DNA from: Flammeovirgaceae bacterium
GTDB lineage: Bacteria > Bacteroidota > Bacteroidia > Cytophagales > Cyclobacteriaceae
Reading direction: 5' to 3'
Length of the DNA: 64,000 bases
Assembly (NCBI GenBank): GCA_027487845.1
Contig: JAIYCV010000041.1
Location: 1-64,000, forward strand
The notes below the pieces were generated by a model. It did no database searches, was not told the origin of the DNA, and saw only the letters and a program-made list of their open reading frames with translations. Positions 1 to 64,000 of this stretch are shown here, one piece after another. Made by a program: the position numbers and the translations under genes. How positions within the stretch are numbered: position 1 is the first letter of the stretch; every line of letters begins with the position of its first letter.

Positions 1-3
1 CCA

Positions 4-347
4 GTTGTGATTTGCTTTCAGATTGTGTTCTTTGATAGATTGCATACAGATACTCAAAGGTTTTTAACCTTGGCGACTATGTTGTGATTTGCTTTCAGAT
101 TGTGTTCTTTGATAGATTGCCAGTCGTTTTTAACGGTATCGTAGGTGTTGTGATTTGCTTTCAGATTGTGTTCTTTGATAGATTGCATACAGACTCAAAA
201 AAAGGCTTACATGTTTTTAAGAAGTTGTGATTTGCTTTCAGATTGTGTTCTTTGATAGATTGCATACAGAGTAGGCATCCCGTTACTGCTAACCGCAGGA
301 GTTGTGATTTGCTTTCAGATTGTGTTCTTTGATAGATTGCATACAGA
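4..347 (+). CRISPR. Type II-C CRISPR array (right end of an array cut by the window edge): 5 repeats, 4 spacers visible; repeat GTTGTGATTTGCTTTCAGATTGTGTTCTTTGATAGATTGCATACAGA (47 bp)
   Basis: Repeats at 4-50, 81-120 (3' truncated), 147-193, 224-270, 301-347; spacers of 30, 26, 30 and 30 bp; repeat 5' half pairs with the tracrRNA anti-repeat at 6771-6794, which sets crRNA orientation as +. Confidence 0.98.
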
Positions 348-437
348 GTACCCCCATTCAAAACTTTCTATCTCAGTTACTTACAGCCAAAATTACGATG
401 TAAAAAAGTGTAGCAATCTATCAGTAAAAGCCCTGGG

Positions 438-776
438 CTAAAACAGTTCTAACTGTTGTGGCACCGGGGCTTTTTCTTTTTCAACCCCGCCAAAAAATAC
501 CTGCATCATGCCAAATTGCTTATCAGTAACGGTAAGTATGCCCACATGCCCTTTGGGCGGTAAGTTGCGCTGCACACGCTTTACGTGCACTTCGGCATTC
601 TCGCGGCTTGAGCAGTGGCGTAAGTAAGCACTAAACTGAAACATGGTAAAGCCATCTTTCTGCATTTTTTTGCGAAAGTCGGCATAGTTCTTTTTGTCTT
701 GCTTGGTTTCGGTGGGCAAATCAAAAAGTACCATGATCCACATAATCCGGTAGGCGTTTAAGCGTTCGGTTTTCAA
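438..776 (-). CDS. cas2: CRISPR-associated endonuclease Cas2 (TTG start likely)
   Basis: ORF with RIMWIMVLFDLPTETKQDKKNYADFRKKMQKDGFTMFQFSAYLRHC, typical II-C Cas2; adjacent to array. Confidence 0.96.
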   Translation of the reverse strand: MKTERLNAYRIMWIMVLFDLPTETKQDKKNYADFRKKMQKDGFTMFQFSAYLRHCSSRENAEVHVKRVQRNLPPKGHVGILTVTDKQFGMMQVFFGGVEKEKAPVPQQLELF

Positions 777-914
777 GGTAGTAGCAAGTAGTAAGTAGTA
801 AGTATCAAGTAGTAAGTAGTAAGTAGTAATGTCTTACGTCTAATGTCTTACGTCTAATGTCTTACGTCTTACGTCTAATGTCTTACATCTTACGTCTAAT
901 GTCTTACGTCTAAA
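777..914. repeat. Two adjacent short tandem repeat tracts: AAGTAGT-type (783-829) and TGTCTTACGTCTAA-type (830-914)
   Basis: Direct reading; second tract overlaps the last codons of cas1. Confidence 0.9.
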
Positions 915-1887
915 ATCGGGTACAAAATCTTTCGGGTTTCACCCATAAAACACTTTGCCAGCGAGGCGGTGGTGCGCTGCATGGCAATCATTAATGGGCT
1001 GGTTTCTCCTCCCTGCAGTGTTACGTCTACGGCAGGCAAGACCAACAGCTTTTTCTTCATGGCGGGCGAAATATCTTCGGCCAGTCCGTTTTCTTCTACC
1101 AATTGCAACACCAGTTTATCGGCAAAGGGGCGGTAAGGCTCCATAATGTCATCGGCCAGGCAATAGGCGTTGTATTGGTTGCGGTGAAAAATGCCCATAA
1201 CAGGCAACAAACCAGAGCCCACTAACGCCCGCGCCATGGTGGCGCGCAGCAGGGCATACGCATAGTTGAGTAGTTGGTTGGGTGGTGGCCCAGCAGGATC
1301 GCGTATGAAGTTCTGTAAGCTATATTGGTTTGGTTAGGTTCATCGAGGGGCAATGAACCGTTAACGTTCTTAAAAATGTGTGCCCAATACCATGCTGCGG
1401 CACGGCCCTCTTTGTTTTCGGGGTCGCCCGATTTTACGTCATCTGCCCAGTGTTCCATATTTTCGGTCTCGAATCCGTGCAAGCGCAGCAAGGCTGCTTG
1501 GTTTAGTATTTTGGCTCTTACTGTTTGTTGCCATAGTTGCTTTTTTAACGGCTCGGTGGCTTCTAGTTGGGCTTGAAAGCGCTGGCTTTGCAGCGAGTGG
1601 CTTTCTAAGTTGAGTAACAGGCCGGTGGGGTGGTGCGTGCCATTGCACGTAATTACGGCCGCGTTGTTATCTAGCAATTTGGCCAGCAGCGCCTGAGTTA
1701 TACTAATTTGCTGATGGTCTAGTATTACAACACCAATGTCTTCAATGGGAATGGAGGCTGTAGCTTCTTTTTTGAACTCTTCGGGAAGGCTATCGTTTTT
1801 TTCTACGGCTGGTAAGCGTACTATTAGCTGGTCGAGCTTAGTGCTTAGGTAGGCAGGGTTGCCAAAGTAGAGGGTACGTTTTATCAT
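896..1887 (-). pseudogene. cas1: cas1, split by a frameshift into ORFs 1222-1887 (N-terminal) and 896-1237 (C-terminal)
   Basis: N-part MIKRTLYFGNPAYLS...NKEGRAAAWYWAHIF; the other frame continues FIRDPAGPPPNQLLNYAYALLRATMARALVGSGLLPVMGIFHRNQYNAYCLADDIMEPYRPF; both are Cas1. Confidence 0.92.
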
Positions 1888-1905
1888 TTTTTTTGTTAAG
1901 AAAAA

Positions 1906-1981
1906 AACCTGACAGACCTTGTAAGTTTTTTAGCGAGTCAATAGGGCGCTTTTGCTTATATCTTGAGATCTGTCAGGTCAA
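1906..1981. repeat. Intergenic inverted repeat AACCTGACAGA ... TCTGTCAGGT
   Basis: Complementary arms ~50 bp apart between cas1 and the 247-aa ORF. Confidence 0.7.
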
Positions 1982-1985
1982 GCAG

Positions 1986-2729
1986 TTACTTTGTTGGTGC
2001 CGGGGCCGGTGATGGTTCGCCATTGTTTTTACTACGACTGCCGAGCAGTGTGCTAAACTTTTCAACCAACGCAGTAAGCTCGCGTGTTGTTTTGCCAAAT
2101 GGCTCGGCTCCATCGTTTATATCGAAGTGAGAATTTATCCGTGCTACCAGTTTTTCGTATGCCGCCACCACTTCCACCCGCTTCGCTTTTAGCTTGTCGG
2201 TAGGGGCAGCGCCTTGTTGTTTGTTGCGTTCCAAAAACTTGTTATCGAACGCTTTGTTGGCAGTATCCAATTCAATCAACCAGTTATTCAGGCCAAGCGC
2301 AGCTGTGGCTGCCACTAGTTCGGCTTTGGTAGTCCAATCGGTAACAATCTTTTTTATTATGGTTGTTTCTACCTGGTAGTTCTCTTTGGCAATACCTGTG
2401 CCGTGGGCATCCAGGTTGGTTTTTAATAGGCGCGCATTATTCTTGATGGTGGCATCAAAATGGTTAAGGTGCGCATCAATAAACCCTATTATGCCATTAA
2501 TGGCATTGTCGCGTCTTTCATCAAGCAAGCTCAACTCTTCAGTAATGCTACTTCCTTTTTCTTTGTTAAAAAGTGCTTCCGCCTCGCCCGTGGTTGTTTT
2601 AAGTGTGGTAAGCAAGGGCATAACTAAGAGCCCATCAGAGCCATTATCTACAATAATGTTTATTACATTATTGGTGAACTGCAGAAATTCCCCGTTCCGC
2701 AATCGGTTCAATGAAATTTTGGGTACCAT
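1986..2729 (-). CDS. Hypothetical helical protein (possibly DUF6261-like), between cas1 and cas9
   Basis: 247-aa ORF, co-oriented with cas genes; no Cas similarity recognised. Confidence 0.7.
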   Translation of the reverse strand: MVPKISLNRLRNGEFLQFTNNVINIIVDNGSDGLLVMPLLTTLKTTTGEAEALFNKEKGSSITEELSLLDERRDNAINGIIGFIDAHLNHFDATIKNNARLLKTNLDAHGTGIAKENYQVETTIIKKIVTDWTTKAELVAATAALGLNNWLIELDTANKAFDNKFLERNKQQGAAPTDKLKAKRVEVVAAYEKLVARINSHFDINDGAEPFGKTTRELTALVEKFSTLLGSRSKNNGEPSPAPAPTK

Positions 2730-2830
2730 AAAAATGATTTTTTTAAGTAATAGAGTTTATTTTTTGTGCGTTTTTTGACTAAAAAACACGTTTTTGTGCC
2801 TGCAATTTGGAGCTGCTGGTGGCGGCAAGG

Positions 2831-2960
2831 TTTTGCAGCCTTGCAATAGTATGCTGCCGACAGCGGTAGGACATTGCAGTGGTGCAATTTGCTGCTGCGG
2901 TTGGCGGGAAGACATTGCAGCCTTACAATTCTTTGCTGCCGATGGCAACAGCGTATTGCA
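2831..2960. repeat. Degenerate 41-bp tandem repeat (about 3 copies plus flanking partial copies)
   Basis: 2831-2871, 2872-2912, 2913-2953 align at exact 41-bp steps: NNTTGCAGNNTTNCAATNNNNTGCTGCCGANNGCNNNAGN. Confidence 0.85.
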
Positions 2961-3056
2961 AGCTGATTCTGACCTGACGCTCCTTTGCAGCGGAATTTAT
3001 TTCAGGGGGGGAGCGGGGGAGGTGCAGCCAAATAGTTTTCATATTGAACCATTCTT

Positions 3057-6000
3057 TTAATCTCCTATGTTTACTATTTGACCCAATGCATCGAGTTTTA
3101 CTTTTATTCCTGACATATTTTCGAGGCTTTGAATTACGATAAGCCTGCCTAACTTTTTTTTCAATACTACACCGTCTTCCTTGTCACTTACTGATGTTTC
3201 TAAGTGATGCCTGAACCACCATCCAGATAGTAATGAAGATAGTTTTTGAACTCTAAATAAATTCTTACTGATTATGGAGTAGTCCTTATTTTGAATAGCG
3301 TCAGTTAGAGTCTCAAGGTTAATGTTGAAAATAAACATTTCATTCTGCTGCATGCTGGTCAGATAAGTCCATCCGTCTTCTGGTAGCTTGTTAAGAAAAT
3401 CTTGAGTGTATTTTTCTTTTTCTTTTTCAGAAAGAACGGCATCCCAAACCTCTTTGGGGTTTCTTATAATTACAGGCAAACCATTCATTTTCCTTTCCAC
3501 GGCATCCCAGAATGTGACTGCGTGTTCTACCTTTTTGCCTTCCTTGTTTACATAAATAGCGATGTGGTGGTTATTGCCTGGCTTTACAAAACCAATCGCT
3601 TTTTTCGCATCATTGTACTTTACAGGAGCAACCGCATCTAGACCTGTAAAACACCTCACCGTTTTTATGGGTATTCTTTTTTCTTCATTAAACCATACGG
3701 GTTTATTTTCCAAATCCTTGAACGCTTCTTTAGGATTGTTGTTATGCTCAGCCAGTCTTTTTTCAGTTGCCTTGCGCACGCCATTATCAACAATAGAAGG
3801 AAGGTCTTTTACCGTGAGAGTCCCGATTGGATATTTAATGACATACTCATCCTTAAAAGTCATAATTTCCACAGCTGTCAATGCGTTGGTTTTTGAATTA
3901 TCTAACCAAATGGGATTTTTACTGAGTGCTTTAAAAGCTTTGGCTGGGTCGTTATCAGATTCAGCAAGCCGTTGCTTGATAAGAGCTTTGTGGGTTTTAT
4001 TCACAATGGAGTCCACATCCGTAAAAGAGCTTGAAAGTTTTACAGTTTGATATTTCCTTCGCTTGATTTTTCCATAAACACTTTCTTCGCTCAATGCACC
4101 TCTTGGGATAATAATGCCCTCTTGTTTTAGTATACTCTTACCATTTTTCTTCACTTTTCGCTTGCCTAATGTGGCCACCTTTTTTCCCGACTTGAATGAA
4201 ATCAATATCTGCGAAGCATGTGTTTCAATTACAGCGGTGTCAAAAGGTCTTTTCGTAAGCAACGATTTTTCTAAAAGAGTCAGCTTTTCCTTGTACACCT
4301 GATCTTTTACCTCCGCTAGCATTTCATCGCGCGTATGTTTGGAATTAAGTGTGTTGATGCGCTGGATAAAACCTTGCTGTGTGCATGCAATAGTAAGCGC
4401 ATCAATAGCATGATGGCGGTGGTCGTCTCGCTTTGTCCAACCAAGTATTCTTTCCTTCTTATGCGTTTGGCCGTTGTTTTCAAATTCAACCCACTCTGTT
4501 TTTCCAGCTGCTTTATATTTTTCTAACTGTAAGTGCATCAAGGCTTCTTCCCATCCCCATAATTTACGCAACTTCTCTGTTACGCTTCCGCTGGTTGCCC
4601 ATACATTACGACATACTTCTTGAAGAATCTCTCGCGACTTTCGCGCGATGTATTGTGTTTCACGCAGTTGCCGGGCAATAAAATCAGTTGGGATTTTAGC
4701 ATCCGTCATCAATAATTTATCGCGCTTCGCTTTAGTTATTTTTCTGTCTTTAAAGAGCTGTGCAACGGCTTCTTCGAAGCGGTTTAGTTGCTCTGTCGAT
4801 TGAGTTAGCATGTAATCGTAAGCCGTTGAGTTGTCTTTAGCCTTGTTACATTTTCTATGACTGATTACCTTATTCTGAAATGAATCGTCAAAAATTTTTG
4901 CTTTAGGTATAATATGTTCAACATCCGATTCATCGCCATTTAAAAAATCTGAGAGTTCAATTTTATTACCACAATACAGACAGTTTCCATCGGTTTGTTC
5001 ATACAGTCTCCATTTCTCAATATTTCTGCGATTTGCTTTTACTCCATATTCTTTACTAAGTCTTTCAGCTATGGCTTTATTTTCAGTTTCTCGTTTTGTG
5101 TTATTTCTAAACGCGTTGTTTCTTTCGTCTAAGCTTTGCTTTAGTTCACGTGCTAACTCTATTCTTATCTCATCAGGCTTTCCAAATTGTTCAATAATTG
5201 CGTTGACAAGATTTATTAGCTGATTGAGGATTTTCTCTACCACAGGCTGCCTCAAGCTATTCTTAGGCAATAATTTGAGTTTATCTTTTAATGGTCTTAT
5301 TAGATTTTCTTTTGCAGTAATAGAATCTGAATGATTGTAGCCTGCCAAAGTCATGGCATCACTATACTTAGCCCCTTGCTGTAAATGTGGCAAAATATTG
5401 CGTATGGCCTTTGCAGATTTGTTACTAAAACCGCCTTTGGTGAAGTCAAGTTTTGCCAACTTGCTGGCCACATCTTCGGAAAGATTAAAGTCATTGCTCA
5501 ATTTTTTAATGATGTCTTTTTCCTCTGGTATAGAATAAAGGATATGCCATAATTTATAAAGCGGCTGATTTTCAACTTCTGCCGTTATCCGTTTACGATT
5601 GACTACTTCACCAGAGGAAACATCCACTTTCTCATAAGATTCTATGGATAACTCGAAACCAATTAATTTATCTAAGTCGGCCTGATCTTTTAGAGTCTTT
5701 ACAATGGCCGTTTTTGTGAGGTTGCCTTGAAGACCTTTACTTAATTGCTTATTACCATAGTAGCCGTCATTTTTCCCAATACCCAATATCTTGAATAGTT
5801 CCGCTTCTGATAGTTTTTCATGGTTATCTAAATAATTGAATAGCTCTTTCTTTTTTTCAAGCGAGATAACAAAACCTTCACCACGCTTAGAATTGATGGT
5901 GATGTTATTAATAGTTTCCCACAGCTTACAGACTTGAAATAGGGGTGAACTTCTAGGTGTTACTTTTGGGCCGCTAAATATTTCCTTACCTTCTTTATTC

Positions 6001-6749
6001 TTATACCATTGCCCTTCAAACTCGCAGACTGACACTAACCCTTTTTGCGACTTCAAGGGTCTTTGGTAGTAAATTATCTCATCACGTAGTTGTTGGATGT
6101 TTCGATCGGTAAGTATTTCTGGATAATATTCTTGCTGCTTTTTGCAAATGGTGTTGAACTCTTCTATGTATGCTGCTCTAGGAAATATCTGATCCTTGAT
6201 TCGGTAGCGTTCATCATTTATCAACCCTTTATAGAAATACTGCCCTACTGTAATCTTGTCCTGTTTAATCTTTTCGTAACGAGAATTAACTTCCGCTACA
6301 TAATCGGTTTCTTTTTTATCTTTTGTTTCGTCTTTGCGACTGCTCTTGTAACCACGTTTTTGGTTTAGATGAAATAATATTCGGCCAAGTTGCGGCAAAG
6401 TAATTTGCTCATGTGTGGCATTTGATCTCAAGAAATAAAGTTCAAGGGCAGGTATCGTAAACAAAGAGGGTTCAGGCACCATTCCTAACTCTGTTAGTTT
6501 TTCAAACAAGTCTTTCTTTCTTAATTGATAGCGATCATATCCTTTGCGTTGAGTACGCTTTTGGGTTCTCTTTTGGTTTTTTGAAATGGCATTGCCAGCT
6601 TCAAATTCATTCTTTTCATCAGTGGCTAGTGGAATGATTCTGCTGCCAAGCCCTTCGATTTTAATTTTTTCGCCTTCAACCTGGCTAATAATCGCCCAGC
6701 CGATAGAGGTTGTTCCAATGTCTAGTCCAACTATTTTTTTGTTTTCCAT
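3057..6749 (-). CDS. cas9: CRISPR-associated endonuclease Cas9, type II-C, 1230 aa
   Basis: RuvC-I GLDIGTTSIGWA; bridge helix RTQKRTQRKGYDRYQLRKKDL; RuvC-II IRIELARELKQS; HNH CLYCGNKIELSDFLNGDESDVEHIIPKAKIFDDSFQNKV; RuvC-III HHAIDALTIA. Confidence 0.99.
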   Translation of the reverse strand: MENKKIVGLDIGTTSIGWAIISQVEGEKIKIEGLGSRIIPLATDEKNEFEAGNAISKNQKRTQKRTQRKGYDRYQLRKKDLFEKLTELGMVPEPSLFTIPALELYFLRSNATHEQITLPQLGRILFHLNQKRGYKSSRKDETKDKKETDYVAEVNSRYEKIKQDKITVGQYFYKGLINDERYRIKDQIFPRAAYIEEFNTICKKQQEYYPEILTDRNIQQLRDEIIYYQRPLKSQKGLVSVCEFEGQWYKNKEGKEIFSGPKVTPRSSPLFQVCKLWETINNITINSKRGEGFVISLEKKKELFNYLDNHEKLSEAELFKILGIGKNDGYYGNKQLSKGLQGNLTKTAIVKTLKDQADLDKLIGFELSIESYEKVDVSSGEVVNRKRITAEVENQPLYKLWHILYSIPEEKDIIKKLSNDFNLSEDVASKLAKLDFTKGGFSNKSAKAIRNILPHLQQGAKYSDAMTLAGYNHSDSITAKENLIRPLKDKLKLLPKNSLRQPVVEKILNQLINLVNAIIEQFGKPDEIRIELARELKQSLDERNNAFRNNTKRETENKAIAERLSKEYGVKANRRNIEKWRLYEQTDGNCLYCGNKIELSDFLNGDESDVEHIIPKAKIFDDSFQNKVISHRKCNKAKDNSTAYDYMLTQSTEQLNRFEEAVAQLFKDRKITKAKRDKLLMTDAKIPTDFIARQLRETQYIARKSREILQEVCRNVWATSGSVTEKLRKLWGWEEALMHLQLEKYKAAGKTEWVEFENNGQTHKKERILGWTKRDDHRHHAIDALTIACTQQGFIQRINTLNSKHTRDEMLAEVKDQVYKEKLTLLEKSLLTKRPFDTAVIETHASQILISFKSGKKVATLGKRKVKKNGKSILKQEGIIIPRGALSEESVYGKIKRRKYQTVKLSSSFTDVDSIVNKTHKALIKQRLAESDNDPAKAFKALSKNPIWLDNSKTNALTAVEIMTFKDEYVIKYPIGTLTVKDLPSIVDNGVRKATEKRLAEHNNNPKEAFKDLENKPVWFNEEKRIPIKTVRCFTGLDAVAPVKYNDAKKAIGFVKPGNNHHIAIYVNKEGKKVEHAVTFWDAVERKMNGLPVIIRNPKEVWDAVLSEKEKEKYTQDFLNKLPEDGWTYLTSMQQNEMFIFNINLETLTDAIQNKDYSIISKNLFRVQKLSSLLSGWWFRHHLETSVSDKEDGVVLKKKLGRLIVIQSLENMSGIKVKLDALGQIVNIGD

Positions 6750-6766
6750 ATTTTATATTACTTTTG
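6738..6766 (+). promoter_or_regulatory. Predicted Bacteroidetes-type promoter for tracrRNA: TTTG (6738-6741), 17-bp gap, TACTTTTG (6759-6766)
   Basis: Matches -33 TTTG / -7 TAnnTTTG; sits just upstream of the anti-repeat and overlaps the cas9 5' end on the other strand. Confidence 0.7.
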
Positions 6767-6768
6767 AC

Positions 6769-6856
6769 ACACACAATCTGAAGCAAATCACAATAAGGAT
6801 TATTCCGTTGTGAAAACATTTAAAATAGCCCCGCCCAAAAGCGGGGTTGTTTTTTA
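6769..6856 (+). ncRNA. tracrRNA: tracrRNA: anti-repeat, GGATTATTCC nexus hairpin, terminator
   Basis: ACACAATCTGAAGCAAATCACAAT (6771-6794) is complementary to repeat 5' 25 nt with one bulge; GC-rich hairpin AGCCCCGCCCAAAAGCGGGGTTGTTTTTT at 6827-6855. Confidence 0.93.
6827..6855 (+). terminator. Rho-independent terminator of tracrRNA
   Basis: CCCCGC-CCAAAA-GCGGGG followed by T-run. Confidence 0.85.
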
Positions 6857-7130
6857 TACACGGATACCAAAAACCCTGAATTAAGCCAAAAAAAAAACGA
6901 GCTTTCATCTGGCTTATGGGAAACTAACCTATCAACCGATAATTGAAATAACTAAAATTAAATTTAAATGTCAAACAAATACGTTAATTTTTAACGTTTT
7001 CACGTTGGTTTACGTTTTTTACGTAGTATTTTAGTAAGGTTTAACGTAGGGGCTGGTCTGTTCTTCCAGAAGGCTGCTTTGTCTTTCCCTCCATCGAGCG
7101 GTTAAAAACTGGTCGGTAAACAGCAAGGCC

Positions 7131-7164
7131 ACGTGTCTGACACCTTTAAGGTGTCTTGACACGT
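7131..7164. repeat. 34-bp near-perfect palindrome ACGTGTC-T-GACACCTT-T-AAGGTGTC-TT-GACACGT
   Basis: Two nested complementary arms; lies between tracrRNA (+) and the end of the esterase gene (-). Confidence 0.8.
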
Positions 7165-7182
7165 TGACTTACTCACAAGTAA

Positions 7183-7791
7183 CTACAATAGCTTCTCAAT
7201 AACTGGCTTTAAATTCCTAGCAATAATCTTATGCCCCTCCGCAGTAGGGTGAATGCCATCGGCCTGGTTTAGTTTCTCTATGCCTCCCACGTCTTTTAGT
7301 AGAAAGGGGATAAGGGTGGCGTTATTTTTCTTAGCTAGCTGTGGGTACATATTCTTAAATTCTTCGGTGTATTGTTTGCCCATGTTGGGGGGCACCATCA
7401 TGCCTGCTAATACAATTTTTGCGGCAGGGTATTTTTCATTTACTTTCTCAATAATGGCTTGTAGGTTTTTTCTGGTTTGGTCTAGCGGTAGGCCGCGAAG
7501 CGCGTCATTGGCACCCAGTTCTAGCACAAATACATCTATGGGTTTGCGCAGCAGCCAATCAATTCTAGCTAAGCCACCGGCCGAGGTTTCCCCGCTAAGG
7601 CCGCCATTGGTTACTTTTACTGCCTTTCCGTTTTTGTTCAGTTCTTTTTCTAACAGGGCAGGGAAGGCTTCTTCTGCCGAAAGGCCGTAACCTGCAGTAA
7701 GGCTATCGCCAAAGAAGAGTATGTTTTTTTGCTTAGAGGGTTGAACGAGCAACAGCAATGCAATAAGGAACGATGTTTTTACGACTAGCAT
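7183..7791 (-). CDS. tesA: SGNH/GDSL arylesterase (TesA-like)
   Basis: FFGDSLTAGYGLSAEEAFPALLEKEL, ELGANDALRGLP, DGIHPTAEGH; divergent from ybbA-like gene. Confidence 0.9.
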   Translation of the reverse strand: MLVVKTSFLIALLLLVQPSKQKNILFFGDSLTAGYGLSAEEAFPALLEKELNKNGKAVKVTNGGLSGETSAGGLARIDWLLRKPIDVFVLELGANDALRGLPLDQTRKNLQAIIEKVNEKYPAAKIVLAGMMVPPNMGKQYTEEFKNMYPQLAKKNNATLIPFLLKDVGGIEKLNQADGIHPTAEGHKIIARNLKPVIEKLL

Positions 7792-7983
7792 GGTAAGTTG
7801 GCCGTGAGTTAGAAGCTGCGAGCCACGAGTCAGCCAGATCAGACTCGAAGCTAGAAGCTAAAAGCTCGTGGCTTAGTTTAGTTTTTCGAATATAAAGGAT
7901 TAGTTTTAAGATCGCGAATGTTAACAAAGTTTCTGGTCGTGGAATCGGGTTCACCGCTTATAATGGCTGGCAGCGTCTAAATT

Positions 7984-8676
7984 ATGAACGATATTGTTTT
8001 AAAAGCCGAGGCCCTCACCAAAACCTACACTTCTGCCGAAAGGCAACTCACTGTATTGGATGAGGTCTCCTTTGAGGTGGCCCAGGGCAATACGCTTTCT
8101 ATTATTGGCCCTTCGGGCAGTGGAAAAACCACTCTGTTAGGTTTATGTGCCGGGCTGGATGTGCCGAGTAGTGGCATCATTTCGCTGATGGGGCTTAAGT
8201 TAAATGCCATGAGTGAGGACGACCGCGCCTACGTGCGCAATCAGTACGTGGGGTTTGTGTTCCAGAATTTTCAGTTGCTACAAACGCTTACCGCGCTCGA
8301 AAATGTAATGGTGCCGTTGGAGTTGCGAGGAGAAAAGAATATTACCGTCAAAGCACAGCACCTGCTCGATAGGGTAGGGCTGGGTGGCCGATTTAACCAT
8401 TACCCATCGCAGCTATCGGGTGGTGAGCAGCAGCGAGTGGCATTGGCCAGGGCTTTTATCACGTCACCTAAAATTCTATTTGCGGATGAGCCGACTGGCA
8501 ATTTAGATGGAGAAAACGCGGCATTGATAGAGGAACTTTTGTTTGGCATGAATCGCGAAGAGAAAACAACGTTGGTGTTGGTTACGCATAACTTGGAACT
8601 GGCGGCCAAAACCGAACGCGTGTTGCGAATGAAAGGCGGCAAACTGGTAGAAGATTCAATCACTGCCTTGCCATGA
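7984..8676 (+). CDS. ABC transporter ATP-binding protein (LolD/YbbA-like)
   Basis: Walker A GPSGSGKTT, signature [15 protein letters not shown], Walker [13 protein letters not shown]. Confidence 0.95.
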   Translation: MNDIVLKAEALTKTYTSAERQLTVLDEVSFEVAQGNTLSIIGPSGSGKTTLLGLCAGLDVPSSGIISLMGLKLNAMSEDDRAYVRNQYVGFVFQNFQLLQTLTALENVMVPLELRGEKNITVKAQHLLDRVGLGGRFNHYPSQLSGGEQQRVALARAFITSPKILFADEPTGNLDGENAALIEELLFGMNREEKTTLVLVTHNLELAAKTERVLRMKGGKLVEDSITALP

Positions 8677-11240
8677 TTGAGTATCGTATTAAAGTAGCAA
8701 GGCCGCTGAAAAATATTTTCACCGATGCGTGGGTATGGCGAATGGCCTTGCGTGATGCACGCCACAACTTCTCGCGGTTGTTTCTTTTTGCGGCTTCACT
8801 CATCACAGGCATTGCAGCCGTGGTGGCCATAGGCTCCATTAATTATTCCATTCAGCGCGACCTTGACAAAAATGCGAAAGAATTGCTGGGTGCTGATTTG
8901 GTGATCAACAGCAGTAAGAAGATCGATTCCAACCTGTTGAAACTACTAGATTCTACCAACACCGAGAAAGCTTTTGATGCCGACATGGCTTCGATGGTGT
9001 TGTTTTTACACAACCAACAATCGCGGCTGATAAAACTCACCGCGCTAAAAGGTAATTTTCCGTTTTATGGCAAGCTGGAAACAAAACCAGCGAATGCCTA
9101 CGCATTAATGAAGTCCGGCAAGTTCGCTTTGTTAGACGAATCGCTGGCCACGCAATACGAAGTAAGCACGAACGATTCCATTAAAGTAGGTAACACCATC
9201 TTTAAGGTGGCAGGAGTGGTTACTAAAATACCCGGTGGCGGTGGGTTTACTTCCACCATATCACCTTCCGTTTACATTTCGATGGATGTATTGGATTCTA
9301 CTGGTTTGGTTCAGTTTGGCAGCAGGGTAGGGTATAGTTTGTATCTTAAAACAAAGGAGGCCGACACGCAGGCAATTATTGACAAGCTGGAGCCCACACT
9401 GAAAAAGCTGAACTATACTTTTGAAACTGTAAAGAGCCGCAAAGAGGGGTTGGGTGACGCATTGAAATCCGTCTATCAGTTTTTTGCATTGCTTGCCTTT
9501 ATGGCGTTGTTACTTGGCTGCATTGGCGTAGCCAGCGCGGTGCATATCTATGCGAAGGAAAAGCGGGAAGAGGTAGCGTTACTTCGTTGTATTGGGTCAT
9601 CGGGTTGGCAAGCGTTTAACATCTATTTTATTCAGGTGTTTTGTGTGGGCTTGTTGGGAAGCGCAATAGGTTCGGCCCTAGGCATCGCTATACAACAAGT
9701 AATACCCATTGTGTTCAACGACTTTATTCCCGCTCAATTGCAATTTTCACTTTCGTGGGAAGCTCTGCTAGAAGGATTGTTGCTCGGTTCTATCATTTCC
9801 GTTTTGTTTACGATACTGCCGCTTATCTCGGTGCGATTTGTTCCGCCATTAAGCACGCTGAGAGCAGAAGTGAAGCAGGTAAAAGTAGTTTCTAAAACGC
9901 GTATGGTTGCCATTTTGCTGATTGTGCTCTTTCCGGTGTTGGCAGCTGCCTATCAGACGCAGAGTATCGTCACTGGCGCATTGTTTTCAATTGGATTGGC
10001 GGTGGTGTTAGCGGGCTTATATGGAATCGGGGCATTGTTGCTCTATTTATCCAGACGTTTTTTTCCACACCATGCAGCGTTTACCTTCCGCCATGCGTTA
10101 TCAAATCTTTTTAGGCCCAACAATCAGACCCGCGTGCTAGTGGTGGCCATCGGTCTCGGAGCATTTATTCTCGCTACACTAAACATCATCCAGAATAGCC
10201 TATTAAATCAGGTGGAGTTTCAAGGAGGTAAAAACCAATCGAATACGATCTTGTTCGATATTCAACCAAAGCAGAAAGAAGGCGTGTTGCAATTAATTAA
10301 AGGCACTGGTTTGCCGATGAACCAAGTGGTGCCGATGGTAACCTGTAGGCTGGCGGAAGTGAAAGGTAAATCGGTGGAGACAATTTTGAATGACAGCACC
10401 GACAAAAGGCCAGAATGGGCCGTATCGCGAGAGTACCGAGTTACTTATAGAGACAGCCTCACCAAGCCTGAAACGTTGTTGGAAGGAAAACTTCAACGTT
10501 TTGAAAAAGGGCAAAAAGATTCAGTTTTTGTTACTATTTCGGAGGCCATGCATGAAACCCTAGAAGTAAACCTGGGTGATTCACTTGTGTTTGATATTCA
10601 AGGCGTGCCGATTAAGACCTTCATTAGTGGAATAAGAAAAGTAGAATGGTCTAGCGACCCTCCAAATTTCATTTTTGTTTTTCCTTCTGGCGTGTTGGAA
10701 AATGCCCCTCAAATTTGGGTAGCCACCACTCGTATAGAAGATGCGGTTGTTTCAAGTAAGTTCCAACAACAGTTGGTAACACGGTTTTCAAACGTGTCGC
10801 TAGTAGACCTGCGTCTGATTTTGAATACGGTAAACAAACTCTTCTCTAAAGTGGCTGTTGCCATTCGGTTTCTATCTATGTTTAGCATCATTACAGGAAT
10901 GATTGTACTAGCTGGCACGGTATCAAACAGCAAATTTGTGCGCATGAAGGAATATGTTTTGTTGCGGACGATTGGCGCACGCACCAAGCAAATTTCTGCC
11001 ATCACGTTAATAGAATATGCCTACCTCGGTTTTTTTGCCGCCATGGCGGGCGTTGTGCTTTCGTTAGGCGCTGGTTGGTTATTGACTTTCTTTTTCTTTA
11101 AAATACAATTTAGTGTGAATGCAGCAGAACTTCTGTTAGTTACTCTTGGTGTCATTTCACTCACTGTTGTTATTGGTTGGCTTAATTCGCGTTCCGTTAT
11201 TTCTACGCCACCGTTGCAGGTGCTAAGAAAAGAAGCTTGA
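8673..11240 (+). CDS. ABC transporter permease (FtsX/YbbP-like)
   Basis: 855 aa, multiple TM segments, overlaps upstream ATPase by 4 nt. Confidence 0.92.
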   Translation: MIEYRIKVARPLKNIFTDAWVWRMALRDARHNFSRLFLFAASLITGIAAVVAIGSINYSIQRDLDKNAKELLGADLVINSSKKIDSNLLKLLDSTNTEKAFDADMASMVLFLHNQQSRLIKLTALKGNFPFYGKLETKPANAYALMKSGKFALLDESLATQYEVSTNDSIKVGNTIFKVAGVVTKIPGGGGFTSTISPSVYISMDVLDSTGLVQFGSRVGYSLYLKTKEADTQAIIDKLEPTLKKLNYTFETVKSRKEGLGDALKSVYQFFALLAFMALLLGCIGVASAVHIYAKEKREEVALLRCIGSSGWQAFNIYFIQVFCVGLLGSAIGSALGIAIQQVIPIVFNDFIPAQLQFSLSWEALLEGLLLGSIISVLFTILPLISVRFVPPLSTLRAEVKQVKVVSKTRMVAILLIVLFPVLAAAYQTQSIVTGALFSIGLAVVLAGLYGIGALLLYLSRRFFPHHAAFTFRHALSNLFRPNNQTRVLVVAIGLGAFILATLNIIQNSLLNQVEFQGGKNQSNTILFDIQPKQKEGVLQLIKGTGLPMNQVVPMVTCRLAEVKGKSVETILNDSTDKRPEWAVSREYRVTYRDSLTKPETLLEGKLQRFEKGQKDSVFVTISEAMHETLEVNLGDSLVFDIQGVPIKTFISGIRKVEWSSDPPNFIFVFPSGVLENAPQIWVATTRIEDAVVSSKFQQQLVTRFSNVSLVDLRLILNTVNKLFSKVAVAIRFLSMFSIITGMIVLAGTVSNSKFVRMKEYVLLRTIGARTKQISAITLIEYAYLGFFAAMAGVVLSLGAGWLLTFFFFKIQFSVNAAELLLVTLGVISLTVVIGWLNSRSVISTPPLQVLRKEA

Positions 11241-11242
11241 TT

Positions 11243-12748
11243 CTAAAACTGAAAGTAAATAAAAGGCTGTATACCGGCCGACTTCGTTTGCATTACGAAT
11301 ACAATCACGAGCAAGAGAAATGCAGTTTTACCAACTAGTGGAATGTTAGTAAACCATTGCTGTGATTTCAATTCAACACTTCTCGGTATGAAATGAAGTA
11401 AATAACCTAGTAGCATCAGTGCTACCGTGGTTCGATATCCACGCAGAAAATCAACTAAAACATGGGGTTTAAACTGCGTGGTTATCTGAACTATTACTTC
11501 CCACGCGTTTTCCATTGTTGTTGCTCGAAAAAATATCCAACAGAAGCAGACAAAGTGAAACGTAACAAGTAGGCTAAGTAGGTTTATTAGAAAATTCTCC
11601 TTTACTATAAATTTTGAATTCAATCCTGTAAAGAATTTGTGCACAGCAAGCCCGATGCCATGCAGGGCACCCCATACAATAAAACGAAATGCAGCCCCGT
11701 GCCACAAGCCACCCAATACCATGGTGATGAATAAATTGAAATAGGTTCTTAGTTTGCCTTTTCGATTTCCGCCCAACGAGATATAGAGGTAATCTTTTAA
11801 CCAGGTAGACAATGACATATGCCATCGTCTCCAAAACTCAGTAATATTTTTTGATTGGTAGGGCGAATCGAAATTAAGGCAGAACTCAAACCCTAGCAGC
11901 AACGCGATACCGATGGCCATATCAGAGTATCCCGAAAAATCGCAATAGATTTGTAACGCATACCCATAAACGGCAAAGAGATTCTCTAATCCAGTATAGA
12001 GCGTTGGCGCGTCAAAAATTCTATCTACAAAGTTTAAACTTATGTAGTTGGAAATGATAGCTTTTTTAAAGAGGCCTGTGCAGATAAGGTAGATACCTCG
12101 GCCAAACATTTCTTTGGATACAAATGTGGGTTTGTAAATCTGGGGTATAAAATCTGCTGCCCTTACGATAGGCCCTGCAACCAACTGAGGAAAAAAGGAA
12201 ACAAAAAAGGCGTAATCTAAGATGTTATCAACGGGCTTTAACGTGCCTCGATAAATATCAATTGTATAACTCAGCGATTGAAAAGTGAAGAATGAAACGC
12301 CCACAGGTAAAAATATATCCAGCGGTTCAAACGCCAAACCCGCGCCCAGGCTAAATAACTCATGGATAAAGTTGGTGTATTTGAAGTAACCGAGCAATCC
12401 TAAGTTTACAATCAAGCTAACCACTAGCACGAATAGTTTTTTTGATTTCTCTTTTGAATAGAAGATCAGGTTAGCCAACAAATAGTCGATAAGGGTTGAA
12501 GCTATTAAAATGAGAAAGTAAATACCACTTGATTTGTAATAGAAATACAGCGAGAACAGTGTTACAAAAGTCAATTTGGCACGGTGAGTTTTACTCAGCA
12601 ACGTGTAGATGCAAAGAAAGCCAAGAAACAGGAACAGGAAAAAGCCGCTGTTAAAGATGAGCGGCTCATCTTTGTGATACAAAAATTGATCAAAGACTTT
12701 ATGGATGTCGAAAGAGAACATAGTCATTGTAAGCTTTGATGAACGCAT
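11243..12748 (-). CDS. MBOAT family O-acyltransferase (AlgI-like)
   Basis: FWRRWHMSLSTWLKDYLYISLGGNR...GGLWHGAAFRFIVWGALHG. Confidence 0.94.
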   Translation of the reverse strand: MRSSKLTMTMFSFDIHKVFDQFLYHKDEPLIFNSGFFLFLFLGFLCIYTLLSKTHRAKLTFVTLFSLYFYYKSSGIYFLILIASTLIDYLLANLIFYSKEKSKKLFVLVVSLIVNLGLLGYFKYTNFIHELFSLGAGLAFEPLDIFLPVGVSFFTFQSLSYTIDIYRGTLKPVDNILDYAFFVSFFPQLVAGPIVRAADFIPQIYKPTFVSKEMFGRGIYLICTGLFKKAIISNYISLNFVDRIFDAPTLYTGLENLFAVYGYALQIYCDFSGYSDMAIGIALLLGFEFCLNFDSPYQSKNITEFWRRWHMSLSTWLKDYLYISLGGNRKGKLRTYFNLFITMVLGGLWHGAAFRFIVWGALHGIGLAVHKFFTGLNSKFIVKENFLINLLSLLVTFHFVCFCWIFFRATTMENAWEVIVQITTQFKPHVLVDFLRGYRTTVALMLLGYLLHFIPRSVELKSQQWFTNIPLVGKTAFLLLVIVFVMQTKSAGIQPFIYFQF

Positions 12749-13946
12749 GATACATCATATTGCCTTGCAGTCGATAGCCTGCTGTGCTAAAATGAACTCC
12801 ATCTGCACGCAGGTAATTTGCCTTTTTCCATTTATCTGCAGAGTGCTTGCCTCCTCCAGCTTCATACAAATCGAAATAAGCAATTTTGTTTTTATCGGCA
12901 TAATCGATTATTTTTTTTCGTACTAAGTCAATCCCGGGATTTCGTTTTGTTTTTTTCTTGTAAGAATCGGAAGGGGTGGTCAACAAAAACTGGGCTTGGG
13001 GGTTAGCTCGTTTTAATTTATTTACCAATGAATCGATGTGTTCGCTTAAATGTGGATCGGAGTAAGGGTATTCTAGTGCCTCGTTTGTTCCAAGAGAGAT
13101 GATAAACAAATCGGGATTAAGAGCTGCCGTTTGATCTGCAAAATAATGTGCAGAAAGGTAGTGACGGTACTTAGCGCTGTTTACGCCAATAGAATGATAG
13201 ACTACACCCGATTTTTCATTTTCGAGGTTGACACCGAATATCACCGCTTGGTTCTGTGTGTTGATTGATTGAAGTGCTTTTATAGTAACTTGATTTGTGC
13301 GCAGCGGTAGCAGCACTTTAGAGGTATTGGATTGCTCAAAAGTATAGGGGCCAATAAATGCTACATCTTGGTTTATTGAATCTTTGATAACGAAGTTATA
13401 GCTTCTACTGTCCTTCAGATAAAAAAGGGTAAGTCGGTCAAATCGGTAATCTAGGGAAGGAAAATTTGAAGTTTTAATGGTTAATGTTGCTTCTTTATCC
13501 GCTGTCTTTAATGCCGCTCCTGAAATCCCAATGGGTGTTGTTGTGTCAGGGTTTATAATTCTGTTTACGTCCCATGTTGTTCCCGATGAAGAGGTGATGC
13601 CAAAGGCTTCGTTTGTTCTTGCCAGCTTCCACGGAAAAACCAATCCTCTGCCTCCGTTTCCGAAATCGAGATTAAAATTTTGCCGCAGAGCGCCACTTAA
13701 AAAATCGGCTTGAATATGAGAATCACCGATTTGAATAATATTCAATCTCACTTTTTTCTGGGCGCGCAGTTGATAAAGTTTTTCAAAAAATTCTGATAGA
13801 GAAGTAGCGTTGTGTATAATTGCATCTTCCTCCTGAACTAGCTTTGCTTTATCGTCTAATCGAAATGCAATAGTATCTTGCGCGAAGCAGCCGAATCCAT
13901 ATAGAATTGTAAGGATGGCGAGTAGTACCGTTCGAACCTTAATCAT
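12699..13946 (-). CDS. SGNH/GDSL hydrolase family protein, exported
   Basis: Signal peptide, NIIQIGDSHIQADF, ISLGTNEA, DGVHFSTAGY. Confidence 0.88.
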   Translation of the reverse strand: MIKVRTVLLAILTILYGFGCFAQDTIAFRLDDKAKLVQEEDAIIHNATSLSEFFEKLYQLRAQKKVRLNIIQIGDSHIQADFLSGALRQNFNLDFGNGGRGLVFPWKLARTNEAFGITSSSGTTWDVNRIINPDTTTPIGISGAALKTADKEATLTIKTSNFPSLDYRFDRLTLFYLKDSRSYNFVIKDSINQDVAFIGPYTFEQSNTSKVLLPLRTNQVTIKALQSINTQNQAVIFGVNLENEKSGVVYHSIGVNSAKYRHYLSAHYFADQTAALNPDLFIISLGTNEALEYPYSDPHLSEHIDSLVNKLKRANPQAQFLLTTPSDSYKKKTKRNPGIDLVRKKIIDYADKNKIAYFDLYEAGGGKHSADKWKKANYLRADGVHFSTAGYRLQGNMMYHAFIKAYNDYVLFRHP

Positions 13947-15270
13947 AATTTTTCTTCTCCAGCAATAACGCGTCTGCTAATAATTTGGCGATTTTTCTAC
14001 CTCCCCAGTAATTTAAGTGCGTGTAGTCTTTTGCGCCCATAGCAGGCTTTGCATTGACAAACTTGACCATACTATTTTTTCCACCCATGGCACTGTACAC
14101 ATCCCAAAAAGCAATTTTGCTTTTCTTTGCTAGCTGACGTTGTGCGTTAACCATAACCGGTATTGCGGGAATCGTTTCAAATGTGCCATTTTGATTGCTG
14201 CTTCTGTCGCTTACGCTTAACAATAAAAAACTGGCAGAGGGAAAGCTCTCTTTTAATCGATTGATCACAGTATTCATTCGCTCGACATACCATCCGTAGC
14301 CAGCAGTATCTGACTCATGTACTACGTTAAGGCCGTATTGAAGGATGATCAACTTATATTCACGAAATGCATTAAACTGCTTATGTTCTGTTGGCTCAAT
14401 TTGGTATAGGCCAATTCCTGAATTTCCTCTCATCGCAAAGTTATCGACATATACACCCGTGCTTTCTTCAAAGCTGGTGCCATATACTTGAATACTATCG
14501 GAAGGTGGAAATCGAAATTTGATGGATTGAATATTGTCGTGGGTTAAAGTGAACTCCTGAAGAACATTGTTGGCGTCAAAAGATTGGCTCAGTGAAAGTG
14601 TGTCATTGATCAAGTACTCAAAGCGCGAGTTTATCTGATTCTTTAAATATAGCTTTACGCTATGGAGGCTAAAGGTTCGCCCTTTTAGCGCGGGCTTGTA
14701 CTCTACTTCATTTGCTTCTAATGGAAGAAAGCAATAACCTGAAGTTCCCAGCGCAGTTTTTGGGCTTCTTTCGCCCACAATGGACAGTGTTTTCCAGTTC
14801 GAAAAGTTATGTTGAATCGTAGTACGAAACTTTGACACCTCTGAAGTGATGGGCACAAACCCAACTCCCCGGCCGCCATACAACCGTTGCAGCGTATCTC
14901 GAAAATTCGCGCATAATATGTCACCCTCTATAAATGAATCTCCAAAAAAGGCAATTCTAACGGCTTGATTTTTAGTGTTTCGGATGCCCTGAAAAAACGA
15001 TCTTAACGCACTCTTGTCGGCACTATAATCTTCAATGCCACTGCGGAATTTTTCTTTATTTATCAGCAAAGAATCTTTCAAAAGTGAATCCGATTTGATC
15101 GGCTCTATAATAACCAACTTTTCTTCCTTATCGGGTTCAATATCGCTTACGATATTTATCTTTTTAATCTTAAAAGAACCGATCGAAAATTCACCGACAA
15201 GCGAAAGCACAACTAATGAAAGAATCGTTAGGAATAGGATTACAATAGATTGGGCTAGATAATTCTTCAA
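13939..15270 (-). CDS. SGNH/GDSL hydrolase family protein
   Basis: RIAFFGDSFIEGDIL, LQYGLNVV, DYTHLNYWGGRKIA; overlaps the next gene. Confidence 0.85.
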   Translation of the reverse strand: MKNYLAQSIVILFLTILSLVVLSLVGEFSIGSFKIKKINIVSDIEPDKEEKLVIIEPIKSDSLLKDSLLINKEKFRSGIEDYSADKSALRSFFQGIRNTKNQAVRIAFFGDSFIEGDILCANFRDTLQRLYGGRGVGFVPITSEVSKFRTTIQHNFSNWKTLSIVGERSPKTALGTSGYCFLPLEANEVEYKPALKGRTFSLHSVKLYLKNQINSRFEYLINDTLSLSQSFDANNVLQEFTLTHDNIQSIKFRFPPSDSIQVYGTSFEESTGVYVDNFAMRGNSGIGLYQIEPTEHKQFNAFREYKLIILQYGLNVVHESDTAGYGWYVERMNTVINRLKESFPSASFLLLSVSDRSSNQNGTFETIPAIPVMVNAQRQLAKKSKIAFWDVYSAMGGKNSMVKFVNAKPAMGAKDYTHLNYWGGRKIAKLLADALLLEKKNYD

Positions 15271-15466
15271 AACACAAACGCCAATGGCTCCGATTTAGCA
15301 TTAATAACCTTACTTGTAATCACAGCTTGGATTTACAATAGATGTATATAAAACTTCGAAAGATAGCTGGAAAACTGAAAAAAGCAGTAAAACACGGTCC
15401 ATATTATAAGGGGCTGGTATTCTGAACCCAAGAAGTCGTAAATTTGTTGATTGAAAAAACAACATC

Positions 15467-16687
15467 ATGAGCGAAAAGATACGACTGGATAGCATTGAGG
15501 AAGCCCTTGAAGACATTAAGAATGGAAAAGTGATTGTGGTGGTAGATGATGAAGATCGTGAAAACGAAGGCGATTTTATTTGCGCTGCCGAAACCATAAC
15601 CCCTGAAATAGTGAACTTTATGGCTACTCACGGGAGGGGGCTGATTTGCGCACCGCTTGTGGAAAGCCGCTGCGAAGAACTTGGCCTGGATTTAATGGTG
15701 GGAAAAAATACTGCCGCCTTCGAAACTCCGTTTACAGTATCGGTTGATTTGATTGGACATGGTTGCACAACGGGGATTTCCGCATCGGATCGTTTCAAAA
15801 CAATCAAAGCGTTGGTTGATCCAGAAACCGATCCTGCAGAGTTGGGAAAACCGGGTCATATATTTCCGCTGAAAGCGAAAAAGGAGGGGGTGTTACGAAG
15901 AGCGGGTCATACCGAAGCGGCCATTGATTTTGCTCGCCTTGCGGGATTTAGGCCAGCAGGGGTATTGGTAGAAATTTTGAATGAAGATGGCACTATGGCA
16001 CGGCTTCCAGAGTTGCGCTTAGTAGCCGATCGCTTTCAGTTGAAGCTAGTTACCATTAAAGATCTCATTGCGTATCGCATGAAGAAAGAGTCGCAAATTA
16101 AACGGCAAGTAGATGTTAATATGCCCACTGAATTTGGTGACTTCAAACTGGCTGCTTTCGAACAGGTAAATACGGGCGAAGTGCATATGGCGTTGATGAA
16201 AGGAGAATGGGAGAAGGATGAGCCAGTGATGGTTCGTGTCCATTCTTCTTGCGTAACGGGTGACATTTTTGGCTCCTGCCGATGCGATTGCGGTCCACAG
16301 TTACATGCCGCCATGGCGATGGTGGAGCAAGAAGGGAAGGGCATTGTACTCTATATGAAGCAGGAAGGAAGGGGCATTGGCTTGTTAAATAAATTGAAAG
16401 CCTACCAATTGCAAGAGCAAGGCTTGGATACGGTGGAAGCGAACATCCAATTAGGTTTTGATATGGACAATCGCGACTATGGAATTGGGGCGCAAATACT
16501 GCATGAATTGGGAATTACAAAACTCCGGCTGATTACGAATAATCCAAAGAAGCGAGTGGGTTTGATGGGTTATGGCTTAGAAATAGTGGAAAACATCGCG
16601 ATCGAAATTATGCCTAACGCACACAATGAAAAGTATTTACTCACAAAGCGCGATAAAATGGGTCATACCATCTTAAAGAAGAAATGA
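15467..16687 (+). CDS. ribBA: Bifunctional 3,4-dihydroxy-2-butanone-4-phosphate synthase / GTP cyclohydrolase II
   Basis: [33 protein letters not shown]. Confidence 0.97.
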
Positions 16688-17373
16688 AAGAGAAAAAAAT
16701 GAACAGTATCAATCGGGAAGAACAGCAAAGATATTGCGCTGCTAGCCTCCGCGCTTTGTGCTGCTTAGTTTTTTTGTTTCTTTTTGTTTCAACGTCTCCG
16801 TTGCCAGCTCAAATTTATCAAACCCAGGAAAAATTCGCGTTTGAATTTTGGCACGAAGGTAAAGTGGTATTAGATGGCGGAGATACGTTGAGAGGGAAGC
16901 TTCAGTATAACATGCAAACGGAGTTAGTGCAGCTCCAAACCAACCAAAAGCTAGAAACATTGACTCCACGTAAAGTAGTTTTCTTTGAGATCTTTGATCA
17001 AACCGTAAATCGCTATCGGCAATTCTATTCATTGCCTTTTGCCTTGACTGGGCAGTACAAAGCGCCTGTTTTTTTTGAGCTACTCACCGAAGGTAAATTA
17101 ACGCTTTTGTCTAGAGAGAAATTAGAATATAAAACGTATTCCTCTTTCTACGTCTACGGAACCTACACTCGGTTAGTATTGACAAATCTCTACTACCTGT
17201 TGAAAGAGAATGGAACTATCCAAGAATTTAACGGCAAACGCAATGATTTTTATGAACTTATGGGAAGTAAAAAAGATGAAGTTGAAAAATATGCAAAGGC
17301 AAACAGACTAGACTTTGCAAATAAGTATAATGTAGTTCGAATAATTGAATACTATAACTCTTTGATAAAATAG
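16684..17373 (+). CDS. Hypothetical exported protein
   Basis: ORF with N-terminal hydrophobic segment, overlaps ribBA stop. Confidence 0.75.
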
Positions 17374-17378
17374 CAACC

Positions 17379-18161
17379 ATGATAAAGCCGTTAATACTTG
17401 TTTCAAATGACGATGGAATTACCTCGAAAGGGATCAAAAGCCTGGTTGACGTAGTGAAGAAAATTGGCGATGTGATTGTGGTGGCACCCAACAGTCCGCA
17501 ATCGGGTAAAGGGCACGCTATTACCGTGGGCGAGTCGTTAAGGTTAGAAGAAAACACAACGCTATTCGAAAATGTTCGGGCGTATGAATGTTCGGGCACA
17601 CCAGCCGATTGTGTGAAAATGGCAAGGCATTTTGTGCTGAAAGATGAACGGCAACCAGATATTATTGTTTCGGGAATAAATCATGGTAGCAATACCTCTA
17701 TCAGCGTGTTGTATTCAGGTACAATGTCAGCAGCCATTGAAGGTGCCATAGAAGGCACACCCGCCATCGGGTTTTCGCTTTGCGATTATGGTTCGGATGC
17801 AGATTTTTCGCACACACTTCCTTATATCGAAAAATTGGTGCGTCAGGTGTTGGAGAAGGGGCTGCCAAAAGGAGTTGCCCTAAACGTCAATTTTCCAAAG
17901 AAAAAATCAGAGCCATTTAAGGGAATTCGAATTTGCCGGCAGGCGAATGCAAAATGGGTGGAAGAATTTGACCAACGCTTTGATCCGTATAACAGGCCCT
18001 ATTTTTGGATGACGGGCAAGTTCGTTAATTTTGATAAGGGAGAGGACAACGATGAATGGGCAATCGCCAACAATTACATTTCTGTTGTTCCATGTCAGTT
18101 TGATTTAACAGCTCATCAGGCAATACCAGTTTTGAATGAGGAGTGGGAGATATTGAACTAG
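17379..18161 (+). CDS. surE: 5'/3'-nucleotidase SurE
   Basis: LVSNDDGITSKGIKSL; VSGINHGSN. Confidence 0.97.
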   Translation: MIKPLILVSNDDGITSKGIKSLVDVVKKIGDVIVVAPNSPQSGKGHAITVGESLRLEENTTLFENVRAYECSGTPADCVKMARHFVLKDERQPDIIVSGINHGSNTSISVLYSGTMSAAIEGAIEGTPAIGFSLCDYGSDADFSHTLPYIEKLVRQVLEKGLPKGVALNVNFPKKKSEPFKGIRICRQANAKWVEEFDQRFDPYNRPYFWMTGKFVNFDKGEDNDEWAIANNYISVVPCQFDLTAHQAIPVLNEEWEILN

Positions 18162-18162
18162 T

Positions 18163-20667
18163 TCAAAGCGGGTCTACATCGAATACAACCTTTGAATTTC
18201 TAAATTCTTTTTGTTGAGTCACATGATCAGCGAGCGAAGACAAAATTGTTTTGACCTCGCTCAATTTGCCTTGATCTCGGCTAATCTTCAACAACACGGT
18301 CAGTAAGAATTCGTTTTTTATTTTAGAAATGACGGGTTCTCCTGGGCCTTGAATTGTTATCGAAGTAAGTTTTGCTTTTGCATCGGCAACAAATTTTTCG
18401 GCTACTTCAGCGCACTTTTTTTTGTCTTTGTTTTTGATACTGACGTGAATGAGCCTTGCATACGGTGGAAAGAAATGTTCTTTTCGATCGGAGAGTTGCC
18501 ATTGAATAAATCCGTCCACATCATTGTGCGTGACATAATGAAATAGAGGATGTTGTGTATTTGAGGTTTGTATCACTACTCTTCCCTTCTTAGCGCGCCT
18601 TCCTGCACGGCCACTTACCTGTGTAATCAACTGAAAGGCCCTTTCATAAGAACGGAAGTCAGGAAAATGCATCATTCTGTCGGCATCAAAGACTCCCACC
18701 AGACTCACGTTGTTAAAGTCAAGACCTTTGGTAACCATTTGCGTGCCTACTAAAATGTCCGTAGTGCCGTGTTCAAATCCTTCAATAATGTTTTCATAAC
18801 CACCTTTGGTTCGCGTGGTGTCAAGGTCCATTCGCTGTACAGTAGTTTCTGGGAAATAGAGATTCAGTTCTTCTTCTAATTTTTCTGTGCCATAACCCAT
18901 TGTCCGCAACCGCTTTGATGAACAAGTTGGGCATTGCTTGGCCATTTCTTCGCGATAACCACAGTAATGGCATACCATCGAATTTCGATATTGATGATAG
19001 GTTAAACTAACGTCACAGTTGATGCATTTTGGTATCCATCCACAGTCTTCACACTGAATCATGGGTGAATAGCCTCTGCGATTCTGAAAGATAATTACTT
19101 GTTCTTTTTTGTTGAGTGTACCACTTACTTCGCTGAGAAGCACAGAGGTAAAATCGCCTTTCATTCGCTTGAGTTTTTTTTCGAGTGCCACATCTGCAAA
19201 AACTATTTCAGGCAACTCGGCCTCACCGAATCGTTGGTTTAGCACAACTCGGCTATACTTTCCCTGTGTGGTTTGATAGTATGATTCTAGCGAAGGCGTT
19301 GCACTTCCTAACAAAACTTTTGCATGATGTTGTTGTGCCATTATCAAGGCCACATCGCGTGCATTGTAGCGGGGAGACGGATCGTATTGTTTATAGGAAC
19401 CGTCATGTTCCTCATCCACTATAATTAATCCGAGATTATCAAACGGAAGGAAGATGGAAGAACGAACGCCTACAACAAATTTGAATTTTCCGTTCAATAC
19501 ACCATTCCAAACCTCTACCCGTTCATTGTCGGAGAATTTGGAATGGTAAACCCCCATCGAAGCGCCAACTATTTTCGAGAGCCGCTGAACGATTTGGGTG
19601 GTGAGTGCAATTTCTGGCAGCAAGTAGAGCACTTGCGAGCCCGCGTCAAGTGCCTTTGTAATCAGGTCGATGTAGATTTCGGTTTTGCCACTTCCTGTCA
19701 CTCCTTGTAATAATGCAACTTTACCGTTATCGAAACTAGAAAGAATTTCATTTCTGGCTTTCGTCTGTGCCTCGCTTAATAAGATGGGGGTATAATTACC
19801 TAAATCACTGAATCCAAATCGGGGAATGGTCTGGTCAAATTCTTCGAACACGCCTTTCTTCACCAGCGTTTGGAGGGAGGAATCTGAAATGTCTTCTTTC
19901 AAAAGATCTGATTTTTTAATTCCTTTTTTATTGATTGAGATGTTGTTAAATACTGGAATGTATTGGAGATACTTCAACACGACCGCTTCTTGCTTTGGCT
20001 TGGCACTGATCGTTTCGAAAAGCTTCTCCAGTTCTTTTTTGTCGTTATACAGCGAGGACAATCTCACCCTTCGTTCTGTCTTTGGGTGGAATTTTTCTTT
20101 TACTTGTTCTATTAATATGATCGCGCCTTTTGCATGTAGCGATTTTAATAACGAGTAGATTGTTTTTGCGCTGAGTAATTTCGTGACATCCGAATAGGTA
20201 AGGGATTCAATTTGTTTTAGCCTACTTAAAACCAGTTCTTCTTTTTCTGAAAAATCAAACTCAGTTTCATCCCTATTGAATAACGGATTAATTTGAACAA
20301 TCGATTCACTGGAAAGTTTTAGTCCCGAAGGTAAAGCCGCATTCAGCACTTCGCCCAGTGTGCACATGTAGTAATCAGCGATCCATTGATATAGCAGCAA
20401 CTGTTGGGGATAAATGATTTCATGTTCATCAAGCAACTCCAAAATGTATTTGGCCTCAAACTCTTGTGGAGGTTGCTGATGAATGCTGGTAATGATTCCC
20501 GTAAGGATTTTCTTGGCGCCAAACTGAACAATGGCGCGCTGACCGATTTTGATCTGCTCGTTAAGCAAAAGCGGCACTCGGTAGGTAAAGGTTCGGCCTA
20601 CCGGAACAGGCAATACCAGCTCGGCAAACAGGGTGTTAGATTCAGCAAAGGAGAGTTGGTCAGCCAA
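18163..20667 (-). CDS. priA: Primosomal protein N' (PriA helicase)
   Basis: GVTGSGKTEIYIDLI, DEEHDGSYKQ, Cys zinc motifs CEDCGWIPKCINCD. Confidence 0.97.
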   Translation of the reverse strand: MADQLSFAESNTLFAELVLPVPVGRTFTYRVPLLLNEQIKIGQRAIVQFGAKKILTGIITSIHQQPPQEFEAKYILELLDEHEIIYPQQLLLYQWIADYYMCTLGEVLNAALPSGLKLSSESIVQINPLFNRDETEFDFSEKEELVLSRLKQIESLTYSDVTKLLSAKTIYSLLKSLHAKGAIILIEQVKEKFHPKTERRVRLSSLYNDKKELEKLFETISAKPKQEAVVLKYLQYIPVFNNISINKKGIKKSDLLKEDISDSSLQTLVKKGVFEEFDQTIPRFGFSDLGNYTPILLSEAQTKARNEILSSFDNGKVALLQGVTGSGKTEIYIDLITKALDAGSQVLYLLPEIALTTQIVQRLSKIVGASMGVYHSKFSDNERVEVWNGVLNGKFKFVVGVRSSIFLPFDNLGLIIVDEEHDGSYKQYDPSPRYNARDVALIMAQQHHAKVLLGSATPSLESYYQTTQGKYSRVVLNQRFGEAELPEIVFADVALEKKLKRMKGDFTSVLLSEVSGTLNKKEQVIIFQNRRGYSPMIQCEDCGWIPKCINCDVSLTYHQYRNSMVCHYCGYREEMAKQCPTCSSKRLRTMGYGTEKLEEELNLYFPETTVQRMDLDTTRTKGGYENIIEGFEHGTTDILVGTQMVTKGLDFNNVSLVGVFDADRMMHFPDFRSYERAFQLITQVSGRAGRRAKKGRVVIQTSNTQHPLFHYVTHNDVDGFIQWQLSDRKEHFFPPYARLIHVSIKNKDKKKCAEVAEKFVADAKAKLTSITIQGPGEPVISKIKNEFLLTVLLKISRDQGKLSEVKTILSSLADHVTQQKEFRNSKVVFDVDPL

Positions 20668-20948
20668 TTTCTACTTTTTATTGGAAGGTAAAGTTAATGG
20701 TTATTGGCGATCTCTTTAGGGTTTATTATCCATCATCTAGAACTAACGCATTGACAATTTTGCAATTTTAGAATACCAGGATAAGTACTACTTTTAAAAC
20801 CGATAAATAAAGCAAAATCGGTAGAGTAACAAAAAAAGTCTAATTTTTTTGAAAGCGGTGGGTGGAAGAATAAAAACCGATAGATGATGTTGTAAATCCG
20901 ATTGGTTGCGAGGTGGAACCGATCGGTAAAAGAATAGAACTGACCCTG

Positions 20949-21269
20949 TCACTTGATCTCCGTTGCTCCCGGTTTTAACGCAGTCTTTAAAACGTCCTTT
21001 ACTTGTTGAACGCACCCCTTAAGTGTAGCATAGCTATTATCAGGAGCATTTAATACTATAACTGCAATTGTATATTTTGTGAAATTTTGTTGATACTGCA
21101 AATTTTTGTCGAAGGTCAACAAGGCATCGAAATTGTTCTCGACTAACAGCGCTAGTAATTTGCCATTTGAAATACCGGTCCAGCCTTTGTCAGCCGCAGT
21201 GTAAATTTCGTATTCATTAAGGTCTAGTTTCAGCCTTTTGGGAAGGTTCTCGTCAAGCAGCAGTCTCAT
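20949..21269 (-). CDS. DUF5615-type PIN-like toxin
   Basis: MRLLLDENLPKRL, DALLTFDKNLQYQQN; overlaps DUF433 gene. Confidence 0.85.
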   Translation of the reverse strand: MRLLLDENLPKRLKLDLNEYEIYTAADKGWTGISNGKLLALLVENNFDALLTFDKNLQYQQNFTKYTIAVIVLNAPDNSYATLKGCVQQVKDVLKTALKPGATEIK

Positions 21270-21495
21270 AGATTTGCTCTATGTTTTTTGAAGTCATAAT
21301 TTTGCCTGCAATTTCAATAACCGCTATTGCTTGTTCTTTTTTTACTGTAGGGAAGTCTTCGAGAAATTCGCCCACCGGTATCCCTTTTTCCAAATGGTCA
21401 AAAAGCGTCTGGATAGGGACCCTGGTTCCCTTAAATACTGGATTTCCTGATAAGATTTCCGAATCAATATTTATGTAGTCTTTCACTCGATACAT
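21253..21495 (-). CDS. DUF433 antitoxin-like protein
   Basis: GNPVFKGTRVPIQTLFDHLEKG. Confidence 0.88.
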   Translation of the reverse strand: MYRVKDYINIDSEILSGNPVFKGTRVPIQTLFDHLEKGIPVGEFLEDFPTVKKEQAIAVIEIAGKIMTSKNIEQIYETAA

Positions 21496-21540
21496 AGATC
21501 AAATATACAAACTTTATGTAAGCTAACACACTACTTCCCG

Positions 21541-21708
21541 CTGTATGGGATTTGCAATCCCGAACCCAGAGACAAAGGATTTACAATCCAGTTTCATTCA
21601 ATCGACCACAAGACTTATCACTCCTGCTGTTTGGAATTTGTAATGCCTAAACCAAATAGAAAAGATTTACAATCCTGTTTTATCCAACAGCAAGAAAGGA
21701 CTTATCAC
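21541..21708. repeat. Two imperfect ~87-bp direct repeats carrying GGATTTRCAATCC palindromes
   Basis: CTGT..GGATTTGCAATCC...GATTTACAATCC...ACTTATCAC twice, offset 86-87 bp. Confidence 0.8.
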
Positions 21709-21737
21709 TTACCTTTGTCTTTCAAAATTTTTAAATT

Positions 21738-22349
21738 GTGATGTTGGATTTGTTTAGTGATGGCGAAGTGGTGAATAACTTGTTGCCTCAAGATGGAGTG
21801 GTTCATTATTTTGGCAAGGTGGTTAGCCAAACAAAAGCTATTTATTATCTGGATGGGTTGCTAAACGGAATTGAGTGGCGAAATGATGAAGCCGTTGTGT
21901 TTGGCAAGTTGATAGTTACCAAGCGTAAGGTAGCCTGGTATGGCGATCGCGCATTTAGCTATACGTATTCTAGCGTAACCAAGTATGCGCTCCCGTGGAC
22001 GGCAATGTTGCTGGAGCTAAAACAACTAGCGCAAGAGAAAACCGGGGAAACCTATAACTCGTGCTTGCTCAATTTATATCACAGCGGTGAAGAGGGCATG
22101 GCCTGGCACAGCGATGGCGAGAAAGACCTAAAAAAAAATGGATCCATTGCCTCGTTTAGTTTTGGGGCCGAGCGTAAATTTTCATTTAAGCATAAAGAAA
22201 CAAAGAAGGTTGTATCAGTCAGTTTAGAAAACGGCAGTCTTTTAGAGATGAAAGGCACCACGCAAACACATTGGCTGCATCGGTTACCGCCTACAAAACT
22301 CGTACATAAACCAAGAGTTAATCTTACATTTCGAACGATAGTAACTTGA
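21738..22349 (+). CDS. AlkB-like 2OG-Fe(II) dioxygenase
   Basis: AWHSDGEKDL, NLTFRTI motifs. Confidence 0.9.
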   Translation: MMLDLFSDGEVVNNLLPQDGVVHYFGKVVSQTKAIYYLDGLLNGIEWRNDEAVVFGKLIVTKRKVAWYGDRAFSYTYSSVTKYALPWTAMLLELKQLAQEKTGETYNSCLLNLYHSGEEGMAWHSDGEKDLKKNGSIASFSFGAERKFSFKHKETKKVVSVSLENGSLLEMKGTTQTHWLHRLPPTKLVHKPRVNLTFRTIVT

Positions 22350-22369
22350 CGTTTGATATACTCGGAGTT

Positions 22370-23164
22370 TCAATCCTTTCTTAAATTCCTCAACTCTACT
22401 TTTCTAAAATCAACTGGCTGGCCTTCACTCTGCAGAGCAATATAACCTGAGGTTAGCGGTTTGCCCGGCTTCCAAACAGTGCTGTCAAATCGATTGGCAA
22501 CACCGCCACCCATGGTAGGCTTGCTGTAACGAAGCACCGTGTCTCCATTAATGATGTGGGTAATCAAAGAATCACCCAGCACAATCAATTCTGCTTTTAC
22601 CCATTGATCGCCATCATAGGTTTTCGAAGTGGAATTCAAACAGTGTCCATTGTATTTAGTTCCGTTAAACACAATGTCGGTGCCGGGGGAACACATGTTG
22701 CCAGTCGGCCTCGGTTTGCCGTCACCAAGTCCGCCCAGAAACTGCATCTCTACAGAGATTGGCCAATCTTGTTCTTTGGGCATGGTGCGCGGATCTTGTG
22801 AATGAAACATCACTCCACTGTTTCTCAGCGTATAATCGGGTGCGCCTTTTTGAAGCTCGCCAACAAATCGATATTCTAATCTAAGATGAAAATAGGAGTA
22901 GGGTTGATTGAAATAGAGATGTGCAAATTGATCGTTGAAATCGCCATACTGATCGTATAGCACTTGGATGATGCTATCTTCCACGCGGAAGGTGTTGCCG
23001 AAATTTACACCCACTTCATGGTGATGGATTTTTACGGTCCAACCGTCCAGGTCCTTTCCGTTAAATAGAGGAACAAATTCATTTTCTGAACCATTGCCTG
23101 GTTTCTCGCCACAAGAAATTAGAAGCAGGAAGAGGAAAGCTGATGTTTTTGATAATGCATTCAT
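22370..23164 (-). CDS. DUF1080 (3-keto-disaccharide hydrolase-like) lipoprotein
   Basis: FVPLFNGKDLDGWTVK; lipobox LLISCG. Confidence 0.88.
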   Translation of the reverse strand: MNALSKTSAFLFLLLISCGEKPGNGSENEFVPLFNGKDLDGWTVKIHHHEVGVNFGNTFRVEDSIIQVLYDQYGDFNDQFAHLYFNQPYSYFHLRLEYRFVGELQKGAPDYTLRNSGVMFHSQDPRTMPKEQDWPISVEMQFLGGLGDGKPRPTGNMCSPGTDIVFNGTKYNGHCLNSTSKTYDGDQWVKAELIVLGDSLITHIINGDTVLRYSKPTMGGGVANRFDSTVWKPGKPLTSGYIALQSEGQPVDFRKVELRNLRKD

Positions 23165-23313
23165 GGGCGCTCGGGTTGTTTTAGGTGAAAGTCAACTCCT
23201 AATTTACCCATTGAATCTGTTTTTACAATCATCGTAAATCAGGCTGGTATCTTTTGCGATAAAAAAACCACCTAAACGCTTAAATTTGCAGCCTTGATTT
23301 CTAAAAACCCTCG

Positions 23314-24729
23314 TTGATGAACTTTTCAGCCGAACTGAACCAGAATTCGATCTTCAAAACAGTTTCGGAAGTTGCCGATGCGCTTCATTTCGAGGTTTTT
23401 GTAGTAGGTGGTTTTGTACGTGACCTGATTCTGGCCCGGCCTTGTAAGGATATTGATTTTGTGTGTTTAGGCAGCGGCATTGACTTGGCTACCGGGGTGG
23501 CAAGCAAATTGGGTAATCCACAAGTGACAATTTTTAAAAACTTTGGCACTGCCATGATCAAGGAAAGCGATTACGAGCTTGAATTTGTGGGTGCCCGTAA
23601 AGAGTCTTACCGACTTGAATCACGCAAACCGATTGTGGAGGATGGCACACTGCAAGAAGATCAAGACAGGCGGGATTTCACCATAAATGCCATGGCTATC
23701 AGCTTGAATGCTAGTAGCTATGGAAGGTTGGTCGATCCGTTTCAGGGCGTAGAGCATCTCAAGGCTAAGATGATCAAGACTCCGTTAGATCCTACGATCA
23801 CTTTTTCGGATGATCCGCTGCGAATGATGCGTGCCATCCGGTTTGCTGCGCAATTAAATTTCGATATCGATCCCGATACCTTTGATGCAATCATCAAAAA
23901 TACCCAGCGGTTGAAGATCGTTTCCATGGAACGAATTATCACAGAGCTCAACAAGATCATTATGACGCCAAAACCGTCTTACGGATTTAAGCTCTTGTTT
24001 CATAGCGGCTTGCTGAAGGAGTTTTTTCCTGAAATGGTGGCTCTTCACGGTGTCGATTCAGTTGGCAACAACGCCCATAAAGACAATTTCTTTCATACCC
24101 TTCAAGTGCTTGATAACGTGTGCAAGGTCTCTGACGACCTGTGGCTTCGCTGGGCTGCCATAATGCATGACATTGCTAAACCGTTGACTAAGCGCTACGA
24201 AGAAGGCCATGGGTTTACCTTCCACGGCCATGAAGATAAAGGTGGCCGAATGGTGCCGGGACTGTTCAGAAGATTGAAGCTTCCGCTGGATGATCGCATG
24301 CTGTTCGTTCAGAAGCTCGTTCGCTTGCATTTGAGGCCGATCTCCTTGGTAAAGGATGTAAGCGACTCCGCCATTCGCAGATTGCTTTTTGAGGCTGGAG
24401 ATGATATCTATGAATTAATGAAGCTTTGTAGAGCCGATATCACCTCAAAGAATACCGAAAAAGTATCCAGGTTCTTGACCAATTTCGATAAAGTGGAGCA
24501 GAAGATGAAAGAAGTGGAGGCCAAGGATAATGTGCGTAATTTTCAACCGCCCGTAACCGGGGATGAGATCATTACGCTTTTCAATGTTCCTCCTGGTAGA
24601 ATTATAGGCGAAATAAAGGAGCAAATCAAAGAAGCAATCCTGGATGGAAAAATTCGCAACGATAGGGAAGAAGCATACCAATTAATGTTAGATATTGCAG
24701 CCGAAAAAGGACTGGAAAGGAAAATTTGA
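23314..24729 (+). CDS. cca: CCA tRNA nucleotidyltransferase / poly(A) polymerase family with HD domain
   Basis: VVGGFVRDLILARPCKDIDFV; DRRDFTINAMA; HDIAKP. Confidence 0.95.
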   Translation: MMNFSAELNQNSIFKTVSEVADALHFEVFVVGGFVRDLILARPCKDIDFVCLGSGIDLATGVASKLGNPQVTIFKNFGTAMIKESDYELEFVGARKESYRLESRKPIVEDGTLQEDQDRRDFTINAMAISLNASSYGRLVDPFQGVEHLKAKMIKTPLDPTITFSDDPLRMMRAIRFAAQLNFDIDPDTFDAIIKNTQRLKIVSMERIITELNKIIMTPKPSYGFKLLFHSGLLKEFFPEMVALHGVDSVGNNAHKDNFFHTLQVLDNVCKVSDDLWLRWAAIMHDIAKPLTKRYEEGHGFTFHGHEDKGGRMVPGLFRRLKLPLDDRMLFVQKLVRLHLRPISLVKDVSDSAIRRLLFEAGDDIYELMKLCRADITSKNTEKVSRFLTNFDKVEQKMKEVEAKDNVRNFQPPVTGDEIITLFNVPPGRIIGEIKEQIKEAILDGKIRNDREEAYQLMLDIAAEKGLERKI

Positions 24730-25505
24730 AAAAAATAGTCAATATGAAGAAATTAATAACGTTGGTTTTTATAGTTGCTGCCTTCGCGGTAAGTGCCCAA
24801 AAGAAAAAGGCGAAAGAGCAAAAACCTGCCGAGCCGGCAGTAGAGCAAAAAGTAGCCCCAGCAGTGGATACCGTAAAGAAGCAGCAGGCACCGCAAGCGA
24901 ATCCGTTGGTAGAGCATTTTATCAGAAAATATCAATTGGCCACCCGCTGGGGCGATGAATCGGAAGCGAGAGATGCCATCTACGATTTGATAGCCGAAAA
25001 TGCGGTGAATGATTCGATCATATATAATTTGGCGCTTTCCTATTTTGACTCTCGGCAGTATGCTCCTGCTCTGTTGGTAACCCGCGATTTACTTTCTCAG
25101 AACCCGAAAAGTATCAACCTATTGGAACTGCAAGGAGCCAGCTATGAGGGATTGGGGCTAAAAGAAAAGGCGCTCCCTAGCTATGAGGCCATTTACCTGC
25201 AAACCAGCAACGTAGGCGTTCTTTATAAAATGGCAGCCTTGCAGTTTGATACCAAAAAATATCCTGAAGCGATCACTAACTTAGACATCATTTTAACCAA
25301 ACCAGAGGCTCTTACTTTAAAAGCAACTTTCAACGATGCACTAGGCAAACCCAAAGACTACGTGTTAAAGGTAAGTGTACTCAATTTGAAAGGTCTGATC
25401 GTTCAAGAAACCGACAAAGTTGCGGCAAGAAAACTTTATACCGAGGCGTTGGCATTGGCACCTGACTTTGCCCCTGCAAAAGAGAATTTAGCGAAGCTGA
25501 AGTAA
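24726..25505 (+). CDS. TPR-containing exported protein (start probably internal Met, MKKLITLVFIVAAFAVSAQ)
   Basis: Signal peptide and tetratricopeptide-like helices. Confidence 0.75.
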   Translation: MKKIVNMKKLITLVFIVAAFAVSAQKKKAKEQKPAEPAVEQKVAPAVDTVKKQQAPQANPLVEHFIRKYQLATRWGDESEARDAIYDLIAENAVNDSIIYNLALSYFDSRQYAPALLVTRDLLSQNPKSINLLELQGASYEGLGLKEKALPSYEAIYLQTSNVGVLYKMAALQFDTKKYPEAITNLDIILTKPEALTLKATFNDALGKPKDYVLKVSVLNLKGLIVQETDKVAARKLYTEALALAPDFAPAKENLAKLK

Positions 25506-25570
25506 ATGTTGGTCGCCCGAAGAATTTTCTTCGGCATTGCGACTGACGATTACGGGTAGTTTATCTTTCA

Positions 25571-25610
25571 ACATTTTTTGCCGCTAAGTTTGAAAAGCGG
25601 CAAAAAATGT
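25571..25610. terminator. Bidirectional terminator hairpin ACATTTTTTGCCGCT...AGCGGCAAAAAATGT
   Basis: 15-bp perfect stem with A/T tracts on both sides. Confidence 0.85.
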
Positions 25611-25680
25611 GTGCGTTTTATAAAAAGGTCAATGCAACCTTCTAATGTAGGCTGGGTCTTTATCGAAGAAGTACTATTCT

Positions 25681-26232
25681 TTGGAACACGTTGGCGTAAA
25701 TCTCCATCAAGACATCATTGATCGCTGTAAAGCAGGCGACAGGCAAGCGCATTATAAGCTTTATCAGCTCTACAGCAAGAGCATGTTTAATATTTGCTAT
25801 CGCATCGTGAAAGACGAGCCTGCGGCTGAGGACGTGCTTCAGGACGCTTTTGTTAACGCGTTTAGAAATTTAAAAAATTACCGGGGAGACTCCGCCTTTG
25901 GTGCTTGGCTGAAACGCATTGTTGTAAATAAGGCAATCACCCATATTGGAAGGCGTAGGCTAGAACGAATTCCTGATGAAGAAGGATTTGACATTCAAGA
26001 AGAAGTGCAGATTGAATCGGCCTCATTTCCGTTTACGGTCGATCGTGTAAAAGAAGCGATTTTGAGTCTTCCAGACGGATATAGAACCGTGCTTTCTTTG
26101 TATCTTTTGGAGGGATACGATCACGAAGAAATAGGGCAGGTGCTGGAAATTTCGGAGTCTACATCCAAGTCGCAGTTTAGTCGCGCAAAAAAGAAACTGA
26201 TAGAAATTCTAAAAGAGCAAAAGTATGGATGA
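25681..26232 (+). CDS. ECF-type RNA polymerase sigma factor
   Basis: DVLQDAFVNAFRNL; EISESTSKSQFSRAKKKL. Confidence 0.95.
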   Translation: MEHVGVNLHQDIIDRCKAGDRQAHYKLYQLYSKSMFNICYRIVKDEPAAEDVLQDAFVNAFRNLKNYRGDSAFGAWLKRIVVNKAITHIGRRRLERIPDEEGFDIQEEVQIESASFPFTVDRVKEAILSLPDGYRTVLSLYLLEGYDHEEIGQVLEISESTSKSQFSRAKKKLIEILKEQKYG

Positions 26233-26737
26233 CTCATTAAGTGAATTTGTAAAAAAAAATAAAGACGGGTTTGATGATAAGGAGCCTTCCGCTCGCGTAT
26301 GGAAGGAGATCGAGAATAGACTCCCCCTAGCTAAACACGTTTCTATTTGGAATTCAGTAGCCGTTTGGCGAGCCGCTGCGTTGGCATTTCTCTGTTTATC
26401 CCTGTACACTTTTTTTACAAGGCCGAGTGGTAGACCCAATATGAATGCTTACCAGTCAGCCGATTTCACAGACTTAGAAACATTTTATAGTGGCCAAATT
26501 CAAGAAAAGGTAGAGTTTATAAATAGTTTTGAAACAGGCAACGAGAAAGATCAACTCGGCCAAGATTTCCAAAAACTGGATGCAATGTACCAGGTGTTGA
26601 GTGAGGAAATGAAAATAAGACCTTCTGAAAAAGTCAAAGATGCGATGGTATTAAATCTATTGATTCGTATCGACTTGTTGAACCAACAAATTAAAAAACT
26701 CGAAGACAAAAGAAAGCCGAGGAATATGGCCAGCTAG
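26225..26737 (+). CDS. Hypothetical membrane protein, candidate anti-sigma partner
   Basis: Overlaps sigma gene by 8 nt, one TM segment. Confidence 0.65.
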   Translation: MDDSLSEFVKKNKDGFDDKEPSARVWKEIENRLPLAKHVSIWNSVAVWRAAALAFLCLSLYTFFTRPSGRPNMNAYQSADFTDLETFYSGQIQEKVEFINSFETGNEKDQLGQDFQKLDAMYQVLSEEMKIRPSEKVKDAMVLNLLIRIDLLNQQIKKLEDKRKPRNMAS

Positions 26738-26785
26738 ATTTCACATAAAGGGTAACCTTGCTATCTTTGATAAAACAACAAGAAA

Positions 26786-27205
26786 ATGGGTTTAGTATAT
26801 GCACCGATAACACTGATTAATGGGGAAGATTTAATTCTCGCCAAAAGGCACATTATTGGTGAAGATGAGGTGAAGCAAATGACCATTAATATGTTGGCAG
26901 ATTCGGGAGCGTACATGTTGGCGATCAATGAGACAATCCAAGAGCAGCTTCAATTTCCAGTAATTGAAACCAGAAAAGCCCAAATGGCTAACGGTTCTGT
27001 AGAGGAGTATGATGTTGTTGGTCCGGTGGAAGTCCGATTTAAAAATAGGCAATGCACTTGCCGCGCCATGGTGTTGCCGGGAGATAATGAACCTTTACTC
27101 GGAGCTATTCCAATGGAGGATATGGACATTTTAATCCATCCGCTAAAGCAAGAGCTGATCGTAAATCCCGAACATCCTTACTTTGCTCAAATGAAAATGA
27201 AGTAA
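26786..27205 (+). CDS. Retropepsin-like clan AA aspartic protease
   Basis: INMLADSGAYMLAI catalytic motif, LLGAIPMEDMDILIHP. Confidence 0.82.
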   Translation: MGLVYAPITLINGEDLILAKRHIIGEDEVKQMTINMLADSGAYMLAINETIQEQLQFPVIETRKAQMANGSVEEYDVVGPVEVRFKNRQCTCRAMVLPGDNEPLLGAIPMEDMDILIHPLKQELIVNPEHPYFAQMKMK

Positions 27206-27287
27206 AAGGTCGGTTAGGTATGGAAAGCAAGACTTATACTTTTGATGCACTGAAAATATTTAGCGTGTTAAAGAAAGCCAGGATACA

Positions 27288-28001
27288 TCAAAACTCCTCT
27301 TCACTTACCAATTCAAATTCTTCTTTTGCAGAATCTTGAATTTTATTGTCTTTGCATTTAAGCACCCTTGCCGGGAATTTTTTAATTAGCCCATAGCTGT
27401 GTGTGGCCATTAGAATGGCTGTTCCGCTTTTATTGATTTGCTGAAACAACTTCATGATTCCTATTGATACTTCAGGATCGAGATTTCCTGTAGGCTCATC
27501 GGCAATTAAAATCATAGGTTCATTAATTAGTGCGCGCGCTATTACTACACGTTGCTGCTCACCGCCACTCAGTTGGTGAGGCATTTTCTTTTCCACCGAA
27601 CCCAAGCCCACTTGCATTAAAACCTCCGCCAGGCGATCCTTCATTTTGGCGCTTTCCTTCCAACCAGTGGCGCGCATTACGAAGTTTAGGTTTTCGCCCA
27701 CGGTGCGATCTGGAAACAACTGAAAGTCTTGAAAAATGATGCCTATTTTTCTGCGAAGCAGTGGTACTTTACTTGCCTTCAAATCGCCAATATTAAAACC
27801 TGCTACCGAGATATAGCCATGCCTTAGCGGGAGATCTGCATACAGTGTTTTTAAAAGGGAAGATTTGCCAGAACCTGTTCGGCCGACCAAAAAAACAAAC
27901 TCTCCTTTGTTAATTTCGAAATCTAAGTTGTAAAGCACGCTCTTATCTTCTTGAAAGATAGTGGCATCAGACACTTTCACAACGGGATCGGAGGAGAACA
28001 T
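27288..28001 (-). CDS. ftsE: Cell division ABC ATPase FtsE-like
   Basis: [46 protein letters not shown]. Confidence 0.92.
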
Positions 28002-28006
28002 GGGCG

Positions 28007-28663
28007 TTAGCTATTTGCTTTTTTGTGGTCTGCCAAGAATTTTTCAAGTCCCGAATCAGTCAGCGGATGCTTTAGTAAGTCGGTAATTACTTTTAGTGGA
28101 CAGGTAGCCACATCGGCCCCAATTTCAGCGCATTTAATCAAGTGAATGGTGTGGCGAATACTGGCTGCCAATATCTCGGTTTGGTAGCCATAATTATCGT
28201 AAATAAGCCTAATTTGTGCAATCAACTCAAGACCATCTTGCGAGATGTCGTCTAATCTGCCGATAAAAGGTGAAACGAAAGAGGCTCCCGCTTTTGCCGT
28301 TAGCAACGCTTGACCGGGCGAAAAAACAAGCGTGCAATTGGTGCGAATGCCTTCGCTCGAAAATTTCTTGATCGCCTTGATGCCGTCTTTTATCATAGGC
28401 ACTTTCACTACAATTTTATCATCAATTTTTGCTAGTTCCCTGCCTTCTTTAATGATACCTTCAAAATCGGTGGCTATTACTTCGGCACTCACATTGGCAT
28501 CCACAATATTGCAAATTGCTTTATAGTGCGCTAGTACTTTCTCGGCTCCGGCAATTCCTTCTTTTGCCATCAGCGAAGGGTTGGTGGTTACTCCGTCAAG
28601 CACACCCAAGTCGTAAGCTTCTCTTATTTCAGATAGATTGGCGGTATCAATAAAAAATTTCAT
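28007..28663 (-). CDS. fsa: Fructose-6-phosphate aldolase / transaldolase family
   Basis: [31 protein letters not shown]. Confidence 0.96.
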
Positions 28664-28750
28664 GGATAGTAGTTTAGACTGTAAAACTACACTTTTGAAA
28701 TCAGTGATAAACTAGGAGCTAAAAAAATTATTGGGGAGGGAATAAAAAAT

Positions 28751-28841
28751 GGCAAACTAACATCGCACCGCTACAACCGCTTACCCTTGCTACCTTCCGA
28801 TCCTGGGGGAGTTCAGCAGGAGCTGGTCGTGCCAGTTTGCC
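28751..28841 (-). ncRNA. ffs: Bacterial small signal recognition particle RNA
   Basis: GGCAAACTGGCACGACCAGCTCCTGCTGAACTCCCCCAGGATCGGAAGGTAGCAAGGGTAAGCGG...GTTTGCC; hallmark SRP domain IV sequence and closing ends. Confidence 0.92.
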
Positions 28842-28878
28842 GATGCAAATATACAGAAAAATTGGTTTGCTGAACTTT

Positions 28879-29142
28879 TTATGTGTTTTCTTGAGGTTTG
28901 TATTGCCCCGATATTGCGCCTGAAAAATATAAATTGAATTCTAACGCACTTGATTCTTTAAAACCCCTAGCCACTATTTTTTCCGAAATATCCTCATCGG
29001 GCTCCATCTCATTAGCATCCACTGCCCCAGAAGGGTGAATTGTAATTTCAATTCCTGTAAAGTGGATGGGATTTAGTTGAACTAGTTTTTTAATGCCCTC
29101 GTCTTCTTTTCTAAAGTAGTGATGTACGATGTTTTTGTTCAT
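28879..29142 (-). CDS. Hypothetical protein
   Basis: 87-aa ORF overlapping the neighbour by 4 nt. Confidence 0.65.
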   Translation of the reverse strand: MNKNIVHHYFRKEDEGIKKLVQLNPIHFTGIEITIHPSGAVDANEMEPDEDISEKIVARGFKESSALEFNLYFSGAISGQYKPQENT

Positions 29143-29618
29143 GTCAGCGATGAGTCAGCCAACACTAATTTCTCTTCTAATGCAGCCAACGAAATCTTGC
29201 TGATCAATTCTTCTTCCAACAAGGCGGCCCATGCTTTCAGATATTGGATTACATCCTTTTTCAAGTTTTGCTTCAAATCGCGCTCTTCCGGGGGAAGTGT
29301 TCTTAGAATCTTGCCGTCCGAAAGCTTTTCTAGGTGTTTTAGGTCTTCCGAATCAAACCCAAAAGCTAACAGTTCTGAAATAACATCGTCCAACGGCAAT
29401 CCATTGATAGGGCAGTAGTCGTTTAATTGCTCCGTCCAATCGCCATGACGCATCATGGCGCGCGCGTGTATTTCTTCTTTTGTAAGTTTGGTTACCTCCT
29501 GTGCAAGAAAGCCGCAATTGCAAGCACCCATGTGCCCCCATTGGTAAATGTTGCTGGATTCTAATTTAACTGCGGCAGATCGAATTGCCAGTATCAGTGG
29601 AAGTGATGGTTTTGCCAT
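29139..29618 (-). CDS. Hypothetical protein
   Basis: 159-aa ORF. Confidence 0.7.
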   Translation of the reverse strand: MAKPSLPLILAIRSAAVKLESSNIYQWGHMGACNCGFLAQEVTKLTKEEIHARAMMRHGDWTEQLNDYCPINGLPLDDVISELLAFGFDSEDLKHLEKLSDGKILRTLPPEERDLKQNLKKDVIQYLKAWAALLEEELISKISLAALEEKLVLADSSLT

Positions 29619-29702
29619 GTCTTTTCTTTTACGATTAGTAACACCAAATTTAAGGTGCTAGTTATATAAAAGTAACAAAATGCAGAATGTTTTGGCTAAG
29701 AT

Positions 29703-29733
29703 TTTGGAAAGAGCAACTACTTCCTTATCATTG
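29703..29733 (+). promoter_or_regulatory. Predicted promoter upstream of THX: TTTG (29703-29706), 19-bp gap, TATCATTG (29726-29733)
   Basis: One mismatch to TAnnTTTG with canonical spacing. Confidence 0.55.
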
Positions 29734-29756
29734 CACCCTCAAAGTAAAATTAGCAA

Positions 29757-29948
29757 ATGGGTAAAGGAGACAAAAAGTCAAAAAAAGGCAAAATTTTCAT
29801 AGGTTCATATGGCAATTCTAGAAAAAGAGCCTCAAACAAGGCAAGTGTAGCTGTAAAAACTGCTCCTACGCCGGTAGTGGTAGAGGCGGTAGCTGAAGAG
29901 AAGCCAAAAGCAAAAAGAACAACCAAGAAAAAAGAAACAGCTGAATAG
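29757..29948 (+). CDS. 30S ribosomal protein THX
   Basis: MGKGDKKSKKGKIFIGSYGNSRKR. Confidence 0.92.
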   Translation: MGKGDKKSKKGKIFIGSYGNSRKRASNKASVAVKTAPTPVVVEAVAEEKPKAKRTTKKKETAE

Positions 29949-29950
29949 AA

Positions 29951-30007
29951 ATGAAAGCGTTTAGTTTTATAGCATGGTGGTGGCATCGTTCGGTTTTCGA
30001 TCGGTAA
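29951..30007 (+). CDS. trpL: trp operon leader peptide MKAFSFIAWWWHRSVFDR
   Basis: Three consecutive TGG codons at 29975-29983, stop at 30005-30007, terminator downstream, trpE next. Confidence 0.93.
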   Translation: MKAFSFIAWWWHRSVFDR

Positions 30008-30051
30008 GTGGCTATGTGAATAAAATAAGATTCAACTGAAAATTATACAAG

Positions 30052-30082
30052 CCGCCCCGATCACTCGGGGCGGTTTTTTTTT
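30052..30082 (+). terminator. trp attenuator terminator CCGCCCCGA-TCAC-TCGGGGCGG-T9; competing antiterminator 29999-30012 with 30051-30062
   Basis: 9-bp perfect stem and T-run; GATCGG (29999-30004) complements CCGATC (30057-30062), GTGGC complements GCCGC (one wobble). Confidence 0.9.
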
Positions 30083-30100
30083 GTTACGAATAACCCATTT

Positions 30101-31498
30101 ATGAAGTTTAGTTTTAAAACACGGTCAAAAAAGCTTCTGGCGGATACACTCACGCCAGTGAATATTTACCTCAAACTACGCGATGTTTTTGCGTCTAGTA
30201 TTTTACTGGAAAGCAGCGACTATCATGGTCATGAAAACAGCCTGTCGTTTATTTGCTGCGAATCTTTGGCTTCTTTTCAAGTGGCCAACGAACTCATCGA
30301 GATACGATTGCCAAATAAAACAAAAGAGATAAAACCGATCACTAAAAAAGGCCAGGTGCTTGACGAACTAGATTATTTTAGGAGCCTCTTTTCCATCGAG
30401 AAGTCTCATTCAAAATATATTTCATCGGGTCTTTTTGGTTATATGAATTATGATTCTGTCCGGTATTTTGAAGATATTCACTTGGACATTAAGGAACGAT
30501 TGATTCCCGACATCCTTTACAAAGTATATCGGTATGTCATAGTGATTGATCACTTTTCAAACGAACTTGTTTTATTTGAAAATCACCTAACTGACGATGA
30601 TAAATCTGGGTTGGAAAAATTGGAAAAGATCATATTCAGCAATCGATTTTCAACTTTTCCGTTTAAAGCAACTGAGAGTGAGGTTTTCAACTGGACCGAT
30701 CATGAGTTTGTAGATTTGGTAAAGAAGGGTATGAAGCACTGTTTTCGTGGAGATGTTTTTCAAATCGTGCTTTCGCGAAGGTTTAGTACTGGTTTTAAAG
30801 GAGATGAATTCAATATCTATCGCGCTTTGAGATCCATCAACCCATCTCCCTACTTATTCTATTTTGATTATGGGAACTTCAAACTGTTCGGATCATCTCC
30901 GGAGGCTCAAATTCAAATTAAAAATGACGAGGCAAGTATTTATCCGATTGCTGGAACCTTCAGAAGAACGGGAAATGATAAAGAAGATGGAGAGCTTGCG
31001 ACCCGGTTGAACGCTGATGAGAAGGAGAATGCTGAACATGTAATGCTGGTTGATTTGGCAAGAAATGACTTGAGCAGGGATTCATCGGAAGTCATAGTAG
31101 AAGTATTTAAGGAGACTCAATACTACTCGCACGTAATTCACTTAGTCTCTAAAGTCACTGGCAAATTGCGCGATGGTATTTCTTCTTTAAAATTGGCGGT
31201 TGATACGTTTCCGGCAGGTACTTTATCAGGCGCGCCAAAACACAACGCCATGAAACTAATCAATCAGTATGAAAATGTAAACAGGAGTTTTTACGGAGGT
31301 GCTATTGGCTATGTAGGCTTTAATGGCGATATAAACCAAGCGATTATGATTCGCACATTTTTAAGCAAGGATAACAAACTTATTTACCAAGCGGGTGCTG
31401 GTGTGGTGGCTAAGTCGGTGCCCGAAAATGAGTTGCAAGAGGTGAGCAATAAACTGGAAGCGTTGCGCAAGGCAATAAAAATGGCAGAAGAGATTTAG
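30101..31498 (+). CDS. trpE: Anthranilate synthase component I
   Basis: LMLVDLARNDLSRDS, GTLSGAPK. Confidence 0.97.
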   Translation: MKFSFKTRSKKLLADTLTPVNIYLKLRDVFASSILLESSDYHGHENSLSFICCESLASFQVANELIEIRLPNKTKEIKPITKKGQVLDELDYFRSLFSIEKSHSKYISSGLFGYMNYDSVRYFEDIHLDIKERLIPDILYKVYRYVIVIDHFSNELVLFENHLTDDDKSGLEKLEKIIFSNRFSTFPFKATESEVFNWTDHEFVDLVKKGMKHCFRGDVFQIVLSRRFSTGFKGDEFNIYRALRSINPSPYLFYFDYGNFKLFGSSPEAQIQIKNDEASIYPIAGTFRRTGNDKEDGELATRLNADEKENAEHVMLVDLARNDLSRDSSEVIVEVFKETQYYSHVIHLVSKVTGKLRDGISSLKLAVDTFPAGTLSGAPKHNAMKLINQYENVNRSFYGGAIGYVGFNGDINQAIMIRTFLSKDNKLIYQAGAGVVAKSVPENELQEVSNKLEALRKAIKMAEEI

Positions 31499-31536
31499 GA
31501 TGGTGATTTTCGATTTGTGAATTTTTCATTTTACGT

Positions 31537-32106
31537 ATGACAAGAATAATAATAATAGATAACTACGATTCATTCACTTATAACCTGGTTCATATTATTA
31601 GGGAGCTAGGATTTGAGATGGATGTTTTTAGAAACGATAAAATTTCCGTTGATGAAGTTGCTGGCTATGATAAGATTATTTTGTCCCCAGGCCCAGGTAT
31701 TCCCGATGAGGCTGGAATTTTGAAATCTGTGGTGAAGCAATTAGGTTCTTCAAAAAGTATTCTTGGCGTTTGTTTGGGGCATCAAGGTATAGCAGAAGTT
31801 TATGGAGCGGAGCTTTTCAACATACCTTACGTACTACATGGCGTTACTTCACAGCTTCACGTACTAAATACAGGAGAAAAACTATTCAGAACGTTGCCGG
31901 TAAATTTTAACGTAACTCATTATCATTCCTGGGCTGTTAAGGCAGAGACCATTCCATCAGAATTAGAAGTAACGGCTGTAAACAAAGAAGGATTGGTAAT
32001 GGCTATCGCTCATAAAACATTGGATGTTCGAGGTGTCCAATTTCATCCGGAATCCATAATGACTGAGCATGGTAAAGCGATAATGAAAAACTGGATAACT
32101 CAATAG
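31537..32106 (+). CDS. trpG: Anthranilate synthase component II (glutamine amidotransferase)
   Basis: IDNYDSFTYNLVH, GVCLGHQ, VQFHPES. Confidence 0.97.
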   Translation: MTRIIIIDNYDSFTYNLVHIIRELGFEMDVFRNDKISVDEVAGYDKIILSPGPGIPDEAGILKSVVKQLGSSKSILGVCLGHQGIAEVYGAELFNIPYVLHGVTSQLHVLNTGEKLFRTLPVNFNVTHYHSWAVKAETIPSELEVTAVNKEGLVMAIAHKTLDVRGVQFHPESIMTEHGKAIMKNWITQ

Positions 32107-32170
32107 AATGCTAACTAGCTTTGTCTTAAATCGTATGTCTTATGTCCTTACGTCTCATTACTAATGTCTA

Positions 32171-33163
32171 ATGAAAGAAATACTAAATGAATTAATAGAG
32201 CATCGGTCGCTGAGCAAAGAAACTGCCCGGAAGGTGTTGATTGATTTAGCTTCAGCCAAATACAATCAAAGTCAGATGAGCGCGTTTATGACGGTCTATA
32301 TGATGCGGGCAATTACTATTGATGAGCTTCAAGGCTTTCGCGATGCCATGTTAGAACTTTGTGTGCCAATTCGTTTTGATGCACCCGTTATGGATGTCTG
32401 CGGAACGGGCGGTGATGGCAAGAATACGTTCAATATTTCCACGTTGAGTTCGTTTGTCGTGGCAGCGGCCGGCCAGCCAGTCGCAAAACATGGCAACTAT
32501 GGTGTGTCATCAGTAAGCGGGTCATCCAACGTGCTGGAATATTTCGGTTACAAATTCACTAACGAGAAGGATCTTTTGGAGAAGAGCTTAGACAGAGCTA
32601 ATATATTTTTTATGCATGCACCATTGTTCCATCCGGCAATGAAGAATGTCGCTCCGATTCGAAAAGAGTTGGGAGTGAAAACATTTTTTAATATGCTCGG
32701 CCCAATGGTTAATCCAGCATTTCCGCCCAGGCAGTTGGCGGGCGTGTTTAGCCTTGAACTCGCACGACAGTATGGATATCTTTATCAACAAACTGACAAA
32801 GACTTTGTTATTTTACATGATATTCAAGGATATGACGAGATTTCGTTGACAGGTGCATTTAAAATATTTACTAATCAAGGTGAACATGTGTTAGAACCAG
32901 CGGATTTGGGATTGCCAGAAGTTCAATATGCTGAAATAAAAGGTGGGGCAACGGTGGCAGAGTCTGCTGAAATATTCATGAAGATACTAAGCGGGGCAGG
33001 AAGTGATTCGCAAAAAGCGGTGGTGATTGCCAATGCAGGCATGGCATTATATTGTGGCGATAGAAATTCTGGAATAGAAGTTGGTATGGCTCGTGCGAAA
33101 GAAGCACTCGAATCAAAAAAGGCGTTGGAAACATTTAAGAAACTAATAGATGTTGGGCAATAG
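32171..33163 (+). CDS. trpD: Anthranilate phosphoribosyltransferase
   Basis: DVCGTGGDGKNTFNIST, KHGNYGVSS. Confidence 0.97.
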   Translation: MKEILNELIEHRSLSKETARKVLIDLASAKYNQSQMSAFMTVYMMRAITIDELQGFRDAMLELCVPIRFDAPVMDVCGTGGDGKNTFNISTLSSFVVAAAGQPVAKHGNYGVSSVSGSSNVLEYFGYKFTNEKDLLEKSLDRANIFFMHAPLFHPAMKNVAPIRKELGVKTFFNMLGPMVNPAFPPRQLAGVFSLELARQYGYLYQQTDKDFVILHDIQGYDEISLTGAFKIFTNQGEHVLEPADLGLPEVQYAEIKGGATVAESAEIFMKILSGAGSDSQKAVVIANAGMALYCGDRNSGIEVGMARAKEALESKKALETFKKLIDVGQ

Positions 33164-33195
33164 CCTACTTGCAATGAAATCGCTGTAATTCTTAA

Positions 33196-34014
33196 TTGAT
33201 TATCATGAACATACTAGAGCAAATTATCGAGCATAAATACAAAGAAGTAGCAGAGCGCAAGAGCCTTTATCCTGTAAAGCTTTTAGAACAAAGCATTTAC
33301 TTTTCGACACCTTGTGTTTCGATGAAGAAGTATTTATTGCGCGAAGACAAATCGGGCATTATTGCCGAAATAAAGCGCAAGTCTCCTTCGAAGGGGCAAA
33401 TTAATCCCTATGTTTCTATAGAGCGCACTTCTCTTGGTTATATGCAGGCCGGGGCTTCGGCACTTTCTATTCTCACCGACAAACATTTTTTTGGCGGTAG
33501 TAATGATGACTTGACCATCGCTCGTCAATTTAACTTTTGCCCGTTGCTACGTAAAGATTTTGTGGTGGACGAATATCAAATTACAGAAGCCAAATCGATC
33601 GGTGCGGATGCGATACTCTTAATTGCAGCTGCGTTGGCTCCAGTGAGAGTAGTAGAATTGAACGCTTTTGCCCATTCGCTAGGATTGGAAGTGTTATTTG
33701 AAGTTCACAATGAAGATGAACTTTACAAAGAAGCAATTGAGCAAGTGGATATGGTAGGGGTCAATAATCGTGATTTAAAAACATTTGACGTGAATATTGA
33801 CATATCTAAACGGCTTTCCTCATTGATCCCTCAGCACACAGTGAAGGTTTCGGAAAGTGGAATATCAGATCCGGCCACCATCATTGAACTAAAACAGCTT
33901 GGCTACCGAGGTTTTTTAATGGGCGAAAATTTCATGAAGCATAGCCGGCCAGAAAAGGCTGCTAGCGATTTTATAAAGGAGTTAAAAGGACTTGAAGATA
34001 AGATAGGTGCGTAG
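33196..34014 (+). CDS. trpC: Indole-3-glycerol phosphate synthase
   Basis: IAEIKRKSPSKG, LRKDFVVDEYQ, VSESGI. Confidence 0.97.
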   Translation: MIIMNILEQIIEHKYKEVAERKSLYPVKLLEQSIYFSTPCVSMKKYLLREDKSGIIAEIKRKSPSKGQINPYVSIERTSLGYMQAGASALSILTDKHFFGGSNDDLTIARQFNFCPLLRKDFVVDEYQITEAKSIGADAILLIAAALAPVRVVELNAFAHSLGLEVLFEVHNEDELYKEAIEQVDMVGVNNRDLKTFDVNIDISKRLSSLIPQHTVKVSESGISDPATIIELKQLGYRGFLMGENFMKHSRPEKAASDFIKELKGLEDKIGA

Positions 34015-34648
34015 AGTTAAACAAGTAGCGATCAAAGTCTGTGGTATGAGAGATGCCACCAACATAAGGAAAGTCTCAGCATTGTGTCCAGATTATTTGG
34101 GCTTTATCTTTTACCCTAAATCAAAACGATATGTTGGAGATAATTTTGTTGTTCCTGAAATCCCAAACGCAATTACTAAAGTCGGGGTATTTGTCAACGA
34201 AAGTACAGATGTGATTTCGAGATTAGTTGAGAAATGTTCAATTGACCATGTGCAGTTGCACGGTGACGAGACACCTCTGCAATGCGATGAATTGAAGGCC
34301 CTGGGCTTCACAGTGATCAAAGCATTTGGCGTGTCAGAAGATTTTGATTTTAATGTGTTAAATCTGTACAAGAGTAGGTGCAATTATTTCTTGTTCGATA
34401 CCAAGGGGAAGAGTTATGGAGGAACAGGAAGATCGTTTGATTGGGACATTCTTCAAAAGTATGATCAGGAAGTCCCTTTCTTTTTGAGTGGAGGTTTATC
34501 GTTGGCCAATGCAGAAAATGCACTCAACATCAAATGGATGAATATTCATGCACTAGATGTTAATAGCAAATTTGAAATTGAGCCAGGTGTAAAAGATGTT
34601 GCCAAGCTTGATGAACTATTCAAATTACGAAAGGAAACTGTTATTTAA
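34007..34648 (+). CDS. trpF: Phosphoribosylanthranilate isomerase
   Basis: IKVCGMRD, LDVNSKFEIEPGVKD. Confidence 0.95.
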   Translation: MRRVKQVAIKVCGMRDATNIRKVSALCPDYLGFIFYPKSKRYVGDNFVVPEIPNAITKVGVFVNESTDVISRLVEKCSIDHVQLHGDETPLQCDELKALGFTVIKAFGVSEDFDFNVLNLYKSRCNYFLFDTKGKSYGGTGRSFDWDILQKYDQEVPFFLSGGLSLANAENALNIKWMNIHALDVNSKFEIEPGVKDVAKLDELFKLRKETVI

Positions 34649-34707
34649 AGTAAAATGCTAGAGTTTCACGTCTTATGTCTCACGTCTAATATCTAACTAT
34701 TATTTAT

Positions 34708-35889
34708 ATGAAATTTGAAGTAGATGAATTTGGTTACTATGGTCAATTTGGTGGTGCATTCATACCGGAAATGCTTTATCCAAACGTGGAAGAGCTTCGC
34801 GAAAATTACCTTAATATAATTTACACGAAGTCGTTTCAAGAGGATTTTCATTACCTCTTGAAGGATTATGTTGGAAGACCGACACCTCTTTATTTTGCTT
34901 CTAGGTTGTCTGAACGGTACAACGCTAAAATTTACTTAAAGCGGGAAGATCTTTGTCATACAGGTGCTCACAAAATCAACAATACGATCGGTCAAATTTT
35001 ATTAGCGAAGCGATTAGGTAAAAAGAAGATAATTGCAGAGACAGGCGCTGGGCAGCACGGAGTTGCTACAGCCACAGTTTGTGCTCTCATGGGGATGGAG
35101 TGCATGGTGTATATGGGCAAGCACGACATGGAACGTCAGCGGCCAAATGTTGAACGCATGCGCATTCTTGGCACTAAGGTTATCCCCGCTCTCAGTGGAA
35201 GTATGACCTTGAAGGATGCAACTAACGAAGCCATGAGGCATTGGATTAACAACCCAACCGATACTCATTATATTATCGGATCGGTTGTTGGGCCTCATCC
35301 TTATCCCGACATTGTAGCAAGGTTTCAGTCGGTAATTAGTGAAGAAATAAAAAAGCAATTAATTGAGAAAGAGGGTAATCCTTTTCCCGACTATGTAATT
35401 GCTTGTGTTGGAGGTGGAAGCAACGCGGCCGGAGCATTTTATCATTATTTAAATGATGAGCATGTGAATTTGATAGGAGTTGAAGCTGCCGGAAAAGGAA
35501 TTGACTCGGGTGACTCTGCGGCCACCACTGCATTGGGCAAACCGGGCGTACTTCACGGAAGTAAGACAATTTTGATGCAAACAGAGGATGGTCAAGTGGT
35601 AGAACCATATTCAATTTCAGCTGGCTTAGACTACCCTGGCATTGGCCCAATGCATGCGCATTTGTTTGATGTTGGACGAGTGCAGTTTATGAGTGCTACA
35701 GATGATGAGGCTATGAATGCGGGGATTGAACTCAGTCGCACGGAAGGCATTATTCCAGCTATTGAAACAGCCCATGCAGTAGCGATGCTTGGCAAGATGG
35801 AGTTTGCCAAGGATGACGTTGTGGTGATCAATTTATCTGGACGCGGGGATAAGGATTTGGAGACGTATATAAAGTGGGGGAAGTATTAG
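34708..35889 (+). CDS. trpB: Tryptophan synthase beta subunit
   Basis: [21 protein letters not shown]. Confidence 0.98.
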
Positions 35890-35943
35890 TTGGTGGTTGG
35901 TAGTAAATTATTGTTCGACCTAAAACCCAAAATTTCAGTTGTT

Positions 35944-36714
35944 ATGCCATTAAATAAGTTATTCGAAGCCAAGAAATCAAACATTTTATCAGTCTATTTC
36001 ACTGCGGGTTTTCCGATGTTGGAAGATACAATCATCATTGCGAAGCATTTGGAAGATGCAGGTGCCGATATCATCGAGATTGGAATTCCATTTTCTGACC
36101 CGATTGCCGATGGGCCTGTAATCCAGGAAAGTAATAATATTGCTTTGGCCAATGGAATGACGGTGAAGAAGTTATTAGCTCAAGTTGTGGAGATCAGGAA
36201 AGAGGTATCGATACCAATCATTTTAATGGGTTATATTAATCCTGTTCTTCAATACGGGATAGAGCGGTTTTGCAAAGAGGCATCTACCGCTGGCGTTAAT
36301 GGACTTATCTTGCCCGATATGCCCATGGATGAATATCAAAAAACATTTAGATCCTTGTTCGACAAACATGGACTGAGTAATACGTTCTTGATTTCACCGA
36401 CCACTTCGGATGCACGCATCAAAAGAATAGACGATGCAACAACCTCGTTTATTTATGCGGTTTCTTCTTCTAGCACCACAGGCGCTAAAAGCGGATTTGC
36501 CGATGAGCAACTAGCTTATTTTGCTAAACTTAAGGCAATGAATTTAAAAAATCCGTTCCTAGTAGGCTTCGGAATTTCAAATCACCAATCGTTTTCTAAA
36601 GTCTGCGAATATGGAGCTGGAGCTATCGTAGGGAGTGCATTCATAACCATTTTAAAAAACAGTAAGGACTTAAAAACTGACATTCAATTGTTTGTGAAAT
36701 CAATCGTTCAATAA
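35944..36714 (+). CDS. trpA: Tryptophan synthase alpha subunit (ORF extends to 35890)
   Basis: IEIGIPFSDPIADGPVIQ; likely start MPLNKLFEAKKSN. Confidence 0.96.
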   Translation: MPLNKLFEAKKSNILSVYFTAGFPMLEDTIIIAKHLEDAGADIIEIGIPFSDPIADGPVIQESNNIALANGMTVKKLLAQVVEIRKEVSIPIILMGYINPVLQYGIERFCKEASTAGVNGLILPDMPMDEYQKTFRSLFDKHGLSNTFLISPTTSDARIKRIDDATTSFIYAVSSSSTTGAKSGFADEQLAYFAKLKAMNLKNPFLVGFGISNHQSFSKVCEYGAGAIVGSAFITILKNSKDLKTDIQLFVKSIVQ

Positions 36715-36731
36715 TTCATTAATTTGAAACT

Positions 36732-37742
36732 ATGATTCTTCAATTACAGCCCGCCATCACTTCCTCCGAAAAACAATCGATCGTTGGCACACTTGCTAGG
36801 TTGGGGTTTAAATCCAATGAAGTAACTACGCAGCGTGCTCATTATCTCGTTGGTATAGGCAAGAAAGAAATTGATATTCGGCAATTGGGCAATCTTCCTG
36901 GTATTCAAGACATACATCATGTTTCCGATGAATACAAATTAGTATCAAGGAAATGGAAAATAGCACATTCGGTCATAGATTTAGGTGATGGAGTCATAAT
37001 CGGAGATGGTTCATTGTCTATAATGGCTGGGCCGTGTTCAATTGAAACAGAAGCTCAAGTAGATGCAACGATTGACCACTTGCTAAAAAGTGGTATTCGA
37101 ATTATGAGAGGGGGAGTTTTTAAACCAAGAAGTTCGCCCTATGCCTTTCGTGGTTTAGGTATTGAGGGGTTGAAAATGTGGCACACCAAAGCGCGAGCCG
37201 CGGGAATAAAAATAGTGAGTGAAGTAATGCAAGTAAGTCAGATTGCCGACATGTATGATTACGTGGATATATTTCAGGTGGGGGCGCGAAATACTCAAAA
37301 TTTTAATTTACTGGATGAATTGGGTAAAGTAGATAAGGCGGTAATGATTAAGAGAGGTATTTCAGGAACAATCGAAGAATTACTTTCATCGGCCGAATAT
37401 GTTTTTAGTGGTGGAAATGAGAAACTCATGCTGTGCGAGCGCGGGATAAGAACCTACGAGAGAGCGAGTAGAAACACGATGGATATCAATGCGATACCTA
37501 TTCTAAAGGAGAAATCACATTTGCCCGTAGTAGCTGATCCATCTCATGGAATTGGCATTCGCGATTTTGTGGAACCAGTTGCTTTGGCGGCTTTGGTAGC
37601 TGGAGCCGATGGCATTATTTATGAGACGCATCAACGGCCTGAGGAAGCCTTTAGTGATGGTCAACAGACATTAGATTTTGTGGAATCCGCTACCCTGATA
37701 AAAAAACTAAAAAAATTGGAGGAGGTGGTCAGACAATTTTAA
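36732..37742 (+). CDS. aroF: 3-deoxy-7-phosphoheptulonate synthase with N-terminal ferredoxin-like domain
   Basis: MAGPCSIETEAQ, RGGVFKPRSSPYAFRGLG, DPSHGIG. Confidence 0.95.
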   Translation: MILQLQPAITSSEKQSIVGTLARLGFKSNEVTTQRAHYLVGIGKKEIDIRQLGNLPGIQDIHHVSDEYKLVSRKWKIAHSVIDLGDGVIIGDGSLSIMAGPCSIETEAQVDATIDHLLKSGIRIMRGGVFKPRSSPYAFRGLGIEGLKMWHTKARAAGIKIVSEVMQVSQIADMYDYVDIFQVGARNTQNFNLLDELGKVDKAVMIKRGISGTIEELLSSAEYVFSGGNEKLMLCERGIRTYERASRNTMDINAIPILKEKSHLPVVADPSHGIGIRDFVEPVALAALVAGADGIIYETHQRPEEAFSDGQQTLDFVESATLIKKLKKLEEVVRQF

Positions 37743-37755
37743 AAATCAATTTCAT

Positions 37756-38145
37756 TTGGAAATAGTAAGAATCCTCCTTGTTTGCTTCCTTTTTTCCTTG
37801 TGCTTTCTTTGCACTGCTCAGAAGCAACAAGGGAAAGCGTCCTTTTATTCCGATAAGTTCAAGGGTCGCAGCACTGCCAGTGGCGAGAAGTATGATCCGA
37901 TGCAGCTTACGGCAGCACATAAAAAACTACCCTTTGGCACGTGCGTATTGGTTACAAACCTAGTTAATGACTCCTCCATTGTATTGAGAATAAATGATAG
38001 AGGTCCTTTTGTTAAAGGAAGAATCATAGATGTATCAAGGGCCGCGGCCAAAAAACTCGGATTCTACCTAAATGGGATTACTAAAGTATCTGTGCAAATT
38101 GTGGATTCCGTTTTTACAAAAACGAGTCAAAATTCTACGCAGTGA
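37756..38145 (+). CDS. RlpA-like double-psi beta-barrel protein
   Basis: GKASFYSDKFKGRSTASGEKYDPMQLTAAHKKLPFGTCVLVTN, INDRGPF. Confidence 0.92.
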   Translation: MEIVRILLVCFLFSLCFLCTAQKQQGKASFYSDKFKGRSTASGEKYDPMQLTAAHKKLPFGTCVLVTNLVNDSSIVLRINDRGPFVKGRIIDVSRAAAKKLGFYLNGITKVSVQIVDSVFTKTSQNSTQ

Positions 38146-38208
38146 AATCGTTACTAAAAACGTTTGCTGCCATTGCTCTCTTCAGTTTGCCTGACTATAT
38201 TAGCCTTT

Positions 38209-38466
38209 ATGAATTGGATTGAACTCATCGGTCATCTCGGGGCTTTATTAAGTAGCATTACGTTTATTCCTCAGGTTTACAAAGCATGGAAGTCCAAAAG
38301 CGTGGGTGACTTAAGCCTGTTAATGATAAGTATTGTCTTGGTGAGCACCATTGTTTGGCTGGTATACGCGTTTACATTAAACTTATGGCCTGTTATTATT
38401 GCTAATTTAATTGTTTGTGTGCTGAGCATTACCTTACTTTATTTTAAATTCACGTTCAAGAAGTAG
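38209..38466 (+). CDS. SemiSWEET/PQ-loop family transporter
   Basis: IGHLGALLSSITFIPQVYKAWKSKSVGDLS; three TM segments. Confidence 0.9.
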   Translation: MNWIELIGHLGALLSSITFIPQVYKAWKSKSVGDLSLLMISIVLVSTIVWLVYAFTLNLWPVIIANLIVCVLSITLLYFKFTFKK

Positions 38467-38472
38467 GTCATT

Positions 38473-38850
38473 ATGAAACGAAACAAAACGAAAGGGAATG
38501 GTCTCATTTTGTATGGTATCAAGAATTGCAATACGGTGAAAGCCGCTATTTATTGGTTGGAGCAACATGATGTACCCTACGATTTTTACGACTATAAAGT
38601 GAAAGGAATTACAATAGAGAAATTACAATGGTGGGGCGACCAGGTGGGTTGGGAAAGCCTGTTGAATAAACGTGGAATCACCTGGAAGCAATTGGAGCCG
38701 GCTGTTCAAGAGAGAATTGTAGATGCGCAAACCGCATTTGCGCTGCTTCAAGAGAAAACCAGCCTCATAAAAAGGCCGTTGATGGAAGAAGATGGCGTGA
38801 TTATCGCCTTGGGATTTGAGGAGAATGTGTACTCAAACAAGTTCAGTTAG
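38473..38850 (+). CDS. ArsC/Spx family (YffB-like) thioredoxin-fold protein
   Basis: LYGIKNCNTVKAAIYWL; LIKRPLMEEDG. Confidence 0.9.
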   Translation: MKRNKTKGNGLILYGIKNCNTVKAAIYWLEQHDVPYDFYDYKVKGITIEKLQWWGDQVGWESLLNKRGITWKQLEPAVQERIVDAQTAFALLQEKTSLIKRPLMEEDGVIIALGFEENVYSNKFS

Positions 38851-41333
38851 AAAGGATAGCCAATTCCTATGTTATAAATAACTGGCTCCCTTTCCACGCC
38901 ATACGGGCCTACGAAACTCACTCGATTTAAAATAAATTTATCTCCTGGCTTTCTGGCCGGATCGTATGCTTTAATGCCAACGTCCAGCCGAAGCACTAAA
39001 AATGAAAAATCAAACCGCAAACCAAACCCAGTGCCCACTCCAAAGTCTTTATAGAATTGGTCTGCTTTAAACTTGGTATCACCCGTCCATTCTGCTGAAT
39101 TTGGACTTGTTGATTTCTCAAGTTCAGTAAAAGACCATACGTTTCCTGCGTCAACAAATAACGCCCCGCTTACAAAGCCAAACAGTTTTTTCCTTAGCTC
39201 AAGACTACCTTCTAGTAAAATTTCACCAGGTCGTTCGAATTGATAATTGAAAAGCCCATTTCCTTGTGGGTTGTCGCTCAGATTGGGAGGGTAGGAGCCC
39301 ACCCCAAGCCTCCTTGGTCTCCACGCGCGCACGCTGTTGCTCCCTCCCGCAAAAAAATACTTTTCATATGGCAGCGCATTGTTTTCACTGTAGGCGTAGC
39401 CAATCCCCGAGTTAAACCGATAAGCAATAGTTGTGTTTCTATCAATTATTTTGTTCCATCTCAAATCTACATTGATTCGAACGAACTTAAACAACTCAAG
39501 GCCTTCGTTGCTGATCCAGGTGGGCGTATAAATATTAAACAACGAGCCGCCTCCCTCTACCTGAGCTCTAAGAAAAAATGAACTTCTGTTGTTGTTTCCA
39601 TAATTGTTAGGGTTATAGGTTACAGCGAATATGGTACTACTCACAAAAGAGGGTTTGAAAGAGTTTATTAAATTGTTGCCCTGCGCTTTTAAGGTATCTA
39701 ACCTTTTTTGAAAATCCTCAGCAATAGTTGATCTGATAATACTAAGACTGGTTAACGTCAATGAATACTGAAGTGTTTTTTTATTTTGCCATGTGTAGGT
39801 ATTTGAGATGGTGGTTATCGATCGCTGATATTCCGGCCTCGCGGTATAGGTGTAGCCCGCCTGAAGTCTCGTTTTTGGATTGTATTTGCCAAGGTGAAAT
39901 CCAGTTTCTGCTCGAAGGGGAAATAAAAACTGTGGAAAGGTTAGGTTACCATTTATACTCGCTTCTGTGCTCTTATAAATATTTCCTTTATCAGTGGCTG
40001 ATGCAACGCCCTCAAAGCCAAATCTGCCATTAAGATCAAAAGTTTCAAGGCCGTGAAAAACATTCCGCCATTTGAAATTCATGTTGTAATAGGGGCCTGG
40101 GTATCCTTGTGTAACAGTTACGCCAGCTTCGTTGGTTAATGAATATTTATCGAGCGGGCTTGTATAAATATTAGCGATCACTCTAGAATTCGTAGTGTCA
40201 TAGTTAATATTTACGAACTTAAAATTGTCCAAATTTGCGAGCAGCCGCTGTGTATTTATAGTATTAGTTCTGCTGTACAGGCTATCTTTATAAACGAAAA
40301 TCCGTTGGCCTAATATCTTTTTGCTATAAATGTCTTTTGATTGATTGAACGTTATATTTCTATAAACTTTTGAGAACCGTTTTGCGGAGCCGACATTTGT
40401 TCCAGCATCTGCGGTAAATAGCACGGAATCAATTTTAAATTGCTTATGATTATTTCGTTTTTCTCCCAACTTGATTTCAAGGCGAAATGCAATCTTTTGT
40501 GAAGATCGAAAAGCAGTGTCTATATCATAGCTAATATATTGACGGCTAAAATCATAAAAACCTTTGTCTTTCAAAAATAAGTCGATGCGCTCTCGTTCCT
40601 TTGTTAGAATGTCTTGATCAAATTGGTGGTGATTCTTGATTAGACTATTGGCAGTGTCGGATAGAATTATTTTATAAACAATGGTATCTCGAATTTTATA
40701 AATAACAGTGTCGTAGAAATAGGCTTTTCCAGGTTTGATTGTATAGCTAACTCGGGCAATTTTTTTGACCTTTTTTACTTTGAAGGACGCACTCCCTTGA
40801 AAGTATCCTTTATTGTGAAGGTAAATGGTGAACTTGTCAATCGTGGCTAGCGTGTTTAAAGAATCAAAAACCGAAACTTTTTCTCCCCATTGCATTCTTT
40901 TGTTTCCAAATTCGATTTTTTTACTGAGCGCATCTATTTTTTTTTGCTTCTTAAACTGAAGTGCTGCTTTTCTTTTTGCAGTAGAAGCAGTTTCAATACG
41001 TTTATTAAACTGCCGTTCCAATGTATCTCTTCCCGCTATAAATTTATCGCGATCATAGTTTCGTTCGCCCCAATAGTACATCCAAACAAGCCAGTTGATC
41101 GGGAAAATAAAAAGACGTCTGTTTGTTTTTTGAATATATTGACTTTTAAGTGGCTCGGCATTGAATCCTTTGGGTGCATGAATAGTTTGACTAACCAAGA
41201 GTTTTTCGTTTTTGGCTAAATAGCGCGTACCAAGGCAGCCCGAAAATAGAATGCAGGAAAGCAGTAAGAACAGAATATTTTTGCCTTTATTTACCAAATT
41301 GGCTATGATCTCAAAATCGAAACTTAAGTACAT
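38847..41333 (-). CDS. BamA/TamA-family outer membrane assembly lipoprotein (TamL-like)
   Basis: LFSGC lipobox, POTRA-like repeats, C-terminal beta-barrel FFAGGSNSVRAWRPRRLG. Confidence 0.9.
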   Translation of the reverse strand: MYLSFDFEIIANLVNKGKNILFLLLSCILFSGCLGTRYLAKNEKLLVSQTIHAPKGFNAEPLKSQYIQKTNRRLFIFPINWLVWMYYWGERNYDRDKFIAGRDTLERQFNKRIETASTAKRKAALQFKKQKKIDALSKKIEFGNKRMQWGEKVSVFDSLNTLATIDKFTIYLHNKGYFQGSASFKVKKVKKIARVSYTIKPGKAYFYDTVIYKIRDTIVYKIILSDTANSLIKNHHQFDQDILTKERERIDLFLKDKGFYDFSRQYISYDIDTAFRSSQKIAFRLEIKLGEKRNNHKQFKIDSVLFTADAGTNVGSAKRFSKVYRNITFNQSKDIYSKKILGQRIFVYKDSLYSRTNTINTQRLLANLDNFKFVNINYDTTNSRVIANIYTSPLDKYSLTNEAGVTVTQGYPGPYYNMNFKWRNVFHGLETFDLNGRFGFEGVASATDKGNIYKSTEASINGNLTFPQFLFPLRAETGFHLGKYNPKTRLQAGYTYTARPEYQRSITTISNTYTWQNKKTLQYSLTLTSLSIIRSTIAEDFQKRLDTLKAQGNNLINSFKPSFVSSTIFAVTYNPNNYGNNNRSSFFLRAQVEGGGSLFNIYTPTWISNEGLELFKFVRINVDLRWNKIIDRNTTIAYRFNSGIGYAYSENNALPYEKYFFAGGSNSVRAWRPRRLGVGSYPPNLSDNPQGNGLFNYQFERPGEILLEGSLELRKKLFGFVSGALFVDAGNVWSFTELEKSTSPNSAEWTGDTKFKADQFYKDFGVGTGFGLRFDFSFLVLRLDVGIKAYDPARKPGDKFILNRVSFVGPYGVEREPVIYNIGIGYPF

Positions 41334-42042
41334 TAAATCGTTGCAAGTAAAGAAATACCGAAACGAGGAGCAACGCTTCCTAGTAGAAGGAGCAAAAAGT
41401 GTAAAAGAAATTCTTCATTCTGACTACGAGGTAGAATTGATAGTGGGCGTGCCTCATTTCTTGTCTCAAATAAGTACCCTCTACAAGGCTGAGTTGGTTG
41501 AGTGTTCAGAAAAGGAGCTGTCATCTATTGGAACTTTTCAATTTAATGAAACAGCTATTGCTATAGCCAAAATGAAGCCAAATAAAAAACCAATTTTAAC
41601 ACATAACGAGTTGCTTTTGGGGTTAGATGATATTCGTGATCCAGGAAATTTGGGTACTATCATACGCATTGCTGATTGGTATGGAATAAAAAATATCATT
41701 GCATCTGAAAATACTACTGATTTTTATAGTCCAAAGGTAGTGACTTCTTCAATGGGTTCGTTTACTCGCATAAACATGTATTACACCCACCTTTCGAATT
41801 TTTTAAGTAATTCTAATAGGGTTGCTTATGGAGCATTTTTGGATGGAGAAGACGTTCATAACATAGACATTGAACCAAATTCTGTTTTGGTAATAGGCAA
41901 TGAATCAAATGGAATTTCGGAAGAGGTCGAATCAGTTATTGATCGAAGAATTACCATTCCGAGGTATGGAAAAGCGGAATCGTTAAACGCTGGCGTTGCT
42001 ACAGCGATAATCTTAGATAATTTAGTAAGGCTACAAAAATGA
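41308..42042 (+). CDS. TrmH/SpoU family RNA methyltransferase (ORF extends to 41251)
   Basis: LDDIRDPGNLGTIIRIADWYGI, IGNESNGIS, SLNAGVATAI. Confidence 0.95.
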   Translation: MSKSKLKYIKSLQVKKYRNEEQRFLVEGAKSVKEILHSDYEVELIVGVPHFLSQISTLYKAELVECSEKELSSIGTFQFNETAIAIAKMKPNKKPILTHNELLLGLDDIRDPGNLGTIIRIADWYGIKNIIASENTTDFYSPKVVTSSMGSFTRINMYYTHLSNFLSNSNRVAYGAFLDGEDVHNIDIEPNSVLVIGNESNGISEEVESVIDRRITIPRYGKAESLNAGVATAIILDNLVRLQK

Positions 42043-42819
42043 ATTACTTTCGCTGGCAGATTCCTCAGCAATTTTTTCCGCATTTTCTTTGCCAAGAAAT
42101 TGGTTTATTAAATAATGCCCAAAATAAATCAAAGGAGTGAGGAGTATTGCTACACAAAATTTGTAAATATAATTTGTAAAGCCAATAGCCATAATTTGGG
42201 TGTTGCTGAATGTACCATAAAAGGCAATAAACAACACTACGAAGCTATCAATAAATTGAGAAACTAGTGTAGAACCGGTAGCCCGAAGCCATAGCATTTT
42301 ATTGCCTGTCAATTTGCGCATCTTATGAAACACAAATACATCTACCAATTGCCCCAATAGAAAGGCAGCCAGTGAACCAATAATTATTCGTTGGCCTTGC
42401 CCAAATATTTTGTTGAACGCAAAATCCATGTTAAAGTAATTACCAGCCAAATCTTTATTGTTAGCATCTTGCCACCATTGAGCGGGCGGTAACTTCATGG
42501 TAATAAAAATGACTACAAAAGCATAGGCGATTAGGCCAGCAGTCAGGTAACTAATTCTCTTTACACCAGGCTTGCCAAAGTATTCATTGATTAGATCTGA
42601 GGTAATAAATACAACGGGCCATATTACAGCACCTGCGGTAAGATTAAAATCCATCTCAAAGCCAAACATATTTAAATGAGCTGGCTGAAGGCCTAGCGTG
42701 CCCTCTCCTGAGAAAATTTTAACACCTATCATTTCTGCAACGATCGCATTGGTTAAAAATATTCCACTCAAAATGATGAAGAGCCTGTTTTTCTTTTGAT
42801 TTAATGCTAAGTCCATCAT
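42031..42819 (-). CDS. Queuosine precursor transporter (YhhQ/VUT family)
   Basis: WPVVFITSDLINEYFG, AFLLGQLVDVFVF, TLVSQFIDSFVV. Confidence 0.93.
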   Translation of the reverse strand: MMDLALNQKKNRLFIILSGIFLTNAIVAEMIGVKIFSGEGTLGLQPAHLNMFGFEMDFNLTAGAVIWPVVFITSDLINEYFGKPGVKRISYLTAGLIAYAFVVIFITMKLPPAQWWQDANNKDLAGNYFNMDFAFNKIFGQGQRIIIGSLAAFLLGQLVDVFVFHKMRKLTGNKMLWLRATGSTLVSQFIDSFVVLFIAFYGTFSNTQIMAIGFTNYIYKFCVAILLTPLIYFGHYLINQFLGKENAEKIAEESASESNSFL

Positions 42820-43730
42820 AGCGATATTTTAAAAGTTTGTCCTTCCACAGCAAGCGAAGTGTTGGGGAATATATTTTGCGCCTCTTTCAACATTGGTTCA
42901 AGATCTCGGTAGCGCGCAGAGAAATGCCCTATAATCAACTCTGTGGTGTTAGATTGAATTGCGATATGGGCAGCATCCGCAGTGGTGCTATGAAAAGTTT
43001 CGATTGCTTTCTTCTTTTCGTCTTGCATGAATGTAGCTTCATGATATAAAAGGTCAACCCCCTCAATTTGTTTTGCGATTTCTAAATTAAACGAAGTGTC
43101 AGAACAGTAGGCATAAGACCGTGATCGGGGAGGAGGGAGCGTCAACTCCTCATTTTTATAAAGCAGTGTTCCACGGTCGTCAAAAATGTCTTTGCCTTCT
43201 TTTAACGCAATTAGCTGTTGGAGGAGAATACCTGCTGGTAGTCTGTCTTTGTTAATTTTTCGTTGCTTTGTTTTTTCTTGTATCAAAAAGCCTGAGCAAG
43301 CGATTCGATGATAGAGTGGAATGCTTTTAACGGTGAGCGCATCATCTTCATAAATTGTTTCTGCGTTTTCCGGTTTAATGGTATGGAAAACAAGATGGTA
43401 GCTCAGCGTTGAGTTAGAATATTTAAGCTGCGCTATAATGATTTCGTCTAAACCCTTAAAAGCATGAATATGAAGCTCTGATCCTCTCTTTTGCAGATGC
43501 ATAGAAAAGAGCAAACCCATCAATCCAAGAAAATGGTCGCCATGCAAGTGGCTTATAAAAATCCGCTGAATCTTATGAATGGGAATCTGAAATCTCGATA
43601 GCTGCATTTGAGCACCCTCCCCGCAGTCTATCAAAAAAAACCTATTTGCAACCTGTATGTATTGGCAAGAAGGAAACCGACCATAAGCAGGAATTGCCCC
43701 ACTTGAACCAAGTATGGTTATTTCAAACAA
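42816..43730 (-). CDS. rnz: Ribonuclease Z
   Basis: SHLHGDHFLGLMGLLFSM; YHEATF; GHFSARY. Confidence 0.96.
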   Translation of the reverse strand: MFEITILGSSGAIPAYGRFPSCQYIQVANRFFLIDCGEGAQMQLSRFQIPIHKIQRIFISHLHGDHFLGLMGLLFSMHLQKRGSELHIHAFKGLDEIIIAQLKYSNSTLSYHLVFHTIKPENAETIYEDDALTVKSIPLYHRIACSGFLIQEKTKQRKINKDRLPAGILLQQLIALKEGKDIFDDRGTLLYKNEELTLPPPRSRSYAYCSDTSFNLEIAKQIEGVDLLYHEATFMQDEKKKAIETFHSTTADAAHIAIQSNTTELIIGHFSARYRDLEPMLKEAQNIFPNTSLAVEGQTFKISL

Positions 43731-43773
43731 TTGATTTTATCGATTGCGTAATTATTAGCTTTCAAGCTGGCTT

Positions 43774-44148
43774 CTATTCGCCATCTTTTAAATCCTTTTC
43801 AATCTCGTGCATAAAAACCGCATCGATTGCTTCATCGGCAGTAGGCAGAATATTGAGTACGCTGTCCAGTTGTGAAATCTTTATCAATTTCATCGTGTGG
43901 TCTGAAAGACTCGCCAAAATAAAGATACCGCCATCTTCTTGCAGTATTCTATTACCAACTAAAAGCGCACTTAGGCCAGAAGAATCAGTATATTTTACCT
44001 CCGATAGATCGAGAATGATATTTAAAACTCCTTCGGCATGAAGGGTAATCATTTCTGACTTTAAATTAGGAGCAATGCTTGAGTCCAGCTTCTCCTCGTG
44101 CAATCTCAATAAACTATATTTTTCCTGCTTGTCGATCGTGTATTTCAT
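43774..44148 (-). CDS. STAS domain protein (anti-anti-sigma factor-like)
   Basis: LDLSEVKYTDSSGLSALLVG. Confidence 0.92.
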   Translation of the reverse strand: MKYTIDKQEKYSLLRLHEEKLDSSIAPNLKSEMITLHAEGVLNIILDLSEVKYTDSSGLSALLVGNRILQEDGGIFILASLSDHTMKLIKISQLDSVLNILPTADEAIDAVFMHEIEKDLKDGE

Positions 44149-44223
44149 TTCTCAGTAGATTAAAAGTTGAAAGTTAGTAGTAATTTTCAGAATTTAAGAA
44201 TCAAAATTCAAAGTTCAACGATC

Positions 44224-45177
44224 TCATTTTTTGCTATTTGTAATTGCCTGAACGATGGCTGCTTCAATGCGTTCGGTCAACTTATCGTAATTGATATCAT
44301 CAAGACTTTCTCCGCTAACTTTGGCGTATAGTTCTTTGTATCGATCGGAAATAGAGCCTACAATTTCGTCTGTCATTTCTGGCACTTTTTGTCCTTCCTT
44401 ACCCTGAAATCCATTTTCAATAAGCCATTGGCGAACAAATTCTTTTGATAGCTGCTTTTGAATTTCGCCCTTTCGTTGCCTCTCTTCGTAGCCATCTAGG
44501 TAAAAATAGCGCGAAGAATCGGGAGTGTGGACTTCATCTATTAAATAAATTGTCCCTTTATGTGTTCCGAACTCATATTTAGTGTCAACCAAAATCAATC
44601 CTCGTTCCGCGGCCATTTCGTTACCCTTTTGGTAAAGTGCCAACGCATACTTTTCCATTAAACTGTAATCTGCCTCCGATACAAGCCCCCTCGATAAAAT
44701 CTCTTTTTTGCTTATATCTTCATCGTGACCCACCTTGGCTTTAGTGGTAGGTGTTATGATTGGGTTAGGCAGTCGATCGTTTTCTTTTAAGCCCTCTGGT
44801 AATGGAACTCCGCACAATACCCTCTTTCCTAATTTGTATTCGCGGGCGGCATGCCCAGCTAAATATCCGCGCACTACCATCTCCACAGGAAAAGGCTCAC
44901 ACTGAAAGCCAATGGTAACATTCGGATCGGGCGTGCTGATCACCCAATTTTGGGCGATTTCTTTTGTCGCTTTTAAATTAATAGCGGCAATTTGGTTGAG
45001 CACCCTTCCTTTGTCAGGAATGGCTTTTGGCAGCACCACGTCAAAAGCTGAAATGCGATCAGTGGCTACCATTGCCATTACATCACCAAAATAGTAAACA
45101 TCTCTCACCTTGCCACGGTAGAAGCCGGTTTGCCCTGCGAATTTGAAATTGGTCTCTTTTATTGATTGCATTGCCAT
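44224..45177 (-). CDS. purC: SAICAR synthase
   Basis: [25 protein letters not shown]. Confidence 0.97.
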
Positions 45178-45330
45178 TAAATTGCCGCAAAATAAGGAAA
45201 TCGTGATTGAAAGTTGAGATTTTGGCTACTTATTTAGCCCTCAAAAAAAGCAATTGCAAAACAAAGCCGTATAATCAAATTGAAAAAAGTCCAGATCTGA
45301 TTTGCTCATTCTTTTTCGTCTAGTAATCGC

Positions 45331-46230
45331 TCAGTTACTCTTCTTGTGGAAATTGTTTATTCGTCTTAGCTCATCAGAAGTTTCCATCGCCCCTCGTTTC
45401 GAGACGTGATCTCCATCTGGCGTAAAACAACTATCAGGTAGTGAAAGGTTTTGAAGATCAATAACTCTCAACTTATACAAAGTTAACAATTCTTTGTATT
45501 TGCTTGAATAAATGGCAGGGATTTTACTTTTGTAGAAAGAATGAAGTGGCGTGTTTAATAGGATCAACGTGATTTTTTTTGAGTTGCAAAGATCAATTAT
45601 TTTTTTTAAATAGAATAAGTTGATTTCCGAAAAATTGTTAAGCGATCCATCGGTAAAATATTGTGTTTGTAGTCTTTGTGTCATGGAAGTTTGAGAGGCC
45701 TCAGTGTTGGAAAAATCATTTGAATATCCAAAATCGGAAAAAAATTTTTTATCGTCAAATAATATCTCGTAACCAATTAATGAAACATCCTTGACGAAAG
45801 AATTCAGCGCCCATGCATTCCACAGAGCCAGTTGAAATTTCTCTTCGATTGGAACTATATAGAAATACTTCGGTGAAACACTCAAAGAATATTGACCGCA
45901 TATGTAGTCGTCATAGTAGCTTGATAAACTGTGATAACTAAAACCAAGATATATCTTTTCGATTTGTCGATTTTTTTTAATAACATTTGCTAGTTTGAAA
46001 TAAGAAAAATAGAACGACTCAGAAGCTGTTGAAATGTTTTTGCTGTTCGTTAGCAAACTATCAATAATAGCGCATTGAATATGAGAATCCCCGATGTAGA
46101 TTTCTCTGATACTTTGGTTGAGTTTGAACGCGACTGATTCAGAAATATAAGAGACTAATACCAAGCCAACGACAAAAACTATTAATGGCACATAAGTGAA
46201 CTTAATTATCTGTTGAATGAACTTTTTCAT
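45331..46230 (-). CDS. Hypothetical SGNH-like membrane-anchored protein paired with MBOAT
   Basis: IREIYIGDSHIQCAI; DSCFTPDGDHVSKRGA; directly downstream of MBOAT gene. Confidence 0.75.
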   Translation of the reverse strand: MKKFIQQIIKFTYVPLIVFVVGLVLVSYISESVAFKLNQSIREIYIGDSHIQCAIIDSLLTNSKNISTASESFYFSYFKLANVIKKNRQIEKIYLGFSYHSLSSYYDDYICGQYSLSVSPKYFYIVPIEEKFQLALWNAWALNSFVKDVSLIGYEILFDDKKFFSDFGYSNDFSNTEASQTSMTQRLQTQYFTDGSLNNFSEINLFYLKKIIDLCNSKKITLILLNTPLHSFYKSKIPAIYSSKYKELLTLYKLRVIDLQNLSLPDSCFTPDGDHVSKRGAMETSDELRRINNFHKKSN

Positions 46231-46236
46231 GTGTAT

Positions 46237-47685
46237 TTAAAACTGAAAGTAGATGAAATTTTGCTCTTTACCAGAGAAACAAAAAATAAGTACGATAAGG
46301 GAGTAATAAAATGTCCAACGTAGTTTTTTATTCCAGTTTACACCCATTTTTTCTAACGCGTATTTTTCTTCTCTTCCAATCCACTCAATCCCTATAAAAA
46401 ATGCGATAATGAAGACTAATAAAAAGGCATCGCTACGGCCTGCAAAGTAAGGTATAGTAAAAAATGATCTGGAAAAAATTTCAGATATATAGTCAACCGC
46501 ATGTTTAACGTTATTAGCGCGAAAAAAAATCCAAGCAAAAACTGTTAAACAAAAAGTGATTGCAATTGAGAACGATTCTTTTATTCGAGGTAATTGTCTA
46601 CCCTTTGCCACAATTTCAAGATTATTTCGGTTTGTACCGAAGATCACTGATGGCATGACAAAAAGAGCGTTCAACAATCCCCAAACAATAAAAGTCCAGT
46701 TCGCTCCGTGCCAAAACCCGCTCACCAAGAATATTATCAGTGTATTCCTAATTTTCTGCCATGTATTGCCTCTGCTGCCTCCGAGCGGAATGTACAGATA
46801 ATCTCGAAACCAAGTGGAAAGAGATATATGCCAACGCCTCCAAAATTCCGCCATATCTCGCGAAAAATAAGGGAAGGCAAAATTTCTTAATAATTCAATT
46901 CCGAAGAGGCGAGCTGTTCCCAATGCAATGTCGGAGTAACCCGAAAAATCACCGTAAATTTGAAATGAAAAGAAAATTGCCCCTAATACTAGGGTACTTC
47001 CGGTATAGTTTTCCGAATTATTGAAAATTAAATTTGCGTACTCAGCACATTGATCCGCAATAACGATCTTCTTGAATAGTCCCCACAAAATTTGCCTTAA
47101 ACCGTCTACCGCTTGTGTGTAATTAAACAATCTTCTTTTTTTTACTTGAGGTAAGAGATGTGTTGCCCGCTCAATTGGACCGGCTACGAGCAAGGGAAAA
47201 AAGGCTACAAATAAAGAATAGTCAATAAAATTCTTCTCTGGCTTTATTCTGTCTTTGTAGATATCTATGATATACGAAAGACCATGAAAAGTGTAGAATG
47301 AGATTCCTACAGGCAGAATAACCTTGAGCGTCCACGGATTCAGGACTATTTTTAATCCACTTAATACATTTGTAAGTGAATCAATAAAAAAATTGTAGTA
47401 TTTAAAAACCCCTAGAAATCCTAAGTTAATCCCGATGCTTAACCAAAGCCAAATTTTTTTCGAGTGTTGATTATCAGTCTGAGATATTTGAATTCCAGAA
47501 AAATAATCTAGCAGTGTTGAGAATATGAGCAAAAATAGAAATCTCCAATCCCAATACAGATAAAAGAAATAGCTTGAAACAAGGAGTAATATATTTTGAA
47601 GTCGAGCATTTTTCTTTGGGCAAAGCCAATACAACAAAAAAACAACAGGTAAGAAAATGGCAAAATCGAGCGAATTAAAAAGCAT
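46237..47685 (-). CDS. MBOAT family O-acyltransferase
   Basis: FWRRWHISLSTWFRDYLYIPLGGSRG...SGFWHGANWTFIVWGLLN. Confidence 0.95.
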   Translation of the reverse strand: MLFNSLDFAIFLPVVFLLYWLCPKKNARLQNILLLVSSYFFYLYWDWRFLFLLIFSTLLDYFSGIQISQTDNQHSKKIWLWLSIGINLGFLGVFKYYNFFIDSLTNVLSGLKIVLNPWTLKVILPVGISFYTFHGLSYIIDIYKDRIKPEKNFIDYSLFVAFFPLLVAGPIERATHLLPQVKKRRLFNYTQAVDGLRQILWGLFKKIVIADQCAEYANLIFNNSENYTGSTLVLGAIFFSFQIYGDFSGYSDIALGTARLFGIELLRNFAFPYFSRDMAEFWRRWHISLSTWFRDYLYIPLGGSRGNTWQKIRNTLIIFLVSGFWHGANWTFIVWGLLNALFVMPSVIFGTNRNNLEIVAKGRQLPRIKESFSIAITFCLTVFAWIFFRANNVKHAVDYISEIFSRSFFTIPYFAGRSDAFLLVFIIAFFIGIEWIGREEKYALEKMGVNWNKKLRWTFYYSLIVLIFCFSGKEQNFIYFQF

Positions 47686-47804
47686 TTTGTTAGCTGACTT
47701 TTTTTGAACTTTTACTCGACTTATTCATTCTTACAATTTTTTAATTCAGAGCATTTTTTCGCGTTCACTGTAATGTCAGCTTAAAAAAGATATTCGCAAG
47801 CCCG

Positions 47805-47948
47805 CACCAAAATAATATACATCTTGCACCTTTCCTCGATAAAAGCTGGTTTGTCCCGCGAATTTAAAATTGGTTTCTTTGATTTATTGCATTGCCATTA
47901 AATGGCTGCAAAATAAGGAAATCGCGATTGAAAGTGTAGGGATTTTGT
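47805..47948 (-). pseudogene. Decayed purC 5' fragment plus its upstream region, reading [31 protein letters not shown]
   Basis: Aligns over ~140 bp with the true purC 5' end (45084-45225); in-frame stop at codon 5. Confidence 0.92.
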
Positions 47949-48007
47949 GTTGGCTTTTGATAATAGTTGTCTCTTATCTACAGAAGCATGCGGGTTATAA
48001 TGCGGTC

Positions 48008-49261
48008 TTAATTTTTTTGCAACGCCTTCCATTCTGCAATGAGTGCCCATGTATGCGCTTCGCAGCACCATTGAATTTGAAAAAGAGGCAGGGGAGCAAA
48101 TACATCGAGTATTGGGTTCTGAAGTGGTCTTAACAAGCTTGCAACAAAAAAAGAGTAGTTCTGAACTTCCCGCGAAGAAATGAGTGATTTAAAGTCAATT
48201 TTTGAACAATACGATTCCTTCAAACGGAACAAACTCGTTTCTAAAAGAACTGTATCAATCATGCTTAGTGTGTTATTAGACAAAAGTTTATAAATATCTT
48301 CGGTTATTTTATCTCGACATTGAACTAGCGCTGGAATATCAAATCGCGTAATCAAACGAACTATATGATAAATAATCAAGGGTGCTTTGGGGTAATAGCA
48401 AGCAACCGTAAAAGGGTTGAGCAGGTATTGGTTACTAAGCACGCATTGCTTGATGTATTGAATAGAATCATGGGCATGATCGTCTAACTCGAGGTCAAAG
48501 TATAATAAGCAGTACAATAGATTTGATAACGCGCAAGCATCAAATTCTGGGCGCATGTGTTCACCAAAGTAAGTTGAATAGGCTCTTAGCGAACGATATT
48601 CTGGAAAAGTATTTTTGATCGTTTTTTTGTATCCATTATAGTGTAACCTTAGCTTTTTCTGCAACCAGAAAGCATCTTCTGCCGAGCATCCGTTTGTTAA
48701 ATACACCAAGGCGGTGCAGTCAATATCATCGGCTAATTTTAATTTATTTAGTGGGTGTAAGATTTTACCATGAGGAAAATGATGATTCGGTTTTGTTTGA
48801 AAAAAATTGTAAGTTATTATTCCGTCTTTCGATTGGAAGGCTTGGTAATTTTACTTTTTCGCAAATCTGGTCTATTAATGTTATAGCTGAAGTTGAAAAT
48901 TGCTTTTGTTGAATATCTTGAAGCGTGAAAAGTGTAATTGCCGTGCAGAATACATTTGTATCAGGCCGCTGATACCCCCAATTAAACCCAAATTATGCAT
49001 TAGGGAATTTCAACCACCCTGTAAATTTTTGAAAATGAGCGCCTTGCAGCAAGTTTTATTCCAAACCTTTCTAATGCTATGCATTAGAACTTAAGTCATT
49101 GATTGATTCTCTTGAAGAAAAAAGTTATCAACATAGTCTAATGTATAATTTGGGTTAAAATTTCTACGGTAAGACTCAAATATTCCGGAAGGGAAATAGT
49201 TGCGGTTCGCAGTTTTTTGTAAGAGAACGATTTTTTCAATGATGTCGTCTATTGAATTCAT
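48008..49261 (-). pseudogene. Interrupted hypothetical gene: N-terminus MNSIDDIIEKIVLLQKTANRNYFPSGIFESYRRNFN (start 49261), element insertion, NWGYQRPDTNVFCTAITLFTLQ..., frameshift near 48765, C-terminal ORF 48008-48709
   Basis: Excising 48987-49154 plus one TTAAA rejoins RRNFN|WGYQRPD in frame; a second frameshift joins SSW to GKILHPLNKL. Confidence 0.88.
48982..49159. mobile_element. MITE-like element, 168 bp (48987-49154), 17-bp TIRs CCCAAATTATGCATTAG / CTAATGTATAATTTGGG, flanked by TTAAA target duplication
   Basis: TIRs match 16/17; TTAAA at 48982-48986 and 49155-49159; inserted in coding sequence. Confidence 0.88.
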
Positions 49262-49533
49262 CGTTTATTAAGTGTTGTTGACTACTACATTAAACCGCTA
49301 AGCACAATATGACTCCATTGGATTCTAATCCATCTCTCCAAGTGCTATTCTATGCAAAAAAGAATTTTCTGAAACTCACAAAAAACTATCCATTTAAAGG
49401 TGGTGGGAATATCATCTTGGGAAAAACGATGAGCGACTTAGTGTTAACCTAAATAAACCAAAGAAAAAGACTAATTGCGTCAGATAGAAAATCATATAAA
49501 AAGCTAAATCAAACTTTAAATTTAAGATTAGAC

Positions 49534-50847
49534 CTATTTCTCCTTCACCAAAATTCCCGCGTTGAAGACGTAGGTTTTAATCAGCTTACCAGTCTCGTCA
49601 AATTCTATCCATTCTTTGTGGCGCTTATTGGCAACATATTGGCCTTGCTCTTTTACCTGGCCATTTTCATGGAAACTTTTATACAAACCGTGTTGCCTGC
49701 TGCCGTAATATAAACTTTCAGACAGTACTTTTCCGCTTTCATAGTAGTTGGTTACCATGCCCGTTACCAACCCATGAAGTCGTGTCTCTTCTACCTGTCG
49801 TTGACCAGAAGGGTAATAAATAGTGCGGATTCCATTTAGCTCTCCCTTGTCATAAATTTCTTTCAATGTTAAATTCTTTCCGTCAGCAGCATAAAATTTC
49901 CACGTTCCTTGCGGCTTCGATTTTCTAAACATTTTCTCGGAAATAGGTTTCCCATCTTCGGCAAACTCTTCGGCAGTCAGATCTAATCCGCTAGCCGATA
50001 CTTGTTCCTTTAATCTCACTTTTCCATTCGGATAATACGTAAAGTTAGTTCCCACTTTGCCTCCACCTCTGTATTGGAATTTATGACTCGTAGAGCCATT
50101 GGCAAAATAGCCGATGTTATCGCCATGTAATTTGCTGTTCATGAAATGCCCATCCAGTCTTAGCTTACCTTGCTCGTCATAGCGTTTAAAGTTGCCTAAC
50201 TTTTCACCCACGGCTAATGTGAACGAGGTTTCGAGCTTGCCTGTTGGATAATACGTGCGGTGAAACTCCGTCATCACCCCATCCCTAAAGTTGGTCTCCG
50301 TTTCTAAGTTGCCATTCTCGTAATACGTCTTGGTTACACCGTTTGGCTTTTTGTTTTTATACGCAATTTCTTTCCTGATTTTGCCTGATGTGTAGTATTC
50401 TCTTACTAATCCATCTGGCTTGCCTGCAACAAACTTTGATTCTAACTTTAGCAGACCAGTAGAAAAATACGTTTTCACACTGTCTGTGAGTAAATTGTTT
50501 TGGTAAAAGCCTTTTTGGATGGGCTTACCTTTTTCATCAAAGACTTCTACTAAACCATGGCGCATGCCATCATGATAGTTTATCTTTCGAACCAACACAC
50601 CTTTTTCGTTGTATTCATAAAATAAGCCTGAGCGCTCGCCATTCGCAAAGACACCTTCCATGGCAATCTTTCCGTTGGGGAAATACCGTTTATATTTGCC
50701 ATCAATCTTTTCAGGGTCATCGGCCTTTACATAATACTCTTCATGTATTTTGCGCTGCCCAGCATCAAAATACTTAATTACCTGATTTTGAGCTAAGGTG
50801 AAAACCGAGGTCGATAAAAAGGCGAAAATGAAAAGTGATGATCTCAT
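49534..50847 (-). CDS. YwqK/MORN-repeat family protein, exported
   Basis: Repeated YYxNGKxxxExxFxxGxxxGxxxxY units; signal peptide. Confidence 0.9.
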   Translation of the reverse strand: MRSSLFIFAFLSTSVFTLAQNQVIKYFDAGQRKIHEEYYVKADDPEKIDGKYKRYFPNGKIAMEGVFANGERSGLFYEYNEKGVLVRKINYHDGMRHGLVEVFDEKGKPIQKGFYQNNLLTDSVKTYFSTGLLKLESKFVAGKPDGLVREYYTSGKIRKEIAYKNKKPNGVTKTYYENGNLETETNFRDGVMTEFHRTYYPTGKLETSFTLAVGEKLGNFKRYDEQGKLRLDGHFMNSKLHGDNIGYFANGSTSHKFQYRGGGKVGTNFTYYPNGKVRLKEQVSASGLDLTAEEFAEDGKPISEKMFRKSKPQGTWKFYAADGKNLTLKEIYDKGELNGIRTIYYPSGQRQVEETRLHGLVTGMVTNYYESGKVLSESLYYGSRQHGLYKSFHENGQVKEQGQYVANKRHKEWIEFDETGKLIKTYVFNAGILVKEK

Positions 50848-50905
50848 AATGCTTCGAATCTAGTATGTTGGATAAACGAATAACAGGTACAAATATTTCG
50901 TTCGT

Positions 50906-52084
50906 TTATAATCTTTCAATAACAATGGCCGAGGCCCCGCCACCACCATTGCAAATCCCTGCAACACCTATCGAAGAGTTATTCTGTCTGAGAACATTAG
51001 CCAGCGTAATAGTGATACGTGCACCAGAGGCTCCCAGTGGATGTCCTAGTGAAACTGCTCCTCCATTGACGTTTACTCTGTCAGCATCAATTTTTAGCAA
51101 TTGATTGTTTGCCAACGCAACAGCGGAAAACGCTTCGTTAATTTCATAATAACCCACATCTACTTTTTCAACGCCTGCCATTTTCATTGCTTTTGGAATC
51201 GCTAACGAAGGAGTCGTAGTAAACCACATTGGATCTTGAGCAGCATCTGCAAAGCCTCTGATCTTCGCGATAGGAGTGATGCCCAATTCTTTCGCCTTTT
51301 CTTTGCTCATTAAAATAACACATGCTGCTCCGTCATTTATGGTTGATGCATTGGCTGCGGTGACGGTTCCTTCTTTGGTGAACACTGGTTTTAAACCTGG
51401 TATCTTATCAAAGTTCACATTTTTGTATTCTTCGTCCTCTGCAAATAAAGTCACATCGCCCTTCTTACCGGTAATCTCAACGGGAACAATCTCATCTTTG
51501 AATTTTCCTGCAGCCCATGCGGCAGCAGATCGTTTATAAGAGTTGATTGCATACGCATCTTGCTCTTGACGAGTGATCTTCATCTCTTTGGCCGTATTGT
51601 CCGCACAAACACCCATCGCGCAACGATTGTACACATCGGTAAGCCCGTCATAGGTAAGCCCATCTAATACCTCTCCATTTCCATACTTAAATCCATACCG
51701 AGCCTTCATCAAGTAGTAAGGAATATTGGACATGCTTTCCATACCCCCGGTGACCACCACATCATTCTGACCTAGCATGATTGACTGAGCTCCCAGCATA
51801 ATGGCTTTCATACCTGAAGCACATACCTTATTCACAAGTGTGCATGGAATATCGTATCCAAGACCCGCTGCCACTGCTACTTGGGTGGCCGGTGCTTGCT
51901 GAAGCCCTGAAGAGATTACGTTGCCAAAAGAAACTTCTTGCACCTGTTTCGGATCAAGATTTATTTTTTGCATCGCTCCTTTGACGGCAATGGCCCCTAA
52001 CTGAACAGCTGTTAATGATGACAGACTACCTCCGAAACTTCCAATGGGTGTGCGAACGGCAGCTACGATGTATACTTCTTTCAT
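50906..52084 (-). CDS. Acetyl-CoA C-acetyltransferase (thiolase)
   Basis: NKVCASGMKA, VNGGAVSLGHPLGASGAR, CNGGGGASA. Confidence 0.97.
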   Translation of the reverse strand: MKEVYIVAAVRTPIGSFGGSLSSLTAVQLGAIAVKGAMQKINLDPKQVQEVSFGNVISSGLQQAPATQVAVAAGLGYDIPCTLVNKVCASGMKAIMLGAQSIMLGQNDVVVTGGMESMSNIPYYLMKARYGFKYGNGEVLDGLTYDGLTDVYNRCAMGVCADNTAKEMKITRQEQDAYAINSYKRSAAAWAAGKFKDEIVPVEITGKKGDVTLFAEDEEYKNVNFDKIPGLKPVFTKEGTVTAANASTINDGAACVILMSKEKAKELGITPIAKIRGFADAAQDPMWFTTTPSLAIPKAMKMAGVEKVDVGYYEINEAFSAVALANNQLLKIDADRVNVNGGAVSLGHPLGASGARITITLANVLRQNNSSIGVAGICNGGGGASAIVIERL

Positions 52085-52135
52085 TTTCTTGTTTCGTTAA
52101 TTGGGGATTCTTTTCAATGTGCAAATATCCTAATT

Positions 52136-53938
52136 TTAAGCGAGTACCTCTTTCTTTTTTACGTTGGTCAAATAGGCTGGATCCATTAAAGTTTTTGAAC
52201 AAGCCGCTGCATGTGGAAGTTCATAGCGGAAGAAAAACTTCATGGTGTGTACCTTGCCTTCATAGAACTCGGCAGTTTGGTTTGCAAAGCTTCCTGTTTG
52301 GATGGCAATATGCGCGACAGTAGCTTGCTTGAGCCATTGCCAAGCGAGTACCACGTAGCTTAGTTGTTCCATAAACACAGTGGCATCGGCCAGATAGCGG
52401 TTGATGTCTCCCTGCTGTGCGAATTGGCTAAGATGTTTTAGCACCTCGCTTACTCGATTTAACTCAATCGTCAATTCAGTAGCATAGGATTTCAAAGAGT
52501 CATAAGTAGCTGCCTGCTTGATTACACTCTCTATGGAGTCCATAAGAACTTTTAATGCCTTGCCCTTTTCCATCACCACCTTTCGCCCCAATAAATCGAT
52601 CGATTGAATGCCCGTGGTGCCTTCATACAGTGAGGTGATTTTAATATCGCGATAAAGTTGTTGCACTGGAAAATCCATGGTAAAGCCATAGCCGCCCAAT
52701 GTTTGGATCGCTAATGCCACCGCGCGGCTCCCTTGTTCTGAGGAATATGTTTTTACAATTGGTGTCAGTAATTCCAATAGCAAAAAGCTATTCTGTTTTT
52801 CTTCTCCATCCGCTGCATGTGCAATATCAGAAAGGCGATTGCATTCCATGACCAACGAAAGCGCCCCTTCGGTAATTGCTTTTTGTGTAAACAACATTCG
52901 TTGTACATCCGGATGGTTAACGATCAGGGTAGGTGGCTTTAACGGATCTTTTTCATTGGCTAATCTTCCTTGTGGCCTTTCATTGGCATATTGCAACGAA
53001 GCCTGGTAAGCAGCCATAGCTGTTGATGCTGCACCCAGGCCAACGCTGATGCGGGCCTCGTTCATCATTTGAAACATATAGCCCAAGCCTTTGTGTGGCT
53101 CGCCAACCAACCAGCCATGGCATTGATCTTTGTCGCCAAAAACCAAGTGAGTAGTACAATAACCTCGCTGCCCCATCTTTTGGAAATCGCCAGCACAGAA
53201 TACATCGTTGGGAGTAAGTGATCCATTTTCCTCTGGCCAATATTTTGGAATAATGAATAGCGAAATTCCTTTTACTCCGGGTGGAGCACCCTCAATTCTT
53301 GCCAATGTTAAGTGAACAAAGTTATCGCAGGCTTCATGCTGGCCTCCGGAGATAAATATCTTTTGTCCTTTGATTTTGTAAAAACCATCACCTGTTGGCT
53401 TTGCGCTCGTAGTGATATCAGTCAGCGAACTTCCTGCCTGGGGTTCGGTCAATGCCATCGTGCCCTGCCAATCGCCAGCAAATATTTTTGGAACAAACTT
53501 CTTTACTTGTTCACTCGTTCCGAAGCTGGTAATAAGCGCGGCTGCACCAGCCGATAAACTGAAATAGCCCTGACTACTGTTGTTGGCCGACATAAAGATG
53601 TGCTGAGCTGCATTGAAGATCATCATAGGCAATTGCATGCCACCAAATTCAAATTTGGAACCACCGCCAATCCAGCCATTCTCTGCTGCTTGCCTGATGA
53701 TCGTTTTTAATTGTGGATGAGTTTTCACTCCACCATTACCATCATATTGAGCGGGCTCTGCATCCATCGCTTTGAAATAGGGAGCCATATCGCGATCCGC
53801 CAGCAACTTTGCGGATTCAATCATCATCCACGCTTCTTCCCAGTTTAAATGAGAAAAGTGAGGAAGCGCAAATACATCTTTCACATGGTGTACTTCTTGA
53901 AGAAGAAACTTGGTATGTTCTATGCTCGTGTATCGCAT
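52136..53938 (-). CDS. Acyl-CoA dehydrogenase family protein (start MRYTSIEHTKF; ORF track extends to 54016)
   Basis: ALTEPQAGSSLTDITTSA, QTLGGYGFTMDFPVQQLYRD. Confidence 0.95.
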   Translation of the reverse strand: MRYTSIEHTKFLLQEVHHVKDVFALPHFSHLNWEEAWMMIESAKLLADRDMAPYFKAMDAEPAQYDGNGGVKTHPQLKTIIRQAAENGWIGGGSKFEFGGMQLPMMIFNAAQHIFMSANNSSQGYFSLSAGAAALITSFGTSEQVKKFVPKIFAGDWQGTMALTEPQAGSSLTDITTSAKPTGDGFYKIKGQKIFISGGQHEACDNFVHLTLARIEGAPPGVKGISLFIIPKYWPEENGSLTPNDVFCAGDFQKMGQRGYCTTHLVFGDKDQCHGWLVGEPHKGLGYMFQMMNEARISVGLGAASTAMAAYQASLQYANERPQGRLANEKDPLKPPTLIVNHPDVQRMLFTQKAITEGALSLVMECNRLSDIAHAADGEEKQNSFLLLELLTPIVKTYSSEQGSRAVALAIQTLGGYGFTMDFPVQQLYRDIKITSLYEGTTGIQSIDLLGRKVVMEKGKALKVLMDSIESVIKQAATYDSLKSYATELTIELNRVSEVLKHLSQFAQQGDINRYLADATVFMEQLSYVVLAWQWLKQATVAHIAIQTGSFANQTAEFYEGKVHTMKFFFRYELPHAAACSKTLMDPAYLTNVKKKEVLA

Positions 53939-53996
53939 ACTTTTGAATGTTGAATTTGAAACTTCGAATCTTGAATTTTGAATTTTGAATCTTGAA

Positions 53997-54734
53997 TTAT
54001 CTTGCGGCTCCACCATCTATTGTCAGGCAAATGCCGCTGACAAATGATGCCTCATCGGAAGCCAGGTAAAGATATCCATTTGCAATATCTTCTGGAAGAC
54101 CCCATTTGCCCACCGGAATATGCGCAAGGCTTTGCTTCCGAACGTCTTCAGGCATCGCATCAGTCATCGCAGTTTGAATAAAACCAGGGGCAATGCAGTT
54201 GGCCGTGATTCCGAAACGCCCCAATTCTAGTGCCCATACTTTTGTCATCCCAATAATGGCAGACTTTGTTGCCACGTAGTTGGTTTGACCATAGTTGCCT
54301 CGGATAGCTACATTAGAGGAGGCGGATACAATACGCCCGTAATTTTGTTCTTTCATGATCGGCACCACTGCCTGCGTACAATTAAACACGCCCGTTAAAT
54401 TAACGGAGATTACATCGTCCCATTCTTGCTTGGACATTTTTAGCAATGTTCGATCTTTGGTGATGCCAGCGTTGTTTATCAGAATATCAATTCGACCAAA
54501 ATGGTTGTGTACTTCACTCACACCCTGAAGCACCTGTTCCTGGTCCGCTACTGAAATCTTTGAGAAGATTGCTTCGTGACCTTGCTTGTTTAGATCCTCA
54601 ACAACCGTTTTGCCTTTTTCCGAAAGATCCCACAGGATAATTTTGGCTCCTTCTCTCGCAAAGCGCTGTGCGGTGGCTAAACCAATACCGTTCGCGCCTC
54701 CGGTGATTAATGCAACTTTATTTTTTAGTCTCAT
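53997..54734 (-). CDS. fabG: SDR family 3-oxoacyl-ACP reductase-like (FabG)
   Basis: TGGANGIGLATA, NNAGITKD, YVATKSAIIGMTK. Confidence 0.94.
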   Translation of the reverse strand: MRLKNKVALITGGANGIGLATAQRFAREGAKIILWDLSEKGKTVVEDLNKQGHEAIFSKISVADQEQVLQGVSEVHNHFGRIDILINNAGITKDRTLLKMSKQEWDDVISVNLTGVFNCTQAVVPIMKEQNYGRIVSASSNVAIRGNYGQTNYVATKSAIIGMTKVWALELGRFGITANCIAPGFIQTAMTDAMPEDVRKQSLAHIPVGKWGLPEDIANGYLYLASDEASFVSGICLTIDGGAAR

Positions 54735-54770
54735 CGATGAAATTTTAAATGTTGAATGTTAAATTTTGAA

Positions 54771-56273
54771 TTAATACAACGCTGTCAATAACTCCCCCAC
54801 GTAGGCTGGTTTTTCTTCACCTTCTATTTGAATCGTGCATTCCACGAAAAGCTTGATTCCATTATTGGGCATATCTTCAACATTTACAATTTTTCCGGTC
54901 ATGCGGATCCGACTATCAGACTTTACGGCAACCGGAAAGCGTGCTTTGTTAAGTCCATAGTTGATAGCAGTAGTAGCGCCTTCAATTTCAATTAATTCAT
55001 AAAAGAATTTAGCTGCCAATGACATGGTAAGATAACCATGTGCAATGGTCTTGCCCCCAGGCATTTGTATTCTGGCACGTTCCACATCCACATGTATCCA
55101 TTGATTGTCTTGGGTGGCGTGAGCAAACTCGTTGATTATCTCTTGGGTCACCAAAAACCAGTCGGTCACGGCAAGCGATTGACCAACATATTTTTTGATG
55201 TCAGCCAACTTGACCTTTAGTGGCTTGGCAATAATTTGATCTGCCGTTCTTTCTTTCACCGAATCCACTTTTGGAGCAGGGACATCTTCTGCCCAGGTTC
55301 TTACCTTCACTACCGCTTTGCCAATAACTTTTCGGTTCATTAGGTCTTCTAATGCTTGAGGGGCTTCTTCCAATGAATAGACTTTGTGAATATGTTGTTT
55401 GATTTTGCCTGACTTCATCCATGACAAGAGTTCACCTAAATTTTGTAAGCTCTGTTGTGGTTCACGCTCCGCAAAGCTTCCCCAGAACACACCCATGATG
55501 GAGCATCCTTTTAGCAACGGCAAATTGGCAGGAAATTGTGGAATTTCTCCCGTGGTGAACCCTACCACGAGGTACCGACCTTTCCAAGCTATCGAACGCA
55601 ACGCTTGCTCGGCCAACTTTCCGCCAACAGCATCATAAATCACATCAACCCCTTTCTCTTGAGTAATCTCTTTTAGTCGAGCGCGTAGGTCTTCTTCTGA
55701 ATAATTGACAAGATGATCGGCACCTTTTTCTTTGCAGGTATTCAATTTCTCTTTGGAAGAAGCCGCAGCGATCACGGTGGCGCCCATTACCTTTCCTAAT
55801 TCAACAGCGGCTAAACCAACACCACCAGCCGCGCCTAATACCAATAAGGTTTCTCCTGATTTTAGCTGTGCACGATCTTTCAAAGCATGATAGGACGTGC
55901 CGTATGTATAGAGTGTACAAGCACCGTTGATAAAATCCATGCCTTGGGCCATCGGGAAAACACGATTGGCTTTAACGACTACTTGCTCTGCAAAACCACC
56001 CCAGCCGCAAAGCGCCACCACTCGATCACCTGTTTTTAAATGTTTGACTTTTTTTCCAACAGCTTCAATTACTCCTGAAACTTCTCCACCCGGTGAAAAT
56101 GGCAAACCAGGTTTGAATTGATATTTATTTTGAATGATAAGCAGGTCTGGAAAGTTGACGCCACAAGCAAATACGTTGATAATGACTTCATCTGGTTTGG
56201 CAATAGGAGGGGAATTTTCTTCGATCAACAATGTTTCGGGAAGACCAAATGCTCTACAAACGACTGCCTTCAT
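54771..56273 (-). CDS. Fusion protein: NADPH:quinone oxidoreductase-like N-terminus plus MaoC-like hydratase C-terminus
   Basis: N-part LGAAGGVGLAAVELGK; C-part VTQEIINEFAHATQDNQWIHVDVERA...IAHGYLTMSLA, one uninterrupted 500-aa ORF. Confidence 0.93.
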   Translation of the reverse strand: MKAVVCRAFGLPETLLIEENSPPIAKPDEVIINVFACGVNFPDLLIIQNKYQFKPGLPFSPGGEVSGVIEAVGKKVKHLKTGDRVVALCGWGGFAEQVVVKANRVFPMAQGMDFINGACTLYTYGTSYHALKDRAQLKSGETLLVLGAAGGVGLAAVELGKVMGATVIAAASSKEKLNTCKEKGADHLVNYSEEDLRARLKEITQEKGVDVIYDAVGGKLAEQALRSIAWKGRYLVVGFTTGEIPQFPANLPLLKGCSIMGVFWGSFAEREPQQSLQNLGELLSWMKSGKIKQHIHKVYSLEEAPQALEDLMNRKVIGKAVVKVRTWAEDVPAPKVDSVKERTADQIIAKPLKVKLADIKKYVGQSLAVTDWFLVTQEIINEFAHATQDNQWIHVDVERARIQMPGGKTIAHGYLTMSLAAKFFYELIEIEGATTAINYGLNKARFPVAVKSDSRIRMTGKIVNVEDMPNNGIKLFVECTIQIEGEEKPAYVGELLTALY

Positions 56274-56348
56274 GTTGCAACGATTTTAATTTTACATTCC
56301 TTTACGTCCTAAATCGTACTTCGTACTTCAAAAATTGTACTTCGCCTA

Positions 56349-57239
56349 CTACCAATCCGGTTTGCCTTTGTCTTTGGGCTTGGTGGCTTTGCGTTTGTTT
56401 TGTTGCAAGTACTGTACCTCCTGATTTTTCATTGCCTCTAAAATCATTTTGGCTTTCTCCTCAGAGATGTTCATATCTTTTAATTTTTCTGACGGAGACG
56501 GCTTGTTGTCTTGCTTTTCTTTCCCTTTCTTCTTTTCGTCTTCTTTCTGCTGCTCCTCCTTATCTTTCTTTTCCTTATCCTTCTCTTCTTTGGATTGATC
56601 TTTCTTGTCTTTTTGGTCTTTGTCCTTCTTCTCTTGATCTTTCTTTTCCTGGTCTTTTTTCTCCTGATCTTTCTTTTCTTGATCTTTTTTGTCTTTCTCT
56701 TTTTTATCCTTATTCTGCTTGTCCTTTTGGTCTTTCTTCTGATCTTTTTTGTCGTCCTTTTTATCGTCCTTATTTTCTTTATCCTTATCCTTTTGTTCTT
56801 GTTTTTTCTTGTCCTCCAATTTCTTCTTTACCATTTCATAATTGAAGCGCGCGTCTTCATTATCAGGTGCCGTTTTCAATGCCTGTTTAAAATAATTGAG
56901 GGCTTCTTCCAATTTCCCTTGCCTGTTCGCTACCACGCCCAATTGTTGGTTAGCAATGGAGTTGAGTTTAGTGTCTTTACTTTGAGTTAAAGGCAAATAC
57001 GCATTTAGTACGTTCGCGGTATCCTTTTCGTGAAAATAAGAGTTCGCTAAGTTTAGTAGCACTTCTTCTTCTTTTACTCCCAAAGAATCTACCAGGTATT
57101 TATACTTTTCGATGGCGGTTTTGAAATCGCCTTTTGTGTAGGCTTTTTTAGCTTCACTCTTTAACGAATTGATTTTTCCGATTTTATCGAAATCTGTGAG
57201 CAATAACAACAAGCCGATAGCAATAGTCAACAACTTCAT
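56349..57239 (-). CDS. TPR protein with KD/KDQ-rich low-complexity tail (BatC-like)
   Basis: TPR N-terminus, KKDQEKKDQEKKDQEKKDQ repeats; overlaps vWA gene by 4 nt. Confidence 0.85.
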   Translation of the reverse strand: MKLLTIAIGLLLLLTDFDKIGKINSLKSEAKKAYTKGDFKTAIEKYKYLVDSLGVKEEEVLLNLANSYFHEKDTANVLNAYLPLTQSKDTKLNSIANQQLGVVANRQGKLEEALNYFKQALKTAPDNEDARFNYEMVKKKLEDKKKQEQKDKDKENKDDKKDDKKDQKKDQKDKQNKDKKEKDKKDQEKKDQEKKDQEKKDQEKKDKDQKDKKDQSKEEKDKEKKDKEEQQKEDEKKKGKEKQDNKPSPSEKLKDMNISEEKAKMILEAMKNQEVQYLQQNKRKATKPKDKGKPDW

Positions 57240-58207
57240 ATTCGCACTGTTTTTATCTGTATCAACAAATCAAATATAAGAAGGCCAAGGGCAGCTAACA
57301 AGAAATAGAAATACCGATTGGCCGAAACATCTACGAAGCGGGTATCACGTAATTCGCCCTCAATTTTACTAATCGTGTTGATTAACTTAGAAACATCATT
57401 TCTGTTTTCATTGATTTCAAAATATTGTCCACCTGTTTTGGAGGCCAACGCTTTTAACGATGATGAATTAAGTTTCGAGATGACGGCATTACCTGACTGA
57501 TCTTTTTTAAAGCCAATTCCCGATGAAATTTTGCTTCCAGCTTCGGTTCCTACTCCCAGTGTGAAAAGTTTGATGTCTTTATCTTCAATTTCTTTTGCTA
57601 TTTCACTTGTTTCTTCTCCAAAATCTTCGCCATCGCTAATTAAAACAATAATCTTGGACTTCTGCTGACTGCTGGTTGTTTGCTCTTGTTCTGTTAGCTT
57701 CTTCAAGGCCAGCGACAGGGGAGGAGCAAAATCAGTACCCGCAGATGGAACCAAGTTTGTATTCATGGTTTCGATAAAAAGATTTAGGGCATTCTGATCA
57801 AAAGTAAGCGGGCACTGCATGAATGCTTCAGACGAGAAAATGATTACTCCAAGCCGATCGGAATTAAATGATTCGACAATCTTTTTCATTTCAAATTTGA
57901 CTTTCTCCAAACGAGTTGGCTGAACATCGAACGCCTCCATCGACTTAGAAAGATCTACGCAAATCATGATGTCTTTGCCGATGGATTTGATTTCTTTTTT
58001 TGAATCTCCGAACGTTGGGCCTAAGAAGGAAAAAACAAGTAACCCGAATACCAAGGTGCGCAAAAAAAGTTTAAGAAATATTCTGTTGAAAGAAGTGTTG
58101 AGCGTTTTTGCAATTCGAATTACCCTTATTACAAAAGCTAGGTAAAAGACAAAAAATCCAACAACGAGTATGACTTCGAATAGGCTGAAAGGACGGAATA
58201 GACTCAT
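57236..58207 (-). CDS. vWA domain membrane protein (BatA/BatB-like)
   Basis: DIMICVDLSKSMEAFD MIDAS motif; TM segments at both ends. Confidence 0.92.
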   Translation of the reverse strand: MSLFRPFSLFEVILVVGFFVFYLAFVIRVIRIAKTLNTSFNRIFLKLFLRTLVFGLLVFSFLGPTFGDSKKEIKSIGKDIMICVDLSKSMEAFDVQPTRLEKVKFEMKKIVESFNSDRLGVIIFSSEAFMQCPLTFDQNALNLFIETMNTNLVPSAGTDFAPPLSLALKKLTEQEQTTSSQQKSKIIVLISDGEDFGEETSEIAKEIEDKDIKLFTLGVGTEAGSKISSGIGFKKDQSGNAVISKLNSSSLKALASKTGGQYFEINENRNDVSKLINTISKIEGELRDTRFVDVSANRYFYFLLAALGLLIFDLLIQIKTVRI

Positions 58208-58534
58208 TTAAAAGTTTAAACGCCAAAGATAATGTTATGATCAAAAAAACTTAATGACATTTGATGCTAATGTAGCCTGAAAATTACTTTTTCAGAATTT
58301 CAGTACTCAAAAAACGTCTTGATTTTTCAGAAGTAGGCCAAAGTTCCTGCATTTTCGTCAGTATTTTGTTTTAGCTTGTATTTTCTGGGTTTCGGGCAAG
58401 GTTCGGGTATCCTCTACGTAACCTTCGGGTAAGCTTCGATCAGGGTTTTTGTCTGCAAAAATGGCACTAAGAAATTCGCTGAACAAAATGCAGTGAATCC
58501 CTTAAAACACCCCACAAGATCGTGAGGTTTAAAA

Positions 58535-58579
58535 GTCGGTGTGGCTACCCAGCGCCTTGCTGGGGGACTGACGACCTTG
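58535..58579 (-). pseudogene. tRNA-Pro 3'-half-like remnant with a CCCAGC-AAGGC-GCTGGG hairpin replacing the T-loop
   Basis: CCAAG-GTCGTCAGT...GCCACACCGAC aligns with tRNA-Pro 3' half CCAAGAGGTCGTCAGT...GCCACCCCGAC. Confidence 0.65.
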
Positions 58580-58583
58580 GCGC

Positions 58584-58832
58584 TTATGCGTCACGCGATA
58601 CGTCTTCAAGAAACCTTTTCGCTCCACGTTTCTTGATTTTTGTTTCGAGTGCCATTGCCTCGGCTCTGGTTTGGAATTCTGCACGCCAAACCACTACCCA
58701 AAGAATCCCATTTTTTATCGACTTGGTTTCACCATTGTTGTGCTCAAGCAATCGTTTTGTTAAATCCTGAGTAGAACCCGTATAGTATTTAGAAGTTGTT
58801 TTGCTGTAAAGAATGTCAACTACAAATGACAT
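58584..58832 (-). CDS. Small GIY-YIG nuclease family protein (likely start MSFVVDILYS; ORF track extends into the tRNA)
   Basis: VDILYSKTTSKYYTGSTQDLTKRLLEHNNG, WRAEFQTRAEAMALETKIKKRG. Confidence 0.92.
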   Translation of the reverse strand: MSFVVDILYSKTTSKYYTGSTQDLTKRLLEHNNGETKSIKNGILWVVVWRAEFQTRAEAMALETKIKKRGAKRFLEDVSRDA

Positions 58833-58872
58833 AAACAAAAAGAGCCCCCATCTATATGAGAGCTCTAATGTG

Positions 58873-58946
58873 TCGGGGTGGCCAGATTCGAACTGACGAC
58901 CTCTTGGTCCCAAACCAAGCGCGATACCGGGCTACGCTACACCCCG
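58873..58946 (-). tRNA. tRNA-Pro (anticodon TGG)
   Basis: CGGGGTGTAGCGTAGCCCGGTATCGCGCTTGGTTTGGGACCAAGAGGTCGTCAGTTCGAATCTGGCCACCCCGA folds as cloverleaf. Confidence 0.97.
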
Positions 58947-58954
58947 AAAAACAT

Positions 58955-59029
58955 TTAACCTAGATTCGTATCTGCGACCTTCCCGCCTCAAAGCGGGACG
59001 CGATACCGGGCTACGCTACACCCCGAAAA
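58955..59029 (-). pseudogene. Degenerate second tRNA-Pro-like sequence: intact 5' half, mutated anticodon arm and T arm, no acceptor 3' strand
   Basis: 31 bp identical to tRNA-Pro 5' end region (58999-59029 vs 58920-58950). Confidence 0.85.
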
Positions 59030-59085
59030 CCTTATTGAGGGCGCGAAGATATTAAAACATCTACAATCACCAACATTTATTTTTG

Positions 59086-59159
59086 TGATCCCGATTGGAT
59101 TCGAACCAATGACCTACTGCTTAGAAGGCAGTTGCTCTATCCAGCTGAGCTACGAGACC
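59086..59159 (-). tRNA. tRNA-Arg (anticodon TCT)
   Basis: GGTCTCGTAGCTCAGCTGGATAGAGCAACTGCCTTCTAAGCAGTAGGTCATTGGTTCGAATCCAATCGGGATCA. Confidence 0.96.
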
Positions 59160-59213
59160 AGACTTCGCCAGACCTACGTTTGCTCAATCAAGCCAATGCG
59201 TAGTCATAGTTAA

Positions 59214-59303
<90 letters not shown>

Positions 59304-59414
59304 TTTTTGATAACAAGGCTGCAAATATAAATATATTGATCTTATTTCGTGCCATCTTTTGTTTTTTTTGAACAGCCCAATTGAGCCCAACGCTTTTTCG
59401 CCAAGAAAGGCTTA

Positions 59415-59741
59415 TTATTTTTGCTTTAAAAAAGCTCCCGTAAGCGCTGCAAATCCGCCCACTAATCCACCGATTAATGTGGTTAGCACAAATGAATTAA
59501 GAGGCAGAAGTTTGTTTACTTTTTCAGTCAAGATCGAGTGCGTGGTTTGGTCAATATAGAAAGCCATTCCGAGCCAAAGAATCCCAACACCAACAAAACC
59601 TGCGACAAAAGAAAAGCCAGTTTTGTTGCCCACCGCGAAAGCTACGCCAAACGCTCCGATCGCCAATGTCCACCATGGCAAAAAAGTTTGAAATAAAAAA
59701 CAGACAAAGATGGTAGCTATGATTTGAATAATAAATTTCAT
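59415..59741 (-). CDS. Hypothetical membrane protein
   Basis: 108 aa, multiple hydrophobic segments. Confidence 0.75.
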   Translation of the reverse strand: MKFIIQIIATIFVCFLFQTFLPWWTLAIGAFGVAFAVGNKTGFSFVAGFVGVGILWLGMAFYIDQTTHSILTEKVNKLLPLNSFVLTTLIGGLVGGFAALTGAFLKQK

Positions 59742-62179
59742 TTTGATGCAGGCGTTAAAGTAGTTGTAAATAGAGCAGATGAGACAAGTGCCGATGGAGC
59801 TCTTTCAAATTTTAAACGTAGCGGCTGAGCTTTTTCCCATGGAGTTATAAAGTTATCATAGTACGGACTCCCTGGGTTGCCCGATTGTCCGCCTGGATAA
59901 ACTCCCCAGGCTTTTATTCCTGTTTTCTCAAGACTCACCACCATGCGCCAACTTGGCCCCCATCCTCCGCGTGATGCATTCAGAGTATTGGCGTTTCCTC
60001 CGTTTATGGCGTGCACACTGAACGGTTCTAGGCGCAATAGATGCCGAACAAATGAATCTTTAAAGTGCGCCCAATCAGCTTTTCGCCCATGGTCTTTTTC
60101 CCATTTGTTGATGCGCTCAATGGCCCGTTGAAGCCCCATTTTTATGATGTCATTTTTGGTTTCTTTTTCAGGCGTTTTTTGATGATCATAAAAAGAAAGA
60201 TCAGGATGGTTCTTCAATAGCCACCAAGTCATATATTCCGAAGGCTTTGGCAAACTCACCTTGCTATCTACCATTTCGTCCCATATCGACAATTGTAATT
60301 CTTCCAACCAGGCTTCGAAATAAGAAGCAGCAGTTCCTTCGGCATTATTGGTGTAATTCCATGCCTTCACCAACTCAACAATTTTCTTTTCATCTTCCGT
60401 TAATGTGAATGATTGAACACCTTCAATCAATAGAGGAAGGTATTCTTCAGCTTGAATATTATAGTTGTCGTTTTGTAATTGCATCATTTGCTGAGGAGTG
60501 ATGTTGTTCATTTCACTCAAAACTCGGTTCACTCTTCTATTCCGATAATGCTCCCACTGATTCGAATGGACAAAGTAAGGGTAGCTGCCATCTACAGGGT
60601 ATTGATTAGCGGAACTAACAAAACCTCGCTCCGGATTTTTGATCATTACATTTTGATCAAAGGGAATAAAAGCCTTCCACTCAGAAGAGGTCTTTGATCC
60701 ATCCAACACAAACTTTCCCTCGTCTTTTCTGCGCACTGGGTATTTACCCTGTATGCGTATGGCAATGTCCCCTGACACGGATGCGAAAGCAAAATTTTGG
60801 GCTGGGAAGTAATAATGATCAAGCGCTTTCATATAGTCGCTATGGTTCTTGCCCCGATTAAACTCATAGAATGTTCGCAAGATGTTACCTCCATCGTGCG
60901 CAATCCATCGATAGGCATAATGCTTATTTTGTTTATCGGCATGATACGATTCATCATAGGTCACCGGCCCGAGGTGGGTTAACACGATCGTATCGTAGAA
61001 GTCAGGCCTGCCTTTGATCGAGAATTTCTCTATTATTTTTTTAGTTGATTTCCATTGCCCATCGCTCAGGTATTCATTCTTGGTGTTGTCTTTGAATGTG
61101 ATTTTATACCAATCCACTAAATCACGTTGGGCGTTCGTGGGACCCCATGCAATGGAATCATTGAAGCCTATGATTACACATGGCGATCCTGGAAACGAAG
61201 CACCCATTGAGTTAATGCCTGGTGCGTTCAGGTGGATCGCATACCAAATGGAGGGCATCGTCAATCCGAGGTGTGGATCACTGCATAAAATGGGGGAGCC
61301 ACTAGCTGTTTTTTTGCCACTTACTGCCCAGTTGTTACTGCCAATATTCTTAGGTTGTTTTTCTACAGGTTTAATCGAAACAATTTCGATCGGTTTGACG
61401 GCTGTCAGTGAGTCAAGAGTTACAGGCTTGAACTTCCAGCCGCCTTCATTATCTACGATGGGGTCGCTGACCGGCTCGCGATCGGGGAAGAGAAGATCAA
61501 GAGTTTCCTTCCCGAAAGTGCTTAACGCATTTGTTAACTCAATATCATTTTCTCCAGAATTGAGCGTTTTTGCCATATTCATCAGAAATAGGCCTACCTT
61601 CAATTCTGTCCAAGGCTCTGGTCTGTAACCCATCAATTTGTATTCGATGGGAAGATCTTCATCGCTCAATTGATCAATGTAAGCGTTCACCCCCGCAGTA
61701 TATGACATTACCGCTTCTTCAATTTCTGGATCAGCCTTGATCATCTTAAGGCTATTCTGTGCACCTACCACCATTCCTAATCTGCGCTGGTTTCTGTCAA
61801 AATCGAGAGCAGCCGCGCCAGCAATTTCCGAAATTCTACCTGCTGCAGCGTGCGTTTGAAATTCCATCTGCCACAACCGATGCTGGGCTGTTACGTATCC
61901 TTGTGCATAATAAAGATCAGCATTGTTGCTGGCAAAGAGGTGGGAGATAAGGGCACTATCATACACGACTGTGACTTTGTCTTTCAAGCCCGGAAGATTC
62001 ACCTCTTGATTGCTCACCTTGCTCGTCTCAGCATTCTGCCAGAAGCCATGAAAAGGATCGAGAAAACTACCGAGCGGTGGGATTGGGCTACCGAAATTCC
62101 AGACATTGTTTAAAGCATAAAGCAAAGAAGCCGTTACCAAAAAGGAGAAAGCGAACTTAATAATTTTCATGTACACCAA
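59738..62179 (-). CDS. Penicillin acylase family (Ntn hydrolase)
   Basis: GSNNWAVSGKKTASGSPILCSDPHLGLTMPSIWY. Confidence 0.96.
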   Translation of the reverse strand: MVYMKIIKFAFSFLVTASLLYALNNVWNFGSPIPPLGSFLDPFHGFWQNAETSKVSNQEVNLPGLKDKVTVVYDSALISHLFASNNADLYYAQGYVTAQHRLWQMEFQTHAAAGRISEIAGAAALDFDRNQRRLGMVVGAQNSLKMIKADPEIEEAVMSYTAGVNAYIDQLSDEDLPIEYKLMGYRPEPWTELKVGLFLMNMAKTLNSGENDIELTNALSTFGKETLDLLFPDREPVSDPIVDNEGGWKFKPVTLDSLTAVKPIEIVSIKPVEKQPKNIGSNNWAVSGKKTASGSPILCSDPHLGLTMPSIWYAIHLNAPGINSMGASFPGSPCVIIGFNDSIAWGPTNAQRDLVDWYKITFKDNTKNEYLSDGQWKSTKKIIEKFSIKGRPDFYDTIVLTHLGPVTYDESYHADKQNKHYAYRWIAHDGGNILRTFYEFNRGKNHSDYMKALDHYYFPAQNFAFASVSGDIAIRIQGKYPVRRKDEGKFVLDGSKTSSEWKAFIPFDQNVMIKNPERGFVSSANQYPVDGSYPYFVHSNQWEHYRNRRVNRVLSEMNNITPQQMMQLQNDNYNIQAEEYLPLLIEGVQSFTLTEDEKKIVELVKAWNYTNNAEGTAASYFEAWLEELQLSIWDEMVDSKVSLPKPSEYMTWWLLKNHPDLSFYDHQKTPEKETKNDIIKMGLQRAIERINKWEKDHGRKADWAHFKDSFVRHLLRLEPFSVHAINGGNANTLNASRGGWGPSWRMVVSLEKTGIKAWGVYPGGQSGNPGSPYYDNFITPWEKAQPLRLKFERAPSALVSSALFTTTLTPASK

Positions 62180-62225
62180 ATTAATTCCCTAATTTTCGCC
62201 ATTTATTTTCAAAAAGCAATCTTTA

Positions 62226-62738
62226 ATGAGTGAGGGGGCTATTAAAACCGAATGGTTTGTGTTTTACACTAAGAGCAGACAAGAGAAAAAAGTGAACGAA
62301 CTTTTGTTGAAAAACGAATTTCAATCATTCTTACCTACCCAAAAGGTGATGAGGCAATGGAGCGACCGGAAGAAGAAAGTGGAAGTGCCGTTGTTCAACT
62401 CTTACATTTTTGTGAAAATTGAAGAGTACCGAATCGTTGATGTGCTGAAAATCCCAGGGGTATCATGGAATATAAGACATAATGGGAAGCCCGCTTTTTT
62501 GCGACAAAAGGAATATGAGTTGATCAGCCGCTATGTTCAAACAGGGTTGTTTATTGAGGTCAGTCAAAATAGCGAATTGGTAGCCGGGGATAAAGTCAAA
62601 GTTATAGATGGTCCGATGAAGGGTTTTATGGGCACTTTGACCAAGAGAAACACAGAAAATTTATTTTCGGTGTTTATTGATTCATTAAATTATTCCCTTA
62701 CTATTCAGATAGATAGCCAAGTTTTGGAAAAAGTCTAG
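62226..62738 (+). CDS. NusG-like/UpxY-family transcription antiterminator
   Basis: WFVFYTKSRQEKKVNELL; VAGDKVKVIDGPMKGFMGTL (KOW). Confidence 0.93.
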   Translation: MSEGAIKTEWFVFYTKSRQEKKVNELLLKNEFQSFLPTQKVMRQWSDRKKKVEVPLFNSYIFVKIEEYRIVDVLKIPGVSWNIRHNGKPAFLRQKEYELISRYVQTGLFIEVSQNSELVAGDKVKVIDGPMKGFMGTLTKRNTENLFSVFIDSLNYSLTIQIDSQVLEKV

Positions 62739-62796
62739 TTACTTTTTTTTGCCTTGCTGTATAAAGAGTAAGAAATCTACTCGTTAATTTTTACTT

Positions 62797-63348
62797 TTGC
62801 ACGTGCTTGAGCAGTTGATTACGTCCCGTACGAGAATAAAAATGTTGTTGAAATTCTTTTCAAACAGCAATTCGACTTCGTATTTGCGGGAACTTGCAGA
62901 GGAATTCGGGGAATCTACCAATTCAATCAGATTGGAACTCAATAAGCTCTCCAAGGCTGGCTACCTGACGTCAAGTTCTAAAGGGAGAACCATCGAATAT
63001 CGAGCTAATACTACTCATCTTCTTTTCCCTGAAATAAAAAAACTTGTTCACAAATACTTGGGTATCGACACAATTGTTGAAGACATTGTAAATAAGGTAG
63101 TTGAGAAATTAGGTAAAGTCTTCTTTTGCTTTATCACAGGTGATTATGCCAAAGGAAAAGACAGCGGTATAATAGATGTTGTTTTTGTTGGTGATGTAGA
63201 CCAACAATACCTTCGGGTTTGTGTAGAACGAGCCGAGGCACTCATCCACCGGAAAATCAGAACGTTGGTTCTTTCCTTGTCTGAGTTTAAAATAAACAGG
63301 GAAGATTTGAAAGTAGATAAGGCGATTGTTCTCTGGGGAGAAGAATAG
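62797..63348 (+). CDS. Winged-helix regulator with C-terminal nucleotidyltransferase-like domain
   Basis: wHTH SYLRELAEEFGESTNSIRLELNKLSKAGYL; NTase-like FITGDYAKGKDSGIIDVVFVGD. Confidence 0.82.
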   Translation: MHVLEQLITSRTRIKMLLKFFSNSNSTSYLRELAEEFGESTNSIRLELNKLSKAGYLTSSSKGRTIEYRANTTHLLFPEIKKLVHKYLGIDTIVEDIVNKVVEKLGKVFFCFITGDYAKGKDSGIIDVVFVGDVDQQYLRVCVERAEALIHRKIRTLVLSLSEFKINREDLKVDKAIVLWGEE

Positions 63349-63536
63349 AGAATAGCCTTTATACGAGTCCTTTGTGAAAGCAAGTCCACCAAAATGTGAC
63401 TGAAAGGGCGGAGCTGTAAAAAAAATCTGGGTTTATTGTGTTCCTTCGGGGAGTAATTAAATTTCAAAACTGTCAAAAAATGATCAAAATGAATTTCAAA
63501 AGTTTTTTTTTCAATCATAAAAAAATAGTTTAAGTG

Positions 63537-64000
63537 ATGAAAAAAATACTATTTTCGATGCTTTTCGCATGTTTTATTATGTCTTGCGTTACAAATAAAA
63601 AATACAACCTCTTGCAAAAGGACGATGTAAATAAGACGAATCTTCCTCGTGAAAAAGTAGTGCGCACGTATGACCTTGATAGTGTTTATCAAACGATACA
63701 GACGAATGATGTTTTGTTCATTAGTTTCGAAAGTTTGACTTCCAAAGAATTTGATTTTTTCGGAAAATCGTCCCAACAGTCTGGAAATACAGCATCTCTA
63801 GCCCTTGGCGCAAGTGCAATAGGTGACTTGGTGGATGATAAAGGAGAAATTCCTTTTCCAGTGGTTGGCAGGGTTAAAGTTGCTGGTCTTACGGTTTTCG
63901 AAGCTCAAAAGGCGTTGCAAAAGATAGCTTCTAAATATTTAGAATCTCCCATTGTTAAAGTTAGGTTGTTTAATTTTAGAGTACATTTTGTAGGTGAGGT
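63537..64000 (+). CDS. Polysaccharide export lipoprotein (Wza/SLBB-like), truncated by window end
   Basis: MKKILFSMLFACFIMSCVTNKKYNLLQ...DVLFISF...GEIPFPVVGRVKVAGLTVFEAQKAL. Confidence 0.93.
   Translation, partial: MKKILFSMLFACFIMSCVTNKKYNLLQKDDVNKTNLPREKVVRTYDLDSVYQTIQTNDVLFISFESLTSKEFDFFGKSSQQSGNTASLALGASAIGDLVDDKGEIPFPVVGRVKVAGLTVFEAQKALQKIASKYLESPIVKVRLFNFRVHFVGE

Follow-up and report, generated by a model that had tools for sequence, protein, structure and literature searches.

The stretch of 64,000 nucleotides analysed here (the window) carries, in our reading, a ribosome-mediated trp transcription attenuator that is built onto the end of bTHX, the gene of the 30S ribosomal protein THX. 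Taking together its anatomy, its conservation and covariation in relatives, the gene context and the positions of the predicted promoters, we estimate the probability of this reading at about 0.8. The attenuator precedes trpEGDCFBA and a DAHP synthase gene.

Results

Anatomy of the leader region

A short open reading frame with tandem Trp codons precedes the trp biosynthesis operon, and an intrinsic terminator, whose stem-loop reads CCGCCCCG-ATCACT-CGGGGCGG, sits between this leader ORF (trpL) and the first structural gene (Table 1). The first-pass annotation had located the leader, its three TGG codons and stop codon, both antiterminator arms, the terminator and the T9 run, and all of these positions proved to be exact when checked against the sequence. 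It had omitted the bTHX gene ending at 29948 and the 1:2 hairpin; according to the fold, this hairpin consists of an outer stem (29972-29978 with 30011-30017) and an inner stem (29985-29988 with 29998-30001).

Table 1. Features of the bTHX-trp region, in positions of the window
Feature	Position	Strand	Basis
Predicted bTHX promoter: TTTTG (29702-29706), 19-nt spacer, TATCATTG (29726-29733)	29702-29733	+	Conserved signature
Predicted bTHX transcription start	near 29738	+	
bTHX, 30S ribosomal protein THX, 63 aa	29757-29948	+	NCBIfam TIGR04560
trpL leader ORF, MKAFSFIAWWWHRSVFDR and stop	29951-30007	+	Sequence check; kept in relatives
Leader start ATG	29951	+	Sequence check
Three tandem Trp codons (TGG)	29975-29983	+	Sequence check
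1:2 (protector) hairpin	about 29972-30017	+	Fold and covariation in relatives
Region 2, antiterminator 5' arm, carries the leader stop codon	29999-30012	+	Folding, pairing tests
Leader stop TAA	30005-30007	+	Sequence check; within region 2
Region 3, antiterminator 3' arm, also terminator 5' arm and loop	30051-30062	+	Folding, pairing tests
Intrinsic terminator: stem-loop 30052-30073, T9 30074-30082	30052-30082	+	Sequence and folding
trpE	30101-31498	+	Pfam PF00425, PF04715
trpG (glutamine amidotransferase)	31537-32106	+	Pfam PF00117, operon position
trpD	32171-33163	+	Pfam PF00591, PF02885
trpC	33205-34014	+	Pfam PF00218
trpF	34007-34648	+	Pfam PF00697
trpB	34708-35889	+	Pfam PF00291, operon position
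trpA (true start may be further downstream)	35890-36714	+	Pfam PF00290
DAHP synthase	36732-37742	+	Pfam PF00793

The bTHX gene and the predicted promoters

The assignment of bTHX is based on its match to the NCBIfam model (E 1.4e-12; 47.4 bits, cut-off 26); its score against Pfam Thx PF17070 was slightly under the cut-off, and it is the sole THX match in its own genome. Relatives were collected with the window TrpE as query (80 loci from named genomes, plus loci from the family and the class of the window), and in 59 distinct loci bTHX was found directly before trpL. The gap ranged from -4 to 25 nt with a median of 3, it was at most 10 nt in 53 of the 59 loci, and four had a one-base overlap. 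Seven coupled loci (L024, L027, L097, L138, L139, L140, L148) were missed by the bTHX motif search and were assigned by eye. The window, with only 2 nt between the bTHX stop codon and the leader ATG, shows the overlapping or very closely spaced stop and start codons of a coupled pair. Based on this spacing, translation of trpL is likely coupled to that of bTHX, though closeness is in itself no proof of coupling.

One clade of 56 rows in the TrpE tree (SH-aLRT support 100), which comprises Chryseolinea and relatives, contains every one of the 54 coupled rows; of the two clade rows without coupling, one is cut by a contig end (L092) and the other is a long branch (L165). Since the coupled rows are confined to this one clade, the arrangement probably had a single origin. 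In the uncoupled genomes where bTHX could be located, it was either far from trpE or on a different contig; by-eye inspection of eight such genes revealed, in six, a hairpin resembling a terminator immediately behind the stop codon.

In flavobacteria the -7 box, TAnnTTTG, occupies positions -12 to -5 (PMC9723704). A TAnnnTTG box was recognized upstream of bTHX in all 59 coupled loci, 16-26 nt from the ATG, accompanied by a -33 TTG in 53 of them, and shuffled sequences gave 15 of 2950. The full promoter signature was absent from the 100 nt before trpL in each of the 59 loci, the window included. This conserved promoter sequence suggests that bTHX and trpL are likely co-transcribed. The first-pass annotation had regarded the element as a textbook attenuator; this holds for its anatomy and does not extend to its start, where no promoter-like site separates bTHX from the leader and the ATG almost touches the preceding gene.

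In the uncoupled loci, both promoter elements were present directly before trpL in 45 of 67 cases (shuffled, 29 of 3350). The 5'UTR predicted for these transcripts, with starts derived from the position of the box and not from mapped ends, did not exceed 5 nt in 23 of the 45 and 10 nt in 33. Outside the coupled clade trpL is thus predicted usually to have its own promoter and often to be near-leaderless, with the start 0-10 nt before the ATG. Such a leader would be unusual, since leaderless mRNAs and short 5'UTRs are rare genome-wide in these species: only 5.5% of the mapped mRNAs of F. psychrophilum are leaderless (PMC9723704), 87% of the predicted F. johnsoniae transcripts have leaders longer than 10 nt, and in B. 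thetaiotaomicron about 3.7% of the 5'UTRs are shorter than 10 nt.

The same promoter positions bear on the strongest competing explanation, according to which the attenuator stands alone: a non-consensus promoter inside bTHX would drive it, ribosomes would initiate at trpL on their own, and genome compaction alone would explain why bTHX is so near. The own promoters of trpL in other Bacteroidota are in line with it, as are six loci where bTHX lies 39-57 nt upstream and a box with at most one mismatch stands in between. However, no coupled locus has the full signature before trpL while every one has the box before bTHX, and the distance between the two genes is held at a few nucleotides; we consider a stand-alone attenuator unlikely.

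Alternative folds of the leader RNA

The antiterminator and the terminator are mutually exclusive, and the leader stop codon is placed so that a ribosome there would cover region 2. When the RNA left free by a ribosome stalled on the Trp codons was folded before the terminator 3' arm is available (29990-30064), the antiterminator was formed at -20.3 kcal/mol, which was equalled by none of 200 shuffles; GAUCGG (29999-30004) and GUGGCU are paired in it with 30050-30062, and the pairing of region 2 with region 3 is exactly the one claimed in the first-pass annotation. Its other claim, that the terminator forms when region 2 is covered, was also borne out, as the fold of 30019-30076 yielded the terminator alone (-23.8 kcal/mol, z -6.2). 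For the duplex of region 2 with the terminator the calculated energy was -20.4 kcal/mol (z -3.7 relative to shuffles of region 2). The terminator is preferred at equilibrium (-27.5 versus -21.3), therefore the choice must fall during transcription, as in known attenuators. In ribosome-free RNA lacking the terminator 3' arm, the predicted equilibrium fold prefers 2:3 over 1:2; the protector hairpin of the window may thus be a weak one.

Conservation and covariation in relatives

The nearest relatives are Cytophagales, hence the genome had rightly been called Bacteroidetes-like. A Trp-rich mini-ORF whose Trp codons are near-adjacent, with an intrinsic terminator after it, was detected in 133 of 159 distinct trpE-upstream regions and in none of 1590 dinucleotide shuffles of them. 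The count is a strict one: about 15 attenuators with interrupted tails (e.g. CTTCTTATTTT) were missed by the T4-tail rule and, like four displaced attenuators, were scored as misses. Most of the remaining regions hold the same element, with the T-tail interrupted or the element displaced by an inserted ORF. Judged from these sequences, the trp attenuator is common to most sampled Bacteroidota.

In 78% of the loci, region 2 formed a better pairing with the 5' arm and loop of the terminator than its shuffled versions did (p<=0.04). A foreign region 3 paired as well with region 2 for a median of 14% of partners, in a test that is weak because related loci share motifs. The antiterminator motif varies by lineage and both sides switch together: the pairs seen are GATCGG/CCGATC (group of the window), GTGAACAGC/GCTGTTCAC, GTCGTGA/TCACGAC (flavobacteria) and GGAAGT/ATTTCC (Algoriphagus). 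In flavobacterial loci (e.g. L065, L074, L079) the 5' arm of the terminator is not the main partner of GTCGTGA, which pairs with the terminator loop and the initial bases of the 3' arm.

Covariation across relatives, proposed at the outset as a check, was found for all three helices. Within the clade of the window, the number of two-sided changes was above that of any shuffle for the 1:2 helix (group A, 44 versus a shuffle maximum of 24; group B, 37 versus 21) and for the 3:4 helix (31 versus 22, and 20 versus 11); for the 2:3 helix this was so in group A (11 versus 9), and in group B this helix hardly varies. These tallies count sequences (cells), not independent events, and are inflated by related loci. 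The terminator is kept in relatives, and WWW is present in 63 of 66 coupled leaders. Together with the operon content, the conserved leader and terminator and the covarying alternative helices support the interpretation as trp attenuation put forward in the first-pass annotation.

The A-WWW-H residues are kept in most of the coupled clade, which might indicate an arrest peptide of the TnaC type, acting inside the ribosome and not through the supply of Trp-tRNA. RNA pairing can account for this conservation without a role of the peptide, since the His codon CAY behind WWW forms pairs with the GUG in region 2, as do the codons ahead of WWW with the stretch downstream of region 2; moreover, the flanking residues vary outside the clade (NTWWWS, NMWWWS, IWWRF), and an arrest peptide appears very improbable. 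Least credible of all is a plain bTHX terminator next to a chance mini-ORF with no trp regulation, which would end the bTHX mRNA just as the terminators right after bTHX genes elsewhere would, but which is at odds with the well-placed mini-ORFs counted above against the shuffles, with three mutually exclusive helices that covary, and with attenuators occurring where bTHX is absent.

Two further arrangements were seen upstream of trpE. In Marivirga (L040) two trp attenuators stand in tandem within 300 nt upstream of the gene, and both comprise a separate WW-type mini-ORF and a separate terminator. In L060 (2471-2590, 2639-2935), and similarly in L068, L073 and L076, a small ORF stands between the attenuator and trpE; by eye, its putative product resembles GIY-YIG endonuclease-like proteins.

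Discussion

For the attenuator attached to bTHX we propose the following course of events. Transcription would start before bTHX, as the conserved promoter sequence suggests, and run into the attenuator; ribosomes finishing bTHX, or new ones, would start on trpL 2 nt further on, as the spacing suggests. When Trp-tRNA is short, a ribosome would stall on the three UGG codons and open the 1:2 hairpin, region 2 could then pair with region 3, the terminator would not form and trpEGDCFBA would be transcribed. When tryptophan is plentiful, a ribosome at the stop codon would cover region 2 and the 3:4 terminator would end the RNA. The product in this case would be a short bTHX-trpL mRNA, thus the attenuator would double as the terminator of bTHX. 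We lean slightly towards the view that in the Chryseolinea-like clade the attenuator has lost its own promoter, is read mainly by ribosomes coming from bTHX and also ends the ribosomal-protein mRNA as described; with transcription from the bTHX promoter followed by attenuation, both a ribosomal-protein promoter and the shortage of Trp-tRNA would determine trp output.

If this is true, attachment to bTHX would give a phylum that lacks Shine-Dalgarno sites a means of loading ribosomes onto a leader ORF, as an alternative to the near-leaderless trpL that is predicted for its other members. Two possible loading routes for leader ORFs are suggested: the RNA may be near-leaderless, or the ORF may be joined to the end of a ribosomal-protein gene. 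The latter route offers a testable link between the transcription of ribosome genes and tryptophan supply. By its sequence features, the classical trp attenuator, in a form absent from Rfam, is the common arrangement in this phylum.

Attenuators of this kind are already known. The trp leader of E. coli is equipped with a promoter and a Shine-Dalgarno site of its own. In the same species pheST has a separate promoter as well, and pheM is not contiguous with rplT. The E. coli trpL (Rfam Trp_leader) shares with the window the tandem Trp codons, the stop codon in region 2, three exclusive helices and a terminator before trpE, whereas the window has no Rfam trp leader match, no visible promoter of its own, another antiterminator sequence and a start codon directly behind bTHX. 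No Rfam leader family reached its gathering score in the window, where only weak, chance-level matches were obtained at E up to 10. The E. coli pheM attenuator, which lies behind rplT (PMC5371410), is a partial precedent, being a leader-peptide attenuator placed directly after the gene of a ribosomal protein, but it regulates a tRNA synthetase and not trp genes.

A leaderless trpL is known in Sinorhizobium meliloti (PMC7298713); it is likewise a trp attenuator with a leader ORF independent of a Shine-Dalgarno site, and it resembles the near-leaderless trpL predicted in other Bacteroidota. The window and its clade do not belong to this leaderless type, having no promoter signature within 100 nt before trpL, and the leader ORF of the window would be internal to the bTHX transcript instead of standing at the RNA 5' end.

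A link of bTHX to trpE was not found in the open-access papers searched, and the titles and abstracts listed there contained no case of coupling or reinitiation combined with attenuation. Comparative work by Vitreschak and colleagues in 2004 reportedly predicted some attenuators in Bacteroidetes/Chlorobi. Leader-peptide attenuation before amino-acid operons is already suspected in the same phylum, in Flavobacterium psychrophilum, also without Rfam hits (PMC9723704); the main text there names pheA and hisG, not trp, and the section concerned mentions no ribosomal-protein gene.

Other candidate elements were seen in the genome of the window. Upstream of hisG (L200, about 1120-1240) there is a likely his leader ORF, MNRKNSLHHHHLLSNLVGETML and stop, and behind it come a hairpin, GGCTTGCC...GGCAAGCC, and a T-run. 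Near ilvD (L201, about 247-400) a likely branched-chain leader ORF, MMIVSNNDKFNLSTSSVVISVIILRKPGQ and stop, is followed by a CCGCCCCG...GGGGCGG terminator ahead of an aminotransferase-like gene. The window also contains a Bacteroidales small SRP RNA (Rfam RF04183, 78 bits) at 28746-28849 on the reverse strand.
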